Shown here piece by piece: positions 1 to 64,000 of a stretch of DNA of 64,000 nucleotides. Under the pieces are notes generated by a model. The model had not been told where the DNA came from and searched no databases. It saw only the letters and a list, made by a program, of their open reading frames with translations. A program made the position numbers and the translations under genes. Where the stretch lies: the NCBI GenBank assembly GCA_937980645.1, contig CALJPQ010000005.1, positions 1 to 64,000 on the forward strand, given 5' to 3'. This DNA comes from an uncultured Saprospiraceae bacterium (lineage in GTDB: Bacteria; Bacteroidota; Bacteroidia; Chitinophagales; Saprospiraceae). Every line of letters begins with the position of its first letter. Within the stretch, counting starts at the first letter, position 1.

Positions 1-2246
1 AAATTAACGCCGTTGAGGCTCGTTCCCGTTCCTGAGGTAGCCCCGCTTAGGGTGTAAGTGAGAGTAGCGACGGAGCAGTTGTCGGAGGCCGTAGCATCCC
101 ACGCTGTTCCGCTGTGGGCGTAGTGGCACATGCCTGGATCAGTACTCTCCGTTTTGTCCGTGGTACAGGAGATGGTCGGGTTTTCTGTGTCGTTGACCGT
201 TACGGTGAACGTGCAGGTGGCGGTGTTGCCGGAGGCATCGGTGGCTGTCACCGTGACGGTTGTGGTGCCTACGGCGAAGGTGCTACCCGAAGTCGGCGAG
301 GCTGCGCTGCTCACACCCGGGCAGTTGTCGGACGAGGACGGCAGAGTGAAGGTCACCACGGCGCTGCAGTTGCCCGGGTCGTTGCTCTGGGTGATGGGCG
401 TTGGGCAGGCCGCTGTGGGTGCTTCGGTGTCGTTCACCGTCACCGTGAACGTGCAGGTGCCCGTAGTAGTCGGCATGGAAGTGGTTATCGTCACGGTGAT
501 GGTGCTCGTGCCTACCGGAAAGTCCAATCCGTTAGTAGTAGTTCCTGAGCCACTGAATCCCCCCGGCCCGCTCCAGGCGTAGGAAACCGTTGAGGCTGGG
601 CAGTTCACATCGAACTCGCCGCCGCTGGAAGTGTAGTTGCATTCCCCTGCGTCGTTGTTTCGCGTGAAGCCGCTTGGGCAGGCTGCGGGAGTGCAAGCCG
701 AAGTAATGGCTGCCATCGAGGCGCAGTTGGTGGCGTTGCCGCTGATGGTTTTGGTGCCGCCCACTACGACATCGCACAACAAGCGGCAACAAGCGTTCAG
801 CGCGGTGTTGTTCTGTATGGTCAGGTTGCCACCCACTGTGGTAAGCGCGCTGAATAGCAAATCAAAATTCGTCAGCGTAGCGGCGTTATTGTTCATGGTG
901 AAATTTCCGCCCACACTTGCCAGTGAGGTGAAAGAGCTGGTGGTGTGGCTCAGACTACCATTGCTGTTTAAGGTCAGAAAGCCGCCAATAGTAGCCAGTG
1001 AATTCGCATTGATACTTCCCGCCGTTCGAGTGAAAGTAACGTTACCCGTTACATTCGTCAGCGAGCTGAGGTTGATGTTGGCAGTGATCGCATTGGCAGC
1101 GGTATTGTTCATGCTCAAGTTGCCGCCGATGTTGTCCAATGCCGAGAGATTGATGGACGTGACACCTGTGCCATTACTCTGGATGGTCACATTGCCCGTC
1201 ACATCATTGACACCTATATCTATAGTTTGCAAAGAGGTGTTGCCAGTGATGCTCACATTACCGGTAGTCCCACTGAAAGGCGTTGCCATATTGATGTTCG
1301 TCAACACAGGGTTACTAGTGATAGAGAGTGTACCGTTTACACTGACTACACCTGCAGTACTGATAGTTGTGAGGGAGAAATTATTGGAAACGGTAAGGTT
1401 TCCGGTGATGTCTAACCCGTTGAGCGTCAGCGAGCCGGCCACGCGGGTGAGCGTGACGTTGCCGCCCACCGTGCCCAGCAAGCCGAGGTCAACGGCTGCT
1501 GCTGTGCTGTTGCTGGTGTTGTTGTTCATGTTCAGGCTTCCGCCAACGTTGGTCAGGTTGGCAAGGTTGATGGCCGTGACCGCGGTACCGTTGTTCTGGA
1601 TGGTCAGGTTGTTGGTTACCGAAGCCAGCGAGGACAGATCGAACGTCTTGGAAGGCGTTCCCGAACCTGCGCCATTGTTCTGGATGTTCACAGCGCTGAC
1701 AGTGCCGGCCAGGCTTGGAAAGCTGAAGGCGTTGGCCTGGTTATTGTAGAAGACCGTCAGCGTGCCGCCCACACTGGTGAGGCTGGGCAGGCTGATGCTG
1801 GTGAAATTGTTGCCGTCGTTGGCATTGTTCGGGCCGATGGTGAGGCCGCCGACTACCGTGACCAGATTGGCCAAGTCGGCCAGCGTAGTGGGGTTGCCCG
1901 CTACGTTGAAGTCACGGATGGTGAGACTGCCGCCCACGAACACCAAGTCCTGCAGGTTACACAGGTCGGTGATGGGATCGCCGCCTGGCATGTCTCCGCC
2001 CGTGCCAGCGTTGCCATTGCCGTCAATAGTGAGGCTACCGGTGATGTGGGTGTACCTGCAACTGCCACTCTTAAAGGCATCCATCTGCGTCTGGGTGCTG
2101 ATGGTAATGTTCCCGGTGAAGGTGACAGGAGGCGTGCACATGGAACCGCATTGGGCTTGCGCCAGCGTGGTTATTCGGACGATTGCCAGGCAAATTAAAA
2201 TCGCTACGGGAAATCTTTTCCACAGGGAAGAAGTAAACATTGTCAT
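1..2246 (-). CDS. Secreted HYR-domain protein with beta-helix/LRR-like repeats (3' end outside window)
   Basis: This reading frame is open from an ATG at 2246 (a second ATG lies at 2240) to the window edge, so at least 748 residues are present and the C-terminus is missing. The N-terminus has a basic start and a hydrophobic signal segment ending near AQAQ. After it come many degenerate repeats of about 23-25 residues built on a core like GGNLTIQNN and LTSVGG, resembling the solenoid of receptor-L/leucine-rich beta-helix domains. The last third visible here has hyalin-repeat (HYR) signatures such as TVTVNDTEAPT and STFAVGTTTVTVTATD. This is the build of Bacteroidota surface adhesins, and a T9SS signal would be expected beyond the edge, but that is inference. 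All open frames on the other strand here are shadows. Confidence 0.85.
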   Translation of the reverse strand, partial: MTMFTSSLWKRFPVAILICLAIVRITTLAQAQCGSMCTPPVTFTGNITISTQTQMDAFKSGSCRYTHITGSLTIDGNGNAGTGGDMPGGDPITDLCNLQDLVFVGGSLTIRDFNVAGNPTTLADLANLVTVVGGLTIGPNNANDGNNFTSISLPSLTSVGGTLTVFYNNQANAFSFPSLAGTVSAVNIQNNGAGSGTPSKTFDLSSLASVTNNLTIQNNGTAVTAINLANLTNVGGSLNMNNNTSNSTAAAVDLGLLGTVGGNVTLTRVAGSLTLNGLDITGNLTVSNNFSLTTISTAGVVSVNGTLSITSNPVLTNINMATPFSGTTGNVSITGNTSLQTIDIGVNDVTGNVTIQSNGTGVTSINLSALDNIGGNLSMNNTAANAITANINLSSLTNVTGNVTFTRTAGSINANSLATIGGFLTLNSNGSLSHTTSSFTSLASVGGNFTMNNNAATLTNFDLLFSALTTVGGNLTIQNNTALNACCRLLCDVVVGGTKTISGNATNCASMAAITSACTPAACPSGFTRNNDAGECNYTSSGGEFDVNCPASTVSYAWSGPGGFSGSGTTTNGLDFPVGTSTITVTITTSMPTTTGTCTFTVTVNDTEAPTAACPTPITQSNDPGNCSAVVTFTLPSSSDNCPGVSSAASPTSGSTFAVGTTTVTVTATDASGNTATCTFTVTVNDTENPTISCTTDKTESTDPGMCHYAHSGTAWDATASDNCSVATLTYTLSGATSGTGTSLNGVN

Positions 2247-2523
2247 GGGAGACTCTTTTTTTGTTTTAAAAATTGGGTAATAAAAAAATTAGGCACCGTC
2301 ATGCGAGAGGTCGCATGCGGCTATGAGGGAGGTTTGAGGTTGGTGTTCAGAAAAAAGGCGCGCCTTCCACTGCAGGGCTGTTGCCCGCCGGGCACACTAA
2401 GGACTTGCTTTCGTTTGGAGGTAAAACTATTCATGCGACTATACTACGGGAAAACCTTAAATAATAGTAGATAAGATCCTCAATCCTTGGGTGGGATCCT
2501 GATTTGGATTAAAAATACCGCTG

Positions 2524-2531
2524 CAAAGTTA
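2524..2531 (-). promoter_or_regulatory. TAnnTTTG promoter box (TAACTTTG) upstream of the HYR protein
   Basis: Read on the minus strand this is TAACTTTG, an exact match to the Bacteroidota -7 element TAnnTTTG. It lies about 280 bases before the start codon of the HYR-domain gene, implying a long leader. TTGACA occurs 17 bases upstream. Confidence 0.45.
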
Positions 2532-2711
2532 TGGGCAGCCTTTGTCAACATTTCATAACGGAACCAGCATTTTTTTTTCCGTTTGTCGAATTTTTTTTCA
2601 AGAAATGCACGATTGGTCCTTCGATTTTGTACCTGTTTGTTTTTTAAGGGTTGCCCTTCAGCAGGTAATGGCGGCATAAGCCAGGAAAGCGGTTCGGAAA
2701 TAATACTCTCC

Positions 2712-2785
2712 GAGGCGACATCTCCACCAGGAGGTATCGTCTCTGTAAAACCTGAGGCGACATCTCCACCGAGAGGTGTCGTCTC
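2712..2785. repeat. Two tandem hairpin repeats (GAGGCGACA type)
   Basis: Two 32-base copies, at 2712-2743 and 2754-2785, are 42 bases apart start to start. Each has arms like GAGGCGACA and TGTCGTCTC, with an inner TCTC/GAGA pairing in the second copy. A related copy lies at 51060-51100, so this is a dispersed palindromic element rather than a local accident. Confidence 0.7.
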
Positions 2786-2795
2786 TGCATCAATG

Positions 2796-2842
2796 AAAAA
2801 ACGCCTCTACCCCGTGGCCCCAAGCCACTGCGCAGAGGCGTT
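2796..2842 (-). terminator. Rho-independent terminator-like hairpin
   Basis: AACGCCTCT (2800-2808) pairs with AGAGGCGTT (2834-2842), with an inner GTGGC/GCCAC pairing. On the minus strand the stem is followed by a run of T at 2796-2801. It lies about 1 kb beyond the hutU stop, so which transcript it ends is unclear. Confidence 0.5.
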
Positions 2843-3811
2843 TCCTTATCATTTGAAACGGCGATGCTGCTCATAGAACAACATCGTGCCCGCATTTGCT
2901 TTTTCGAGCTAAGACTTCTCATGCGATTACAAATTGTTGCCCCACAAAGACTTTTATGACAAAGTCTTTCGATTTCTGGAACACCCAGAAGAGATTAAAA
3001 AACACCATGGCGAAGGTATGTGAAGAGGGGGCAGAATGTGCAAGAGGGAGCAGCATTTTTTTCTTCCATTCGTCGAATTTTTTATCTGCGTAATATTTGC
3101 AGTGGAGCCATCGGTAGGTACGGCCAGGTGGGGAAGGGTTGAAGAGGTAGATAGCGGGAGGGGAGGCTACAAGATGTTAGAGATCTTCGGCAAAAGGCAT
3201 TAGAATTTTCTCAGGTGTTGCTGCGCCATATACTGCCACAAGGCTGTGCTGCGTGGATAGCCTATGTTATGCTTTCGCAGCGCAGCGCGCGGAATAACTC
3301 ATTACGCGTTAGCAGGCATATGCGGAGGTTTTCAGTGTTTTCTGGGTCAGGTGATTGCGGGAGTTCGGCGCCGATGGGCAGGAAGATAGAACACCAGTGG
3401 ATATGTGTGCTTGGGTTGGTACAGGCTCGGGAATAGTACTGCCCCTGACCGTTGCCAAAATTCGATTCCTCGAGCAGTTAGCGTTGAGCGCTTTTGATGG
3501 TGATATGCCTTTGCATGCTACGCCAACGGGTGGTTCGCAGTGGACCTGTGAAGGCCATACTGATACTGGCGGATGAGTTCGAAGCATTTGTCTGTCAGAG
3601 CCCACACACAGGCCCAAGGAGGGACTCAAAGACGAAATAATTTAGGGTACGCGCACCGCCAAATAGGCGCACCCCGTCTCCGGGCAGGTACATGCATGGC
3701 CTACGTTCATGCGCCTAGTGGCTGTTTTTGACGATCCAGGGTTGAGGGTCCACAAGCAGGAGGTCGGCAGGAAAGGTGGGGAGCAGTTCTGATGCTTTTG
3801 GGCTTAGCAGT

Positions 3812-5872
<2,061 letters not shown>

Positions 5873-5892
5873 GAGAAAATCCGTTTTTTAGG

Positions 5893-5900
5893 CAAAGTTA
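5893..5900 (-). promoter_or_regulatory. TAnnTTTG promoter box (TAACTTTG) of hutU
   Basis: On the minus strand TAACTTTG ends 20 bases before the hutU ATG at 5872, matching the Bacteroidota -7 element exactly. Confidence 0.65.
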
Positions 5901-5974
5901 GGCACCTGCACGACTGTGGATAAAAATTTCGACCGCGCCATCAGCGCGCCGTATGCGGAAGCCAACGAAGCGCT

Positions 5975-5982
5975 TACTTTTG
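5975..5982 (+). promoter_or_regulatory. TAnnTTTG promoter box (TACTTTTG) of deoC
   Basis: TACTTTTG ends 26 bases before the deoC ATG at 6009, an exact fit to TAnnTTTG. It faces away from the hutU box in the 136-bp divergent gap. Confidence 0.65.
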
Positions 5983-6008
5983 CGCCCACAAATTTTCTAT
6001 CTGACTAA

Positions 6009-6665
6009 ATGCCAGAGCTTACCGAAGTAATCGAACATACGCTCCTGAAGCCAGATTGCACACCCGACGACATCCGGCGTCTGTGCGAAGAGGCTACCGA
6101 ACACGGGTTCTATGGCGTCTGCGTACCTCCCTACTACGTACGCGACGCCAGACGTTTGGTGGGCGCCGACGAAACCCGCCCCCGCGTGTGCACCGTCATC
6201 GGCTTCCCCATGGGCTATTCGGCCACTATGGCCAAGAGCGAAGAAATCAAACGCGCCTTCGACGACGGGGTGGATGAAATTGACGCCGTGCTTAACATCG
6301 CCGCCGTCAAAAGCCAGCAATGGAACCACGTCGAACGCGATGTAGATGCCATCGCCACCGCTACCCGCCTGCGCAGCGGCGTGTCCAAACTCATCTTAGA
6401 ATGCGCCCTGCTCACGGACGAGGAAATCCGCCAGGTCGTAGAAATCGCCCGTAAAACAGGTATCCACTTCCTCAAGACAGGTACCGGCTTCCTCGGGCAT
6501 CCTGCCACAGAAGCTATGGTGCAGCAACTCAAGTACTTAGTTAACGGCGAACTCAAAATCAAAGCTGCTGGCGGTATCCGTACCCGCGCCCAAGCGGAAG
6601 CCCTGCTGCGCGCCGGCGCCGACCGCTTAGGCACCTCTGCCAGCGTGGAAATCGTTAAAGGCTGA
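6009..6665 (+). CDS. deoC: Deoxyribose-phosphate aldolase
   Basis: Cleaves 2-deoxyribose 5-phosphate to glyceraldehyde 3-phosphate and acetaldehyde in deoxynucleoside catabolism. At 218 residues it is the normal length for the class I TIM-barrel enzyme. The Schiff-base lysine is Lys156 in FLKTGTGF. The accessory catalytic residues are Asp92 in DEIDAVLN and Lys185 in IKAAGGIRT, so all active-site residues are in place. The ATG at 6009 follows a TAnnTTTG box by 26 bases. It stands alone, divergent from hutU and convergent with nuoM, with no other nucleoside-catabolism genes beside it. The 186-bp gap after it has only a weak CCGC/GCGG hairpin followed by TTTTT near 6712. Confidence 0.97.
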   Translation: MPELTEVIEHTLLKPDCTPDDIRRLCEEATEHGFYGVCVPPYYVRDARRLVGADETRPRVCTVIGFPMGYSATMAKSEEIKRAFDDGVDEIDAVLNIAAVKSQQWNHVERDVDAIATATRLRSGVSKLILECALLTDEEIRQVVEIARKTGIHFLKTGTGFLGHPATEAMVQQLKYLVNGELKIKAAGGIRTRAQAEALLRAGADRLGTSASVEIVKG

Positions 6666-6851
6666 AGCAGGACAACCGCCGCTACCCCTGCGGTCCTATG
6701 CAACCTCTGCGGTTTTTGAACCTCTTGTCTCGTGAATGTCCTTGCGTAAGGTCAGCTAATGGGTCTAACATTCTTTGCGAACATTGCCTCAAGGCTTGCC
6801 GAGGTTTCCTCCACATAGTCCCCCTCAGCCCTGGCGAAAACGTTCCATTCT

Positions 6852-8309
6852 TTACAACTGCACTGCCCCCAAAATCCGATTAACGCTGCCGTCCGTGAGG
6901 GTGAGCACCCAATTGGGAAAGAAGCCCAGCACAAGTACTAACACCGCAGCACAGCCCAGCACGACGAGTTCGCGCGGGTCGGCGTCGGCGACCGGCTCGG
7001 CGTGAGGGCCGGCGAGGCCAAACATCGCCAGCCCATAGGCGCGCAGCATGTAGGCTGCGCCGAGGATGATGGTCAGCCCTGCGGCGGCGCCCAGCGCATA
7101 GTGGTAGCGCCATACGCCGTTCAGGAGTAGGAACTCGCCAGCGAAGCCGTTCGTCAGCGGCACAGCGATGGCGCCCAGCGTAACGATGAAATACAGGGCG
7201 GCCAGACGCGGCGCCGAACGCGCAACACCGCCCATATCAAACAGAGCACGCGAACCCAAGCGCCGCTCCAGCGCATCTACCACAAAAAACAGGCCCACGA
7301 CATTGACACCATGGGCGAGCATCTGGATGAGGCTCCCCTGCAAGCCGGTCTTGTTCCAAACCAGCACGCCGGCGGCAATCAGGCCTACGTGCGCGATAGA
7401 CGAGTATGCAATAAGGCGTTTCAAATCACTCTGTTTGAGCGCAATAAGGCTGGCATAGACAATGCCGAACACCGCCAGCCCCAGGAATACCGGCGCCCAG
7501 CTGTGCCAGGCCTCCGGCGCCAGCGGGATCATCCAGCGGATGGCGCCATAGACGCCCATCTTGAGCATGATACCCGACAGCAGCATCGTACCGCCCGTAG
7601 GCGCACTCACGTACGTATCGGGCTGCCAGGTGTGAAACGGAAACAGCGGCATCTTCACCGCAAAGGCCAGAAAGAAGCCCAACATGACCCACCACGCCGT
7701 ACTCGCGTCGAGCTCGGCAGCCACCAGCGCCTCCCACGCAAACGAATGCGACGCCACACCATCGGAAGGCGACTGATAGTACACCGCCAGTAGCGCCACC
7801 AGCATGAATAGAGAGCCGACAAAAGTGTAAATGAAAAACTTCAGCGTGATGCGGATGCGGTGCTCACCTCCCCAGATAGCGCAAATGAAATAGACGGGAA
7901 TGAGCGCCATTTCATAAAACACATAAAACAGCAGCCCATCCAACGCCATGAAAACGCCATTAAGCGCCGCCAGCATCAGCAAAGCTAAGCCGTAGTAGCG
8001 TCCCTCCAGCCCGTACGCGCGCGTCCCACTGGCCAACACAATCAGGGGTGCCAGCAGGTTGGTCAGCAGCACCATCAGCAGACTGACTCCATCCAGCCCC
8101 AGCCGAAAAGCCACACCCGCCTGCGGTATCCACGGCAGGTTGAACTCGTAGTTGTAACGCCCATCAGCCTCAAAGCCAACAAGCATCAGGACCGTCAGCA
8201 GCAAATTGGCCACAGTAGCGCCTACGGCTACCCACCGCGCCGGTAATGCTCTTGAGGCCAACAGGGCCACAGAAGCAAGAAGGGGTATCAGGATAAGGAA
8301 TAGTGCCAC
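6852..8309 (-). CDS. nuoM: NADH-quinone oxidoreductase subunit M
   Basis: Antiporter-like membrane subunit of complex I that takes part in proton translocation. The 485 residues are almost wholly hydrophobic, with about 13-14 membrane spans. The conserved glutamate region LFYVFYEMALIPVYFI and the lysine/histidine channel region around SDLKRLIAYSSIAHVG are visible. It is the last gene of the nuo operon in this window: nuoL ends 58 bases upstream and no nuoN follows. Instead deoC arrives on the opposite strand. Confidence 0.97.
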   Translation of the reverse strand: MALFLILIPLLASVALLASRALPARWVAVGATVANLLLTVLMLVGFEADGRYNYEFNLPWIPQAGVAFRLGLDGVSLLMVLLTNLLAPLIVLASGTRAYGLEGRYYGLALLMLAALNGVFMALDGLLFYVFYEMALIPVYFICAIWGGEHRIRITLKFFIYTFVGSLFMLVALLAVYYQSPSDGVASHSFAWEALVAAELDASTAWWVMLGFFLAFAVKMPLFPFHTWQPDTYVSAPTGGTMLLSGIMLKMGVYGAIRWMIPLAPEAWHSWAPVFLGLAVFGIVYASLIALKQSDLKRLIAYSSIAHVGLIAAGVLVWNKTGLQGSLIQMLAHGVNVVGLFFVVDALERRLGSRALFDMGGVARSAPRLAALYFIVTLGAIAVPLTNGFAGEFLLLNGVWRYHYALGAAAGLTIILGAAYMLRAYGLAMFGLAGPHAEPVADADPRELVVLGCAAVLVLVLGFFPNWVLTLTDGSVNRILGAVQL

Positions 8310-8367
8310 GGCAAAAGTCGTTCAGATGAAAAGGTTTGTTTTACAATCCGACATTTTCAGGTTCGTC

Positions 8368-10263
8368 TTACAGCCAAAGCGACAGGAACAACAACACCGC
8401 ACCCACCACCATGCCGAGCAGGTAGTACTCGATGTTACCGTTCTGAAGGCGGCGAAATTCAGTACCGATGCGCTGCACCGCCGAGCCGATGCCATTGACA
8501 AAACCGTCAATAGCCCACACATCGGCATAATAGTGCAGCAATTGCGACAGGCGCTCCACAGGGCGCACGATGGCCCAATCATAGAACTCGTCGAAATAAA
8601 ACTTGCTCGCAAACACGCGCTCTACAGCGCTGAGTTGTGCTTCGTCTTGCGGCACGCGCTGACGCACCCCATAAGCCCAGTAGGCCCAGGCGATGGCACT
8701 CAATGCCAACAACGAAGCTGCGCCCATGAGCAACCACTCCGTCTGGGCCGACAGCAGGTGCGCTGGCCGCGACTCGCCCACCGACGGGCTGAGGAAGTGG
8801 GCTAGCCACTCCGCCCCGGGCACGTGCAGCAGGTGCGGCAGGTTGAGCAAGCCGCCCGCGACGGAGAGCACTGCCAGAATGATCAGAGGCACCGTCATCA
8901 CGTGCGGGCTTTCGTGCAGGTCCGCGCGCTGCTCCTCCGTGCCGCGAAAGGTGCCAAAGAACGTAACAAACAACAAGCGGCTCATATACAGCGCCGTCAG
9001 ACCGCCGCCCAGAGCCGCCAGCACCCACCAGCCCACACCTACGCCGGCAAAGGTGTTGGCCAGAATCTCGTCCTTCGAGAAAAAGCCCGACAACAGCGGC
9101 ACTCCACTGATAGCCAGCGTGGCCAGCAGGAACGTCCAGTATGTAACCGGCAATGCCCTGCGCAGGCCGCCCATATGCCGGATATCCTGCTCGCCACCCA
9201 AGGCATGGATGACCGAACCCGCGCCCAAAAAGAGCAACGCCTTGAAAAAGGCATGCGTCGTTACGTGAAACATCGCCGCCGCATATGCCCCCATGCCCAA
9301 AGCCAGAAACATCAGACCCAGCTGCGACACCGTTGAATAGGCCAACACCTTTTTGATGTCATTCTGCCGCAGGGCAATCAGCCCTGCCACCAGCGACGTG
9401 AGCAGACCGATGAAGGCCACCACCTCCAACGCCGTCGGCGCCAGGCTGAACAGCGGATGACATCGCGCCACTAAGTAGATGCCTGCCGTAACCATCGTGG
9501 CCGCGTGGATGAGTGCCGACACGGGCGTGGGGCCGGCCATAGCATCGGGCAGCCAGGTGAACAGCGGTATCTGCGCGCTCTTGCCCACCGCCCCCACAAA
9601 CAGGAGCAAGCCAACGGCCGTCAGCACCGCCGGGTCGAGCCGAAGCACGGGCAGGCGCGCAAAGATGTCGGCGTAAGCAAACGAGTCGAAGACAGCGAAA
9701 ATCAGGAACAGCCCCAGCAGCAGGCCGAGGTCGCCAATGCGGTTCATAACAAACGCCTTGCGAGCAGCCTTGCCGTAGGCGCGGTTGTCGTACCAAAAGC
9801 CAATGAGCAGGTACGAACACAGGCCAACGCCTTCCCAACCGAAAAACAGCATCACCAGATTGTCGCCCATGACGAGCAACAGCATGGAGAAAATGAACAG
9901 GTTGAGGTAGGCAAAAAAGCGCCAGAAACCCGCATCACCGTGCATGTAGCCGATGGAGTACACGTGAATGAGAAGACCCACGCCGGTAACGATGAGCATC
10001 ATCCACACCGAAAGCGGGTCCACCAAAAAGGCAAAGTCTACGTGAAAACTGTCCACCGCTATGAAGGGGTACAGCGTCGTGCGCACAGGCTCCGCCCCGC
10101 CGTGCAGGTGCGCGAAAAGATACAGGCTGAGCAGAAACGACACGAGCACCGCGCCCGAACCTAACCAACCCACGACGCGCTCAGGCAGCCGCGCGCCCAC
10201 AAGGCCATTCACGGCCGCACCCAACAGTGGCAAAAAGGGAATGAGGGTAATGAGAATATCCAT
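8368..10263 (-). CDS. nuoL: NADH-quinone oxidoreductase subunit L
   Basis: Largest antiporter-like subunit of complex I, 631 residues, the usual length. It has about 15 membrane spans. Landmarks are FFGWEGVGLCSYLLIGFWY with the conserved glutamate, PLFTWLPDAMAGPTPVSALIHAATMV, and NDIKKVLAYSTVSQLG. The C-terminal amphipathic lateral helix and its anchoring span (YLLGMVVGAVLLFLSL) are present, so the gene is intact. It starts 4 bases after the nuoK stop, indicating tight coupling. Confidence 0.98.
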   Translation of the reverse strand: MDILITLIPFLPLLGAAVNGLVGARLPERVVGWLGSGAVLVSFLLSLYLFAHLHGGAEPVRTTLYPFIAVDSFHVDFAFLVDPLSVWMMLIVTGVGLLIHVYSIGYMHGDAGFWRFFAYLNLFIFSMLLLVMGDNLVMLFFGWEGVGLCSYLLIGFWYDNRAYGKAARKAFVMNRIGDLGLLLGLFLIFAVFDSFAYADIFARLPVLRLDPAVLTAVGLLLFVGAVGKSAQIPLFTWLPDAMAGPTPVSALIHAATMVTAGIYLVARCHPLFSLAPTALEVVAFIGLLTSLVAGLIALRQNDIKKVLAYSTVSQLGLMFLALGMGAYAAAMFHVTTHAFFKALLFLGAGSVIHALGGEQDIRHMGGLRRALPVTYWTFLLATLAISGVPLLSGFFSKDEILANTFAGVGVGWWVLAALGGGLTALYMSRLLFVTFFGTFRGTEEQRADLHESPHVMTVPLIILAVLSVAGGLLNLPHLLHVPGAEWLAHFLSPSVGESRPAHLLSAQTEWLLMGAASLLALSAIAWAYWAYGVRQRVPQDEAQLSAVERVFASKFYFDEFYDWAIVRPVERLSQLLHYYADVWAIDGFVNGIGSAVQRIGTEFRRLQNGNIEYYLLGMVVGAVLLFLSLWL

Positions 10264-10267
10264 GAAA

Positions 10268-10588
10268 TCAGCCTCTCAGTTTGTCCAACAGATAAATATC
10301 GGTCGTGTGGGTGTTGCGGAAAATCATCACCAGGATACCCAGCCCTACCGCCGCCTCCGCAGCCGCCACCACCATGATGAAGAAAACCAGGATCTGCCCT
10401 TGCGCATCGGAAAGGTATGTGGAAAAGGCCGCCAGCAGCAAGTTCACAGCATTGAGCATGAGCTCCACGCACATGAGCACCACCAAAGCATTGCGGCGAA
10501 TGAGCACGCCAAATACGCCAATGCAAAACAGGGCGCAGCTCAGCCACAGGTAATAATCAATCGGTACTGTTTTGACAACGTCGAGCAT
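10268..10588 (-). CDS. nuoK: NADH-quinone oxidoreductase subunit K
   Basis: Small membrane subunit of complex I (106 residues) with three transmembrane helices. The essential glutamate in CVELMLNAVNLL and the second acidic site in AAAEAAVGLGILV are both present. It is followed almost at once by nuoL. Before it lies a 119-bp gap holding degenerate dispersed repeats, the largest spacing in the distal half of the operon apart from that between nuoG and nuoH. Confidence 0.97.
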   Translation of the reverse strand: MLDVVKTVPIDYYLWLSCALFCIGVFGVLIRRNALVVLMCVELMLNAVNLLLAAFSTYLSDAQGQILVFFIMVVAAAEAAVGLGILVMIFRNTHTTDIYLLDKLRG

Positions 10589-10603
10589 ATTTTTTCTTTT
10601 ATA

Positions 10604-10700
10604 CCACTAAGGCACCAAGGATTTGTTGGCCACGAATGCACGAATGAGTTTGCTGCTAGGACACGAAGTTCTTTTAGCCACAAATGCACAAATATTTGGT
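10604..10700. repeat. Degenerate intergenic repeats between nuoJ and nuoK
   Basis: Contains CCACTAAGGCACCAAGG at 10604-10620, CACGAATGCACGAATG at 10631-10646 and a looser copy, CCACAAATGCACAAAT, near 10679. Related bits recur at 12983-13001 (CCTTTGTGACTTAGTG, opposite sense) and 18420-18435 (AGAATGCACGAATGG). They look like remnants of one dispersed noncoding repeat family placed in gaps of the nuo operon. Confidence 0.5.
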
Positions 10701-10707
10701 TTGCCGT

Positions 10708-11205
10708 TCATCGGATTTCTCGTTTGGCCAGCAGCACCGCTCCCACCATGGCAGCGAGGAAAAGGATGCCGGCGATCTCAAAAGGCACAACGAAGTCGGT
10801 AAACAGCACGCGGCCGAGGTTTTTCACTAAGCCCACATGCGGGTCGCTGGTTTCGGGTATGGGCAGTTCCGCTCCGCCGCGCAGGGCGCCCACGATGGTC
10901 AGCAGGAGCATGCCGGAGGCTAAGGCGGCCGCCAGTTTCCAGCGCGCGGTCTGGCGCGGCTCGGCCTCCGTGTTCAGGTTGAGCAACATGAGCACGAACA
11001 GGAAGAGCACCATCACGGCGCCAGCATACACAATGATATGCACCACTGCCAGAAACTGCGCGTTCAGCAGCACGTACTGGCCAGCAATGGCAAAGAAGGT
11101 GAGCAGCAGGAAAATGACGCTGTGCACTGGGTTCTTCGTCAGCACCATGATCAGGGCGAAGATCACCGAGGCGATGGCCAGCGTCAGGAAAACAGCCAGG
11201 GTCAT
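10708..11205 (-). CDS. nuoJ: NADH-quinone oxidoreductase subunit J
   Basis: Membrane subunit of complex I, 165 residues with five predicted spans. Family marks are NPVHSVIFLLLTFFAIAGQY near the start and the conserved pi-bulge helix region VVHIIVYAGAVMVLFLFVLM. nuoI ends 12 bases upstream, so the two are cotranscribed. The C-terminal span ILFLAAMVGAVLLAKREI closes the protein normally. Confidence 0.97.
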   Translation of the reverse strand: MTLAVFLTLAIASVIFALIMVLTKNPVHSVIFLLLTFFAIAGQYVLLNAQFLAVVHIIVYAGAVMVLFLFVLMLLNLNTEAEPRQTARWKLAAALASGMLLLTIVGALRGGAELPIPETSDPHVGLVKNLGRVLFTDFVVPFEIAGILFLAAMVGAVLLAKREIR

Positions 11206-11217
11206 AGGCAGGGTAGT

Positions 11218-11787
11218 TTAGGAGGAAACGGCTTGTTTTTCAGTCAGATGTTTCTGGCGTTTGCTGACATCAATGCGCTTTTCCGGTTCGATGCCCTCGA
11301 TGAGCAAGTCCTTGCCGAAGATGAAGTTCTGGCGCACGTAATCGGCCGGCACAATGCGGTCGGTCAGAAAGATGGCCTCTTTCGGGCAGGCCTCTTCACA
11401 CAGGCCGCAAAAGATGCAGCGCAGCATGTTGATCTCATACACAGCAGCGTACTTCTCTTCGCGGTAGAGATGCTCTTCGCCCTTTTGGCGCTCGGCAGCC
11501 ACCATGGTGATGGCTTCAGCCGGGCAGGCCACTGCACACAGCCCGCAGGCCGTACAGCGCTCGCGGCCCTCTTCGTCGCGCTTAAGCACATGCCAGCCGC
11601 GCCAGATGGGCGAAAACGGGCGCTTTTCCTCCGGGTAACGCACCGTGCTGGGGCCTTTGATGAGCACCCGAAAAAAATGCTTGAGCGTGATCCACATGCC
11701 TTTGAAAACAGCAGGCAGGTAAATCCGCTCCCAAAAGGTCATTTCCTTATTGACCACAACCTTCGAACGATTGGTCAGCGGTTGCAT
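11218..11787 (-). CDS. nuoI: NADH-quinone oxidoreductase subunit I (two 4Fe-4S clusters)
   Basis: Ferredoxin-like subunit of the complex I connecting arm that carries clusters N6a and N6b toward NuoB. Two complete binding motifs are present, CTACGLCAVACPAEAI and CIFCGLCEEACPKEAI. The 189 residues match the family length, with an N-terminal amphipathic stretch (IYLPAVFKGMWITLKHFF) that lies on the membrane and a C-terminal tail rich in charged residues. It sits between nuoH and nuoJ, as is standard. Confidence 0.97.
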   Translation of the reverse strand: MQPLTNRSKVVVNKEMTFWERIYLPAVFKGMWITLKHFFRVLIKGPSTVRYPEEKRPFSPIWRGWHVLKRDEEGRERCTACGLCAVACPAEAITMVAAERQKGEEHLYREEKYAAVYEINMLRCIFCGLCEEACPKEAIFLTDRIVPADYVRQNFIFGKDLLIEGIEPEKRIDVSKRQKHLTEKQAVSS

Positions 11788-11840
11788 GATTTTAGTGTAT
11801 GTTTGAAGAGCCCAAAAGGCCCATTTTTATGGTCAAAAAA

Positions 11841-12869
11841 TCATTTCCCAAACAAGAGCACAAAACCGCCGGTCAGCAACATGTTCACGATGGCCAGCGG
11901 CACTAAGGTTTTCCACCCTAACTGCATCAGCTGGTCGTAGCGGAAGCGCGGCAGCGTCCAGCGTATCCACATGAAGACAAAGATGAAGAAAAAGGTTTTG
12001 GCAAACATCACGATGAGGCCCATCAGCCCACCCAGCCACGAGGGGTCGAGGCCCGGGAAGTTGTAGCCGCCAAAATAGACCACAGCGATGACGGCGCAGG
12101 CGATGAACATGTTGATGTACTCGGCGAAAAGGAAGAAGCCCAACTTCATCGAGCTGTACTCGGTGTGATAGCCGCCGATGAGTTCCGTTTCGCATTCGGC
12201 CATGTCGAACGGGGCACGGTTGCACTCGGCCAGCGCGCACACAAAGAAGATGAAAAAGCCCAGCGGCTGATACCAAACGTTCCAGTTGAGGCCGGCCTGC
12301 TGCTCGGCCATTTCGCGCAGACTCAGCGTACCGGTGAACATGACCACAGCGATGAGCGCCAGACCCATGGCCAGTTCGTAGGAAATCATTTGTGCCGAAG
12401 CCCGTATGGCGCTGTACAGCGAATACTTGTTGTTTGAGGCCCAGCCGCCAACCATGACGCCATAGACGCCCAACGACGTAAAGCCCAGGATATACAGGAT
12501 GCCGACATTCAAATCGGCCACCTGCAGGTCAACCGGATGCCCGAAAAGCGTCAGCTGCGTGCCCCACGGAATAACGGCACTGGTCATGCAGGCCACAAAC
12601 ATGAACGCCCCTGGTGCCAGAATGTACAACCAGCGCTCGGCTGAGTTGGGCATGAAGTCCTCTTTCATGAAAAACTTCACGCCGTCGGCAATGGGTTGAA
12701 GGATGCCAAACGGCCCCGTGCGGTCAGGCCCAACGCGATCCTGCATGGCAGCAGCCACCTTACGCTCAGCCAGCGTGGCATACGCCGCCACACCCAGCGT
12801 AACGGCAAACAACACCAGCACAAGGATGGCTTTCTCAAAAAGCAGGGCTGTGGTGAAAAGGGTGAGCAT
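11841..12869 (-). CDS. nuoH: NADH-quinone oxidoreductase subunit H
   Basis: Quinone-site membrane subunit of complex I, 342 residues with about eight spans. Conserved parts are RKVAAAMQDRVGPDRTGPFG near the N-terminus and the loop ALAECNRAPFDMAECETELI, which carries the acidic residues of the quinone chamber. The C-terminal arginine-rich WIRWTLPRFRYDQLM is also typical. A 139-bp gap with a degenerate repeat separates it from nuoG. Confidence 0.97.
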   Translation of the reverse strand: MLTLFTTALLFEKAILVLVLFAVTLGVAAYATLAERKVAAAMQDRVGPDRTGPFGILQPIADGVKFFMKEDFMPNSAERWLYILAPGAFMFVACMTSAVIPWGTQLTLFGHPVDLQVADLNVGILYILGFTSLGVYGVMVGGWASNNKYSLYSAIRASAQMISYELAMGLALIAVVMFTGTLSLREMAEQQAGLNWNVWYQPLGFFIFFVCALAECNRAPFDMAECETELIGGYHTEYSSMKLGFFLFAEYINMFIACAVIAVVYFGGYNFPGLDPSWLGGLMGLIVMFAKTFFFIFVFMWIRWTLPRFRYDQLMQLGWKTLVPLAIVNMLLTGGFVLLFGK

Positions 12870-13008
12870 GTCAGAACGCTTTTAAATCATTGAAAAACAG
12901 CCAATCTACCGGCGTGGTCATGGCTTAGCCATTGAAAAAACATTTGCTTCTTTGTGCCTTTATTTGTCTGAAATAAGCAAGAGCCTTTGTGACTTAGTGT
13001 TAGTAAAA

Positions 13009-13941
13009 TTATCGCACCACCTTCGCCTCGTCTTCGTAGTGGTTCTGACTAATGACGGAGTGCCGGTCAATGTGTGCCGGTCCTTCGATGACCCAGTCCG
13101 AGGATTGTTTTTTATCGAAGCGACAGGTGTTGCAAATAAACTCTTTCACCTCGCCGTAATGGTCTTTGCGGCCGGTTACGCGGTAGATTTCGCCGCCGTA
13201 CATCCAGACGACGGCTTTGCCGGAGCATTTGTCGCAGTCGCGGTGAGCGTACATGGGGTTGAGGAACCACACGCGGCTCTTGAAGCGGAAAGTGCGGTCG
13301 GTGAGCGCGCCCACGGGGCAGACGTCAATGACGTTGCCCGAAAAATCGTTTTCGATGGCCTTTTCAATATAGGTGCTGATTTCTGCGTGGTCGCCGCGGT
13401 TGATGACGCCGTGCACGCGCTCGTCGGTCAGCTGGTTGGCTACGTGGACGCAGCGGTAGCACAGGATGCAGCGCGTCATGTGCAGTTTGATATAAGGGCC
13501 AATGTCTATCTGGTCGAAGGTGCGGCGCTCAAATTCGTAGCGCGTCGAGGCCAGCCCGTGCTCAAAGGCCAGGTCTTGCAGGTGGCACTCGCCGGCCTGG
13601 TCGCAGATGGGGCAATCCAGCGGGTGGTTGACCAGCAGGAACTCCACCACGCCACGGCGCGCGTTGAGCACCTCCTCGCTGCTGATGTTGGCCACTTCCA
13701 TGCCGTCCATGACCACCTGCTGGCACGATGCCACCAACTTGGGCAAGGGACGCGGGTCTTTCTCCGAAGCCTTGGTTACCTTCACCAAACAGGTGCGGCA
13801 CTTGCCACCCGACCCTTTGAGCGTCGAGTAATAGCACATCGCCGGAGGCACTACGTCGCCTCCAATCTGGCGCGCCGCCTGCAGGATGGTCGTCCCTTCG
13901 GGCACTTCTACTTCAAAACCGTCTATTTTTACTTTGGGCAT
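13009..13941 (-). CDS. nuoG: NADH-quinone oxidoreductase subunit G, short form
   Basis: Iron-sulfur subunit of the complex I electron-input arm. At 310 residues it contains only the N-terminal cluster-bearing part. It has a 2Fe-2S ferredoxin domain (KGSGGKCRTCLVKV with an upstream Cys), the His-Cys3 4Fe-4S domain (LDCPICDQAGECHLQDL), and a further Cys set (CILCYRC ... CPVGAL). A CxxC pair (DCDKCSGKA ... CNTC) lies beyond. The large molybdopterin-oxidoreductase-like domain of classical NuoG (about 900 residues) is absent; such short NuoG proteins are common in Bacteroidota. The gene is separated from nuoF by the mntA-hepT insertion and an mntA stub. Confidence 0.95.
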   Translation of the reverse strand: MPKVKIDGFEVEVPEGTTILQAARQIGGDVVPPAMCYYSTLKGSGGKCRTCLVKVTKASEKDPRPLPKLVASCQQVVMDGMEVANISSEEVLNARRGVVEFLLVNHPLDCPICDQAGECHLQDLAFEHGLASTRYEFERRTFDQIDIGPYIKLHMTRCILCYRCVHVANQLTDERVHGVINRGDHAEISTYIEKAIENDFSGNVIDVCPVGALTDRTFRFKSRVWFLNPMYAHRDCDKCSGKAVVWMYGGEIYRVTGRKDHYGEVKEFICNTCRFDKKQSSDWVIEGPAHIDRHSVISQNHYEDEAKVVR

Positions 13942-13964
13942 ATATTTGTTAATGGTTGTCTTAC

Positions 13965-14045
13965 TTACGAAACGCCAAAGGGCTCATGCAGCTCAAGCTC
14001 ATGGGCCGCCAGGGTGTTTTTGATGTGAGCAAGCGTCAGTTCCAT
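13965..14045 (-). pseudogene. Truncated copy of the mntA start (26 codons)
   Basis: An ATG at 14045 opens a 26-codon frame that begins [13 protein letters not shown], identical over 13 residues to the intact MntA encoded at 14498-14794, and stops at TAA (13965-13967) after FGVS. The next bases lead straight into nuoG. It lies inside the duplicated block described at 13968-14096, so it is a duplication remnant and not an independent gene. Whether the short peptide is made is unknown. Confidence 0.75.
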
Positions 14046-14096
14046 AGCCGTCTCATTTCGCAGCTAAGCCGTCTGCACCGGCGCATTGGGTGCTTT
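13968..14096. repeat. Duplicated block, copy A (nuoF tail plus mntA start)
   Basis: Aligns with 14717-14845 almost without gaps and with scattered substitutions. On the minus strand it encodes a leftover of the NuoF C-terminus (APVQTA then stop), a short spacer, and the first 26 codons of an mntA. The matching copy B contains the real nuoF end and the real mntA start. The hepT-mntA pair lies between the two copies. Confidence 0.85.
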
Positions 14097-14120
14097 TGAT
14101 GTTAGTAAATGTCCTTTGCT

Positions 14121-14501
14121 TCACTTTTTATCATAAAATCGGGGTGTTTCTTCAGGATAGTCGCCTGCCATGTCCTGCAGAATTTGGCTGACCTTTTTCT
14201 GTAAATCCGGCAAATTCTCCGTTACGACGTAAGATACGATGGACATGTCGGTACCCCAGTAGTCGTGTATTAAACGGTCTCGCAATCCGGCCACTTTTTT
14301 CCAGGGAATATCGGGATAGCGCTCTTTTATTTCCGCCGGAATCCGCTTAGCGGCTTCCCCGATAACCTGAAGGCAATGTAGAAGGATCATTCCATCATCG
14401 GATAAGCGATCGAGGGGCTGTTTAGCCCGTTCAAATACTTCTCGGGCTTTAGCCGAATACATTAAGATGTCGTTGAGAAAATCCCGTATATCCCGCTTCA
14501 T
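14121..14501 (-). CDS. hepT: HepT-family toxin (HEPN RNase)
   Basis: HEPN-domain protein of 126 residues. HepT toxins are RNases whose active site is the motif R-x4-H-x-Y. Here Arg74, His79 and Tyr81 in RDRLIHDYW fit it exactly, so the toxin looks active. In the studied pairs, MntA attaches AMP groups to the tyrosine of this motif and thereby silences the toxin. The start overlaps the mntA stop by 4 bases (ATGA), giving coupled translation. Its position between nuoF and nuoG, cotranscribed with complex I, is unusual. Its stop at 14121 is followed by a 75-bp gap leading into the mntA stub. Confidence 0.9.
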
Positions 14502-14794
14502 ACGTATTCCACCTCCCTCAAAATATATTGTCCAATGTACTGGCGCAGGCTTCGCCTTACGGCGATGTCCACCTTATGTCCAAAGACGTTCTGCAGGTAG
14601 TCTTCGAGCGCCATAATATCGAACAAGCCCACCGGCCTGTCGAACTCTACCAACAGGTCAATATCGCTATCCGGTCGTTGCTCACCGCGCACCCAGGAGC
14701 CGAAGACGCCGATTTCCGAAACGCCAAAGCGCTCGTGCAGTGCGGGCTTGAGAACCGCCAGGGTGTTTTTGATGTGGGCAAGCGTCAGTTCCAT
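14498..14794 (-). CDS. mntA: MntA-family nucleotidyltransferase antitoxin
   Basis: Minimal nucleotidyltransferase of 98 residues. The catalytic motif GS-x10-DxD is complete: Gly32-Ser33, then Asp44 and Asp46 in the stretch [18 protein letters not shown]. Members partnered with HepT act as antitoxins by transferring AMP to the toxin. It begins 18 bases after the nuoF stop and overlaps hepT by 4 bases. Its first codons and the nuoF tail before them are repeated at 13968-14096. Confidence 0.9.
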
Positions 14795-14845
14795 AGCTGT
14801 GTCCTTTTGCAGTTAAGCCGTCTGCACCGGCGCAGCCGGTGTTTT
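14717..14845. repeat. Duplicated block, copy B (real nuoF end and mntA start)
   Basis: Partner of 13968-14096. It spans the last codons of nuoF (APVQTA, stop), the 18-bp spacer and the first 26 codons of mntA. Identity between copies is high at GCCAGGGTGTTTTTGATGTG and AAGCCGTCTGCACCGGCGCA and lower in between. Confidence 0.85.
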
Positions 14846-16171
14846 TTCTTCTGCTAGGCCGTAGTTGCGCTCTAAGCACAGTTTCGGTTCGCGCACGTGC
14901 CATTCAAATTCGTCGCGGAAGTGGCGGATGGCGGAGGCCACTGGCCAAGCGGCAGCGTCGCCTAAAGGGCAGATGGTATTGCCCTCGATCTTTTTGGCGA
15001 TGTCCACCAGCAGGTCAATGTCGCTCATTTTGCCTTGGCCGTTTTCTAAGCGCCAGAGCACCTTTTCCATCCAGCCCGTGCCCTCGCGGCAGGGCGAGCA
15101 CTGGCCGCAGGACTCGTGGCGGTAGAAGCGGGTGAAATTCCACGTATTGCGCACGATGCACTGGTCTTCGTCGTACACGATGAAGCCTCCCGAGCCAAGC
15201 ATGGAGCCGCTGACGAAGCCACCGTCAGCCAGGCTTTCGTAAGTCATCAGGCGCTGCTCACCGTTGGCTGTTTTCGTTATCAAATATTGCGGCAGAATGG
15301 GCACTGACGAGCCACCCGGTACGCAAGCTTTCAAGCGCTTGCCGCGCTTGATGCCGCCACACCACTCATCGGAGTAGAGGAACTCCTCGACCGGCAGACC
15401 CAATTCGATTTCATACACGCCGGGCTTGTTAATGTTGCCGCATGCGGAGATGAGTTTGGTGCCCGTGCTGCGCCCGATGCCGATTTTGGCGTACTCCTCT
15501 CCCCCATCGTTGACGATCGGCACGACGGCAGCAATGGTCTCCACATTGTTGACTACCGTCGGGCACTGCCACAAACCCTTGACCGCCGGGAATGGCGGCT
15601 TAATGCGCGGATTGCCGCGCTTGCCCTCCAGACTTTCAATGAGGGCCGTCTCTTCACCACAGATATAGGCGCCCGCCCCCGGACTCACATACAGGTCGAG
15701 GCTGTAGCCCGTGCCCAGAATGTTTTTGCCCAACCAGCCAGCAGCGTACGCCTCGGCAATGGCGCGCTCCAGATGAAAGACCAGCCACGTGTATTCGCCG
15801 CGGATATAAATATAAGAGGTGTTGGCCCCCAGCGCATATGACGAAACAATCATGCCCTCGATGAGCAGGTGCGGCAGGTGCTGCATTAAATAGCGGTCTT
15901 TGAAGGTACCCGGCTCTGACTCGTCGGCATTGCACAGCAGGTAGCGCGGCACGCCCTCCGGCTTGGCCAAAAACGACCACTTCATACCCGTGGGGAAGCC
16001 AGCGCCACCCCGACCACGCAAGCCGGATTTCTTGACCTCCTCCACCACCTCGTCAGGGGTCATCGTTTTGAGCGCCTTTTCCACCGACCGATAGCCGCCG
16101 TGCCGACGGTACACCTCGTAGGTGTGAATGTCGGGAATGTGCGCGTGTTCGAGCAAAAGTTTTCTACCCAT
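14813..16171 (-). CDS. nuoF: NADH-quinone oxidoreductase subunit F
   Basis: FMN- and NADH-binding subunit of complex I that also carries cluster N3. It has 452 residues. The NADH/FMN site is seen in GLRGRGGAGFPTGMKWSFL, the FMN site near YICGEETALIESLEGKRG, and the 4Fe-4S motif in ESCGQCSPCREGTGWM with a distal Cys in NTICPLGDAA. The C-terminal tail TPAAPVQTA is repeated in the duplicated block downstream. It is preceded by a DUF2750 gene rather than directly by nuoE, and followed by mntA. Confidence 0.97.
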   Translation of the reverse strand: MGRKLLLEHAHIPDIHTYEVYRRHGGYRSVEKALKTMTPDEVVEEVKKSGLRGRGGAGFPTGMKWSFLAKPEGVPRYLLCNADESEPGTFKDRYLMQHLPHLLIEGMIVSSYALGANTSYIYIRGEYTWLVFHLERAIAEAYAAGWLGKNILGTGYSLDLYVSPGAGAYICGEETALIESLEGKRGNPRIKPPFPAVKGLWQCPTVVNNVETIAAVVPIVNDGGEEYAKIGIGRSTGTKLISACGNINKPGVYEIELGLPVEEFLYSDEWCGGIKRGKRLKACVPGGSSVPILPQYLITKTANGEQRLMTYESLADGGFVSGSMLGSGGFIVYDEDQCIVRNTWNFTRFYRHESCGQCSPCREGTGWMEKVLWRLENGQGKMSDIDLLVDIAKKIEGNTICPLGDAAAWPVASAIRHFRDEFEWHVREPKLCLERNYGLAEEKTPAAPVQTA

Positions 16172-16198
16172 ATTGCATCGGCCGCTGAGCGGCAGTTT

Positions 16199-16600
16199 TT
16201 ATCCTTCCTGGTCTTCTTCCTGTTCAAAAGCCTTTAAAAATTCTTCTTTCAACTTTGTGGCACTCACTACCGTAGCCTCCAAATCGGGTGTAGGAAAAAC
16301 CGCCACCATGATGTTTTCCCGCTCGAAATCCTCCAACCATTCCAGGAACTCGTGCAGGTCTAATGGCGTAACGCGGTACTCCTCATAGCCGGCCTGATTG
16401 CGGAAAATCTCCGCAAATGCTTCGTGCGGAAAAAGGACAAACGCTGACGCCTCGGCGCTCTCGTCCACATCCATCAACAGCCAACCTTCGCCATCAAAAA
16501 GCCCCCAAAGCTCTTCTTCCTGCAGAAGCGTACGCACCGTGTAAGCATAGCGCTTTAGCGGCTTTTTTGCCAAAATTTCATCTATTTGCTTGCTGGTCAT
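16199..16600 (-). CDS. DUF2750-family protein inside the nuo operon
   Basis: A 133-residue protein that resembles the DUF2750 family, whose function is unknown. Typical features are the Trp-containing turn LWGLFDGEGWLLM, the acidic VDESAE, the FPHEAFAEIF segment, LDLHEFLEWLEDF, and MVAVFPTPDLEATVV toward the end. The ATG at 16600 is preferred over an in-frame TTG at 16630, because that TTG falls inside a perfect palindrome and the extra residues do not match the family. It lies between nuoE and nuoF and must be cotranscribed with them. It has no membrane segment, and a role in complex I is not established. Confidence 0.75.
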   Translation of the reverse strand: MTSKQIDEILAKKPLKRYAYTVRTLLQEEELWGLFDGEGWLLMDVDESAEASAFVLFPHEAFAEIFRNQAGYEEYRVTPLDLHEFLEWLEDFERENIMVAVFPTPDLEATVVSATKLKEEFLKAFEQEEDQEG

Positions 16601-16619
16601 ATCTTTACGTAGCCACCCC

Positions 16620-16647
16620 GTAGCGGCCAAACTTGTTTGGCCGCTAC
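16620..16647. repeat. Perfect 28-bp palindrome between nuoE and DUF2750
   Basis: GTAGCGGCCAAAC and GTTTGGCCGCTAC are perfect 13-bp arms around TT. The core GCCAAAC/GTTTGGC is the same as in two repeats at 28801-28865, so it belongs to a dispersed family. It touches the nuoE stop codon. It could stabilise the mRNA or attenuate the transcript within the operon. Confidence 0.8.
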
Positions 16648-17189
16648 TAATGCATTTTCCACGTCCCTTTGTTTACCCTGCCGGCGCGGCAGTCCTCAAT
16701 GAACTGGTCTAATTTTTCCTCCGTCAGGTGTTCGTGGTAGAATTCGCCCACCTGCATCATAGGGGCATAGCCACAGGCGCCGAGGCATTCGACTTCTTTG
16801 ATGGTGAACATCCCGTCGGGTGTGGTTTCTCCGGTGCGGATGCCCAGTTTGCACTGGGCGTACTCGATGAGCCGCTCGGCGCCCTCAATGGCGCAAGGAC
16901 CGGTATGGCAGAACTCCAGTACATATTTACCTACCGGCTGCAGGTTGTACATGGAATAAAAGGTAGCTACCTCGTACACCTCGATAGGCTTAAGCCCCAG
17001 CACTTCCGCTACATGATCCATAGCGGCTACGCTGAGCCAGCCGCCGTTCTCCTCCTGAGCGATGTGCAACGCGCGCAGTAGGGCGCTTTTGCCGCAGCCT
17101 TCGGGGTATTTCTTCGTCAGGGACTGGACTTCGGCCAGTGCCTGAGGGGAATAGCGGAATGGCGTTCCGTTAGAAGTAATGGCTTGCAT
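16647..17189 (-). CDS. nuoE: NADH-quinone oxidoreductase subunit E
   Basis: Thioredoxin-like 2Fe-2S subunit (cluster N1a) of the complex I input module, 180 residues. The four cluster cysteines occur in FCHTGPCAIEGAERL and VECLGACGYAPMMQV. The N-terminal helical part contains KSALLRALHIAQEENGGWLS, typical of the family. It starts 12 bases after nuoD. Its stop codon abuts a 28-bp palindrome. Confidence 0.97.
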   Translation of the reverse strand: MQAITSNGTPFRYSPQALAEVQSLTKKYPEGCGKSALLRALHIAQEENGGWLSVAAMDHVAEVLGLKPIEVYEVATFYSMYNLQPVGKYVLEFCHTGPCAIEGAERLIEYAQCKLGIRTGETTPDGMFTIKEVECLGACGYAPMMQVGEFYHEHLTEEKLDQFIEDCRAGRVNKGTWKMH

Positions 17190-17201
17190 AGTGTCTGGTA
17201 T

Positions 17202-18407
17202 TCAAGCATCCAGCTCGCCCGCAATCACATTGAGCGAGCTCATGGTCAGAATGGCGTCTGAAAGCATGGCGCCCCGGATCATTTCCGGATAAGCCTGGTA
17301 GTAGATGAAGCAGGGGCGGCGGAAGTGCAGGCGATAGGGCTGGCGACCGCCGTCGCTGATGAGGTAAAAGCCCAGCTCGCCGTTGCCACCCTCGACGGCG
17401 TGATAGACTTCACCTTTTGGGATGGGTACTTCACCCATGACGATTTTGAAGTGATAGATGAGGGCTTCCATTTTGGTATAGACGTCGGGTTTTTCGGGCA
17501 GATAGTAGGCCGGCACATCAGCGTGATAGGGGCCTTCGGGCAGGTTTTCGTAGGCTTGGCGAATGATGCGGATGCTCTGGCGCACCTCTTCCTGACGCAC
17601 CATGAAGCGGTCGTACGTGTCGCCCTGGGTACCGACGGGGATGATGAAGTCGAAGTCTTCGTAAGAAGAGTAAGGCTCCATGACGCGCACGTCGTAGTCC
17701 ACGCCGCAAGCGCGCAGGTTAGGCCCGGTGAAGCCGTAAGAGAGCGCGCGCTCGGCAGAGATAGGGCCAGCGCCGATGGTGCGGTCCATGAAAATGCGGT
17801 TGCGCTCCAGCATGCTGTTGAACTCCTCGAAGCGGTCGGGGAAGGTCTTCAGAAAGTCGCGCAGCTTCTGGTGAAAGGCGGGCGTAAAATCGCGTTCCAT
17901 GCCGCCGATGCGGCCGATATTGGTCGTCAGACGCGTGCCGCAGATTTCTTCGTACATCTCGTAGATTCGCTCGCGCTCCTGAAACATATAGGTGAAGCCC
18001 GTGAGTGCGCCGGTGTCCACGCCGATGACCGAGTTGCAAATGAGGTGGTCGGCAATGCGGGCCAGTTCCATGATGATGACGCGCATGTACTGGGCGCGTT
18101 TAGGCACTTCGATGCGGGCCAGCTTTTCCACTGTCATGTGCCAACCCATGTTGTTAATGGGCGATGAGCAGTAATTAAGCCGGTCGGTAATGGGCGTTAT
18201 CTGGTTGTAAGGTCGGTGTTCGGCCAGCTTCTCGAAGGCGCGGTGAATGTAGCCGATGGTCGGCTCGGCGCTGACGACGCGCTCACCGTTCATTTTGAGC
18301 ACGTTCTGGAAAATGCCGTGCGTGGCCGGATGCGTCGGACCTAAGTTGAGGGTGGCCAGTTCGCCATCCAGACTATCCAGCGACGAGAAATAGGATTGGA
18401 TTTCCAT
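17202..18407 (-). CDS. nuoD: NADH-quinone oxidoreductase subunit D
   Basis: The 49-kDa-type subunit of complex I, 401 residues, lining the quinone pocket together with NuoB. Conserved elements are LGPTHPATHGIFQNVLKMNG, with the quinone-site histidine and its surroundings, and IGYIHRAFEKLAEHR. ISNNMGWH-type sequence appears as INNMGWHMTVEKLA, and the C-terminal end is a family-typical DAILTMSSLNVIAGELD. It is a separate protein and not fused to NuoC as in some bacteria. Confidence 0.97.
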   Translation of the reverse strand: MEIQSYFSSLDSLDGELATLNLGPTHPATHGIFQNVLKMNGERVVSAEPTIGYIHRAFEKLAEHRPYNQITPITDRLNYCSSPINNMGWHMTVEKLARIEVPKRAQYMRVIIMELARIADHLICNSVIGVDTGALTGFTYMFQERERIYEMYEEICGTRLTTNIGRIGGMERDFTPAFHQKLRDFLKTFPDRFEEFNSMLERNRIFMDRTIGAGPISAERALSYGFTGPNLRACGVDYDVRVMEPYSSYEDFDFIIPVGTQGDTYDRFMVRQEEVRQSIRIIRQAYENLPEGPYHADVPAYYLPEKPDVYTKMEALIYHFKIVMGEVPIPKGEVYHAVEGGNGELGFYLISDGGRQPYRLHFRRPCFIYYQAYPEMIRGAMLSDAILTMSSLNVIAGELDA

Positions 18408-18486
18408 GCTTTTTATGCCAAGAATGCACGAATGGAAACGGTTGCAAGCAAATGTTTTTTATATCCCAGATAGGAGCTACAGGCCT

Positions 18487-19014
18487 TCACTCAAAGCGAA
18501 CGCCCTCATTTCCGGCGCGCCCGAAGAAGCGGTCGTCTTTGTCGGTTCGGGTACCGTCTTCTAAGCGGTACTCTTTGCGCAGGGGGAAGACGTCGAGGTC
18601 TTCCACGTTAAGGATGCGTTTCAAGTTGGGATGCCCGTCGAAGATGACGCCGAAGAAGTCATAGGTTTCGCGCTCCATCCAGTCGGCGGTAGCCCACAGG
18701 TTGGTTACGGTAGCGATATGCGGATCTTCGATGGACAGATAGGTTTTTACCCTTACGCGGACGTTTTTAGGCCAGTTGTGTAGCTGATACATGATGCACA
18801 GCTCGCGCCCTTTGTCGTTGGGGTAATGGATACCGCACAGCGTGGTCAAGAAGTGAAAGTCCAGCATCTCGTCGTCGCGCAGGAACTTGAGCAGTTCCCA
18901 AGCGCGTTGCGGAGCGGTTTCGAGCGTTAGCATGCCGTCGTAAGCCGTGTAGTGGCGCTCCAGCACGCCAGGGCTTTGCTGTTCGATACGGGCAACGATG
19001 AGTTCAGGCTTCAC
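18487..19014 (-). CDS. nuoC: NADH-quinone oxidoreductase subunit C
   Basis: The 30-kDa-type subunit of the complex I connecting arm, 175 residues. The family signature is complete: [20 protein letters not shown] followed by [16 protein letters not shown]. Its start overlaps the nuoB stop by 4 bases. After it an 79-bp gap holding a fragment of the dispersed GCACGAATG repeat precedes nuoD. Confidence 0.96.
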
Positions 19015-19550
19015 GCTATCTGGTATTTTTCCAAAAGATGCTGATACTCGGGCGAATAGCGGCGACGCAACGGCTCGTGCTTGACCAGTTCCTGAATCTT
19101 CAGGATGCCGTCAATGATCTGCTCGGGGCGCGGTGGGCAGCCCGGCACATAGACGTCTACCGGAATGACCTTGTCAATGCCCTGCAACACCGAATAGGTA
19201 TCAAAAATACCGCCCGAACTGGCGCAGGCCCCCACGGCAATCACCCACTTAGGCTCGGCCATTTGGGTGTAAACTTGCTTGAGCACGGGCGCCATCTTTT
19301 TGGCAATCGTCCCCATGACCATAAGCAAATCAGCCTGACGCGGTGAGAACGACATACGCTCCATGCCAAAGCGAGCCAGGTCGTAACTGCTACCCATCGT
19401 GGCCATAAACTCGATGCCGCAACACGAGGTGGCAAACGGCAGCGGCCAGATGGAGTTAGCGCGCGCCAAACCAATGGCCTTTGATAGCGAGGTGGCAAAA
19501 AACCCCTCACCCCCAAAGCCTTCGGGCATATCTGCTATGGTGTGACTCAT
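19011..19550 (-). CDS. nuoB: NADH-quinone oxidoreductase subunit B
   Basis: Carries the terminal 4Fe-4S cluster N2 that reduces quinone. The four ligands are visible: the paired cysteines in ATSCCGIEF, one in [11 protein letters not shown] and one in VPGCPPRPE. It has 179 residues. Unusually for this phylum, a strong purine-rich Shine-Dalgarno sequence (AAGGAGGGAAAATC) stands directly before the ATG at 19550. Its start overlaps a possible tiny upstream frame by the ATGA arrangement. Confidence 0.97.
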
Positions 19551-19621
19551 GATTTTCCCTCCTTTCTTTTATTTGAAGACAGCAGCCTGTACAGAGTAAC
19601 TAAAGTAAGCAACGTGAGCAT
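19547..19621 (-). CDS. Possible 24-aa hydrophobic ORF overlapping the nuoB start
   Basis: ATG at 19621 encodes [14 protein letters not shown] followed by a basic tail ([10 protein letters not shown]), and its TGA overlaps the nuoB ATG. One hydrophobic helix plus a lysine-rich end suits a small membrane peptide or a translational coupling leader. The 134-bp nuoA-nuoB gap also has a second hydrophobic frame starting at a GTG. No homologue is recognised, and chance is possible. Confidence 0.2.
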
Positions 19622-19684
19622 CTGGCACAAGGAGTAGGGAATGGAGAAACGAAAGAACAAAAAGAAGGAGCACCACAAATAGCG

Positions 19685-20047
19685 CTATTTCTCCCAGTCT
19701 AAGGCACCGCGACGTAGGACGTAGTAGAAGCCGACTACGAAAATGGCGACAAACATCAGAACAGCCAGAAAACCTTCGACACCCATTTCGCGAAAGTTGA
19801 CAGCATAGGGGTAAAAGAAAATAATCTCCACGTCGAAGAGTACGAAGAGGATGGCTGTCATGAAGTACTTGATAGAGACCGGCATGCGAGCATTGCCTTG
19901 CGACTCAACACCACATTCAAAGTTCTCCCCTTTTTGGCGGCTCTGACGACGCGGCCCCAGCATAGGTACCACGATAAGTATCAGCGCCACAAAAGCCAGC
20001 GCCACGATAGATTGCAAAACAATGGGCATAAAAGCAGAAGGCTCCAT
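19685..20047 (-). CDS. nuoA: NADH-quinone oxidoreductase subunit A
   Basis: Small membrane subunit of complex I with three spans, 120 residues. The signature loop FECGVESQGNARMPVSIKYF with the conserved Cys and Glu, and the helix FVLFDVEIIFFYPYAV with Asp and Glu, are present. It is the first gene of the operon and is preceded at about 100 bases by a TAnnTTTG box on the same strand. Confidence 0.97.
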   Translation of the reverse strand: MEPSAFMPIVLQSIVALAFVALILIVVPMLGPRRQSRQKGENFECGVESQGNARMPVSIKYFMTAILFVLFDVEIIFFYPYAVNFREMGVEGFLAVLMFVAIFVVGFYYVLRRGALDWEK

Positions 20048-20150
20048 ATACTTGCGCGATTTTGGTCGTTAAAACGAACGGGCAGCGCTTTAGTTTGCAC
20101 TGTTTTGGGTCAAAAATAGCCCGTTTTGGCATTTCGCTCGCTTTCCACCG

Positions 20151-20158
20151 CAAAGGTA
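20151..20158 (-). promoter_or_regulatory. TAnnTTTG promoter box (TACCTTTG) of the nuo operon
   Basis: On the minus strand TACCTTTG lies 103 bases before the nuoA ATG. It is the only exact match in the gap and the likely start for the whole operon. Confidence 0.55.
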
Positions 20159-20280
20159 CCGCCCGGCTAACTTTTATTACACTACCACCCCCATTTCAAA
20201 TTTTTTTTTCACGGACAGGGCAATTAATCCTTGTATTCAAATAAATATTTGCCCACTTAAGCCTTGACACTTTCTTCCGT

Positions 20281-21036
20281 ATGTCTCGTAAAAACCTCCA
20301 TGCTTTCTTTTTGCTCCTAATACTACTGGGTGCAGCATGTAAGAACAGCCCTCAGCAGCAAACGACAAATAATGCCGCCGGTTCCTTTGTAGATGTCGCC
20401 TACGGCACTCCAGTAGTGGACGGCAGTGGCGCCGATGCCATTTGGGAAAACCAAAACTGGCAACCCATAAACCACAACTGGCGGGGAAGCGCGCCAAAAG
20501 CCACCGACTTCCAGGGGCGTTACAAAATCGCCTGGGACGAAAACAACCTCTATCTCTTAATCGAAATAGAGGACGATACCCTGACCGAAAGCGCCATCGC
20601 TGCCCCGGAAGTCCCACGCCTGGCCGATTGCCTGATCCTCTTCGTGGACGAAGACGCCTCCAGCGGCGAACGGGCCAACTACAATGCCTTTGCCTACCAC
20701 ATCCCCTTAGACGGCCGCGTCTTCGATGCCACCCCGGATAGCATCTGGCAAACCTTCGACGACCACTGCTGGGTGCGCCGCATCAGCCGCGACAACACCA
20801 GCACCTGGGAAATAGCCCTGCGTGTCTACGACGGCAAGCAGTACCGACCTGGCGGCGAAAACATCCCGAAACTGCTCAAAGAGGGCAAAAAAATGGGCTT
20901 TGCCTTAGCCTATGGCGACCGCGACAGCAGCCCTCAATGGGAAAATGTCATAGGAAACATACCCCTAAACGGCCAAAAGCCCGAAACACCCTGGCAAAAT
21001 GCCAATAACTATCTCATCCTGAACCTTCTCCGCTAA
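20281..21036 (+). CDS. CBM9-like sugar-binding lipoprotein
   Basis: Predicted lipoprotein of 251 residues. The signal segment [12 protein letters not shown] ends in a lipobox with Cys21. The mature part resembles the family 9 carbohydrate-binding fold: [18 protein letters not shown] at the start, the strand [34 protein letters not shown], and [13 protein letters not shown]. In this family the fold binds sugars, either within larger glycosidases or as stand-alone proteins. Here it stands alone, so binding or a scavenging role is inferred. It is followed by folD after 17 bases, which suggests a shared transcript without a clear functional link. Confidence 0.75.
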
Positions 21037-21053
21037 CTCAGCATCGCTTCACC

Positions 21054-21938
21054 ATGCAACTCCTTGACGGCAAACTACTCTCCGAAACCATCAAACAAGA
21101 ACTCGCTACTGCGGTCGAAGATATCCGCCAAAAGGGCGGCAAAATCCCGCATCTGGCCGCCGTGCTCGTGGGCGACAACCCTGCTAGCGAAGTGTATGTC
21201 AACAGCAAAATCAAATCCTGCGAACAGGTCGGTTTCAAAAGCTCCTTAGTGCGCCGCCCAGCCGACATCTCTGAAGCCGAATTGTTGGATATCGTGCGCA
21301 GTCTCAACGATGATCCCGACGTGGACGGCTTCATCGTACAGCTGCCCTTGCCTGCCCACATCAACGAGGAGCGCATCACGCTGGCCATTGACCACCGCAA
21401 AGACGTGGACGGCTTTCACCCCATCAACTTCGGACGCATGGCCCAGGGCATGCCGGCCTTTCTGCCCGCCACGCCGTTTGGCATCGTGGAAATGCTGCGC
21501 CGCTACCAGATCGAAACCGCTGGCAAGCATTGCGTGGTGCTGGGCCGCAGCAACATCGTAGGCACGCCCATGAGCCTGCTGCTGTCGCGCAAAGGCTACC
21601 CAGGCGACTGCACCGTAACGCTCACCCACTCGCGCACGCGCAACATCGCCGACGAGGTGCGCCGCGCCGATATCGTGGTGGCCGCCATTGGCAAACCCAA
21701 TTTTGTACAGGCCGATTGGGTCAAAGAAGGCTCCGTTGTCATTGATGTAGGCATCAACCGCATCGCCGACCCTACACGCAAAAGCGGCTCGCGGCTGGTG
21801 GGCGACGTGGATTTCGAGGCCGTAGCACCCAAATGCAGCCACATCACTCCCGTGCCCGGCGGCGTGGGCCTCATGACCGTGGCCGCCCTGCTGATGAATA
21901 CGCTCAAGGCGGCGCGCAAAGAGATTTATACCGATTAA
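21054..21938 (+). CDS. folD: Methylenetetrahydrofolate dehydrogenase / cyclohydrolase
   Basis: Bifunctional cytoplasmic enzyme that interconverts 5,10-methylene-, methenyl- and 10-formyl-tetrahydrofolate using NADP. It has 294 residues, the usual length. The catalytic Tyr and Lys lie in [17 protein letters not shown]; the substrate-site signature is [27 protein letters not shown] and the nucleotide-binding [14 protein letters not shown] are also present. The C-terminal [18 protein letters not shown] completes the family. It is convergent with the gene at 22002. Confidence 0.98.
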
Positions 21939-22001
21939 CTCGCCTCTTGTGTGGCAGCCCTGGTATCTGTTTTCGGAAAAAGCCTCAGGTGCCCCCCACT
22001 T

Positions 22002-23375
22002 CTAAGGCGCAACCCGCAACCCTATCTGCAGTGCCCAGGCATGCAACCGTTCGGCATTAGGGCCGATGCCGGGCGTCAGCCCGCGCCGATACAGAGGCTG
22101 CACGTACCAGCCGTAGCGGCCTCCAGGAGCACCGTATTCCCAGCGGATGCCTACATCGGCAGAGGCGTAGGCATTAGAGGCAAGACCACCTCTTTCCAGT
22201 AGCCCTTGCCCGCGTTCCAGCAGGTGCGGCTGAGCATTCGGATCGGCTTGCGTCAGCGGGAGCTGCCCTGGCGGATAGTAGCGGTAATCATAATCATAGG
22301 CCTTATCAAGCGCCAGATGCGCTGTGAGACCGCCGGCTACCCAGACCTGCCAACGGTCAGCGCTCCAGATGCGGCGCGATACGGCAAGTGGCAGCAGGAG
22401 CATATCGGCGCGTACCTGAGCCATCGAGGCGGCGTAGTATCCGCTCTGTGGCGTTCCCTGAAAGATGCGCTCCCGGTACTGAGGCGCAAAAGCCAGACTG
22501 GCATATTCCAGGCCTGTACCCCACGCCCAGGCGCGTTTGCGGTATTCAGCCCGGAGGGAAAAGCCATGGCCGTAGGCGGCGCGTCGAGCATCGGGCAACA
22601 CGAGGTGGTTGCGCTGCACAGCGACCGCTGCCAAAAGATAAAACCGCCGCTCAGAGGCCGGCGCAGGGCGGTTTTCGGAAGGAGCAAGCGCTATTCCAGT
22701 AGACGGAGACGCAGCAGAAGACAGCGGCACCGATATGGGCACCGACAACGGCGACAGGAAGGCCGGGCGCAACGAGGGTTGCTCTGCCCAAGCACCTGCA
22801 TCGGCGGCGAGGAACGATACGTCCGGGTATTCGTCGGCATTTTGTGGCCCTGGCTCATGGCCGTGCGCCGGGTGCGTTGCCGTCGTCCTCGTCGCCTCTG
22901 TCTCAGAGGCACTGGCGGAGGTCGAGAATGCCAGAGATGATGCCGAAGAAGGCTCAGCGGGTGCGCGTCTTGTAGCCCTGATGTCTTCAGCATTTTGAGC
23001 AACTGCTTGCGAGGAGGGCGGAACGTGAGGCTGCGCTGGAGGATGCCCCTGCTCAAAGTCCCAGAGCCACACCAAAAGCACCAACAGGAGCATTTCTAGC
23101 GCCTTTGCTCCATACACATACCGCTGTCGGCGGGTTTGCAAGCGCATTTTGGCGAGCAAAGCCTGCCAGCTGGCCGCTTCGTAAGGGGCAGAGAGGCGCT
23201 CCAGGCGTTCTCGAATGCCAGCGTCCCAGGTTGCATCATCTGCTGCCGCTGGCGGCACCTCGCCCGTTTGGGCATCTAAGCGGCGTTGGAGTTGCGCCCA
23301 CGTCGTCGGATCGTACGGAGGTTCAAGGTTTTCCAACACCTCTTTCAGTCGGCGGTCGAACGGTTGCTCAGTCAT
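22002..23375 (-). CDS. Putative dual-membrane anti-sigma protein: anti-sigma-like head, one TM helix, linker, barrel-like C-terminus
   Basis: A 457-residue protein overlapping the upstream sigma-factor gene by 4 bases (ATGA). Residues 1-85 look cytoplasmic, with two related segments, LEPPYDPTTWAQLQRRL (18-34) and LSAPYEAASWQALLAKM (61-77). One hydrophobic helix spans about 88-105 (KALEMLLLVLLVWLW). Residues 106-242 are Ala/Ser/Pro/Thr-rich and probably disordered. Residues 243-457 alternate like outer-membrane beta strands and end in LQIGLRVAP. Position and build suggest it restrains the ECF sigma factor while sensing the outer membrane. This matches the layout of the dual membrane-spanning anti-sigma (Dma) proteins described in Bacteroides. 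The function is inferred from architecture and context only. Confidence 0.65.
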   Translation of the reverse strand: MTEQPFDRRLKEVLENLEPPYDPTTWAQLQRRLDAQTGEVPPAAADDATWDAGIRERLERLSAPYEAASWQALLAKMRLQTRRQRYVYGAKALEMLLLVLLVWLWDFEQGHPPAQPHVPPSSQAVAQNAEDIRATRRAPAEPSSASSLAFSTSASASETEATRTTATHPAHGHEPGPQNADEYPDVSFLAADAGAWAEQPSLRPAFLSPLSVPISVPLSSAASPSTGIALAPSENRPAPASERRFYLLAAVAVQRNHLVLPDARRAAYGHGFSLRAEYRKRAWAWGTGLEYASLAFAPQYRERIFQGTPQSGYYAASMAQVRADMLLLPLAVSRRIWSADRWQVWVAGGLTAHLALDKAYDYDYRYYPPGQLPLTQADPNAQPHLLERGQGLLERGGLASNAYASADVGIRWEYGAPGGRYGWYVQPLYRRGLTPGIGPNAERLHAWALQIGLRVAP

Positions 23376-23971
23376 GATGCTTCAGATATGTTCTGGTCAG
23401 CAGCGGCCTCGTCGCGTGTAGTACTTGGGTGCCCGCTGAGGTACTCTTGTAGTTTGCAACGCGCTTTCAGAAGGTTACTGCGCGAAGTACTTTCCGTAAT
23501 TTGCAGCACTTCAGCGATTTCTTTGTGTGAGTAGCCTTCAACGACGTAAAGGTTAAACACTGCTCGGTACACGGGCGACAGGCGCTGCACGGCGTCCAGG
23601 ATTTCCCGCTCACTCAGGCGGCTGAGGGCGTCGGGGTCACCTGCAGAGAAGGTCTGGGCTTCTTCCAGGTCCTCCGTGCGGCGACGTGCATTGCGTCGAT
23701 GATGGTCAATGCAGGTATTGACTACGATTGTGCGCATCCAGCCACTCAGTGAGGTATCGGGCTGATAACGGTGGACATTCTGAAAAATCTTGATAAAGCT
23801 TTCATGCAGCAGGTCTAAGGCTTCATCGCGCGAGCTGGCATAGCGCAGGCAAATGCCCATCATCTTGCCGTAGTGTTGCTCATAAAGCGCCTGCTGTGCC
23901 CATCGCTCTTGCCGAGCGAGGGCCGCCAGAAAATCGCTTTCGGAAAAATCCAAAGCCCAGGCGATGTTCAT
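23372..23971 (-). CDS. ECF-type RNA polymerase sigma factor
   Basis: Sigma-70 family factor of the extracytoplasmic type. From the ATG at 23971 (MNIAWALDFSESDF) it has 199 residues; an upstream in-frame ATG at 24064 would add 31 basic residues that do not fit the family. Region 2 includes LRYASSRDEALDLLHESFIKIF and TSLSGWMRTIVVNTCIDHHRR. Region 4 includes LSPVYRAVFNLYVVEGYSHKEIAEVL and ITESTSRSNLLKARCKL. Its stop overlaps the start of the putative anti-sigma/barrel protein, so the two form one unit. Its target promoters cannot be read from this window. Confidence 0.93.
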   Translation of the reverse strand: MNIAWALDFSESDFLAALARQERWAQQALYEQHYGKMMGICLRYASSRDEALDLLHESFIKIFQNVHRYQPDTSLSGWMRTIVVNTCIDHHRRNARRRTEDLEEAQTFSAGDPDALSRLSEREILDAVQRLSPVYRAVFNLYVVEGYSHKEIAEVLQITESTSRSNLLKARCKLQEYLSGHPSTTRDEAAADQNISEAS

Positions 23972-24088
23972 GGAATGAGCATATCTGCGTACAAGACCGC
24001 AAAAGAAACGAACACACTTGCGCATACGCTGCCTGGGAAGGCTAAAAACGTTTGCGCTTCGCACCGATGGTAACCCTCCTCAAACGCC

Positions 24089-24127
24089 AAAAGCAGGCGT
24101 CAACCCTGAAGAAGGGCTGATGCCTGC
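24089..24127 (-). terminator. Terminator of the isc operon
   Basis: A 15-bp stem (24093-24107 with 24113-24127) has one mismatch, one wobble pair and a 5-base loop. It is followed on the minus strand by TTTT. It lies 31 bases beyond the iscA stop. Confidence 0.75.
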
Positions 24128-24157
24128 GTGGTTTCTACACTGCGAAAGCGCCGGCGC

Positions 24158-24484
24158 TCAGACGGCGAAGCTTTCCCCACAGCCACAGGTGCGTGTAGCA
24201 TTGGGATTATTGAAATGAAAGCCTTTGCCATTGAGGCCACCGGAGAACTCCAGCGTCGTGTTGAAGAGGTAAAGGAAGCTCTTCAAATCAGTAACCACTT
24301 TAACGCCGTTATCTTCAAAGACCTGATCGTTAGGCTTGAGCTCATTGTCGAAGTCGAGCTTGTACGACAGGCCCGAGCACCCGCCCGATACGACGCTCAC
24401 GCGCAGGAAGTAGTCATCTCCCACGCCATTCGCTGCGCGTATTTCGGCAATTTTTGCTTTGGCGCTATCGGCTACGTAAATCAT
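24158..24484 (-). CDS. iscA: A-type iron-sulfur carrier protein
   Basis: HesB/IscA-family protein of 108 residues that carries Fe-S clusters from the IscU scaffold to target proteins. The three ligand cysteines are Cys36 in VVSGGCSGLSY and Cys100/Cys102 in TCGCGESF. It follows iscU by 2 bases and is the last gene of the operon, with a clear terminator after it. ErpA- or SufA-type naming is possible, but the isc context favours IscA. Confidence 0.93.
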   Translation of the reverse strand: MIYVADSAKAKIAEIRAANGVGDDYFLRVSVVSGGCSGLSYKLDFDNELKPNDQVFEDNGVKVVTDLKSFLYLFNTTLEFSGGLNGKGFHFNNPNATRTCGCGESFAV

Positions 24485-24486
24485 AG

Positions 24487-24915
24487 TCAGGCAGTTGCTG
24501 CTTGCTCGGTGGTCTGGCTCGGCTCTTCTAAAAGGCCGTTTTTGCGCTTGTAATCTTCAATAGCGGCCTTAATGGCGTCTTCGGCTAGCACAGAACAGTG
24601 GATTTTTACCGGCGGCAGGGCCAGCTCTTCCACGATGTCCATGTTATCAATGGTCAGGGCCTCTTCGATGGTTTTGCCCTTGAGCCATTCGGTGGCCAAC
24701 GACGAGGAGGCAATCGCCGAGCCGCAACCGAAGGTTTTGAACTTCGCATCGCGGATGATGCCCGTTTCTTCGTCCACTTCGATTTGCAGGCGCATTACGT
24801 CGCCACATTCGGGGGCGCCCACTAAGCCGGTGCCCACGTTTTTCTTATTCTTGTCCAGCACACCGACGTTGCGCGGGTTCTGAAAGTGATCTAAGACTTT
24901 GCTGCTGTATGCCAT
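24487..24915 (-). CDS. iscU: Iron-sulfur cluster scaffold protein
   Basis: Scaffold on which clusters are built from IscS-derived sulfur. From the ATG at 24915 the protein is 142 residues and begins MAYSSKVLDHFQNPRNVG, exactly as in the family. A longer frame starting at 25017 is rejected because its extra 34 residues overlap another small frame and do not match. The scaffold ligands are Cys37 and Asp39 (ECGDVM), Cys64 (GCGSAI) and Cys107 (HCSVLAED). The C-terminal tail after residue 128 is variable. Confidence 0.95.
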   Translation of the reverse strand: MAYSSKVLDHFQNPRNVGVLDKNKKNVGTGLVGAPECGDVMRLQIEVDEETGIIRDAKFKTFGCGSAIASSSLATEWLKGKTIEEALTIDNMDIVEELALPPVKIHCSVLAEDAIKAAIEDYKRKNGLLEEPSQTTEQAATA

Positions 24916-24961
24916 AGCACAGGATATTTTTGAAAGACAGGGTGTTTGTTTGAAAAAAACG

Positions 24962-25066
24962 TCAGGACTTTTTCTTCTTAATGAGGCTATACCACAGGCC
25001 ACGGACGAAATAGACAATCCGGTAAAGGAGCGCGGAAATGGGATCAGGCGGGCTTTGAACGGGCAT
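24962..25066 (-). CDS. Possible 34-aa ORF between iscS and iscU
   Basis: An ATG at 25066, 17 bases after the iscS stop, opens a 34-codon frame. The peptide begins MPVQSPPDPISALLYRIVYF, continues VRGLWYSLI and ends in four lysines and a serine. The central part could form a short amphipathic or membrane helix, and the end is strongly basic. It fills most of the 168-bp gap between iscS and iscU, which would otherwise be odd for a tight operon. No homologue is recognised and no clear ribosome-binding site is seen, but this phylum often lacks one. Confidence 0.4.
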   Translation of the reverse strand: MPVQSPPDPISALLYRIVYFVRGLWYSLIKKKKS

Positions 25067-25083
25067 AGCGCTTAGGTTTTACG

Positions 25084-26304
25084 TTAATGAGCGGCCCACT
25101 CAATTTTGCTGAGGTCAACGCCTTCTTTATACATTTCCCAAATGGGGCTGAGCTCGCGCATGTGGTTGACGCCTTTCGTAACGGCCTCAATGGCGAAATC
25201 CACATCTTCCTCCGTATTGAAGCGCCCAAGCGAAAAGCGGATGGACGAGTGCGCCAGGTCATCGCCCAAGCCCATGGCCACCAGTACATAGGAAGGCTCC
25301 AAGGATGCCGACGTACAGGCCGAACCCGAAGACACAGCGATGTGCTGGTTGAAGGTCATCATCAGGCCTTCGCCTTCGACGTGTTTGAACGAAATATTCG
25401 TAACGTGCGGCATGCGGTGTTCACGCGAGCCGTTGACCTGGGTTTCTTCCAGTTGCAAAAGCGCGTTTTCCAGCTTGTCGCGCAGGCGGCGCAAGCGCTC
25501 AGCCTCCTCGGCCATGCTCTGGCGAGCGATTTCAGCGGCCTTACCGAAGCCCACGATGCCAGGCACGTTGAGCGTGCCGGAACGCATACCGCGCTCGTGG
25601 CCTCCGCCGTCCATTTGGGCGGTTACTTTGACGCGCGGATTCTTGCGACTCACGTACAGGGCGCCAACACCTTTGGGACCGTACATCTTGTGGGCCGTAA
25701 ACGACATCAGGTGAATGCCCACCTCACGCGGGAACGTAGGTACTTTGCCCACCGCCTGCGTGGCATCGCTGTGGAAGAGCACCCCGCGCCTCTCGCAAAT
25801 GGCTGCAATTTCGCGCATGGGCTGAATGACACCCGTCTCATTATTGGCCCACATCACGCTGACCAGAATGGTCGTCGGGCGAATGGCTGCCTCCAATTCT
25901 TCCAGGTTAATCAAACCTTCGGAGTTGACCTTGAGGTACGTTACCTCAGCGCCCATTTTCTCCAGATGGCGGCAGGTATCCAAAATGGCCTTGTGCTCCG
26001 TCTCAACCGTAATGATGTGGTTGCCCTTACGCGCGTACATCTCGAACACGCCCTTGAGCGCCAGGTTGTTACTCTCTGTGGCACCCGACGTGAAAATAAT
26101 CTCCTTGTCTTCAGCACCAATGAGCTGCGCGATTTGCTCGCGGGCGTAGTCCACGGCCTCTTCGGCCTCCCAGCCAAACGGATGGCTACGGCTGGCGGCA
26201 TTCCCCGATTTCTCAAAAAAATAAGGCAACATCGCCTCCACTACCCGCGGATCACAAGGCGTGGTGGAGTTGTTGTCCAGATAAATGAGTTTACGCTTGT
26301 CCAT
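25084..26304 (-). CDS. iscS: Cysteine desulfurase
   Basis: PLP-dependent enzyme that takes sulfur from cysteine and passes it to IscU. The 406 residues fit the group I family. Visible are the N-terminal [18 protein letters not shown], the PLP lysine in [14 protein letters not shown] and the long mobile loop with the active cysteine in [19 protein letters not shown]. It leads the operon iscS, small ORF, iscU, iscA. A TAnnTTTG box lies 54 bases upstream. No IscR-type regulator or ferredoxin gene is adjacent. Confidence 0.97.
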
Positions 26305-26358
26305 GATTTGAAAATGCTCTGTGAATTTAGATTGATTCTACTCCGCCCTTTCAGGCGA

Positions 26359-26366
26359 CAAAGATA
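26359..26366 (-). promoter_or_regulatory. TAnnTTTG promoter box (TATCTTTG) of iscS
   Basis: On the minus strand TATCTTTG ends 54 bases before the iscS ATG. It matches the Bacteroidota -7 element. Confidence 0.6.
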
Positions 26367-26557
26367 ACAAGGGTACTGCGGAGTTTGTTTAGAAAAAATC
26401 TGCCTAAGCGGGCTAATTTTTTTGTGGCAGCGCAGTTGGTAGCGAACAGATGCTACTGCAGGGGCCGGGCGATTTCTCAGAAGCGCAAAAATGGCTCGTA
26501 GCAGCCCAGGAGCAGCACCTCAACAGTCGCACATCGCTCGGATGACAGAGCTGAAAC

Positions 26558-26565
26558 TATCTTTG
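26558..26565 (+). promoter_or_regulatory. TAnnTTTG promoter box (TATCTTTG) of the DPP-IV-like gene
   Basis: TATCTTTG ends 46 bases before the ATG at 26612. Confidence 0.6.
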
Positions 26566-26611
26566 CCCGGTCATTGGGCCTGTTTCGGCCGTTCTTCAGA
26601 CCGTTCCAATT

Positions 26612-28783
26612 ATGCGCAAAATCCTCATTTCAGGCTATTTATGTCTCCTGACGTTGGCCGTCTGGGCACAAGATATTCACTGGACGCCCACGGGCGACAG
26701 TTACTGGGAATACGAGGCAAAGCCGGGCCAGATTGTCAAAATCACCCTACCCGACCGGAAAAAAGAGGTAGTCGTTTCCCCGCAACAATTGACGCAACCG
26801 GGAGCGCTGGCTCCTATGCCGGTGCGCGACTTCTTCTTTTCGGAAGACGGAGATCGGGTGCTCCTTTACACCAACACCCAGCGCGTATGGCGCTACGACA
26901 CCCGCGGCGACTACTGGGTGCTCGACCTGAAAAAGGGCGAACTGCGCCAGCTGGGCAAAGACCGCCCGACCTCGTCGCTGATGTTCGCCAAGTTTTCGCC
27001 CGACGGGCAAAAGGTCGCCTACGTCAGCGAACGCAACCTGTACGTGGAAGACCTGAACACGGGCAAAGTAACCCAACTAACCCAAACCGATGAGCGCGGC
27101 AAACTCATCAACGGTACCTTCGACTGGGTCTATGAAGAAGAGTTCGACTGCCGCGACGGTTTCCGCTGGAGCCCCGACAGCCGGCAAATCGCCTACTGGC
27201 AGATTGACGCTAACCGGGTGCGCGACTTTTACATGATCAATAACCTCGACTCCATCTATTCCATCATTGTCCCTGTCGAATATCCTAAAGTAGGCGAGCC
27301 GCCATCGCCGTATCGCATCGGCGTTGTAGATATAACGACCGCCCAAACGCGCTGGATGGACCTGCCCGGCGACCCGGCCAACACCTATCTGCCCCGCATG
27401 GAATGGGCCGCCAACGCCACAGAACTACTCCTGCAACAGCTCAACCGCAAGCAAAACGTCAGCCAGCTGCTGCTCTGCTCTGTCGCCACGGGCAAAGCCC
27501 AGGTCATCTACACCGAAACCGACGACACCTGGATAGACCTAAAAGCTGACAGCGAAAAAGGCTACTGGGATTGGCTCGAAGGCGGCCGCTCCTTTTTGTG
27601 GGTATCGGAAAAAGACGGCTGGCGCCATGCCTATCGGGTTAGCCGCAACGGCAAAACGGAAACCCTGCTGACCCCCGGCGAATACGACGTGATCCGCATC
27701 GCGCGCATAGACGAAAAGGGCGGATATCTATACTTCATGGCTTCGCCCGACAACGCCACCCAGGAGTACCTCTACCGCATCCGCATGGACGGCAAAAGCC
27801 GCCCTGAACGCCTGTCGCCTGCTGGCCAGGCCGGCACACACGCCTACGCCATCTCGCCCAACGCGCGCTATGCCCTGCATACCTTCTCCAACCACTATAC
27901 CCCGCGCGCCGAAGAGTGGATCACCCTGCCCGATCACAAACCGCTCGACCCTAAAGAGGCCATCCCTGTGGACATCAAACCACCCGCCGACAAAAAGGTA
28001 GAGTTTTTCCAGGTAACCACACAGGACGGCATCACCCTGGACGGCTGGATGGTCAAACCCGCCGACTTCGACTCTACCAAACGCTACCCGATTGTCTTCT
28101 ACGTCTATACCGAACCAGCCAGCACTACCGTGCGCGACCGCTTCGGCATCGGGCGCAATCGCCTCTACATCGGCGACATGAGCAAAGACGGCTACATCTA
28201 CGCCTCGCTCGACGGACGCGGAACCCCCGCCCCCAAAGGACGCGCCTGGCGCAAAGCCATCTATCGCAAAATAGGCATCGTCAACATCCGAGACCAGGCC
28301 ATGGGCGCCCAGGCGATGTTCCAACGATGGCGCTGGATTGATACCTCACGCGTAGCCGTCCACGGCTGGAGCGGCGGCGGCGCTGCCACCCTCAACCTGC
28401 TGTTCCAATACCCCGATATCTACCACACCGGCATCGCCATCGCTGCCATCACCAACCAGCTGACCTACGACAACATCTACCAAGAACGCTACATGGGCCT
28501 GCCGCAGGAAAACCGCGAAGACTTCCTGGCCGGATCACCCGTAACCTACGCCAAAAACTTGCGCGGAAACCTGCTGTACATCCACGGCACGGCCGACGAT
28601 AACGTACACTACCAGAACGCTGAAATCCTCATCAACGAACTCATCAAACACAACAAGCAATTCCAGTTCATGGCCTATCCCAACCGCTCGCACAGCATCT
28701 CGGAAGGTGAGGGAACGAGCCGGCATTTAGCCACCCTGTTTACCAACTTCCTCAAGACGCACTGCCCGCCGGGAGGGCGGTAG
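26612..28783 (+). CDS. Dipeptidyl peptidase IV-like serine peptidase (S9 family)
   Basis: Secreted peptidase of 723 residues that is expected to remove dipeptides from the N-terminus of peptides. A signal peptide (MRKILISGYLCLLTLAVWAQ) is followed by the beta-propeller domain and then an alpha/beta-hydrolase domain from about residue 480. The double glutamate that binds the substrate amino end is in WVYEEEFDC. The catalytic triad is Ser587 in HGWSGGGAA, Asp662 in GTADDNVH and His694 in PNRSHSI; the 32-residue Asp-His spacing equals that of human DPP4. Family members more often read GWSYGG at the nucleophile. It is followed at 91 bases by the PKD-cyclophilin gene, with two palindromic repeats in between. 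Confidence 0.93.
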   Translation: MRKILISGYLCLLTLAVWAQDIHWTPTGDSYWEYEAKPGQIVKITLPDRKKEVVVSPQQLTQPGALAPMPVRDFFFSEDGDRVLLYTNTQRVWRYDTRGDYWVLDLKKGELRQLGKDRPTSSLMFAKFSPDGQKVAYVSERNLYVEDLNTGKVTQLTQTDERGKLINGTFDWVYEEEFDCRDGFRWSPDSRQIAYWQIDANRVRDFYMINNLDSIYSIIVPVEYPKVGEPPSPYRIGVVDITTAQTRWMDLPGDPANTYLPRMEWAANATELLLQQLNRKQNVSQLLLCSVATGKAQVIYTETDDTWIDLKADSEKGYWDWLEGGRSFLWVSEKDGWRHAYRVSRNGKTETLLTPGEYDVIRIARIDEKGGYLYFMASPDNATQEYLYRIRMDGKSRPERLSPAGQAGTHAYAISPNARYALHTFSNHYTPRAEEWITLPDHKPLDPKEAIPVDIKPPADKKVEFFQVTTQDGITLDGWMVKPADFDSTKRYPIVFYVYTEPASTTVRDRFGIGRNRLYIGDMSKDGYIYASLDGRGTPAPKGRAWRKAIYRKIGIVNIRDQAMGAQAMFQRWRWIDTSRVAVHGWSGGGAATLNLLFQYPDIYHTGIAIAAITNQLTYDNIYQERYMGLPQENREDFLAGSPVTYAKNLRGNLLYIHGTADDNVHYQNAEILINELIKHNKQFQFMAYPNRSHSISEGEGTSRHLATLFTNFLKTHCPPGGR

Positions 28784-28800
28784 ATTTAGGGTGAAACATT

Positions 28801-28865
28801 CAGGCCAAAAAAGTTTGGCCGTTACTAGAGGATAAAAATTCAAGCCAAACAAGTTTGGCCGTTAC
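28801..28865. repeat. Two direct copies of a palindromic repeat (GCCAAAC/GTTTGGC)
   Basis: Copies at 28801-28825 and 28841-28865 both read close to GCCAAAxAAGTTTGGC and end in CGTTAC; each can fold on itself. The core is shared with the 28-bp palindrome at 16620-16647. They lie between the DPP-IV-like gene and the PKD-cyclophilin gene. Confidence 0.75.
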
Positions 28866-28873
28866 GCGAGAAT

Positions 28874-29767
28874 ATGAAAAGCACAAACATCTTTCTGCTG
28901 TCATTGGCCCTGTTGGGCGCTGCGCCGTTGCTGGCGCAAAATAAAAAGAAGCTGGCTGCCAATTTTTCCTTTCCGGAAAACCTGACGGCGCCAGCGAAAG
29001 TGCCGTTTACCAACCAGTCATCGGGTGCGGAGGCATACCAATGGGACTTTGGCGACGGCAGCACGTCGAGCGAAGCCAACCCGGTGCACACGTACAAGCA
29101 TTCGGGCAATTACAAAGTCAAACTCACCGCCCTGCAGGGCAAAAAAAGCAAGAGCGTGGAAAAAGTCGTCCAGGTTAAAGCGCCGGAGCGCTGTCTGATT
29201 GAAATCGAAACGGAATACGGCACGATGCTGGCCGAGTTGTTTGCCAGCACGCCCAAACACCGCGACAATTTTTTAAAGCTGGCCGAAGAGGGCTTCTACG
29301 ACGGGCTGCTGTTTCACCGCGTCATCAACGGCTTCATGATCCAGGGCGGCGACCCGCAGTCGCGCAATGCCGCGCCGGGCCAGATGCTGGGCATGGGCGG
29401 CCCGGGCTATCAGATACCCGCTGAATTTGTGGACTCGCTGGTGCACCTCAAAGGTGCCATTGCGGCGGCGCGCACCAACAACCCGAAGAAGGAGTCCAGT
29501 GGCTCGCAGTTCTACATCGTGCAGGGCGCCCCGGTAGAAGAGGCACAGCTGAACCAGCTGGAAATGATGCGTGGCTTCCGCTACACGCCCGAGCAGCGCG
29601 AAGCCTATCGCAAGATCGGCGGCACACCGCACTTAGACCGCGAGTACACCGTGTTTGGCCGCGTCATCGAAGGGCTGGACGTGATTGATAAAATTGCCGC
29701 CGTAGAAACCGGCCAGGCCGACCGCCCCAAGAAGGATGTGTGGATGAAAGTGCGGGTTATCAAATAA
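28874..29767 (+). CDS. Secreted PKD domain-cyclophilin fusion (peptidyl-prolyl isomerase)
   Basis: A 297-residue exported protein. The signal peptide ends near LLAQ. Residues 27-105 form a PKD domain (AYQWDFGDGSTSSEANPVHTY), and residues 112-297 a cyclophilin-type isomerase domain with FHRVINGFMIQGGDP, SSGSQFYIVQGAPV and YTVFGRVIEGLDVIDKIA. Cyclophilins catalyse cis-trans isomerisation of proline bonds. A PKD fusion suggests work in the periplasm or at the surface, perhaps on secreted proteins; that is inference. The neighbours are a secreted peptidase upstream and recJ 42 bases downstream. Confidence 0.9.
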   Translation: MKSTNIFLLSLALLGAAPLLAQNKKKLAANFSFPENLTAPAKVPFTNQSSGAEAYQWDFGDGSTSSEANPVHTYKHSGNYKVKLTALQGKKSKSVEKVVQVKAPERCLIEIETEYGTMLAELFASTPKHRDNFLKLAEEGFYDGLLFHRVINGFMIQGGDPQSRNAAPGQMLGMGGPGYQIPAEFVDSLVHLKGAIAAARTNNPKKESSGSQFYIVQGAPVEEAQLNQLEMMRGFRYTPEQREAYRKIGGTPHLDREYTVFGRVIEGLDVIDKIAAVETGQADRPKKDVWMKVRVIK

Positions 29768-29809
29768 CACCCTAACTTTCGGCTCCGAATTGTCGCTCTC
29801 TTTTGCTCG

Positions 29810-31546
29810 ATGACGATGCTGGAGCCGCGCTGGCGCTTCGTAGGGGCGGATGAAGCGCTCGTACAACGGTTGCGCCAAATGCTGGGCATCCACCCGGCCC
29901 TATGTCGTATATTGGCCCAGCGTGGCGTGCACACATTCGAGGATGCCAAACGCTTCTTTCGTCCGTCGCTGGCCCACCTGCATTCGCCCTTTGAGATGCA
30001 AGATATGCGCTGCGCCGTCGAGCGTCTGGCGCAGGCCATTGAGCAGGGCGAGCGCATCCTGCTGTACGGCGACTACGACGTGGACGGCACGTCGGGCGTC
30101 GCCCTGCTGTATACGTTTCTGTCGCGCTTCCACCCGCATTTAGACTATTACCTGCCCGACCGCGAGCGCGAGGGCTATGGCGTCAGCCTGGCCGGCATTG
30201 ATTACGCGCAACAAACAGGGGCGTCGCTGCTCATCACCATCGACTGCGGCATTCAGGCCCACGCACCGATAGCGCTGGCCAGAGAACGCAGCATAGACGT
30301 CATCGTGTGCGACCACCACCTGCCCGATGGGCCACTGCCCGCCGCCCATGCTGTGCTCAACCCGCGCCGGCCCGACTGCTCGTACCCCAACAAGCACCTG
30401 AGCGGCTGTGGCGTGGCTTTCAAACTGGCACAGGGCCTCGCGCTGGCCAAAGGAACACCGGCAGAGGAGTTGGAAGACTTACTCGATTTCGTAGCCCTCA
30501 GTACGTGCTGCGACCTGGTGCCGTTGGTCGGCGAAAACCGCGTGCTCACGCATTTCGGCATCGGGCGCATCGAACGCCAGCCGCGCACCGGCGTGTGGGC
30601 TTTGCTGCAAAAAAGCGGCTGTACACCGCCGCTGAAGGTGCGCGACCTGGTGTTTGGCCTCGGGCCCCTGCTCAACGCCGCCGGCCGCATGGGCGACGCC
30701 CGCGACGCCGTGCGCCTGCTGCTGGCCACCGAGCGCCGAAGTGCGCAGAGCCAGGCCACCAGCTTAGTGGCGAAAAACCGCAAACGCCAGCAAATCGAAC
30801 GCGCCGCCACGGCCGTTGCCTTGCGCCAACTGATGCACCAGAAGGGATTTAAAGAACGAAAGAGCATTGTGCTGTTCGACCCCAGCATCCCAAGAGGCAT
30901 CCTCGGCATCGTAGCCAGCCGCTTAGTGGAGCGCTTCCACCGCCCTGCGGTTGTGCTCACGCAGGACGGTGAGGGAGCCAGCGGCTCCGGGCGCTCAGTA
31001 CCAGGCTTCGACCTGCACGCAGCGCTCAAGCAATGCCAGGCGCTGCTCACGTCTTTTGGTGGCCATACCTTCGCAGCAGGGCTGCAACTGCCGCTGGAGC
31101 ACCTTCCGGCTTTTGCCGAACAGTTCGAGGCGGTTGTCCGGCAAACCCTGCCCGCCGAAGCCGAACAGCCCGAAATTGCGCTGTGCAGCGAACTCGAACT
31201 GGCCGACATCACGCCGGCCTTCTGGCGCACGCTTCGACAGTTCGCCCCCTTTGGGCCGGGCAACATGACGCCTATCTTCTGGGCCAGAAACGTGCGCGAC
31301 ACCGGCCAAAGCCGAATCCTGCACGCCGGGCACGTGCAACTATCGGTGCAGCAAAACGGTGGCCCCGTCTTCACTGGCATCGGCTTCGACCTAGCCGAAC
31401 GTTTCCAACAGCTCCGCCATCAACCCTTCGACTTGGCCTTTAGCCTGCAGGAGGACACCTTCCAAGGCACTACCACCCTCCGGCTGCGGGCAAGGGCATT
31501 CCGACCATCCCAGAACGACACACCACTAAGCACCGGACGCTTGTGA
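29810..31546 (+). CDS. recJ: Single-stranded-DNA-specific exonuclease RecJ
   Basis: 5'-3' single-strand exonuclease of DNA repair and recombination, 578 residues. DHH-family metal motifs are present: GDYDVDGTSGVALLY (usually DYDADG), TIDCGIQA, VCDHHLPDGP, and DFVALSTCCDLVPL (where many relatives read GTxAD). The DHHA1 part has SGSGRSVPGFDLH and SFGGHTFAAGLQLP, followed by the C-terminal OB-like domain. The core metal ligands are intact, so the enzyme is probably active. The start at 29810 gives MTMLEPRW; the second ATG at 29816 is equally possible. Confidence 0.95.
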   Translation: MTMLEPRWRFVGADEALVQRLRQMLGIHPALCRILAQRGVHTFEDAKRFFRPSLAHLHSPFEMQDMRCAVERLAQAIEQGERILLYGDYDVDGTSGVALLYTFLSRFHPHLDYYLPDREREGYGVSLAGIDYAQQTGASLLITIDCGIQAHAPIALARERSIDVIVCDHHLPDGPLPAAHAVLNPRRPDCSYPNKHLSGCGVAFKLAQGLALAKGTPAEELEDLLDFVALSTCCDLVPLVGENRVLTHFGIGRIERQPRTGVWALLQKSGCTPPLKVRDLVFGLGPLLNAAGRMGDARDAVRLLLATERRSAQSQATSLVAKNRKRQQIERAATAVALRQLMHQKGFKERKSIVLFDPSIPRGILGIVASRLVERFHRPAVVLTQDGEGASGSGRSVPGFDLHAALKQCQALLTSFGGHTFAAGLQLPLEHLPAFAEQFEAVVRQTLPAEAEQPEIALCSELELADITPAFWRTLRQFAPFGPGNMTPIFWARNVRDTGQSRILHAGHVQLSVQQNGGPVFTGIGFDLAERFQQLRHQPFDLAFSLQEDTFQGTTTLRLRARAFRPSQNDTPLSTGRL

Positions 31547-31590
31547 AGGGTTTAATTTAAACATAACACAGCCGGAGAGCTTTACGGCCC

Positions 31591-31598
31591 TACCTTTG
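31591..31598 (+). promoter_or_regulatory. TAnnTTTG promoter box (TACCTTTG) of btaA-btaB
   Basis: TACCTTTG ends 14 bases before the ATG at 31613, so the btaAB pair has its own promoter separate from recJ. Confidence 0.6.
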
Positions 31599-31612
31599 CC
31601 CGCTACGAAAAC

Positions 31613-32788
31613 ATGGCCATGGGTTTATTGCACACGCTCAACGAGCGCATCTTCCGCCAGATACACGGCCAAAATTTGGTCTATAACACCTGCTGGGAAG
31701 ACCCGCGCTGCGACCGACAACTGCTCCACCTGCAATCGGATAGCCGCATCGTCATGCTGACCAGCGCCGGCTGCAATGCACTGGACTACCTGCTCGACGA
31801 CGCGGCCAGCATCCACTGCGTGGACGTAAACCCGCGCCAGAATGCGCTGCTTCAGTTCAAAATAGCCCTCCTGCAGGGCAGCAACCACGAAACGCTGTTC
31901 CGATTCTTTGGCCAGGGCCGCGCCTTCGATGCACGCGAGGTCTTCTACGACTGCATCCTGCCGCGCCTAACGGATGCGTTCGCCCGACAGTGGTGGGAGC
32001 GCTTCATCCATGCGTTTTCGGGCAAAGGGCTTCGGCGCTCGTTCTACTGGCACGGCAGCAGCGGCGTAGCCGCCTGGTTGGTACAGCGATGGCTGCGCGC
32101 TCACCCGTCGGCCTGGGCAGCCGCCAAAGGGCTTTTCGCCGCCCAGGACCTGGAAGAGCAGGCGTACTACTACGACCAATTAGAACCTAAGTTCTTCAGC
32201 CCACTGCTCACGTGGGCGTTGCGCCAACACGTCTTCCAGAGCATGCTCGGCGTGCCCGAAAGCCAGCAAACCCTGGCAGCAGCCACCTACCCTAACGGAA
32301 TGGTCGGCTATTTCATGGAATGCCTGCGCCACGTATTGCGCGACCTGCCTCTGCAGGACAACTACTTCTGGAAGCTGTACTTCTATGGCCATTACACGGC
32401 GGAATGCTGCCCCAATTACCTGCGCCCAGAATACTTCGACACCCTCCGCACGCGCAGCACCCGCATCAGCACCCATACAACCACCCTGAGCGAGTTCCTG
32501 CTCCAGCATCCCGGCCAGTACACGCACTTTGTCTTGCTCGATCACCAGGACTGGATGGCCAAAGCCCCCGCCCTGTACCCAGCCTTAGAAGAAGAATGGC
32601 GGCTCATCCTGGAAAATGCCGCCCCCGGCGCCCGCATGCTGATGCGCTCTGCAGCGCGGAAGCTCGACTTCCTCCCCGCCTTCGTACGTGAAAGGGTTAC
32701 CTTCGATGTCAAGGCCGCTGAACAGGTCCACGCCCAAGACCGCGTCGGCACCTATGCCAGTACCTGGATCGGCCAAATAGCGCGCTAA
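31613..32788 (+). CDS. btaA: BtaA-like 3-amino-3-carboxypropyl transferase (DUF3419)
   Basis: Resembles BtaA, which moves the aminocarboxypropyl group of S-adenosylmethionine onto diacylglycerol to make diacylglyceryl-homoserine, the first step of betaine-lipid (DGTS) synthesis. The 391 residues include the family's NLVYNTCWEDPRCDRQLL near the start, MLTSAGCNALDYLLDD and IHCVDVNPRQNALLQFK of the SAM fold, and FVLLDHQDWM further on. The start could also be at 31619. It is followed with no gap by a methyltransferase gene, the order expected for BtaA-BtaB. Other DUF3419 members exist, so the exact substrate is inferred. Confidence 0.85.
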   Translation: MAMGLLHTLNERIFRQIHGQNLVYNTCWEDPRCDRQLLHLQSDSRIVMLTSAGCNALDYLLDDAASIHCVDVNPRQNALLQFKIALLQGSNHETLFRFFGQGRAFDAREVFYDCILPRLTDAFARQWWERFIHAFSGKGLRRSFYWHGSSGVAAWLVQRWLRAHPSAWAAAKGLFAAQDLEEQAYYYDQLEPKFFSPLLTWALRQHVFQSMLGVPESQQTLAAATYPNGMVGYFMECLRHVLRDLPLQDNYFWKLYFYGHYTAECCPNYLRPEYFDTLRTRSTRISTHTTTLSEFLLQHPGQYTHFVLLDHQDWMAKAPALYPALEEEWRLILENAAPGARMLMRSAARKLDFLPAFVRERVTFDVKAAEQVHAQDRVGTYASTWIGQIAR

Positions 32789-33442
32789 ATGAACACCGCA
32801 GAAAAACAAGCCACTGCCCAGCCGCAAACCATGCAGCGGTACTACCGCTGGCATGCGCGCATCTACGACGCCACGCGCTGGGCCTTCCTCTTTGGCCGCC
32901 GTCGCCTGTTGCGCCTGCTGCCGCAAAAACCCGCTCTCCGCTTAGCCGAAATCGGCTGCGGCACCGGCTTCAACCTCAAACGCTTAGCCCACCAACACCC
33001 CGACTGGCAACTCACAGGTATTGATGTGTCGAGGCACATGCTCGACCGCGCTTTTCAGGCGCTCAAACCGTACTCCCAACGGGTCTTTTTGTTGGAGAAA
33101 AGCTACGGCAAGGGCCAATTCCGCCTGAAAGAGCCTGCCGATGTCGTGCTGTTCTCTTACGCGCTCACCATGTTCAACCCCGGCTTCGAGGGCGCTATCG
33201 AGCAGGCCTACGACGACCTGCGCCCGGGCGGCTGCATCGCTGTGGTGGACTTTCACGACACACCCTTTGGCTGGTTTCGGCGCTGGATGGGCATCAACCA
33301 CGTGCGCATGGAAGGCCACCTGCTGCCCGTGCTGGAGCAGTACTTCGAGCCTAAAACCTGCCAGGTGCGCCGTGCCTTCGGAGGGCTGTGGCGCTATGTA
33401 GTGTTCGTAGGCGTAAAACCGCGCTCGTCGGTAGATTCCTAA
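32789..33442 (+). CDS. btaB: BtaB-like SAM-dependent N-methyltransferase
   Basis: Class I methyltransferase of 217 residues. The SAM motif is LAEIGCGTGFNLKRLA followed by LTGIDVSRHMLDRA; later parts include DVVLFSYALTMFNPG and GGCIAVVDFHDTP. In the betaine-lipid route BtaB methylates diacylglyceryl-homoserine three times to give DGTS. The start codon follows the btaA stop directly (TAA then ATG), a strong sign of joint function. The methyltransferase fold alone would not define the substrate; the context does. Confidence 0.82.
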   Translation: MNTAEKQATAQPQTMQRYYRWHARIYDATRWAFLFGRRRLLRLLPQKPALRLAEIGCGTGFNLKRLAHQHPDWQLTGIDVSRHMLDRAFQALKPYSQRVFLLEKSYGKGQFRLKEPADVVLFSYALTMFNPGFEGAIEQAYDDLRPGGCIAVVDFHDTPFGWFRRWMGINHVRMEGHLLPVLEQYFEPKTCQVRRAFGGLWRYVVFVGVKPRSSVDS

Positions 33443-33500
33443 GTCAAACGGCAAGAACCCCTCTTAATTCCTGAACTCTACTTTCCCCCCTCATCTACTG

Positions 33501-34997
33501 TCAAAAAAACAGTGCAACTCTTGCCGCAAAAGGCCCGACGCGCACCACGTAAACTCCTCTGGGCAAAAAACCAGCCCTGACGGCCATGGCTGCTTCTGCC
33601 AGTGTTTGCTCTGCGACGATGCGCCCGCTCAAGTCTGTGATAATGACCGAAAGCGGAAAGGCAAGGCCTGCTTTTTCAGGCAAAACCAGCCGAAACAAGC
33701 CGTCGGGAGCAGGATTTGGAAAAATAAAAAGCCGCTCCTCCGTCGTACTTGTATCGTCCCAATCAACAGACGACACCGGGTTAGCTTCTACAGCGCCAAT
33801 AGAGGGTGGGATGGCAAACAGTCGTTTCAAAAAATCCAGTTTCGGGTCGCTTAACGGCACCCCTCGGCCTGCAGCCGGGCTGGTCGGCGGTATGATAAAG
33901 TTTTCATTAGCAGGGTCTTGAAGCAGCGGATTCTGGTTCAACACCCGATTGGGCTCAGCCACGGGCGTATTTGGGCCGGCCCAGTTGGGATTGTCGGCAT
34001 GGAACCACAGATTGTTGGAGAACGTAAAGGTCTGCGGCGCCGTATTGGGGCCAATGTTGATGGCCGTGGTATTGGCATTCGATAGCACCACAATGTTGTT
34101 TCGAAAGGAATTGTGGCCACACGGCAGAAATCGGTTGGTGTCCACCGTCTCCTGCAGAATGCGAATGGCCCATCGCTCAGGGCGGTAAAGCGTGTTGTGG
34201 GCAACGTCCACCTCAACCGCCCCTACGTAAGCAACGGGAGCTTGTGAACCAACGAAAACATTGGAAAACACCTGCACCCGCGCCGCCTCGAAGCGCGCCG
34301 TATCGGGCCGGAAGAAGGCCAGGCCCGTGCTGCCGCCAATATTCAGCGTACGCTGGCCGCAGTTTTTAAAAAAATTGCGCTCAATGCGCACCTGCTCGCT
34401 GCCGCCCTTGCACTGAATGGCATTAGAGCCCATGTTCTCGAAGCGGTTGCCGATGATCTTGCCGAAATGACAGCCTACCATATCAATGCCGCTGCCGCCT
34501 GCGGCGCCGTTTTGAAACAAGCAATCGAGCACCTCGAAGTGATCCACCCCCGAGAGCTTCAGCAGGTCGTTGTTACCGGTGGCCGCCATGTCGCGAAAAG
34601 TACACCGCTCAAAAATCAGATGATGGGCAGGTGTGGCATAGGTGCCGCCATCGTCCACGTTCAGGCCATTGCCCGTCTGCTGCTGAAAGGTCAGGCCAAT
34701 GATGTGTACGTAGGCCGGGTCTGTGAACTGTATGGCATTCGTCCCACCCTGGAAAATGACCGTCGCCCCAGGAGCATTCTTAATCGTAATCCATTGATTA
34801 GGCATGCCTTTCAAGTTCGGGATAAACAGCCCTCCCGGATACGTTGCCGCGTGTAACAACAACGTATCGCCCGGCTGCGCCACGGCAGCCGCCGCAGCCA
34901 AATTGGGGTACGGCTGACCAGGGCCAATGTGCAGCGTCGCCGCAGGCAGATGACAGGCACTCAACAGAAAGCAAACAAGGGCGATGGTCTCTCTCAT
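33501..34997 (-). CDS. Right-handed beta-helix protein with T9SS type A sorting domain
   Basis: Exported protein of 498 residues. The N-terminus (ALVCFLLSACHLPA) is a signal peptide that also contains a lipobox-like LSAC, so cleavage could be by either peptidase. The body has parallel beta-helix repeats of the pectate-lyase type, for example FQQQTGNGLNVDDGG, FLNRCTF-like FERCTFRDMAATGNND, and NRFENMGSNAIQCKGG. The last 70 residues form a type A T9SS sorting domain (FIFPNPAPDGLFRLVLPEK ... GVYVVRVG). No polysaccharide-lyase catalytic set was recognised, so adhesion or carbohydrate binding is equally possible. Confidence 0.85.
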   Translation of the reverse strand: MRETIALVCFLLSACHLPAATLHIGPGQPYPNLAAAAAVAQPGDTLLLHAATYPGGLFIPNLKGMPNQWITIKNAPGATVIFQGGTNAIQFTDPAYVHIIGLTFQQQTGNGLNVDDGGTYATPAHHLIFERCTFRDMAATGNNDLLKLSGVDHFEVLDCLFQNGAAGGSGIDMVGCHFGKIIGNRFENMGSNAIQCKGGSEQVRIERNFFKNCGQRTLNIGGSTGLAFFRPDTARFEAARVQVFSNVFVGSQAPVAYVGAVEVDVAHNTLYRPERWAIRILQETVDTNRFLPCGHNSFRNNIVVLSNANTTAINIGPNTAPQTFTFSNNLWFHADNPNWAGPNTPVAEPNRVLNQNPLLQDPANENFIIPPTSPAAGRGVPLSDPKLDFLKRLFAIPPSIGAVEANPVSSVDWDDTSTTEERLFIFPNPAPDGLFRLVLPEKAGLAFPLSVIITDLSGRIVAEQTLAEAAMAVRAGFLPRGVYVVRVGPFAARVALFF

Positions 34998-35186
34998 AAG
35001 CGTCGAAAATTTGAAGAAAAGACGCCAATACTGCCCAAGCCGCTGCCAGAAACAGGAGAGTGGGCTTTGGAAAAAGCGTCCGCACTTCCGAACGAGAAAA
35101 GACTGCGCTCTGCTACAGACACCGTCGCCATTTTTTTGGAAAAGGCGCCAGCAATCAGACTACCGAGCGGCATGACCAGAGCACCT

Positions 35187-35233
35187 CAGGTCTTTACAAA
35201 TCCGGCACAACATTCCGGATTTGTAAAGACCTG
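35187..35233. repeat. Perfect 19-bp inverted repeat between the YfhO-like and beta-helix genes
   Basis: The arms 35187-35205 and 35215-35233 are perfectly complementary around a 9-base loop (CACAACATT). It sits 26 bases beyond the YfhO-like stop and could end that transcript, but no T run follows on either strand. Confidence 0.7.
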
Positions 35234-35258
35234 GCTATTCTTGACGCATGTTGCTATA

Positions 35259-37751
35259 CTATCGTTTTCGCGCCTTCCCCTTCGTTGCCGTCGAACGGGG
35301 GGCCGAGCCTGAGGCAGAAGCAGTCGGCTTCGCCGGAGGCGTCTCATTGGCCAGGGGCGTCATAGTGAGCACGGGTTTGCTGCGCTGCCACAGCCACAAA
35401 GCCAGCAGGAGCAGCAACAGCAGCAAGGCTGAGGCGATGTACGACACCGTTTCGCCCACGTAGAACGAACGCGGCTCGAAACGCATCTCTAAGCGCATGT
35501 TCTGGCCAGCGGGCAGCCGCATGGCGCGCACCAGGTAATTAGCCGGGAAGAAATCGGGCGCGGGCTGGCCGTTGAGGAAGCATTTCCAGCCTTTAGCGGG
35601 TGGATAATAGATTTCCGAAAAGACGGCCAGCTGGTCGTTAGCGGCAGAGTATTCGTATTCCATGCGTTCGGGGTGGTAGCGCGTCAGGCGTATGGTAGCC
35701 ATACTGTCGAAAGTCGGCGTCCAGCCTCGGAGTGGGTCGGCGTATTTTTCCTGCACGACGGCTTCCGTTTTGGGGTCGAGCGCGCGCAAGGCCTGCAGCT
35801 CAGCGTCTGCGTCGGGTACGAGGGTGTAGCGCTGCACAAACCAGGCATTGCCGCAGGCTTCAGGTAGGCGCATGACCTGTTTTTCCTGAGTAACCAGATA
35901 CTTGCCGTTGAGCATGCCCACGAGGTGGAGGCTCTGGCCCAGATTAGGTCCCAGGAAGGTGTCCACCACTTCCTGAAAGCGCTGCAGCTTGGCAGCGTGG
36001 TAGCCACTAAGGCTTTTGTGGAAGAACGACGTGATGGCATTGCCCGTGATGCCTCCGCGCGACAGGTCGAGCACGCGATAATGGATGTCCGGGTCTTTCC
36101 TGATTTCCAGGTCGAACGGCTCTGGAGCGGGCGCGAAGGCCTCAGCGCCTTTGCTCTGGTATTTGTCCCACGAGAGCGTGCGCGTGGTGATGGGCCAGTG
36201 GTCGGCCAATGCCAGCAAAACAAGCACCACAGCCGTCAGCGCTGCCTGAAGCATACCGCGCAGATAGAGCCAGACGAACGCAGCAGCGACCGCCACAAAG
36301 GCGAACGAGCGCAGAACATCGGCACGCAACAGGTCGGCTCGGTCTTGCTTCAGGAGGCTGAGCAATTCTGGCGGCAAGTTGCTGTCGTACGGCCCGCTTT
36401 CCGAATGCAGCAGAAAAGCCCCCAGCAAAAGGGCAGCTACAATACCGGCTGACCACTGAAGTGCCTTCATTTTCTGGGCCTTAGCGACTTCGGCGCTCAA
36501 CAGTCGCTGCACCCCCAGCGCCGCCAGCGCGGCAAAACAAAGCTGGGCGATGCCCAACGCCATCGAGACGGCCCGGAACTTTTTGAACATCGGCAAATAG
36601 TCGTACCACACGAAGTTGAGGAAAAAGTGCTTGCCCCAGGCCAGGGAAAGCATGAATAGACCACTGGCCAATAGCCAATACTTTAGCACACCCGGAACGA
36701 GGAAAGCACCTAAGATGCACAGGAATACCACCACAGCGCCGAAATAGATGGCCGTGCCCACAAACGGCTGCTCGCCGGTGTAAAACAACCCGTTGATCTG
36801 GCTGCGATACTGTGGGTCCACCGCCGAATACAGGCGCGTCTGGCGGTACGACTCGCCCGCACCACCGCCAGCAAAGTGCGGCACCAGCAGCGTCATGCTT
36901 TCGGCAATGCCGTAGCTCCAGCCAAAGAGATAATCGGTGTCCAAACCGTCGCCTTTGCTCTTTTTAGCGCTCAACTCCGAGCGCCCGCGGATGGTCTCCT
37001 GGCTGTACTCATAGGTAGGCCACAGGCGCGACGTATTGGCTGCAAAGCCCAGGGCAATGGCGATACCACACACCACTATAGCCCGGCTCCAGGTTACCCA
37101 GTTTTTCTGTACAACGGCCTCTATGCCTTTGGCCAGCACGAAGAAGCCAAAGAGCATGAGCGTGTAATACGTAATCTGCACGTGGTTGATGTACACCTGC
37201 ATGGCCGTGAACAGCGCCAGCACGCCCGCGCCCAATAGCCAATAGCGTCCAAAGGCCAGCGCTATACCAGCCAGCATGCCCGGCGCCAGCGCCAATGCAA
37301 TCATCTTTGTCGTGTGGCCCGCTTCAATGATATCGGCGTTGTACGTCGTAATGCCGTAGCCAACGGCCCCCAGCAGCCCTATACGCCAATCCACACCCAG
37401 CACTACTAAGAAGAGGTACATCATCAGCATAGCTAACAGCACCTGCGGCCATACTTTTGTCATGATATCTGTGCCAAAGAGCAACGCCGTAAACACTGGT
37501 GCCGTCAGGTTGCCCTTAGCGCCGCTGTAAATCTGGTACGATGGCATACCGCCAAAGGCGCTGTTCGTCCATAGTGGCACTCTGCCCTCCGAGTCCTGGT
37601 AGGCCTTTATTTCGGCCTGCATACCGCGGGCTTTTTGGTTATCGGGTTGGGGCAACACCTTGCCCTGAAAAGCATTCGGCAAAAAATAGAACAGGGACAG
37701 TGCCGTCAGAAAAGCGACGGCTAAGGCGTGGAAGCGTAGCGCTTGTTTCAT
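35259..37751 (-). CDS. YfhO-like multispan membrane protein
   Basis: A large membrane protein of 830 residues. The N-terminal part (FLTALSLFYFLPNAFQGKVL ... RVPLWTNSAFGGMPSYQIY) is typical of Bacteroidota YfhO proteins. About 12 membrane spans fill residues 10-520 (GVDWRIGLLGAVGYGITTY, AGHTTKMIALALAPGM, HFAGGGAG). A periplasmic C-terminal domain follows, then a final span (GETVSYIASALLLLLLLLAL) and a basic tail. In other phyla YfhO acts in adding sugars to teichoic acids; in Bacteroidota the substrate is unknown and a glycosyl-transfer role is only a guess. A near-match to the promoter box, TACCTTCG on the minus strand, lies about 70 bases upstream. Confidence 0.8.
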   Translation of the reverse strand: MKQALRFHALAVAFLTALSLFYFLPNAFQGKVLPQPDNQKARGMQAEIKAYQDSEGRVPLWTNSAFGGMPSYQIYSGAKGNLTAPVFTALLFGTDIMTKVWPQVLLAMLMMYLFLVVLGVDWRIGLLGAVGYGITTYNADIIEAGHTTKMIALALAPGMLAGIALAFGRYWLLGAGVLALFTAMQVYINHVQITYYTLMLFGFFVLAKGIEAVVQKNWVTWSRAIVVCGIAIALGFAANTSRLWPTYEYSQETIRGRSELSAKKSKGDGLDTDYLFGWSYGIAESMTLLVPHFAGGGAGESYRQTRLYSAVDPQYRSQINGLFYTGEQPFVGTAIYFGAVVVFLCILGAFLVPGVLKYWLLASGLFMLSLAWGKHFFLNFVWYDYLPMFKKFRAVSMALGIAQLCFAALAALGVQRLLSAEVAKAQKMKALQWSAGIVAALLLGAFLLHSESGPYDSNLPPELLSLLKQDRADLLRADVLRSFAFVAVAAAFVWLYLRGMLQAALTAVVLVLLALADHWPITTRTLSWDKYQSKGAEAFAPAPEPFDLEIRKDPDIHYRVLDLSRGGITGNAITSFFHKSLSGYHAAKLQRFQEVVDTFLGPNLGQSLHLVGMLNGKYLVTQEKQVMRLPEACGNAWFVQRYTLVPDADAELQALRALDPKTEAVVQEKYADPLRGWTPTFDSMATIRLTRYHPERMEYEYSAANDQLAVFSEIYYPPAKGWKCFLNGQPAPDFFPANYLVRAMRLPAGQNMRLEMRFEPRSFYVGETVSYIASALLLLLLLLALWLWQRSKPVLTMTPLANETPPAKPTASASGSAPRSTATKGKARKR

Positions 37752-38109
37752 AGAAAAAGAGAAAGGTGGTTCAGCGGACAGGACTTTTCGCTAAGAGCAG
37801 CCTCTCGCGCGCGGCGAAGGTAGGAATTTGCAGCCAACCTGTCCGTTGGGGCTTTCGGAAGGCGGGCGAAATACGTCTGCCCCAGGGCCGCACCCTTCAT
37901 TTTCTTCATACCCTTTGGCTGAGGTCAGCCAGAGCGTGCGCACGGTCTTCTCGCCGAGCCTCGTACTCAAAACCTTACTTCAACATCGGGCATTTCGGGT
38001 AGCTTCTGCAACAAAGGCAAGGTTTACCGTTCGTGCATGCTCCTTGTAAGCCTTGCCTTAAGGTAATGCCGTCCAGCAAAACAGGTGCTGTTGAGGAAGT
38101 AGCCGTTTC
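37752..38109. other. Intergenic region with an imperfect hairpin
   Basis: 358 bp between the YfhO-like start and the oxidase stop. No gene is supported. A 14-bp stem with one wobble pair (38014-38027 with 38046-38059, core AAGGCAAGG) lies 50 bases beyond the oxidase stop; its T run is weak (TTTGTTG). Confidence 0.55.
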
Positions 38110-39411
38110 CTATGTGTTTGCCTTCTTTTGCTGGATTCGCTCGCGCAGAAGCGACCAGAATCTATCAGAGGCAAAGGTTTCGGGTCGAATGCGGCCCATC
38201 TGGGGCGCTGAGCAGGCATCTTTGGCCAGATAGATTTTGCCGCCTAAGCGCCAGACCAAGTCGTCTAAGCGTGCGATGAGGGCAGGCAGTGTGCGGGTGC
38301 GCGGAAAGTCGAGCGCCAGCGAATAGCCGCGCTCGGGGAAGCTGTGCACGGCCTCTGGTGGGCGGTCGCCGTGTCGCTTGACGACACACAGGAAAGGCGC
38401 CTCTCCGCTCTGGTGCAGCAGTTCAAACACCTGTCGGAAACCTGCCTGGCATTGGCCTTCAGGCAGCCCAAACTGGTATTGCACAAATCCGCGCCGGCCA
38501 TAGAGGCGGTTCCAGTTTCGGATGCGGTCGAGGGGGTAAAAGCACTGTTCCAGGTCAATTGGCCGTTCGCCGTTGCGAGCGCGGGCAAAATAGAGCTGGT
38601 TATACGCCCAGATGGTGGCGGGGTTGAGCAGGGCATGCGGGGCATAGAACGGCATGTCCAGCGCACGCCGTTTAGGAAAAGCGAGCGTTTCGGGCGTTGT
38701 TCCTTCCAGGTGCTCGGCCAATAGCAGCACACCGCGCCCCTGCTGCTTGCTGCGGGCCAGCCCGTCCACCCAGGCGACGGCATAGGGCCAGGAGCGATGG
38801 GCTTCGAAGGCCTCCAACAGGGCATTCAAATGGGGAGCTTTTATCGTGCGCTGGCGCAGGAATACGGACGAAATGCGCATCAGTTGAAAACGCGCCGACA
38901 GGATGACGCCCGTCCAGCCCATGCCGCCGCAGGTTTGCCAGAAGAGGTCGCTGTTTTCCTGGCGCGAGCAGCGCACCATCGTACCGTCGGCACGCAACAG
39001 GTCGAAGTCAAGCAGCCAGTTGGAAAAACAACCCTTTTGCGGGTGATTTTTGCCGTGTACATCGCAAGCGATAGCGCCGCCCACCGTGATGAAGCGCGTG
39101 CCAGGCGTTACATGGAAAAACCACCCGGCTGGTACAATGAGGTCCAGCAGGTCAGACAACAGGACGCCAGCTTCGGCCTCCACAATGCCCTGCTGCGCAT
39201 CGAAGTGGCGTACGCGATTGAGATACAGCATACTGAGCACGTTAGGTGCCAGGGCAGCATCGCCGTAGCAGCGCCCATTACCGCGCGCGATGAGTCGCTC
39301 ATGCCTCAATACTTCTTCGCGTGCTTCCTCTACCGAGGAGGGGTAACTAATTTCGGCCTTTGTGGTGGGGTAATGGCCCCAATTGCTCAGCTCTCGCCGT
39401 TCGCGCCGCAT
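38110..39411 (-). CDS. DprE1-like FAD-dependent oxidase
   Basis: VAO-type FAD flavoenzyme of 433 residues. The FAD-binding domain has LIARGNGRCYGDAALAP, then VPAGWFFHVTPGTRFITVGG and AIACDVHGKNHPQKG, which closely follows DprE1, the oxidase that with DprE2 epimerises decaprenyl-phosphoryl ribose to arabinose. GGMGWTGVILSARFQL and a substrate domain ending in KDACSAPQM are also present. No dprE2-like reductase lies beside it. It starts 24 bases after the LytTR regulator stop, so it may share its transcript. A sugar-lactone oxidase or another sugar-polyprenol substrate is possible. Confidence 0.75.
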   Translation of the reverse strand: MRRERRELSNWGHYPTTKAEISYPSSVEEAREEVLRHERLIARGNGRCYGDAALAPNVLSMLYLNRVRHFDAQQGIVEAEAGVLLSDLLDLIVPAGWFFHVTPGTRFITVGGAIACDVHGKNHPQKGCFSNWLLDFDLLRADGTMVRCSRQENSDLFWQTCGGMGWTGVILSARFQLMRISSVFLRQRTIKAPHLNALLEAFEAHRSWPYAVAWVDGLARSKQQGRGVLLLAEHLEGTTPETLAFPKRRALDMPFYAPHALLNPATIWAYNQLYFARARNGERPIDLEQCFYPLDRIRNWNRLYGRRGFVQYQFGLPEGQCQAGFRQVFELLHQSGEAPFLCVVKRHGDRPPEAVHSFPERGYSLALDFPRTRTLPALIARLDDLVWRLGGKIYLAKDACSAPQMGRIRPETFASDRFWSLLRERIQQKKANT

Positions 39412-39435
39412 GACCCACCGCTGTAGTGGCCTCTG

Positions 39436-40161
39436 TTAGAGGCGGTTTTTTTCAATCAATTCAAAAAGTTCGTCGCGGTAGTTTTTGCCGATGGGCAATT
39501 GTTTGGGCTTGCCTTTTTCCATGACCTCGACCACGTTGCCATCTACGGCGGCAATTTTGTCCAACGCCACGATATAGGAGCGGTGGATGCGCCGAAAGCG
39601 CCCGGGCGGCAGCTTTTCCTCCAGGCTTTTCATTGTTTGCAGGGTAACAATACGCCCTTGTACCTGACTAATGATGACGTAATCCTTCAGGCCTTCAATA
39701 TAGAGAACATCGTCGAAGTTGATCTTGACCAGCTTTTTGTCGGCTTTCACAAAGAAAAATTCGCCCGACTCGAAGCTGCGCAAGAGTTGGCTTTCGCGCT
39801 CCATCAGTTCGGCCTGTTCTATGGCCTTGTTGACCGCTTTGAGGAAGCGCTCGAAGGAGATGGGCTTGAGCAGGTAGTCTAAGGCATTGAGTTCGAAGCC
39901 CTGCAGCGCGTAGTTGGCATAGGCGGTAGTGAACACCACCATAGGCGGCTTGCTCAGGGTTTTGACGAAGTCAATGCCCGTCAGCTGAGGCATCTGGATG
40001 TCGAGGAAAACTAAGTCCACGTCGTGTTTTTTGAGGGCTTCGTTGGCCTCAAGGGCGTTGGAGCAGCGCTGGACGAGGCGCAGTTCGGAAACCTGATTGA
40101 TGTACGTTTCGAGCACATCTAAGGCCAGAGGTTCGTCGTCTACGATGAGAGTGTTCAGCAT
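39436..40161 (-). CDS. LytTR-type response regulator
   Basis: A 241-residue regulator. The N-terminal receiver domain has the acidic pair in LIVDDEPLA, the phosphate-accepting Asp54 in LVFLDIQMP and the KPISFERFLKAV lysine region. The C-terminal LytTR DNA-binding domain starts near residue 135 (FFVKADKKLVKINFDDVLYI) and includes RFRRIHRSYIVALDKI. It forms a pair with the kinase gene 127 bases upstream and may be cotranscribed with the DprE1-like gene. Confidence 0.95.
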   Translation of the reverse strand: MLNTLIVDDEPLALDVLETYINQVSELRLVQRCSNALEANEALKKHDVDLVFLDIQMPQLTGIDFVKTLSKPPMVVFTTAYANYALQGFELNALDYLLKPISFERFLKAVNKAIEQAELMERESQLLRSFESGEFFFVKADKKLVKINFDDVLYIEGLKDYVIISQVQGRIVTLQTMKSLEEKLPPGRFRRIHRSYIVALDKIAAVDGNVVEVMEKGKPKQLPIGKNYRDELFELIEKNRL

Positions 40162-40288
40162 AGGGCAAGCGTGGTGTGGGGTGGGGTGAGTAATCTGTTT
40201 TCAGAAGTGCGTAAAGTGAATAGCTAAAGTGAGGACAAAGAGGCAACCCAACAAGCCCGGACGGCTTTTTTTGGAAGAATGATTTTGC

Positions 40289-41335
40289 TCACTCCAGAGT
40301 CATACGCAGTAATACGGCATAACGGTCGGGGTCGTCCTGAATATCTAAGGTGTATTTTTCCGGATAAAGGAGGTCTAAGCGTTGGCGGACGTTGGTCAGC
40401 CCGATACCGCCGCTGGTATTGCCGGGGGGCAGTGGGGGTTGGGGTTTGCTGTTTTCGATAAAGAATTCTAATTGCTTGCCCTCTGCCTTCAGGCGCAGGC
40501 GTACGTAACCGCCGCCGCGGGTGTGGTGATTGAGACCGTGTTTGAAACTGTTTTCCAAAAACGGGACGAAGATGAGCGGTGCAATCATCTGGTCGCTGAT
40601 GTGGCCTTCGGTTACAAACTGAATGTCGGCGCCTTTGGGTTGGCGGAGGCGCTCCAAGTCTAAGTAATTGTGGATGTACTGCACTTCGCGCTCCAGCGGT
40701 ACCTGCCGTTCGTTGCAGTCGTAGAGCATGTAACGCATAATTTCCGAGAGTTTGAGCACGATTTCAGGCGCTTTATCGCTCTTTTTGAGCGTCAGGGCGT
40801 ACAGATTGTTCAGGGTATTAAACAAAAAGTGCGGGTTTATCTGGCTCTTGAGGAAGCGCAGCTCTGATTGGATGGTCTGCGTTTGGAGGATTTGCTTTTC
40901 CTGCTGGTAGCGCCACCAGTCGGTGATGACGCGGAGCACCGTAGAGGTGAGCGTTACTAATACGCTCCCGGCATATAGGTTTAGTTGGGCATCCACTAAA
41001 GCCTGTTGCCATTCGGGCTGGCCCGAAAATTTGAGGTACAGCACCAGCACGCGAATAGGCGTAACAACAGCACAAGCCGCCAGTACCAGCCCCAGATAGA
41101 GCAGAGCGTGTTGGGCTAAGTAGCGCGGGATGAGGTACAGCAAGTTGAAGTACACCAACACGGCAAAGAACACAACGCTAATGAGCTCGTTACTGAGCAC
41201 AAACCACCAGTCCATACCCGGAGCGTAGTCCGTCCAGAACAGCAGTCCCAGCAAAGCCAACCAGAACAGCCCGTGATACACAGGGCGGTAGGTCAGCCAG
41301 GTGTACAGACGCTCGAGGATGCGCTGGGCTTTCAT
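40289..41335 (-). CDS. LytS-type sensor histidine kinase
   Basis: Membrane sensor kinase of 348 residues. Four hydrophobic spans occupy residues 15-145. A short coiled segment (YQQEKQILQTQTIQSELRF) leads to the His-kinase domain with the phosphate-accepting histidine in LKSQINPHFLFNTLNN, followed by YLDLERLRQ and the ATP-site PLIFVPFLENSFKHG. It is the partner of the LytTR regulator downstream. The signal it senses is unknown; no periplasmic sensor domain is visible, so it likely reads a membrane cue. Confidence 0.93.
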   Translation of the reverse strand: MKAQRILERLYTWLTYRPVYHGLFWLALLGLLFWTDYAPGMDWWFVLSNELISVVFFAVLVYFNLLYLIPRYLAQHALLYLGLVLAACAVVTPIRVLVLYLKFSGQPEWQQALVDAQLNLYAGSVLVTLTSTVLRVITDWWRYQQEKQILQTQTIQSELRFLKSQINPHFLFNTLNNLYALTLKKSDKAPEIVLKLSEIMRYMLYDCNERQVPLEREVQYIHNYLDLERLRQPKGADIQFVTEGHISDQMIAPLIFVPFLENSFKHGLNHHTRGGGYVRLRLKAEGKQLEFFIENSKPQPPLPPGNTSGGIGLTNVRQRLDLLYPEKYTLDIQDDPDRYAVLLRMTLE

Positions 41336-41463
41336 ATCGTGTGGCTATGCCAATAGTCGTTTTCGCAGAGGCAAAAGAACACATTCTCATTCGGGTGGTT
41401 TTGGGCCTTTCGATAAAACGGCCCATATGCCGGATAAAACCCGGTGGGTCAGGCCTTCCTTTC

Positions 41464-41471
41464 TACCTTTG
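41464..41471 (+). promoter_or_regulatory. Unassigned TAnnTTTG box (TACCTTTG)
   Basis: An exact match on the plus strand with no plus-strand gene until 45056. It would drive transcription antisense into the M16 peptidase gene. It could be chance or an antisense promoter. Confidence 0.25.
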
Positions 41472-41503
41472 AAATGGCTGCAACCCGCGGTTGTATTCTC
41501 TCT

Positions 41504-41548
41504 AAAAACGGCGGTGCCGACGTTTCCTCCTGAAAACATCGGCACCGC
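41504..41548 (-). terminator. Terminator of the M16 peptidase gene
   Basis: GCGGTGCCGA (41511-41520) pairs with TCGGCACCGC (41539-41548), extended by AAAC/GTTT with one mismatch. On the minus strand it is followed by TTTTT. It lies 24 bases after the stop at 41572. Confidence 0.8.
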
Positions 41549-41571
41549 GACAAGGGAGACAAAGCCGAGTA

Positions 41572-42885
41572 TCAGCTGCGCTGAGGCAGCCAGTAGAGCA
41601 CGACGCGGCTATCGGGCTTGAAGTATTCGCGGGCCACGCGCCGGATGTCTTCGCGTGTAACTTTGCGATAGCGCTCGATTTCGGTGTTTATCAGGTTGGC
41701 ATCGCCGAAGTACATTTTGTAGTTGGCTAAGCTTTCGGCAATGCCTGCCACAGTGTTGTTTGACGTGATGAAGTCGTTTTCTATTTGGTTCAGCACCTTC
41801 TGGTATTCGCGCTCGGAGATGAGGTTTTCCCGTACGTCGTTGATAATGGCATTCATCGAAGCCTCCAGGTCGGCAGGATCTACGCCAATATTGGCAATGG
41901 CAAACATGATATTGGCGCCGGGGTCTTCCAGCGACAGCGGGAAAGAGCCTGCGGCCAGTGCCTTTTGCTCTTCGTTGACCATGCGCTTTTGCATGCGGCT
42001 GCTTTCGCCCTGGCTCAATAGAGTGGACAGCATCTGCACAGCGTAGTAGTCGGGCGTGCCCTGAGCCGGGATACGATAGGCCAGAATGACCGCCGGCAGT
42101 TGCACAATATCGTAGAACGTGTCGCGCACTTCGCGCGTCAGCGGCGGCTCTACAATTTTCGGGCGGTAAATTTCACCCTTACCGCGCGGGATGTCGCGGA
42201 AATACAGGTCAATCAGCTTTTTCGTTTGCTCAATGTCAATATCGCCAGCAATAGAGAGGATGGCGTTGTCGGGGCGATAGAAATCTTTGTAGAACTGCAC
42301 GTAATCCTCTTCCTGAGCGGCATCCAGATGTTCCATGGAGCCGATGACGGAGTTCTTATAGGGGTGCACGGCGTACAGCCGTTTCATAGTCTCTTCCAGC
42401 AGGCGCCCATAGGGGCGATTGTCCATGCGTTGGCGGCGTTCTTCCTTGACGACCTGACGCTGGGTTTCGATACCAACCTGTTCTACTTTGGCGTGCAGCA
42501 TGCGTTCGCTTTCGAGCCAGAGGCCCAGGGCCAGCTGGTTGCTGGGCAGCACCTCATAATAGTAGGTGCGGTCGTACCAGGTATTGGCGTTGTTGTAGCC
42601 ACCAGCGCGGCTGATGTAGTCGTCAAATTCGCCGCGGGCAATGTTTTCGGAGCCTTCAAACAGCAGGTGCTCAAAGAAATGCGCGAAACCCGTGCGGTCG
42701 GGCTTTTCGTTCTTCGACCCTACGTGATACATCACCGACACGGCCACAATGGGCGTCGAGTGGTCTTCGTGCAGGATGACGTGCAGGCCATTGGGCAACG
42801 TGTATTCGACAAACCGGATGTTCTGGCCCAAAAGCGAGGCGGTCAGGCACGTCAGGAACAATAAGAGCAGCGCTTGTTTTTTCAT
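41572..42885 (-). CDS. M16-family zinc metallopeptidase
   Basis: Exported insulinase-type peptidase of 437 residues with a signal peptide (LLLLFLTCLTASLLGQ). The inverted zinc motif HxxEH is intact at residues 69-73 (FAHFFEHLLFEG), followed by the usual glutamate-rich helix around KEERRQRMDN. The two-domain half structure fits the single-unit M16 type. In Bacteroidota such a gene is often next to a second M16 gene without the zinc motif; none is here, so it may form a homodimer or pair with a distant partner. A terminator follows. Confidence 0.93.
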   Translation of the reverse strand: MKKQALLLLFLTCLTASLLGQNIRFVEYTLPNGLHVILHEDHSTPIVAVSVMYHVGSKNEKPDRTGFAHFFEHLLFEGSENIARGEFDDYISRAGGYNNANTWYDRTYYYEVLPSNQLALGLWLESERMLHAKVEQVGIETQRQVVKEERRQRMDNRPYGRLLEETMKRLYAVHPYKNSVIGSMEHLDAAQEEDYVQFYKDFYRPDNAILSIAGDIDIEQTKKLIDLYFRDIPRGKGEIYRPKIVEPPLTREVRDTFYDIVQLPAVILAYRIPAQGTPDYYAVQMLSTLLSQGESSRMQKRMVNEEQKALAAGSFPLSLEDPGANIMFAIANIGVDPADLEASMNAIINDVRENLISEREYQKVLNQIENDFITSNNTVAGIAESLANYKMYFGDANLINTEIERYRKVTREDIRRVAREYFKPDSRVVLYWLPQRS

Positions 42886-43017
42886 GATGTTGGAACCTAT
42901 TTTTTAAAAAGAAGCAGAAAGTCAGCAAACGGAAATGCAGGCACAAAAATGCGTTTTTTCTGGCCATTGAGTGAGGCCAAAACGGCAAAAGAGTTGGTGG
43001 TGGAACGGTAAAAAACC

Positions 43018-44610
43018 TCAGGAAGGTTGGGAGGAGGCCTCAGCCTCGGGCCGATACGACATTGCCCACAAGGCGGCGAACGTCAGCAGGCCGTTGATCA
43101 AGATGGTCAAAAAACCCACATCGAACCATGTTTTGCACCCCACCTCAATGGCCCAGGTAGCCAGAGGCGCCAGCACACACACCAACACCACTGCTGGTAT
43201 CTGCAGTGGCGCACGGCCCGGAAGCGACAGGCGTAATGACCAGGGGCGCAACTTGCGCCGGGTAAACAGGCCAAAGCTGTACAGGCCCAGCAGAGGCCCA
43301 TACGTGTAGCCCGCAATTTTGAAAATCAGCGTAATAACGGCGCCGCTACTGAAAGCCCTGAGCAGCAGAATGATGACGACAAAAGCCGCTGAAAAGCCCA
43401 GGTGCACCAAAGTGCGCGCCCGGCGCTGTTGGGAGGCTGTGGCGTCCACGTAGGCGCGTTGTTCTTCTTCCGTAGCGTAAGGGTCGGGGTGCTGGCGCTT
43501 TTTCTCAAAGTTGAGAAAATCCACGCAAAAAGAAGTCGTCAGCGCCGTCAGGGCGCTATCGGAGCTGGCATAAGTGCTGGCAATTAGCCCCAGCACGAAG
43601 AAGACGCCAGCGGCAGTTTCCAAATGGTAGAAAGCAATCTTAGGATACAGTTCGTCGGTGCGCTCTGGAATTTCAATGCCTAACGTCGTGGCGTACATAT
43701 AGAGCAGCGCCCCCAGCATCAGAAAGGCTAAGTTTATGATTACCAGATAGATGCAAAAGACAAACATGTTCTTTTGCGCCGCGCGGATGTCTTTGCAGGC
43801 CAGGTTTTTTTGCATCAGATCCTGATCCATGCCCGTCATAACAATAGCAATGAGGGCACCGCTGAGGAATTGCTTAACAAAGTGGTTGGGGTCGCTGGCG
43901 AAGTTGTCGAAAAAGAACATCTGCCCATACCGGCTTTCGCGCACAGTAGGCCAGATGTCCAGCACATTCAAAGACAGCGCTTTGCCCACCGTAACCACCG
44001 TCCACCCTACGGCAAGAAGGAAGAACGTGGTCATGATCGTGTCCGTCCAGATGATGGTCTTCAACCCGCCCTTAAACGTATAACCGTAGATAAGGGCCAG
44101 CATAAAAATGACCGTTAGCGCGAAAGGAACACCCAACGGCTCAAAAACAAAGCGCTGCAGTATCATCGCCGCCAAAAACATGCGCGTCGCTGACCCCAGC
44201 GTACGCGAGAGCAGGAAAAATGCCGCGCCTGTCTTGTAGGACCAATAACCCAGCCGATGCTCCAGATACGTGTAAATTGAGGTCAATTGGAGCCGATAAT
44301 ACATCGGCATCAATACGGTAGCGATAAATAAATAGCCCAACAAGTAGCCAAACACCACCTGCATATAGCCCATGCCTCTATTGAGGCCCGTCTCCAGCCC
44401 CACCGCTCCCGGCACCGAAACGAAGGTAACGCCGCTAATGCTGGTGCCTATCATCGCGTAGGCCACCACATACCAGGGCACCCGACGATTGGCTAAGAAA
44501 AAACCTTCGTTGCCTACGTTGCGCCCGGTCAGAAGGGCAACTCCGGCCAACAGGACAAAATAGAGCAGCAGAATGCCCAGCACCAATCCGGGAGTAAGAT
44601 GTCCGCCCAT
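43018..44610 (-). CDS. Sodium:solute symporter (SSS family)
   Basis: Inner-membrane transporter of 530 residues with about 13 spans. The family core is visible: ANRRVPWYVVAYAMIGTSIS, FVSVPGAVGLETGLNRGMGY, and the helix 7-8 region GALIAIVMTGMDQDLMQKNL with GTSISGVTF near helix 1. It couples sodium entry to the uptake of a solute such as a sugar, amino acid or vitamin, but the solute cannot be told. It is divergent from glutamine synthetase, each side having its own TAnnTTTG box. Confidence 0.93.
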   Translation of the reverse strand: MGGHLTPGLVLGILLLYFVLLAGVALLTGRNVGNEGFFLANRRVPWYVVAYAMIGTSISGVTFVSVPGAVGLETGLNRGMGYMQVVFGYLLGYLFIATVLMPMYYRLQLTSIYTYLEHRLGYWSYKTGAAFFLLSRTLGSATRMFLAAMILQRFVFEPLGVPFALTVIFMLALIYGYTFKGGLKTIIWTDTIMTTFFLLAVGWTVVTVGKALSLNVLDIWPTVRESRYGQMFFFDNFASDPNHFVKQFLSGALIAIVMTGMDQDLMQKNLACKDIRAAQKNMFVFCIYLVIINLAFLMLGALLYMYATTLGIEIPERTDELYPKIAFYHLETAAGVFFVLGLIASTYASSDSALTALTTSFCVDFLNFEKKRQHPDPYATEEEQRAYVDATASQQRRARTLVHLGFSAAFVVIILLLRAFSSGAVITLIFKIAGYTYGPLLGLYSFGLFTRRKLRPWSLRLSLPGRAPLQIPAVVLVCVLAPLATWAIEVGCKTWFDVGFLTILINGLLTFAALWAMSYRPEAEASSQPS

Positions 44611-44649
44611 TTCGCTTCTTTTTCACCGGGCTAACGACCCCAGCGGCGG

Positions 44650-44657
44650 CAAAGATA
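44650..44657 (-). promoter_or_regulatory. TAnnTTTG promoter box (TATCTTTG) of the symporter
   Basis: On the minus strand TATCTTTG ends 39 bases before the ATG at 44610. Confidence 0.6.
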
Positions 44658-44897
44658 GTGGCCATTTTCAGGCTGGCAATAGCACAACCCCTATTCGTCT
44701 CTTGAATGTCCCTCAAACCGAGCACACCCATCGGCTCGCTGCCAGCCGGAAACTTGTCCAGTATGCGCGCTTTTGCCTTGCCGATGGCCATGCACGCTTG
44801 CGCTGTTTTATCCATCCAAAACAGAAGCCAGAGCCTCAGTACCAGGGCCACTTTAATTTTTTTTAAAAAAGAGGTGATTTCGCCAAAAACATCGGCT

Positions 44898-44905
44898 TAC
44901 CTTTG
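44898..44905 (+). promoter_or_regulatory. TAnnTTTG promoter box (TACCTTTG) of glnN
   Basis: TACCTTTG ends 150 bases before the ATG at 45056, leaving a long 5' leader. Confidence 0.5.
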
Positions 44906-45055
44906 CCCCGAGAAAGCCAAAAGGCGCAGAAAGAGCCATATAGCAAACCCGAAAAGCACTATTTTCGCAAAAACATCCATTTTTGGCGCGCTTTTCGCTA
45001 AATCACCTTTAAGACAAAACCCATTCATCGTTCAAATTTCACCTGTATTTCACCC

Positions 45056-47248
45056 ATGTCTCACATTCGTTTCAGCGCATTGCAGGCTATTGAAAACCGC
45101 ATAGACCTGCTGCCCGATGATTTTTCGGAGGCGGAGAGTGCCAGCATCGCCTCTTATTTTGGCCAGAACGTTTTCAACGACGACGCCATGCGCCGCTTTC
45201 TGCCCGAAAACGCCTACCTGAGCGTTAAGGCAGCCATTCAGAGCGGCCAGAAATTGAGCCGCGAAGTGGCCGATGTGGTTGCTGCTGGCATGAAGGAATG
45301 GGCCCAATCGAAGGGCTGCACGCACTTTGCGCATTGGTTTCAACCCCTGACGGGCAAAACGGCCGAGAAGCACGACTCGTTTTTCACCATGACCCACGAC
45401 GGGCGCGTCATTGAGGAGTTCACCGGTGCCGCACTGGTACAGCAGGAGCCCGACGGCTCATCGTTTCCCTCCGGCGGCATGCGCAGCACGTTTGAGGCGC
45501 GCGGCTACACCGTGTGGGACCCCTCCAGCCCGGCCTTCATCATGGATGTGGGTGGTGGCAAAACGCTGTGCATCCCCACGATATTTGTTACCTACGACGG
45601 TCTGGCACAGGACTACAAACTCCCCCTGCTGCGCTCGCAAGCCTTTCTGGACAAAGCGGCTGTGCCCGTGTGCCAGCTTTTCAACCCGCAAATCACGAAG
45701 GTAACCGGCACGCTGGGTTGGGAACAGGAGTATTTCGTCTTAGACGAAGCCCTCTTTAATGCGCGTCCGGATTTAGTCATGACAGGCCGTACCTTGTTGG
45801 GCCGCCCGGCCACCAAACACCAGCAGCTGGAAGACCACTACTTCGGCTCCATTCCGGAGCGCGTCTATCATTTCATGCGCGACTTAGAGACCGAATGCCA
45901 CCGCTTGGGCATCCCTGTGCGCACGCGCCACAACGAAGTGGCTCCTGGCCAATACGAGGTAGCTCCGGTATTTGAGGAGATCAACGTGGCCGTGGACCAC
46001 AACCAGCTGCTTATGGATGTCATGGAGCGCGTCGCCCGCCGCCACAAACTGCGCGTGCTGCTTCACGAAAAGCCCTTTGCCGGCATCAACGGCTCCGGCA
46101 AGCACAATAACTGGAGCCTGAGCACCAACACCGGCGTCAATTTGCTTTCACCCGGAGACTCGCCCAGCCGAAACCTGCGCTTCCTGACCTTCTTCGTCAA
46201 CACCATCATGGCCGTCTATCGGTACGCCGACATGCTGCGCGCCTCCATCGCACATGCTGGCAACGACCACCGACTCGGCGCCAACGAAGCACCGCCAGCC
46301 ATCATTTCCGTGTTCATCGGCGAGGCCATGACCCGCCTGCTCAACCGCATCGCCGACGGTAAAAAAACCGATGATGCCGCCGTCAAACGCGCCCTCGACC
46401 TCATCAGCAAACTGCCCAACCTCGAACTCGACAATACCGACCGCAACCGAACCTCACCCTTTGCTTTTACGGGCAACAAATTCGAAATCCGCGCCGTCGG
46501 CTCTTCCCAAAACTGCGCCGCCCCCATGACCGTCATGAACACCATGGTGGGCCTGCAACTGCTCGACTTCAAGCGCGACGTAGATCGTCTCATGGGCAAA
46601 GGCATCGAAAAAGACGAAGCCATCCTCATGACGCTCAAAAAGTACATCCGCAAAATGAAGCCCATCCTCTTCGAGGGCAACAACTACTCCGAAGAATGGA
46701 AGCAGGAAGCGGCGCGCCGGGGCCTCTCGAACCACGCCAATACCCCCGAGGCGCTGGCCGTGCTGGCCACACCTGAAGCGGAAGAATTTTATACCCGCTC
46801 CGGCGTGCTCTCCAAAAAAGAGCTGGACGCCGTGCTCAATGTGCAACTGCACGCCTATTGTACCAAACTGGATATCGAGGCCAAAACACTGACGGAAATG
46901 GTACAAACCCTCGTCGTGCCTGCCGTCGTGCGCTACCAGACCGAACTGGCCCAGAACCTCGCTATCCTCAAGCAAGCCGGCTTAGAAGAGTCCGCCGAGC
47001 TTCAGCGCGAAACCCTCAAGCAAATCGCGCAGCACCTCGGCGCCATTCGCGAAGGGCTACAAGCCCTGCAGGCCGCCCAGGCCAAAGCCCACGCCGCCGA
47101 AGACTTGCTGACCGAAGCGCGCCTGTACTGTGAGGAGGTAAAAGCACATATGGAACGCATCCGCCATGCCGCCGACGAACTGGAAGGCATCGTGGACGAC
47201 CAATACTGGCCATTGGTGAAATACCGCGAACTGCTGTTCACGCGCTAA
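45056..47248 (+). CDS. glnN: Type III glutamine synthetase
   Basis: ATP-dependent synthesis of glutamine from glutamate and ammonium. The 730 residues place it in the large GSIII class usual in Bacteroidota, not in the 450-residue GSI class. Marks include FAHWFQPLTGKTAEKHDSF, GWEQEYFVLD, EVAPGQYEVAPVFEEINVA and the catalytic HEKPFAGINGSGKHNNWSL. A long helical C-terminal part (residues 580-730) forms the dimer interface. No PII or ammonium-transporter gene is adjacent. A long leader before it and a terminator after it show that it is transcribed alone. Confidence 0.98.
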   Translation: MSHIRFSALQAIENRIDLLPDDFSEAESASIASYFGQNVFNDDAMRRFLPENAYLSVKAAIQSGQKLSREVADVVAAGMKEWAQSKGCTHFAHWFQPLTGKTAEKHDSFFTMTHDGRVIEEFTGAALVQQEPDGSSFPSGGMRSTFEARGYTVWDPSSPAFIMDVGGGKTLCIPTIFVTYDGLAQDYKLPLLRSQAFLDKAAVPVCQLFNPQITKVTGTLGWEQEYFVLDEALFNARPDLVMTGRTLLGRPATKHQQLEDHYFGSIPERVYHFMRDLETECHRLGIPVRTRHNEVAPGQYEVAPVFEEINVAVDHNQLLMDVMERVARRHKLRVLLHEKPFAGINGSGKHNNWSLSTNTGVNLLSPGDSPSRNLRFLTFFVNTIMAVYRYADMLRASIAHAGNDHRLGANEAPPAIISVFIGEAMTRLLNRIADGKKTDDAAVKRALDLISKLPNLELDNTDRNRTSPFAFTGNKFEIRAVGSSQNCAAPMTVMNTMVGLQLLDFKRDVDRLMGKGIEKDEAILMTLKKYIRKMKPILFEGNNYSEEWKQEAARRGLSNHANTPEALAVLATPEAEEFYTRSGVLSKKELDAVLNVQLHAYCTKLDIEAKTLTEMVQTLVVPAVVRYQTELAQNLAILKQAGLEESAELQRETLKQIAQHLGAIREGLQALQAAQAKAHAAEDLLTEARLYCEEVKAHMERIRHAADELEGIVDDQYWPLVKYRELLFTR

Positions 47249-47272
47249 CACGAACACGCGAAAAAGTACTAA

Positions 47273-47309
47273 GGCCTCGCGAAACCTTTGGACTTCGTGA
47301 GGCCATTTT
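47273..47309 (+). terminator. Terminator of glnN
   Basis: An 11-bp stem with one wobble pair (47273-47283 with 47294-47304) is followed by ATTTTC, 25 bases beyond the glnN stop. Confidence 0.75.
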
Positions 47310-47406
47310 CATTGTAATTCAATTGGATAGCTGAACACTCCGGAAGCAGTCGTTTTTTCCGTCGTTGCAAGCGTCTTCGCCCGCGCTATTGTGTGGAATT
47401 TTACAG

Positions 47407-48465
47407 ATGTTTGCCCCCATGCCAAAAGTGTCTTCTCCGCCACGCCGCCTGCCCGCCGAATGGGAGCTGCAAAGCGCCGTGCAGCTGACTTTTCCGCATG
47501 CCCATTCTGATTGGGCCGATATGCTCGACGAGGTGCTGCCCTGCTTTGCGGCCATCGCCTCTGCTATCGGGCGCTACCAGAATGTGCTGGTCGTCTGTTC
47601 AGACGAAGCCGCAGTACGCCCCTGGCTGCGCGCGGTGCCACCCGAACGGCTCCTGATAACCGAAATCCCCTCTAACGACACCTGGGCGCGCGACCACGGC
47701 GGCATCACCATCTGGGAGGGCGAGCGCCCGGTTGTGCTCGACTTTTTCTTTTCAGGCTGGGGGCTCAAGTTTCCGGCATATTTGGACAATCGCATCACCC
47801 GCCGCCTTTGGGAACGCGGCTTCCTGCACGCCGAGCATCGCTATGTCGGCTTGCTGCTCGAGGGCGGCGGCATCGAAAGCGACGGCCAGGGCACCCTACT
47901 GACCACCACCGAGTGCCTCCTATCGCCCAACCGAAACCCACATCTGACACGCGAACAACTGGAAGCGCAATTGCACGAGTACTTCGGCGTCCGGCGCGTC
48001 CTCTGGCTCGAACACGGGCACCTGGCCGGCGACGACACCGACGCGCACATAGATACCCTGGCCCGCTTTTGCTCGCCCGATACTATCGCCTACGTACACT
48101 GCCCCAACCCTAATGACGAACACCACGACCCCCTGCTGGCCATGGAACGCCAAATACAAGAGTGGACAACCGCTGAGGGTACTCCCTACCGCCTCGTGCG
48201 TCTGCCCTGGCCCGATGCCTGCCATGCCGCCGACGGGCACCGACTGCCCGCCACATACGCTAACTTCCTCATCATCAATGGCGCCGTACTCGTCCCTACC
48301 TACCGCGTCCCGCAGGACGACGAAGCCCTGGCTTGCTTCCAGACACTCTTCCCTGACAGAGACATTATCGGTATTGACTGCCGCCCGCTCATCGAACAGC
48401 ACGGGTCGCTGCATTGCGTAACCATGCAATACCCGACGTCCGTAGTCGGCCCTCCCACCCGATGA
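47407..48465 (+). CDS. aguA: Agmatine deiminase (peptidyl-arginine deiminase fold)
   Basis: Enzyme of the guanidino-group-modifying family that turns agmatine into N-carbamoylputrescine, a step toward putrescine. From the ATG at 47407 it has 352 residues; 47365 and 47419 are other possible starts. Conserved pieces are NDTWARDHGGITIW, LEGGGIESDGQGTLLTT, HLAGDDTDAHIDTLARF and, near the end, the catalytic cysteine in GSLHCVTMQYP. The two Asp, the His and the Cys of the active site are all present. The partner N-carbamoylputrescine amidase is not next to it, as it often is in other Bacteroidota. Confidence 0.88.
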   Translation: MFAPMPKVSSPPRRLPAEWELQSAVQLTFPHAHSDWADMLDEVLPCFAAIASAIGRYQNVLVVCSDEAAVRPWLRAVPPERLLITEIPSNDTWARDHGGITIWEGERPVVLDFFFSGWGLKFPAYLDNRITRRLWERGFLHAEHRYVGLLLEGGGIESDGQGTLLTTTECLLSPNRNPHLTREQLEAQLHEYFGVRRVLWLEHGHLAGDDTDAHIDTLARFCSPDTIAYVHCPNPNDEHHDPLLAMERQIQEWTTAEGTPYRLVRLPWPDACHAADGHRLPATYANFLIINGAVLVPTYRVPQDDEALACFQTLFPDRDIIGIDCRPLIEQHGSLHCVTMQYPTSVVGPPTR

Positions 48466-48542
48466 TGTTGGGCTGAGTAATGCCAGTACTTTTTGCGATC
48501 TTCTGCCTTGCCGTCGCCTGCGCCGAGGCCAGCGGAATGCCC

Positions 48543-48550
48543 TACCTTTG
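48543..48550 (+). promoter_or_regulatory. TAnnTTTG promoter box (TACCTTTG) of the aspartate kinase gene
   Basis: TACCTTTG ends 38 bases before the ATG at 48589. Its place inside a longer open frame that begins at 48493 supports the later start. Confidence 0.65.
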
Positions 48551-48588
48551 CCGCCCAAAAGCAGACAAACCCGATTTCTCCCACCACC

Positions 48589-49896
48589 ATGCAAGTATTC
48601 AAATTTGGCGGCGCCAGCCTCAAAGACGCTGCAGGCGTGCGCAATGTCGCCAGCATTCTGCAGCGCCACCGCGACCAATCGCTCGTCATCGTCGTGTCGG
48701 CCATGGGCAAGACGACCAATGCCTTAGAGGCCGTCGTGGCCGCCCACTACAAGCAGAACGGCCAGGCACAGGCCCTACTCGACGCCGTCAAGGAGCAACA
48801 CTATGCGCTCATGCGCGAGCTCTTTCCGCCGGAACACGAGGTCTTTACTGTCGTTAACGATACCTTCGTCGAAGCCGAATGGATGCTCGAAGAACCACCC
48901 CACGAAAATTACGACTACACCTACGACCAGATTGTGTGCGTGGGGGAACTGGTCTCCTCGCGCATCGTGTCGGCCTACCTCAACGACATCGGCCTGCCCA
49001 CACAATGGCTCGACGCTCGCGACGTCATCATCACCGACAACACCTACCGCGAAGGCTGGGTACTGTGGGACAAAACCAAACCCAACGCCCTGCGCATCGT
49101 GCCGCCCATGCTCGAAAAAGGCGGCTTCGTCCTGACCCAGGGCTTCATTGCCTCCTCCACCGAAAATTTCACCACTACTCTGGGCCGCGAAGGCTCCGAT
49201 TACTCGGCAGCCATCTTCTCTTTCTGCCTCGACGCCGAAAGCATGACCATCTGGAAAGACGTGCCCGGCGTACTCAACGCCGACCCACGCCTGTTTGAAA
49301 ACACGGTCAAATTGGACCGCCTATCCTACCGCGAAGCCATCGAAATGACCTACTACGGCGCCCAAGTCATTCACCCCAAAACCATCAAACCCTTGCAAAA
49401 CAAAAGTATCCCGCTGTACGTCAAGTCCTTCCTCGACCCCGAAGCACCTGGCACCGAAATCAGCAGCGACGTGGACGAAACTTACCCGCCTATCGTCGTA
49501 GTGGAGAAAAATCAAACGCTGCTGCACATCATCACCAACGACTACTCTTTCGTGGCCGAACAGCACATCGCCCGCTTGTTTGCTGAGCTTTCGGAACTGC
49601 GCATCTTCGTCAACGTGATGCAGAACACAGCTATCAGCTTCACCATCTGCGTGCCCAACATTCCTGACCGGATCGAAAAGTTTATCCAGCGCATTGCCGA
49701 TGAGTTCTACGTCAAGCGCCAGGATGGGTTGGAACTCATCACCGTGCGCCACTACAACGAAGAAACTATCACCAACCTGAAGAAGGGCATGATCGTCCTC
49801 TTTGAGGAGCGCCTGCGCAACACACTGCAAATGGTGGTCAAAAACGTGCCACCCGTAGAGCGCAGAGAGGTGGAACTGGCCCGAGCGAAGGGCTAA
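48589..49896 (+). CDS. Aspartate kinase
   Basis: Phosphorylates aspartate, the first step toward lysine, threonine and methionine. The start at 48589 gives MQVFKFGGASLKDAAG with the family's KFGG at the front; a frame from 48493 adds 32 residues that do not match and include the promoter box. The protein has 435 residues. The kinase domain shows VVVSAMGKTTNALE, GREGSDYSAAIF, WKDVPGVLNADPR and YYGAQVIHPKTIKP. ACT regulatory domains fill the C-terminus from about residue 300. It is a single-function enzyme, not fused to homoserine dehydrogenase. Confidence 0.95.
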   Translation: MQVFKFGGASLKDAAGVRNVASILQRHRDQSLVIVVSAMGKTTNALEAVVAAHYKQNGQAQALLDAVKEQHYALMRELFPPEHEVFTVVNDTFVEAEWMLEEPPHENYDYTYDQIVCVGELVSSRIVSAYLNDIGLPTQWLDARDVIITDNTYREGWVLWDKTKPNALRIVPPMLEKGGFVLTQGFIASSTENFTTTLGREGSDYSAAIFSFCLDAESMTIWKDVPGVLNADPRLFENTVKLDRLSYREAIEMTYYGAQVIHPKTIKPLQNKSIPLYVKSFLDPEAPGTEISSDVDETYPPIVVVEKNQTLLHIITNDYSFVAEQHIARLFAELSELRIFVNVMQNTAISFTICVPNIPDRIEKFIQRIADEFYVKRQDGLELITVRHYNEETITNLKKGMIVLFEERLRNTLQMVVKNVPPVERREVELARAKG

Positions 49897-50090
49897 ACAG
49901 GCGCTCCCCTACCCTATTGCTCCATAACAGACCGTCGAGTTGCCGCATGGTATTCGTCGGAAGAATGCGCGGTCTTGTTGGCGGGCTGCAATTATGCCCA
50001 CCATCTCCAACGGTCATTTCGAGGTGCAATAGCGCCGCGAAAAATACTTCATACTCAGAAGGTTAGGACGTTACCCTCAACGCCTGCACA

Positions 50091-50121
50091 GAGGCCGCTT
50101 TTCCGACGGGAAAGGCGGCTC
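50091..50121. terminator. Bidirectional terminator-like hairpin between aspartate kinase and CBS genes
   Basis: GAGGCCGCTTTTCC pairs with GGAAAGGCGGCTC with one bulge, around a short loop. It is followed by TTTGACCTTT on the plus strand, in the convergent gap. Confidence 0.5.
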
Positions 50122-50143
50122 TTTGACCTTTCCGTAGCACCTC

Positions 50144-50806
50144 TCACACGTTCAGGTAGGTCATCAGCGACTCGTAGCGCTCGCGCAAGGCGTCGGTGTA
50201 GTCCGACTCCGTAAACGAGTACTTCACCTGATACTCGTAGCGATGGAGGGCAGCCAACACGCGCCCGAGGTCCTGAGCATTCAGTTTGAGCGTAACCTCG
50301 ATGAGTTCACTATCCGGCGGAGAGGTTACAAACGCCGCCAGAATTTTGGCATTCTCCTCCTCAATCACGCGCGATAGCAACGCCAGCGAGTAATCGCGCC
50401 GGTGCATTTCCAACACGAGCACACTGCCCGGCTCCGCCAGCGAAGCCGTATGGGCAAAGAAGCGAAGCAAATCGCCTAAGGTGATGAGGCCCAGATAGTT
50501 GTTGTCATCGTCCACCACCGGTATTACCGTCAGGCGGTTTTCGCTCATGGTGCGCATGACGTCGAACACGTGGTCGGTGTGGCGTACGAAGAAGCGGCGC
50601 ATGAGGGAAAACTCGTACTGACCGATCGGTTCGTAGAGTTTGTGATTGAAGATGTCTTCTTCCGACAGGATACCTACCAAGCGCCCCTCCTGTACGACGG
50701 GCAGATGACGCACGTGGTGGTCGTTCAGGGCGTGAAAAGCGTCCTTGCCGGTTTGTTCCACCGTCAGCGGCGGGATTTCTTGCGCCATGAGCATCTGGGC
50801 TGTCAT
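50144..50806 (-). CDS. CBS-domain protein with a C-terminal ACT-like domain
   Basis: Cytoplasmic protein of 220 residues from the ATG at 50806 (MTAQMLMAQEIPPL); a frame from 50875 is longer, but the added part looks out of family. Two CBS motifs cover about residues 1-130 (HVRHLPVVQEGRLVGILSEEDI and RLTVIPVVDDDNNYLGLITL). Residues 140-220 resemble an ACT-like fold (LVLEMHRRDYSLALLSRVIE). Such proteins bind adenine nucleotides and report energy state; here the target is unknown. In many Bacteroidota a relative lies next to pdxJ or NAD kinase, which are not present here. Confidence 0.85.
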   Translation of the reverse strand: MTAQMLMAQEIPPLTVEQTGKDAFHALNDHHVRHLPVVQEGRLVGILSEEDIFNHKLYEPIGQYEFSLMRRFFVRHTDHVFDVMRTMSENRLTVIPVVDDDNNYLGLITLGDLLRFFAHTASLAEPGSVLVLEMHRRDYSLALLSRVIEEENAKILAAFVTSPPDSELIEVTLKLNAQDLGRVLAALHRYEYQVKYSFTESDYTDALRERYESLMTYLNV

Positions 50807-51059
50807 ATCGAATGGGTCTTTTTCCGAAATATCGAGCGGTGTCTGCCGGGCGGCAACCTTCTGCTGCGGCCACACATCCGGCCTCTAAACAGCGAAGCAC
50901 TACGTTTGGATGTAAAGACGCTCCACTAGTTTTAACGGCACAAATATTGGCTTAAAAAATATCATCGGTGATAAAAAAATGAGTGTTCACGTGGTATACC
51001 CGACAGAACATGCCGAAAAACGAGGCAGATAAGCAGAGGTCGGGCGGCCCCAAGGCAGT

Positions 51060-51100
51060 CCTTAAGACGACATCTCTTGCCAGAAGGTGTCGTCTTAAGG
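51060..51100. repeat. Hairpin repeat (CGACA type), third copy
   Basis: CCTTAAGACGACA (51060-51072) is perfectly paired with TGTCGTCTTAAGG (51088-51100). The loop TCTCTTGCCAGAAGG matches the repeats at 2712-2785. It lies 33 bases beyond the SprF-like stop and may end that transcript; a small GGGCC/GGCCC hairpin follows. Confidence 0.8.
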
Positions 51101-51133
51101 GCCTTTTCGGCCCTCAAATGCACAATCGAAGCC

Positions 51134-52225
51134 TTACAGCCCTGGCCCACGGCACGAAATACAGCGATCGGCCCGCCCGAAGCTGTACGCCAGTGCCACC
51201 TCCAGCCCACCCGAAAAGCGCGGTCGTACGGCTTGCAAGGGCGCCTCGTAGGCCAACATGAGGCTAAAGTGGTCATTACCCACCTGCACCGTTGGCACCA
51301 CCGTGTTAGCGGCCAGCGCGGCTCTGTAACGCCCGCCCCAACGCACATAGCCCCCTGTGCTCAATTGGGTACGCGCACCGCTGGCCGAAAAGCGCCACTG
51401 ATAAAAGGCGCCCGTCATGGCCTGCCACTGGGCACTGTTACCACCGCCGAACGATTGACGCCGCCACAGACCGCGCAATAACCACGCCCGCTGCCGCCCC
51501 AGCAACAGGCTGCCATGCGCCAGCCAGCTGATGCCCACCCGATTGGCATCGTCGCCAAAAAACGAATACGACGGCTGGTTGAGGTGATGGAAGGCAAAGC
51601 CCGCAGAGAAACCTTTTGCGTTGTTGTACACCTCTAGCCCGCTGCCCATATCGGCCTTTAGGGCTGCTGTGCGCTCAAAGTCCTCACCACTGAGTGCCAA
51701 AGGGTTGAAGGCGCCGTTCTGATACTGAGCATCGAATTTTAATTCCTCCGGCGATACTCTATAAGCCAATCCTCCCACAAAAGCGCCTGCGCTGGCGAAC
51801 GTCTCGCGACCCAGGTGCAAATGAAAAGCCCCCGCCAATCGCCCGGCCGTATTACTCAGGCCACCTAGCGGGCTGCCGTCGTGTTGTAGCCCCAGCCCCA
51901 GGGCGAAAAAATTCTTGTGCTGGCCCGGCAGGCAAAAACGCACATCCGCCGCTACCGCTGCGCCCGTATAAGCATTCGGATGAGCAGGGCTGTCCCATTG
52001 CCCTCGATAGAGCGCCGCCACCTGCGTGCGGTAAAGCGACTGGTGCCCTACCGCCGCCGGATTAACGGTTTGCGGTAAAAACAACGCATGAGCGAAATGA
52101 AAATCCTGCGCCACTGCCGAACCGCGCGCCAGGACAAATCCCAATAGCAAAAGCCACGCCTTCTTAGGCGGTATCGTCCTTAAGGCACGAAAAAGCGATA
52201 CCTCTAAAATACGGAAGTGCTCCAT
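51134..52225 (-). CDS. PorP/SprF-family type IX secretion outer-membrane protein
   Basis: Outer-membrane protein of the PorP/SprF family, 363 residues from the ATG at 52225. The family start QDFHFAHALFLPQTVNPAAVG follows a signal segment (AWLLLLGFVLARGSAVAQ). Alternating beta strands fill the body (for example TQVAALYRGQWD, NFFALGLGLQHDG, YFSLMLAYEAPL-like HFSLMLAYEAPLQAV). In this family, a member next to a large CHU_C-type protein helps secrete or display it. Here the gene follows directly after such a protein. An upstream start at 52312 is possible but gives a poor signal peptide. Confidence 0.85.
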   Translation of the reverse strand: MEHFRILEVSLFRALRTIPPKKAWLLLLGFVLARGSAVAQDFHFAHALFLPQTVNPAAVGHQSLYRTQVAALYRGQWDSPAHPNAYTGAAVAADVRFCLPGQHKNFFALGLGLQHDGSPLGGLSNTAGRLAGAFHLHLGRETFASAGAFVGGLAYRVSPEELKFDAQYQNGAFNPLALSGEDFERTAALKADMGSGLEVYNNAKGFSAGFAFHHLNQPSYSFFGDDANRVGISWLAHGSLLLGRQRAWLLRGLWRRQSFGGGNSAQWQAMTGAFYQWRFSASGARTQLSTGGYVRWGGRYRAALAANTVVPTVQVGNDHFSLMLAYEAPLQAVRPRFSGGLEVALAYSFGRADRCISCRGPGL

Positions 52226-52332
52226 TAGCCTCTCTCGTTGGCCCTTGCAGGGCCGCCGCCTGCCTCCTCGCGAACAACGGAGGAAACCATCGCAATGCTT
52301 TTTCTCTTTCATAAGCAGGGGATTTCATGGTG

Positions 52333-55300
52333 TTAACGCAAAAGGTGAACCGTTCCCGTAAGTGCTCGCACAACGCCGTCCACGTAGCGCAGCTCGATAA
52401 CGTATCGGTATGCCCCCATTTCGGCCTTGCCGCCTCGGAACGTACCATCCCAGCCCCAGAGCGGGTTTTCGGGCGCCGCCTCGTGGCCATTGGGCAATTC
52501 CAGCGCATCGAAGACCTTTTCATCGTATTTGTCAAAAATCTGGAAGCGGTTGAAGCCCTCGATAGCCGGGTTGCTGTTGCGCACGTAGAAAATGTCGTTA
52601 ATGCCGTCGCCATTGGGCGTGAAGGCATTAGGGATAAAGAGGCCCTCGTCACGGTCAATGCGCACACGTATATGGGCTGTATCGGTTTTAGGGCAGCCGG
52701 CCAGGTTCGTAGCCGTTACGACGTAAACAGCAGTTTGCCAGGGCGTCGCCACGGGATTAGGTACATCGGAGCGGTCTAAGCGCGCCGAAGGCGACCACTG
52801 GAAGGTTACGCCCGTCTGATTGACGCGCGCCTGCAGCTGTACGCGCTCGCCCAGGCGAATATCGAAGGAGTCCTCATCCAACCACAGTTGTAGCTCGTTG
52901 GGCGGCAACAGGAAGATGAGGGTGTCGCGGCGGCAATTTTCGGGCGTAGTAATGCTGATGGTGTAGTAGCCTGACGGCAGTTTCGGGTGGAAGCTGCCAT
53001 TTTTCTCGTATTTATCAGGCCCCGACACCAGTACGTAGTTGGTCTCAGGTGCCAGCACGGTCAGGTGAGTACCTTCGGCCAGCGTGCATTGCGGGTCGAG
53101 GGTGAAGGCGATGTTGGGTGTTTGAAAGACTACGACTGCCTGTTCGGCAGTGTCGTAGCAAATGCCTTCGTTGGAAGCGATGAGCCGCACCGTGTAGCGA
53201 CCGCCCTGTGCATAAGTGTGCTGAAAGGCATTATCGGTCTGGGTGGCGCCATCGCCCAGGTGCCAGGTCAGGCCCGTAGCGCCGGTGGTCTGGCTTTGGA
53301 AGGCCACCACAGCCGGAGAGCAAGGGCGTTGGATGGTGTATGTGAATTGTGCCTCAGGGCGCGTGCGCACGTACACGAGCACCGTATCGGCATCGCGACA
53401 GCCTTCGGGCGAAATGACCGTGAGCGCGGCGGCGAATAGCCCGGGCGCCTTGTATGTGTGTGTTGCCTGACAGCCGTTGGCGGTATTCCCGTCGCCAAAA
53501 CGCCAGGTACAGACCGAACCGGGTATAGTACTGCTACCCGAAAAAACAGCCGGCGCACCCACACACAGCGAGTCATCGCCCACGGCAGTGGCAGTGGGCG
53601 GTGTCAGGACGTTGAGCGTGCTCGACCACGTTGTACGGCAGCCCCTGTCGGAGATGGCCATGGCTGTAACGGGATACACTCCGGGCGTGAAATAAGCACG
53701 CTTAGCCGTTTTGAGTGTGGTAGAGTCGCCGTCGCCAAAGGCGAGCCAGAAGCCTGGAGCGTTCGTCTGGGCCGAAAAGGTTACTGTATCGCCCGGGCAA
53801 CGCGCCGGCTCATGGACGACGGCTAACGTGGGCAAAGGATGTACCCGAAAACGCTGCACCACACTGTCGTAGCCACAGCCATAGGCATAGAGCGTAACAT
53901 CGTAAAGGCCGGGCTGCGAGAACACCACCCATGCTGTGTCGCCTAGGAAGGTGTTGCCGTTCGATATTGACCAGCGCACCGGGGCGCCCGGCGTAGAGAT
54001 ATTGGACAGGCGTACCGAGTCGCCCACACACAGGCGTGTGGTGTCGGGCAAGCCCATGAGAGCATAGACATCGGTCGGATGCACCACCACGTCCTGATAA
54101 GCGGTATCGGTGCCGCATTGGTTGGCACTGACCAACCACAGGCGCACCGTATCGGGCAGTGAGTCGGTGAAAAACAGAAACTCCGAAGGCATGTCGCGGC
54201 TGGCCGACACCATCTGGCCCTTCGAGGTAAAAAACGTGTTGTTCAGTGGGTTGCCCGTACTCAACACGCTGGCTTTCAGCACTCCACCCGAACAGGGTTG
54301 CTCGTAGGTGATGCCCAAAGCCGCACGCGGCTGCGGGCGCACGCGCACCGGCTCTACGCGCACCAACGAGTCGCAGGCATTACGTACTGTCAGGCGCACG
54401 TAGTAAATGGTGTCTTCGATGCCCTGCTGAAACGTTATTGGCCCGGGCTGGAAACCTGAGTGCGTCTGTCCATTGCCAAAGTCCCATTCGTAGGTGGCAC
54501 TTTCGGCCGCGCTCCGGTTTTCAAAAACAACCGTCAGCGGCGCACACCCTGAGTCGGGCTTTACCAAAAATCGAATACTGTCGGCAGCCATGGGCCGCAG
54601 GATGTGCACCGACGTCGTTGCCTGGGTTGAGCAGAGTACGCCCCCGCTAATGGGGTTGACGGTATAAGCCGTCAGCTCAATGGCATACGTGCCCGGCGCC
54701 TGGTACGTGTGAGACAGGTCAGACGTGGCAGGCACGTCGCCCCAATTTACCTCGAATTGCACTCCGCTACCGGCGCTGGGAGTCAGGGTTATTGCATAGC
54801 CGACACACGTGGTATCGTGGCTGACGGAAAAGGCAGCGGTCGGCGGAGCACTGACGACCAGCGTCATTTCGTCGTCGTTGCAGGCATCGGGCAGCGCAGG
54901 CACCGTATAAACATAGACGTAGGGCGAGTCGGGGGTCAATTGACTCAAATCCACCACGTTGCCGTTGAGGGCAAAGCCCGAGAACACTCCGCCCGCCGGC
55001 CCAAAGCCGGTGAGCGTCAGCGTGCCTTGCGTGATGCAGGCGTACTGGTCTGGCCCCGCCGTAACGCCATTGCTCGGCTCTACGCGCACCTGCACGCTAT
55101 CGGCCCGCCGGCACAGATCGAAACCGCGTTCGAAGACAAGCAGGTATGTGCCCGCCTGCACGGGGTTGAAGACCCACTCGCCTTGCGGTGTCTGCTCGAT
55201 GTATTGGCCTATCCATTTTCCCACGTTGTCGTTGGCTTTCAGGGGTATGGGCGCCGTACCGGAACACACCACCGTGTCGTTGGGTGCTTCGATGGATACC

Positions 55301-56931
55301 TCTACGGGTACGATGATATCCAGCACCACCGAGTCCCGTACTTCTCCGCAGGTGTTTTGCGCCACGGCCGTGATGGTGTATGGCGACCCTTGGGCACTCA
55401 GGTTGACGGGGAAGCTCGTTTGCAGCACACCGCCGATGTAGTACTGTACTTTTGGGTCAAAAGGTTCGGGCGTGTACGCTGTCGTCAGGCAACCCGTGGG
55501 CGGCGCATTTAATTGTAATGGATAGCCCTCTTCGACGCGGATTTGCACCGTATCTGCCCGCCGACAAACGCCTACACCACGGCTAATGACGAGTAAATAG
55601 TTACCAGCAGTACTGGGATAAAAGAACGTGTCCTGCCCAACCACTTTGATGAGCGGGCCTCCGCCCGACCAAACGCCTACATCAGAAGCGCGCAATCGAA
55701 TGGAGTCGCTCCCAGTACATACCGTTATGTCTGAAGGCGTGTAAATGCTGATATCTGTCGGCGGGCGTATCCAGAATGTGTCCCGCTTCACCTGGTCGCC
55801 GCACTCATTGCTCAGTGTCGCCTCCACCACGTAGGGATCGTTGGAAATGGGCAAATTGACCGGGAAAGTAGGTTGTACCATGCCGTTAATGCGGTACACT
55901 GCATTCGAGTTTAAGGGCGTAGGCGAATAGGCAATGGCTACGCAAGTATCTGGAGCCGGATTTAACAGCAAAGGTGGCGCTTTAATCACCAGTATTTGGA
56001 TGGAGCGCGAACTCTCAAGACCACAGTCATTATTCACCTTCACCGTAATGGTGTATGTCCCCTCCTGGGTAAACCGTATTCGCCGCCTATTGAGATCTAA
56101 GCTGTCCGGCTCCAACCAGGCCCAACCAGAGCTGGGCGAAACCGTCCAGACATATGGCTTACTGACATTAATGGAACCGGCAGCATTCACCCCTACAACC
56201 GAGCCGAAACTCTCTAAGCATACGCGATAGGGGTCAGCATAGCCCGTTACATTACCCGAGTCAGCCACCAGGTCTGCTTGAGCGGGTTCCAAGACGGAAA
56301 GTGAATACGTTACACATACCGTATCACAGTTGTTGCCGATACAATAACCAATTTGCTTTACTCCGGGAGTGGTGTAGGTGTGGGTTACCTTATTGCCTGT
56401 AGCGGTGTTGCCATCACTCAAATCCCAACGCTGCAGGGTAATTCCCTGCGTCGGGCAAGGCGTGGCCGTCATCTCCACAGGCTTGCCGGTACAGGTAGGG
56501 TTGGCTGAAAACGCCACCTGAGGGCGCGGCGGATTGCGGATGTAGAGAAAAAATGCGCTGTTCGTAGGTGGCACATTGGGGTCAGAATGCAGCGTGATTA
56601 ACTTCACGACATACTCTCGCTCATAATCACAACTGCCATAAAAACCCTTCACATTGTATACGTGCGTCTGGCTCGGCGGATTCTTGCTGCCAGGGACGAT
56701 CGTCTTAGGAGAGCCATCTCCCCATGTAATTTCAAAGGCAGATATGATATTAACATGCTGATAATTCGGATTTACGACAATGTTCACACACAACGTTACC
56801 AGTGTATCCGAGGCGCACAGGTATTGCCTCCCATCGCACACGGCAATGGTGGGATTGTCGTTTTGCGCCCAAAGGCGTAGAGTAAGCACGAGTAATGTCA
56901 GTAAGCAGCTGAAGGGAGGTCGTAATTTCAT
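52333..56931 (-). CDS. Giant PKD-repeat protein with gliding-motility C-terminal domain
   Basis: Cell-surface protein of 1,532 residues. A signal peptide (FSCLLTLLVLTLRLWAQ) is followed by many PKD and Ig-like repeats (for example TYEWDFGNGQTHSG, CTWRFGDGNTANG, TWHLGDGATQTD). The last 100 residues form the type B T9SS signal (CHU_C) domain with FIPNAFTPNGDGINDIFYV and FQIFDKYDEKVF. Such domains lead the protein through the type IX system and usually need a SprF-like partner. The SprF-like gene begins just downstream. Likely roles are adhesion or gliding. Confidence 0.93.
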   Translation of the reverse strand: MKLRPPFSCLLTLLVLTLRLWAQNDNPTIAVCDGRQYLCASDTLVTLCVNIVVNPNYQHVNIISAFEITWGDGSPKTIVPGSKNPPSQTHVYNVKGFYGSCDYEREYVVKLITLHSDPNVPPTNSAFFLYIRNPPRPQVAFSANPTCTGKPVEMTATPCPTQGITLQRWDLSDGNTATGNKVTHTYTTPGVKQIGYCIGNNCDTVCVTYSLSVLEPAQADLVADSGNVTGYADPYRVCLESFGSVVGVNAAGSINVSKPYVWTVSPSSGWAWLEPDSLDLNRRRIRFTQEGTYTITVKVNNDCGLESSRSIQILVIKAPPLLLNPAPDTCVAIAYSPTPLNSNAVYRINGMVQPTFPVNLPISNDPYVVEATLSNECGDQVKRDTFWIRPPTDISIYTPSDITVCTGSDSIRLRASDVGVWSGGGPLIKVVGQDTFFYPSTAGNYLLVISRGVGVCRRADTVQIRVEEGYPLQLNAPPTGCLTTAYTPEPFDPKVQYYIGGVLQTSFPVNLSAQGSPYTITAVAQNTCGEVRDSVVLDIIVPVEVSIEAPNDTVVCSGTAPIPLKANDNVGKWIGQYIEQTPQGEWVFNPVQAGTYLLVFERGFDLCRRADSVQVRVEPSNGVTAGPDQYACITQGTLTLTGFGPAGGVFSGFALNGNVVDLSQLTPDSPYVYVYTVPALPDACNDDEMTLVVSAPPTAAFSVSHDTTCVGYAITLTPSAGSGVQFEVNWGDVPATSDLSHTYQAPGTYAIELTAYTVNPISGGVLCSTQATTSVHILRPMAADSIRFLVKPDSGCAPLTVVFENRSAAESATYEWDFGNGQTHSGFQPGPITFQQGIEDTIYYVRLTVRNACDSLVRVEPVRVRPQPRAALGITYEQPCSGGVLKASVLSTGNPLNNTFFTSKGQMVSASRDMPSEFLFFTDSLPDTVRLWLVSANQCGTDTAYQDVVVHPTDVYALMGLPDTTRLCVGDSVRLSNISTPGAPVRWSISNGNTFLGDTAWVVFSQPGLYDVTLYAYGCGYDSVVQRFRVHPLPTLAVVHEPARCPGDTVTFSAQTNAPGFWLAFGDGDSTTLKTAKRAYFTPGVYPVTAMAISDRGCRTTWSSTLNVLTPPTATAVGDDSLCVGAPAVFSGSSTIPGSVCTWRFGDGNTANGCQATHTYKAPGLFAAALTVISPEGCRDADTVLVYVRTRPEAQFTYTIQRPCSPAVVAFQSQTTGATGLTWHLGDGATQTDNAFQHTYAQGGRYTVRLIASNEGICYDTAEQAVVVFQTPNIAFTLDPQCTLAEGTHLTVLAPETNYVLVSGPDKYEKNGSFHPKLPSGYYTISITTPENCRRDTLIFLLPPNELQLWLDEDSFDIRLGERVQLQARVNQTGVTFQWSPSARLDRSDVPNPVATPWQTAVYVVTATNLAGCPKTDTAHIRVRIDRDEGLFIPNAFTPNGDGINDIFYVRNSNPAIEGFNRFQIFDKYDEKVFDALELPNGHEAAPENPLWGWDGTFRGGKAEMGAYRYVIELRYVDGVVRALTGTVHLLR

Positions 56932-57148
56932 TACCTTGGTTTTACGTTGCCTTAATAAAAATAAGCTATGTACAATAATGAATAGTACTCTTTTGCGGCT
57001 TTAGGTTATTCATAAAGTTTTTATGATTTAATGAGAAGAAGATGTTTTATCCATATCCAGAAACATTCGGCTGAAAAACAAAGTTCCTCCAAGATGCGGA
57101 TGGCGCTGCCCTGCGTAAAATTTGGATATGAAGTCTTTGGTGAGCAGC

Positions 57149-58507
57149 CTATTGCAAGTTTATGATTCTATCTGCCTCCCGAATGCCGCTCAAATAAGCG
57201 CCATGTACCGTTCCGCGATAAGCGCGATGGGTGTGCTCACCAGCGAAAAACAGGCGATTGCTAACCGGGTCTGCCACAGTATCGAAGGCTGCGCTCGAAG
57301 CGCCAACCGGTACGAAGGAATAGGCGCCGTAAGTGTACGGATGCTGCCCCCACCGGGTGCGGAGCACCTGTGAAGGATTGGGAATTCCGTTGCCGTAGAT
57401 GGCCCTCAAATGAAGCATGACTTCTTGCACCACCTCGCTGTTGTTCATGCCTTCTGTAACGGTGGCATAGGTGCCCAGCGCAAACGTCATCAGCGCGTTT
57501 GCACCGGCGAATTTGCGCACGTTCAGGAAGTAGTTGAATTTTCCCTTTACCTCCGGCGTGTAGCCGATATACTGAAGATTAGTGTCCCAGAATGTGCTGT
57601 CCCAAAGCAGAAAAAATTTGTTGACGTTGCCCATTTGCAACTGGCCTATGGCCGTTGTTTTGGTGGCAGGCAGCGCCGGCGTAAAAGCGATAGCGTGCTT
57701 CTGGAGCACGCCCAAAGGCACGGCAATCACGGCGTAGTCGCCCTCCAGTGTCTGGCCGTCGGCGGTTATCCTCACTTTACTTCCGGAGTAATCCACCGCT
57801 GATACCGGTGTATTTAGCCGAACATCCACCCCCTGGGCCAGGTAGGTGGCCACACCGTCGAAGCCATTCGTAACCATGACATCAGCGCCGCCAAATTCTT
57901 CGTCGTCGTCAAAATATTTAGACGACAGCTGCGCGATGTCAGCGCCGGTGTTGAACTCTAAATAAGCAGATAGCATGTACTTCCACAGCCGGTTGCCGGC
58001 CTGGCTCGGGTACAACGATTGAAATACCGACTCGAAGCTTTGCTGGAGGCTGCCGGCGTTTCGTACCGCATTCAGGGCACTGTTGAACTGACTCTCTGCC
58101 TGCGTCAGTGCGGCGTCGGTGTAAGCCGTGCCGTTCGCATCGTACACCCGAACACTGTCGTCGTCGGTTCGGAAGGTGTTGGCGCCAGCCCTGGCGGCCA
58201 GGTCCGTGAGGGGGTTGCCTTTGGGGCCGTGAATCCAGCTGGCACCTTCGTCAAAGGCAACGCCTAGGCTCCGGTCCGTTCGCAGGCGTCCACCCACCCT
58301 GCTCTGAGCTTCCAAAACGATGACCGTGAAGCCCTTCTGTTTCAACCGTTGAGCTGCGGCCAGCCCGGCAATGCCCGCGCCGATGACGATGACAGTTTTC
58401 CCGTTGGGTTTGCTGTCGTCTTCGGCGCATTGCACCAGAAGGGTAGGCGCCAGCAGGGTCAGCGGCAGACTGGTTAAGGCGTGTTTCAAAAAAGTGCGGC
58501 GTCTCAT
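57149..58507 (-). CDS. Tat-exported flavin amine oxidase
   Basis: FAD-dependent amine oxidase of 452 residues. The N-terminus MRRRTFLKHALTSLPLTLL carries a twin-arginine export signal, followed by LLVQCAED, perhaps a lipoprotein site. The FAD fold is seen in VIVIGAGIAGLAAAQRL and VLEAQSRVGGRLRT, with GASWIHGPKGNPL near it and LFFAGEHTHRAYRGTVHG at the end. The pattern fits monoamine/polyamine oxidases that act on free amines outside the cytoplasm. It starts 33 bases after the metalloprotease stop, so the two may form one transcript. The substrate is unknown. Confidence 0.9.
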   Translation of the reverse strand: MRRRTFLKHALTSLPLTLLAPTLLVQCAEDDSKPNGKTVIVIGAGIAGLAAAQRLKQKGFTVIVLEAQSRVGGRLRTDRSLGVAFDEGASWIHGPKGNPLTDLAARAGANTFRTDDDSVRVYDANGTAYTDAALTQAESQFNSALNAVRNAGSLQQSFESVFQSLYPSQAGNRLWKYMLSAYLEFNTGADIAQLSSKYFDDDEEFGGADVMVTNGFDGVATYLAQGVDVRLNTPVSAVDYSGSKVRITADGQTLEGDYAVIAVPLGVLQKHAIAFTPALPATKTTAIGQLQMGNVNKFFLLWDSTFWDTNLQYIGYTPEVKGKFNYFLNVRKFAGANALMTFALGTYATVTEGMNNSEVVQEVMLHLRAIYGNGIPNPSQVLRTRWGQHPYTYGAYSFVPVGASSAAFDTVADPVSNRLFFAGEHTHRAYRGTVHGAYLSGIREADRIINLQ

Positions 58508-58540
58508 AACATTTTAATCGTGTTTGTGGCTAAATGCTGA

Positions 58541-61500
58541 TTATGGCTGGCCTCCTATTATGAGTAACCGCCCCAAAAACCGCCGTTGGCTGTCCATTCC
58601 CTGCAGCACGTAGGCGCCCACCGGTACATCCGCCAGCTGAATTTCCCACAGCGTTTGGCCCGCAGCATCCGGGTAGCGCTGCTGCCAGACTAAGCGCCCG
58701 TGGAGGTCGTACAGTAATAGGTGCAGATGATCGGTAGCTGGCTGCGCCAGTGCTATCCAAAAGCGCCCCGTATTTGGGTTTGGATACAGGCGTACTGTCC
58801 CCTCTGTCTTGGGTGTGCGGGTGCTGATGATATCAATTTCTACGGGTTCTGACACCGCCGTGCAGCCGTTGGCATCGCGCACCGTAACGGTGTAGATGCC
58901 GTTGGGCAGGTCCGCAAAGACAGGCGAACCCTGGAACGTCAAGCCATCGAGGCTGTACTCGAGTGCTCCCGTACCGCCCGAGGCAGCAGCCGTCAGCGTA
59001 TTCAGCGCGGCAGAGACGGTTACCGCTAGGGCTGGCGGGTCCTCAAGCGTGATGCTGACCACAAGCGTGCTGCCCACGGCATCGGTGAGCGTGAGCGTGT
59101 AGGTACCCGCGCCCAGTTGCTCGCGCGTGCAGCGGTTGTCGCTCAGCGGTGCACCCGCGCAAGTGAAGGGCGGCAGGCCGCCGAGTATTTCCAGTTCAAA
59201 AGCGCCATCCGACGCGCCGGCGCAGGTGGGCGGCGTGCGCGTCATAAGTATCGTCATCGGCAGGTAGTTGACCTCGAAAAAGACCGTATCGGTGCAGTCG
59301 TTGGCATCGGCCACGACGGCAAAGTGCGTTCCGTTGGGCAGGTCGGTGAAGAAGTCTTCCATCGTCCAAGCGCCACCGTCCAAGGAAAAGCGATAGGGAG
59401 GCGTTCCTCCGCTGGCAGAAATCGTTGCCGTGAGGCCAAACACCGCTGCCGTTATTTCCAACGAACCAGGAGACTGAATGAAAAAAGGGTCGCTAACCGT
59501 CTGGTTACCGGCGGCATCGCGCACCGTTATCACATGAAAGCCAGCGCTAACGCCCTCCCACAGCCCTTCCGCCTGGAAAGGCCCACCGTCGAGGGCATAG
59601 GTGTAGGGCGGCACTCCTCCTGTCGCACTGACGAGGACTCGCACTGTCTGGCCAGCGCAGAGAATTTCGCCCTCTACATCCACCCTCAGCAATTGCAACA
59701 GCGGCACATCCACCACCACCGAAGCCTCGGCAGTACAACCGTTGGTGTCGCGCACAGTAACGATATAGTCGCCGTTGGCCAGGCCGCCAAATACAGGCTG
59801 TTGCTGGAATGGCCCGCCATTCAGGCTATAAGACAGTTCGCCCGTACCGCCCGAGGCCGTTACCTCGATGCGATTCAATACCGCAACGGCATTCACTTGT
59901 AGGGCAGGTGGCTGAACGATGCTGAAATCCTGCGTGGCCGCCGTGCCGTGCTTGTCCTCTACCACGACCACGTAAATCCCTGCCGACAGTCCCTGGAAAA
60001 CAGGTTCGGGCTGAAAATCCACACCGTTCAGGCTGTACGCATACGGTGGAACGCCACCACCTGCAGTGATGAGCGCAGCACCATTGCTGCCACCATGGCA
60101 GGAAACGGGCTGCGTTTGCACCAACAACACCGCTAACGGCCCAACATAAACAATGACCTCCGCGCTGGCCGTGCAGCCTTCAGCATCCTGAACCTCCACG
60201 GTATAGGTGTCGTTGGGCAGATCTACAAAGAGTGCATCCGTTTGGTAATCGCCACTGCCAATTCGGTATTGGTAAGGCGGATTTCCACCCAAAACTACCA
60301 CAAAAACCGAGTCATTCGAGGCAGATGCCTGCACAACGATAGGGTCGGGATTGGGCACCACCACCACGGGAGAAACGGCCGTAAAGCCCCAGCCATCAGT
60401 AACGACAACAGCGTACACACCCGCGCCCAAGTTTTCAAACACCCCGTCATCTTGTACCGGGCCGCCAGAAGTCAGCTGGTAGCGGTAAGGCGGCTTTCCG
60501 CCCTGCACACTGGCCTGCAGGCGTGCGGTAGCGGCGTTGTGGCAGCGCAACGAGTCGAGCAAAGCAAGCGAGACAACGAGGTCGTTCTGAACGATTTGTA
60601 TCTGGAAAACTGCCTGGTGGAGCCACTGAGCCGTGACAGTATAGAGGGCGTCGAAGGTGAAAGCGTCCTGCGTGGCTGCATCGCCGCTATGTACGTAGGC
60701 GAGAAGGCCGTTGTCAATATCCAATTGCGTGAAAGCATCGCCCACTGCAAGTGGCAGGCCGTCGAGCAGCAGTTGTCCGTGTTGCGGTACAGACAGCAGG
60801 GTGAGCAGGCCGTTTTCCGGCATTCCGCCGTTCAGGTCCAGGGCGAGCAGGGTGTTGTCCACAGGAGCCGTTTGCCCGGCGGGCAGCAAGAGCGGTTCAT
60901 TTTTCCATAAAAAAGCGGCTTCGGTAGTGTCCCAGAAGCAGCAACGTAGCCCCCAGGCCTCTATGGCGCCGCCATCTTCTTCGGCCAGGTCGCGCACTTC
61001 GAGGCGCCAGGTGCCGGGAGCCGATTGATGGTTAAACCGTACCAACGGGTCTATGGGCCAGAAAACGCCCGCAATGGCTGGCGAAGTAGTATCACAAGTT
61101 TTTTCAAAATCGGCAGCGGTCAGCACGGCATCGTCGTCGAAGGTGGCCTGGATGTCGTTGCCTGAGCAGCCGGCTGCAGAGGCAGGTACGCCCGGCTGGT
61201 CGAAGAGCAGTACCGTGTCGCCACCCGGGTTGATGAGGCGCGCGCGCAGGTCGCCCACAAAGGTGTGGCGTATGTTGACCCAAACGTCCACGTCAGCCAC
61301 AGGGCGCGTATCGGTGAGGTTTAAAGCCGACGCAACAGTTACAGGTTGAGCGCTGGCGATGACTACCGGCACATCTTCGCTGGCGAACTCAAAGCCACAC
61401 ACCTGGCGGGCCATTTGAAAGGCCCACACCGGTGAGTAGTCGCTCTGGCCACAGGCATTTTCGGCCCGTACACGCCAGTAATACACGCTGCTCGGCTGCA

Positions 61501-63931
61501 GGGTACCAATAGAAGCCTGTGCTTCGGCAACCGTCGTTTCCCAAACCACCTGGTCAGGAGCAAAGGCCGGGGTAGTACTGACCTGCACCTCGTAGTATAA
61601 GGCATCGGCAACGGGTACCCAACGCAGAAAGGTGCCCGGCACAACACCGCGCTGACCATCGAGCGGCGCGACAAGGGCGGGCTCGACGGGCTGCGACGCC
61701 ACTACCTGAAGCGCTATGGTGCGCTCACGCACCAGCGTATCGCTCGTGCTGAGCAGGGAGAGGGTATATTGCCCTGGTATTATCAGCTCACCGATGACGA
61801 CCAGAGCACTGTCGCCGGTAGGGATGGGATTGGGTGAAATAGATGCGACCGCATCGGGCGGCAGGCCGTCAAAGGCAAAAGTAATGTCTTCCGAAAAGCC
61901 GGCAATGCTGCGCGTGCGCACCCAAAAGGCCAGCGAATCGCCTGTGCAACGCTGCACGGCATCGGGCAGGTCGGTCTCTACCCAAAAGGTGGGCACGGGC
62001 GGCAGTTCGATGCGGAAATTCTGGTCGGAGATGTCGAAGAAGAGGTTGCCTACAGCCTGCACGCGCACGCGGCAGCCGTCCGAGAGCAGGAAGGGCACTT
62101 CCACCTCCGCCTCGCCTGTATTGGGCACCGGGCCGGCCAGCAGGTACGGATACGTCCAGCCGCCGTCGGTGGATAGCAGCAGGAGCACTTCGGTGCAATT
62201 CACAGGCGCCGTATCGGTGCGAGCCACATTCCAGCGCACCGTTTGCGTCTGGCCGACGTACCAGGCAACCGCCGTATTAGGCTCCAACACAGTAAAGGGG
62301 CCGCTATCGCCAGCGACCGTGATGTTCACGTCGGCAAAAGCCGTGCACCCGCCACCGGGGTGATTGTCACGAGCAGTTACGCGGAAGCGCATGGCGCGCC
62401 CCACAGCCGGCAAGCGCTCCCAGGGGTTGGTGGTATTGTCAATCACAAAGCCCAATGCCGGAAAGTAACGCTCCGGTGATGTCGTCGGCTTCAGCGAACG
62501 GAACATAGGCCCAACCGCATTGCCGGGCTGGGGTGGCATGGTGGCCGTCTGGTTGTTCATCTGCTCCCAGCAGTACGTCAGCACATCGCCATCGGCATCC
62601 TCCCCCTCCGCCGTGAGCACAAACGGCGTGGAGCGCGGTATCGTGAATGCCACGCCGCCAGAAGGCACCACTGCGGGAGCATTGTTGTCCAAATCCACCT
62701 TCTGAGCGCACACATTGCCCGGGCCGAGCATGGCATATTGGCGTATTTCCTGCAGGCTGATGGCGTGAAAGTAGTCGTCGCTGTTGCTCTGCACATTGGG
62801 GTTGCAAATGCCCGCGTAGCCCATAATGGTGGAGCCGCTGCCGGGTTCCACGGCAGTGGCGCTGTTGCGGTTGCAGTTGTTGTTTTGGGTGTGGTTGGCG
62901 CCAAACTGGTGGCCCATTTCATGCGCCACGTAGTCTATGTCGAACGGGTCGCCTACAGGTGCTGGGCGTCCGGTTACGCCGCGCGCTTTGGTGCTGTTGT
63001 TGCACACAACGCCCAGCCCCGCCACGCCGCCATTGCCAGTGGCAAACACATGGCCGATGTCGTAGTTCTCCGGCCCGATAAGCGTGTTGCACTTCGTTAC
63101 GTTCTGCGACAGCATGGTCGAAAGGTTGTTGTTCGAGTAGCCATCCGTAACGGGATCTAAAAAGATAAGCGTGTCGTTGTTGGGCACCAGCTCCATCAGG
63201 ATGCCTGAGTCGCGCTCATAGACGCCGTTGACGCGGTTGAGCGTGGTAACCATAGCAGCCAGCACCAACGGTTTCGTGCCGCCGTGAAACTGGGCATATT
63301 CCCCCGTACAAGCCAGCGCCAGCCGATAGCGCCGCAACAGGCAATCGCCCGTCAGCTCCGGAGCAGCCCCTTCAAAGCGATGAGCACCCGCGGGCGACTC
63401 GCCTACTGAACACACCCACGGCTCTTTCGACCGTTTCAGCGCCGATTTGAAATACACGACCGCATAACCCGGCTCGCCCGGCTGGTAAGGATCGAGGAAG
63501 ACCGGCTCATGCCGGGCCGACAGGATCATGGCATAGAACCCACGCGGCGTCAGCTCGCATTTGAGCGACGCCGTTGGGTCATCGAGGCCTGCGCCGGTGT
63601 AGGAGCGTATCTCCGGATATCTGGCCTGCAACTCTGGCGGCATAACCGGCGAGGCTACTACGCGAAAACGCGCCCAATGGCCATCAGGTAAGGGCAGCGT
63701 CAGCACCACTTCCTGACCTTTGGCTGCACTGAAGCGCAACGGTGCAGCAGCCAGTGCCGCTTCCAAACTTGCCACATCGAACCGCACCAGCCGAAAATGC
63801 TCTGGAAGCGTACCGCCATCGCGACGGGCGGAGGAGAGCACTTCCGACGCCGAAACATCACTGAAAAAGGATTGGGAAAATATCGAAAGCGGCCATAAAA
63901 ACAGGAATACAAGGTAAAAAAAACTCCGCAT
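58541..63931 (-). CDS. Secreted reprolysin-like metalloprotease with P-domain, SprB repeats and T9SS signal
   Basis: Exported protein of 1,796 residues. The zinc motif HExxHxxGxxH is at 337-347 (His337, Glu338, His341, His347) and the Met-turn at Met370 (STIMGYAGIC), giving a metzincin-type protease. It is followed by a fibronectin-like part, a P/Homo B domain (residues about 850-1010) and a cadherin-like CSPG segment around 1050-1120. About seven SprB-type repeats follow, from 1120 to 1715 (LRCHNAATARLQASVQGGKP is the first). The final 80 residues are a type A sorting domain (LYPNPNTGRFWIAL). The N-terminus has a signal peptide. It is a surface or secreted enzyme with a large adhesive tail. 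Confidence 0.92.
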   Translation of the reverse strand: MRSFFYLVFLFLWPLSIFSQSFFSDVSASEVLSSARRDGGTLPEHFRLVRFDVASLEAALAAAPLRFSAAKGQEVVLTLPLPDGHWARFRVVASPVMPPELQARYPEIRSYTGAGLDDPTASLKCELTPRGFYAMILSARHEPVFLDPYQPGEPGYAVVYFKSALKRSKEPWVCSVGESPAGAHRFEGAAPELTGDCLLRRYRLALACTGEYAQFHGGTKPLVLAAMVTTLNRVNGVYERDSGILMELVPNNDTLIFLDPVTDGYSNNNLSTMLSQNVTKCNTLIGPENYDIGHVFATGNGGVAGLGVVCNNSTKARGVTGRPAPVGDPFDIDYVAHEMGHQFGANHTQNNNCNRNSATAVEPGSGSTIMGYAGICNPNVQSNSDDYFHAISLQEIRQYAMLGPGNVCAQKVDLDNNAPAVVPSGGVAFTIPRSTPFVLTAEGEDADGDVLTYCWEQMNNQTATMPPQPGNAVGPMFRSLKPTTSPERYFPALGFVIDNTTNPWERLPAVGRAMRFRVTARDNHPGGGCTAFADVNITVAGDSGPFTVLEPNTAVAWYVGQTQTVRWNVARTDTAPVNCTEVLLLLSTDGGWTYPYLLAGPVPNTGEAEVEVPFLLSDGCRVRVQAVGNLFFDISDQNFRIELPPVPTFWVETDLPDAVQRCTGDSLAFWVRTRSIAGFSEDITFAFDGLPPDAVASISPNPIPTGDSALVVIGELIIPGQYTLSLLSTSDTLVRERTIALQVVASQPVEPALVAPLDGQRGVVPGTFLRWVPVADALYYEVQVSTTPAFAPDQVVWETTVAEAQASIGTLQPSSVYYWRVRAENACGQSDYSPVWAFQMARQVCGFEFASEDVPVVIASAQPVTVASALNLTDTRPVADVDVWVNIRHTFVGDLRARLINPGGDTVLLFDQPGVPASAAGCSGNDIQATFDDDAVLTAADFEKTCDTTSPAIAGVFWPIDPLVRFNHQSAPGTWRLEVRDLAEEDGGAIEAWGLRCCFWDTTEAAFLWKNEPLLLPAGQTAPVDNTLLALDLNGGMPENGLLTLLSVPQHGQLLLDGLPLAVGDAFTQLDIDNGLLAYVHSGDAATQDAFTFDALYTVTAQWLHQAVFQIQIVQNDLVVSLALLDSLRCHNAATARLQASVQGGKPPYRYQLTSGGPVQDDGVFENLGAGVYAVVVTDGWGFTAVSPVVVVPNPDPIVVQASASNDSVFVVVLGGNPPYQYRIGSGDYQTDALFVDLPNDTYTVEVQDAEGCTASAEVIVYVGPLAVLLVQTQPVSCHGGSNGAALITAGGGVPPYAYSLNGVDFQPEPVFQGLSAGIYVVVVEDKHGTAATQDFSIVQPPALQVNAVAVLNRIEVTASGGTGELSYSLNGGPFQQQPVFGGLANGDYIVTVRDTNGCTAEASVVVDVPLLQLLRVDVEGEILCAGQTVRVLVSATGGVPPYTYALDGGPFQAEGLWEGVSAGFHVITVRDAAGNQTVSDPFFIQSPGSLEITAAVFGLTATISASGGTPPYRFSLDGGAWTMEDFFTDLPNGTHFAVVADANDCTDTVFFEVNYLPMTILMTRTPPTCAGASDGAFELEILGGLPPFTCAGAPLSDNRCTREQLGAGTYTLTLTDAVGSTLVVSITLEDPPALAVTVSAALNTLTAAASGGTGALEYSLDGLTFQGSPVFADLPNGIYTVTVRDANGCTAVSEPVEIDIISTRTPKTEGTVRLYPNPNTGRFWIALAQPATDHLHLLLYDLHGRLVWQQRYPDAAGQTLWEIQLADVPVGAYVLQGMDSQRRFLGRLLIIGGQP

Positions 63932-64000
63932 AAGGGGACTGTCTGATGAAGGATTGAAACAATGAGGAAAAAAACAGGCAGAAAAGTAAGGCAGTGCACG

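Follow-up and report, generated by a model that had tools for sequence, protein, structure and literature searches.

A Saprospiraceae sigma factor paired with a putative Dma-type anti-sigma factor that carries two tandem anti-sigma modules and a predicted outer-membrane barrel

The closest known counterparts of the locus presented here are found in Bacteroides and Phocaeicola. The Dma2 protein contains an anti-sigma domain, a transmembrane helix, a disordered tether, and a C-terminal barrel, and is encoded adjacent to an ECF21 sigma factor (PMC13088901; this paper and those below are cited from excerpts of their texts). The das2 gene is strongly upregulated in a dma2 mutant of Bacteroides thetaiotaomicron, and the discussion of the same paper describes the sensing target of Dma as still unknown. 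In Phocaeicola vulgatus, M0N98_03760-61 encodes a sigma factor and an anti-sigma factor that is predicted to span the periplasm and to end in an outer-membrane barrel (PMC9308784). Loss of this anti-sigma factor results in a longer O-antigen with more repeats; BcpT, an antibacterial protein, switches the pair on, probably via envelope stress, with a 33-fold increase for the sigma gene (PMC9308784). Both the Bacteroides and the Phocaeicola pairs behave as sigma/anti-sigma pairs in genetic tests (PMC13088901, PMC9308784). EcfO of B. fragilis and its anti-sigma factor, likened here by description, are termed a similar pair in PMC9308784; EcfO differs in that it belongs to an oxidative-stress response (cited in PMC9308784, PMC13088901, and PMC12596196).

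A pair of this kind is predicted in the window, the whole 64,000-nucleotide stretch of contig CALJPQ010000005.1 analyzed here from an uncultured Saprospiraceae bacterium (Table 1). The sigma product matches the Pfam models of region 2 (E of 4.9e-17) and region 4 (E of 8.1e-16) and scores 90.2 bits against TIGR02985 (RNA polymerase sigma-70 factor, Sig70_bacteroi1), below the curated cut-off of 126.4. Its start at 23971 is favored over a GTG at 24064 because the conserved promoter sits between both. In agreement with the sequence-only reading, the sigma and anti-sigma ORFs share four bases, the ATGA at 23372-23375. A hairpin followed by TTTT, in a stretch (24075-24160) with a folding z of −3.11, probably ends the transcript of the iscA-like gene that precedes the pair. 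On the other side, beyond the anti-sigma gene, the neighboring folD-type gene is oriented towards the pair. Because of this terminator-like hairpin and the facing gene, the two genes probably form a separate two-gene operon.

Table 1 Features of the sigma/anti-sigma locus, in coordinates of the window.
Feature	Coordinates	Strand	Basis or remark
Predicted ECF promoter, AGGCAGCG-N16-CGTTT	24006..24034	minus	Conserved motif, 34 nt before the sigma ATG
Hairpin then TTTT, probable terminator	24089..24127	minus	Separates the iscA-like gene from the promoter; T-run read in the sequence
ECF sigma factor gene, 199 aa	23372..23971	minus	Pfam Sigma70_r2 and Sigma70_r4_2
Dma-type anti-sigma factor gene, 457 aa; product predicted to cross from inner to outer membrane	22002..23375	minus	Model, homology, Pfam matches in homologues
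Anti-sigma module 1, residues 6-35	23271..23360	minus	W26 invariant; homologous to module 2
Anti-sigma module 2, residues 50-79	23139..23228	minus	W70 invariant; matches Bacteroidales N-termini
Inner-membrane helix, residues 87-105	23061..23117	minus	Hydropathy; within model helix 67-110
Disordered tether, residues 106-243	22647..23060	minus	Low pLDDT; conserved length, not sequence
8-stranded barrel, predicted outer-membrane, residues 244-456	22008..22646	minus	Model, fold matches, homology

The analysis confirms that one predicted product combines two homologous modules, one transmembrane helix, a disordered tether, and a region modeled as an 8-stranded barrel. The promoter, the predicted targets, and the recognition of the two segments as duplicated anti-sigma modules go beyond the sequence-only reading. 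The boundaries that the sequence-only reading had assigned needed small corrections: its first repeated segment (18-34) stands and the second lies at 62-78 instead of 61-77, the single transmembrane helix spans 87-105 rather than 88-105 and is the sole segment with a 19-residue hydropathy mean above 1.3, and the low-complexity linker has 138 residues, not 137. In the AlphaFold2 model of the protein (25 sequences, mean pLDDT of 68.7), helices are placed at residues 5-16, 23-36, 47-60, and 67-110, and residues 119-237 have a pLDDT below 50. Both modules appear as a helix pair at low confidence (pLDDT of about 50-77), which was counted against the reading. The C-terminus, which had been proposed to be barrel-like, is confidently modeled with eight long strands in residues 244-455, and the ten-residue pLDDT means of the barrel range from 80 to 97, except for two (66 and 77). 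A soluble fold for residues 243-457 is not what the model shows: the region is an 8-stranded barrel whose nearest folds are small outer-membrane barrels, with VIA-align Z scores of 16-19 overall. The individual matches include a deep-learning-aided OmpA model (Z of 18.6, 166 aligned, 2.4 Å), a Legionella porin (Z of 18.1, 183 aligned, 4.8 Å), NspA (Z of 18.0, 155 aligned, 3.3 Å), and OmpW (Z of 17.3, 167 aligned, 3.0 Å). A second model, of a protein from the same family, was built from eight sequences and has a mean pLDDT of 50.9 and a poor N-terminus.

Conservation was assessed across 25 homologues from the genus (alignment A1). No Pfam family is assigned to the 457-residue protein itself, with no match to OMP_b-brl_2 (PF13568) up to an E of 10; this family matches at E ≤ 1 in 20 of the 25 homologues (best, 2.2e-6). 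The lack of a Pfam match for the window protein was counted against the reading. The window protein ends in Val-Ala-Pro and differs in this from most of the genus homologues, a further point counted against the reading. The tether is 137.1 ± 7.0 residues long (range of 122-153) at a pairwise identity of 0.14, compared with 0.39 for the barrel and 0.47 and 0.40 for the modules. The majority fraction is 0.53 in the barrel and 0.57-0.62 in the modules, and a predicted loop of the barrel holds invariant residues such as G391, E394, and G396. In residues 111-240, the linker consists of 21% Ala, 15% Pro, and 15% Ser, and because of its length it could plausibly reach across the periplasm. This layout would place the protein in both membranes, with the modules binding sigma in the cytoplasm and a signal passing along the chain.

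The anti-sigma module is present in two homologous copies. The best ungapped pair of 30-mers within residues 1-85 has a score of 53, which none of 1000 shuffles reaches (mean of 6.6, maximum of 34), and a profile comparison aligns module 1 with module 2 at 98.5% (E of 3e-15). W26 of module 1 and W70 of module 2 are invariant in all 25 homologues. In profile comparisons with Bacteroidales Dma-type N-termini, represented by the B. finegoldii Dma2 orthologue and three relatives with a single module each, module 1 is matched at 89.8% (E of 1.8e-6) and module 2 plus the transmembrane helix at 96.6% (E of 5.8e-10). Scanned with a module profile, 24 of the 25 genus homologues show two copies and the remaining one (L024) three; the gauge for false positives is 12 domains above 3 bits in 1020 shuffled N-termini, and the informative part of these counts is the number of further copies, since most of the scanned proteins contributed to the construction of the profile. 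Elsewhere in the family, in other genera, the profile counts two or three copies in L065, L066, L068, and L069, with a single copy in L067; in the two longest proteins it counts two and three. One module each is found in seven named Bacteroidota proteins (Parabacteroides, two Bacteroides, Phocaeicola, Fibrella, Emticicia, and Bernardetia) and in seven of the eight own-genome paralogues scanned (only 3.3 bits in L112), and none in the own-genome paralogue L126 or in L070. Because a single module seems to suffice in Bacteroides, the extra modules suggest that more sigma is held per sensor. By eye, L065-L067 seem to hold more modules than the profile finds; counts above three come from this reading only.

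The proposed likeness to Dma proteins is borne out at two levels: the domain order equals that given for Dma2 in the excerpts of PMC13088901, and the barrel and both modules match a Dma2 orthologue and its relatives significantly. The B. finegoldii locus (L132) has the gene order sigma, barrel protein, DUF4943, DUF4858, and nitronate monooxygenase, and its barrel protein is taken as the Dma2 orthologue because this order equals the das2-dma2 order described (PMC13088901, excerpts). A profile comparison between the barrels of four Bacteroidales proteins (alignment A4) and those of the A1 alignment gives 98% (E of 2e-13). An unrooted tree built from 47 sigma rows places the window sigma in a group of 35 rows (98/98) that contains all 28 barrel-labeled rows, including the Dma2-associated sigma, and seven others. 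The 12 rows outside it are own-genome sigma factors, many of them long-branched. The barrel label was given by eye for the own-genome loci L107, L117, and L120, which have no Pfam barrel match; the Pfam matches of L109 and L126 lie below the cut-off, that of L138 is weak only, and L128, L129, L104, and L105 have no rows in the tree. The window pair thus shares with Dma1/Das1 and Dma2/Das2 of B. thetaiotaomicron its domain order, an adjacent sigma gene, a related sigma factor, and a homologous barrel and module, and the rise of das2 in the dma2 mutant (PMC13088901) fits autoregulation. In contrast, one module is present there and two here, wzz and an O-antigen ligase are among the predicted targets here, and no NigD link was seen at the window pair.

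Matches of the anti-sigma protein at E ≤ 0.01 were found in 35 of 60 genomes, comprising the own genome, 33 of the 36 others of the genus, and one weak match from the same order. One named relative, the Saprospiraceae MAG SKYG121, was also identified. The dma homologue is preceded by a homologous sigma ORF in 30 of 31 loci, the remaining locus (L028) being a fragment that lies at the end of its contig; the sigma gene of L025 is partial, and L031 duplicates L002. Across the phylum, a search with the A1 profile hits 17 of 296 genomes at E ≤ 0.001, so that this profile reaches few distant relatives.

A conserved motif precedes the sigma gene. GCAGCG-N16-CGTT is present exactly in 24 of 28 upstream regions (0.003 expected per set in mononucleotide shuffles) and GCAGC(G/A)-N16-CGTT in 27; the 28 regions are the 31 loci minus L025 (cut off), L028 (no sigma), and L031 (duplicate). 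In the whole window, GCAGCG-N16-CGTTY has a single match, with 0.18 expected. A weight matrix was derived from 22 sites, with six repeats or near-duplicates excluded and L024 not fitting; the own site, part of this training set, scores 28.5 bits. Before 26 other sigma genes of the own genome, in the 470 nt preceding sigma region 2 or in the whole locus for three shorter loci, no comparable site is found (best, 7.7 bits). In other genera of the family, all five loci carry a site of 11.8-21.1 bits, which in L067 lies 285 nt upstream. The seven named Bacteroidota sigma genes reach only −3.5 to 9.8 bits, which was counted against the reading, and a second pair of the genus (L138) has 5.2 bits before its sigma gene. 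From these weak scores outside the family, the site is therefore taken as a feature of the family and not of all Dma pairs. Unlike the window pair, the Bacteroidales Dma sigma genes examined lack the GCAGCG-N16-CGTT promoter, and it was not found at the Cytophagales pairs either. A CGT −10 box has been judged to be of ECF type in F. psychrophilum (PMC9723704, excerpts), and the window sigma would read GCAGC(G/A)-N16-CGTT.

Candidate targets were sought with patterns and orthologue sets, the own genome being covered by both. The strict pattern has seven matches in the own genome (one in the backward control), namely the sigma promoter, a site before prsW, and five others not taken as targets. 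In 41 genomes of the genus, it has 23 matches compared with 8 in the backward control: 13 before the sigma gene of this pair, two before wzz-like genes, two before M28 peptidase genes, one each before a UDP-sugar dehydrogenase and a riboflavin-kinase gene, and four with no gene. A second pattern yielded 61 matches (6 in the control), and 60 of these sites were inspected, the omitted one being the G008 sigma site. They precede the sigma gene of this pair (15), M28 peptidase genes (13), riboflavin-kinase genes (4), wzz (3), single genes (12), small lipoprotein genes named by reading (2), and a pair of related loci (2); the nine sites without a downstream gene, several of them within long ORFs, are taken as chance.

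The orthologue sets, in which 300 nt upstream of each gene were scored against the 99% shuffle level, point to two candidate targets. Upstream of wzz, 23 of 30 regions are above the threshold (0.3 expected) and 14 contain exact sites (0.05 expected), and four of eight further wzz loci pass, a short fragment (G029) having been excluded. In total, 27 of 38 wzz regions have at least 8.7 bits (about 0.67 in real background DNA) and 23 reach 12 bits (about 0.19), while the 11 below the threshold were counted against the reading. For the M28 peptidase, 16 of 22 regions are above the threshold (0.22 expected). The genomes are related, so these counts are not independent, and the idea for the test came from two of the 38 wzz cases and one of the 22 M28 cases. 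One of 23 M28 loci and one of 29 prsW loci were dropped because of missing upstream sequence or Ns, and another seven M28 loci were left out as fragments or weak matches. A wzz-like protein of G022, itself below the Pfam cut-offs, served as the query and recovered wzz from 39 of 41 genomes; M28 was found in 29 of 41. With 27.3 bits, the Wzz protein of the own genome exceeds the Pfam Wzz cut-off of 25.5; its gene is followed by an O-antigen ligase gene (Wzy_C, 69.4 bits), and wzz has a ligase-like gene beside it in 29 of 30 loci. At 12.7 bits, the site before the own wzz is of moderate strength, compared with 19.1 bits in G019 and 12.1 in G002. Counted against the reading are this moderate own score, the G011 wzz upstream region, which has no site (−6.3 bits), and the own genome, which has no M28 orthologue at E ≤ 1e-10. 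Two of the three genus genomes without a Dma match also lack a wzz site (6.2 and −1.1 bits); the third, G015 (77% complete), has a strong one (19.9 bits), likewise counted against. The recurrence of the site before wzz/ligase and M28 suggests control of surface-glycan length, in line with the O-antigen phenotype of Phocaeicola (PMC9308784). The authors of that study suggest a glycosyltransferase gene and not wzz (PMC9308784), which was counted against the parallel; M0N98_03760-61, likened here by description, also belongs to another lineage, and its predicted layout and O-antigen lengthening are comparable with the layout and the predicted wzz/ligase target here.

At a probability of roughly 70%, the locus is proposed to be an envelope-sensing switch of Dma/Das type that regulates its own expression, with an anti-sigma factor anchored at both ends and glycan length as its output. 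The architecture, the homology, the duplication, the conserved promoter, and its recurrence before the candidate target genes come directly from the computations, whereas the membrane location, the binding of sigma, the trigger, the cleavage, the reading of this promoter by this sigma factor, and the effect on glycan length are inferred. The two tandem helix-pair modules would hold the ECF sigma factor in the cytoplasm, one helix would cross the inner membrane, the tether of about 138 residues would cross the periplasm, and the barrel would sit in the outer membrane. A disturbance of the outer membrane, read by the barrel or as strain on the tether, would loosen the hold on sigma, most likely by cleavage near the inner membrane as in other anti-sigma factors. 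Free sigma would then act at GCAGC(G/A)-N16-CGTT before its own operon, giving positive feedback and fresh inhibitor, and before the wzz/O-antigen-ligase operon and, in relatives possessing it, the M28 peptidase gene, with an adjusted length of the surface glycans as the result. More tentatively, one outer-membrane-anchored sensor may hold at least two sigma molecules through its tandem modules (usually two, three in some members, and in other genera of the family as many as five when counted by eye), and an outer-membrane event would then release a pulse of sigma; the dedicated promoter would turn this pulse into a reset of surface-polysaccharide length, the same output as in the Dma-like pair of Phocaeicola despite its different promoter.

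The tandem modules could also act jointly as a composite clamp around one sigma molecule, for example with one module at region 2 and the other at region 4, which would leave the stoichiometry unchanged. This reading deserves consideration, although we do not favor it. The modules are conserved differently, the first resembling FD..LK..LENLE.PYDP and the second VDK....LE.LE.PYQPAHW, and the class II anti-sigma factor CnrY sets one helix on each of sigma regions 2 and 4 (PMC7406223, excerpts). CnrY-type domains, likened by description, share the two-helix module with the window protein, whose low-confidence predicted helix pairs differ in standing in tandem. Each window module, however, aligns with the single Bacteroidales module, and with one module in the seven named Dma-type proteins and pairs that work genetically in Bacteroides and Phocaeicola (PMC13088901, PMC9308784), one seems to be enough. 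The natural series of module numbers in this distant lineage offers a way to address stoichiometry.

What reads the signal bears on the role of the barrel. A tether of near-constant length and near-random sequence fits a spacer whose reach matters, as expected if the barrel were a passive anchor and the signal were read elsewhere, for example by a protease or chaperone of the periplasm that targets the tether or the transmembrane region; yet the barrel is conserved nearly as well as the modules and keeps its invariant loop residues, which suggests a specific role and leaves a passive barrel doubtful. Conserved in length and not in sequence, the tether can be tested as a spacer or as a strain gauge. 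That another ECF sigma factor reads GCAGC-N16-CGTT, with the window operon as one of its targets, appears unlikely. The wzz site kept in G015, without a Dma match, would fit such a sigma factor, and ECF regulons can overlap (PMC9723704, excerpts), but the stretches examined before 26 other sigma genes of the own genome contain no comparable site, and the site accompanies the window operon throughout the genus and at all five loci from other genera of the family. The proposed switch would have a dedicated promoter and a candidate output in surface-glycan chain length. Agreement between this promoter prediction and the longer O-antigen of Phocaeicola, for which a gene-level cause is only suggested (PMC9308784, excerpts), is the most interesting outcome and may point to a shared role.

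The sigma/anti-sigma pair is of a kind already known; the tandem modules, the promoter, and its recurrence are new within the searches made of open-licence PMC texts. No earlier description of tandem or duplicated anti-sigma domains was found among the papers listed, judged by their titles, and the excerpts of PMC12596196, PMC12632263, PMC8103513, and PMC8999054 mention neither tandem modules nor a GCAGCG-N16-CGTT promoter. Three further genes carry matches to the site. The prsW protease gene has a strict match 74 nt upstream in the own genome and was rejected as a target: 0 of 28 orthologues in other genomes pass (0.28 expected), and visual inspection shows a hairpin with a T-run separating the site from the gene. 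The UDP-sugar dehydrogenase gene (one exact site; 3 of 28 above the threshold, 0.28 expected) is not claimed. Neither is the riboflavin-kinase gene, whose four sites in four genomes may be one inherited site; in the one scanned, this gene is fused to a family-2 glycosyltransferase.

Beyond the sigma/Dma-type pair of the window, its own genome holds six additional sigma genes, each followed by a gene for a protein that resembles Dma proteins (L107, L109, L117, L120, L124 and L126; L120 is truncated at a contig end). As in Dma proteins, a hydrophobic segment is located at the N-terminus of these six proteins and is followed by a long C-terminal part. Pfam barrel matches are restricted among the six to L109, L124 and L126, and the match exceeds the cut-off in L124 only. 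A further pair is present in the same-genus genome G005 (L138), with a run of TSEP-type repeats in the tether.

Anti-sigma-like proteins with other C-terminal parts were also observed. In the same-class protein of L073, one anti-sigma module and a TM helix are combined with a PKD domain and a weak match to CHU_C, a type IX secretion signal, both in place of the barrel. At L112 and L137, the protein accompanying the ECF sigma factor has a weak anti-sigma-like segment at its N-terminus together with a TM helix, and its extracytoplasmic part is large; the L112 protein matches no Pfam family at its cut-off.

Coordinates of features at the additional loci
Locus	Positions	Feature
L138	1350-2615	sigma/Dma-like pair
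L073	2197-3507	anti-sigma-like protein
L112	895-2913	ECF sigma and accompanying protein
L137	346-2445	ECF sigma and accompanying protein
L322	716-2599	riboflavin kinase/FAD synthetase joined to family-2 glycosyltransferase in one protein

The promoter pattern predicted before the window's sigma gene recurs 191-284 nt upstream of the L322 gene and of three similar loci (L327, L329 and L338; four genomes in all), among which the fusion was assigned by Pfam in L322, the one scanned. The same promoter precedes 16 of the 22 genus orthologues tested of a secreted M28 peptidase (L150, L230-L252); an orthologue search of the window's genome (E<=1e-10) found no M28 peptidase.

Finally, two B. finegoldii records bear a plasmid label: L131 (NZ_OY725958.1) and L132 (NZ_OY725915.1), the latter taken as carrying the Dma2 orthologue. 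Both look like pieces of chromosome under that label, and nadC, queC, queF and rlmH are present on L132.
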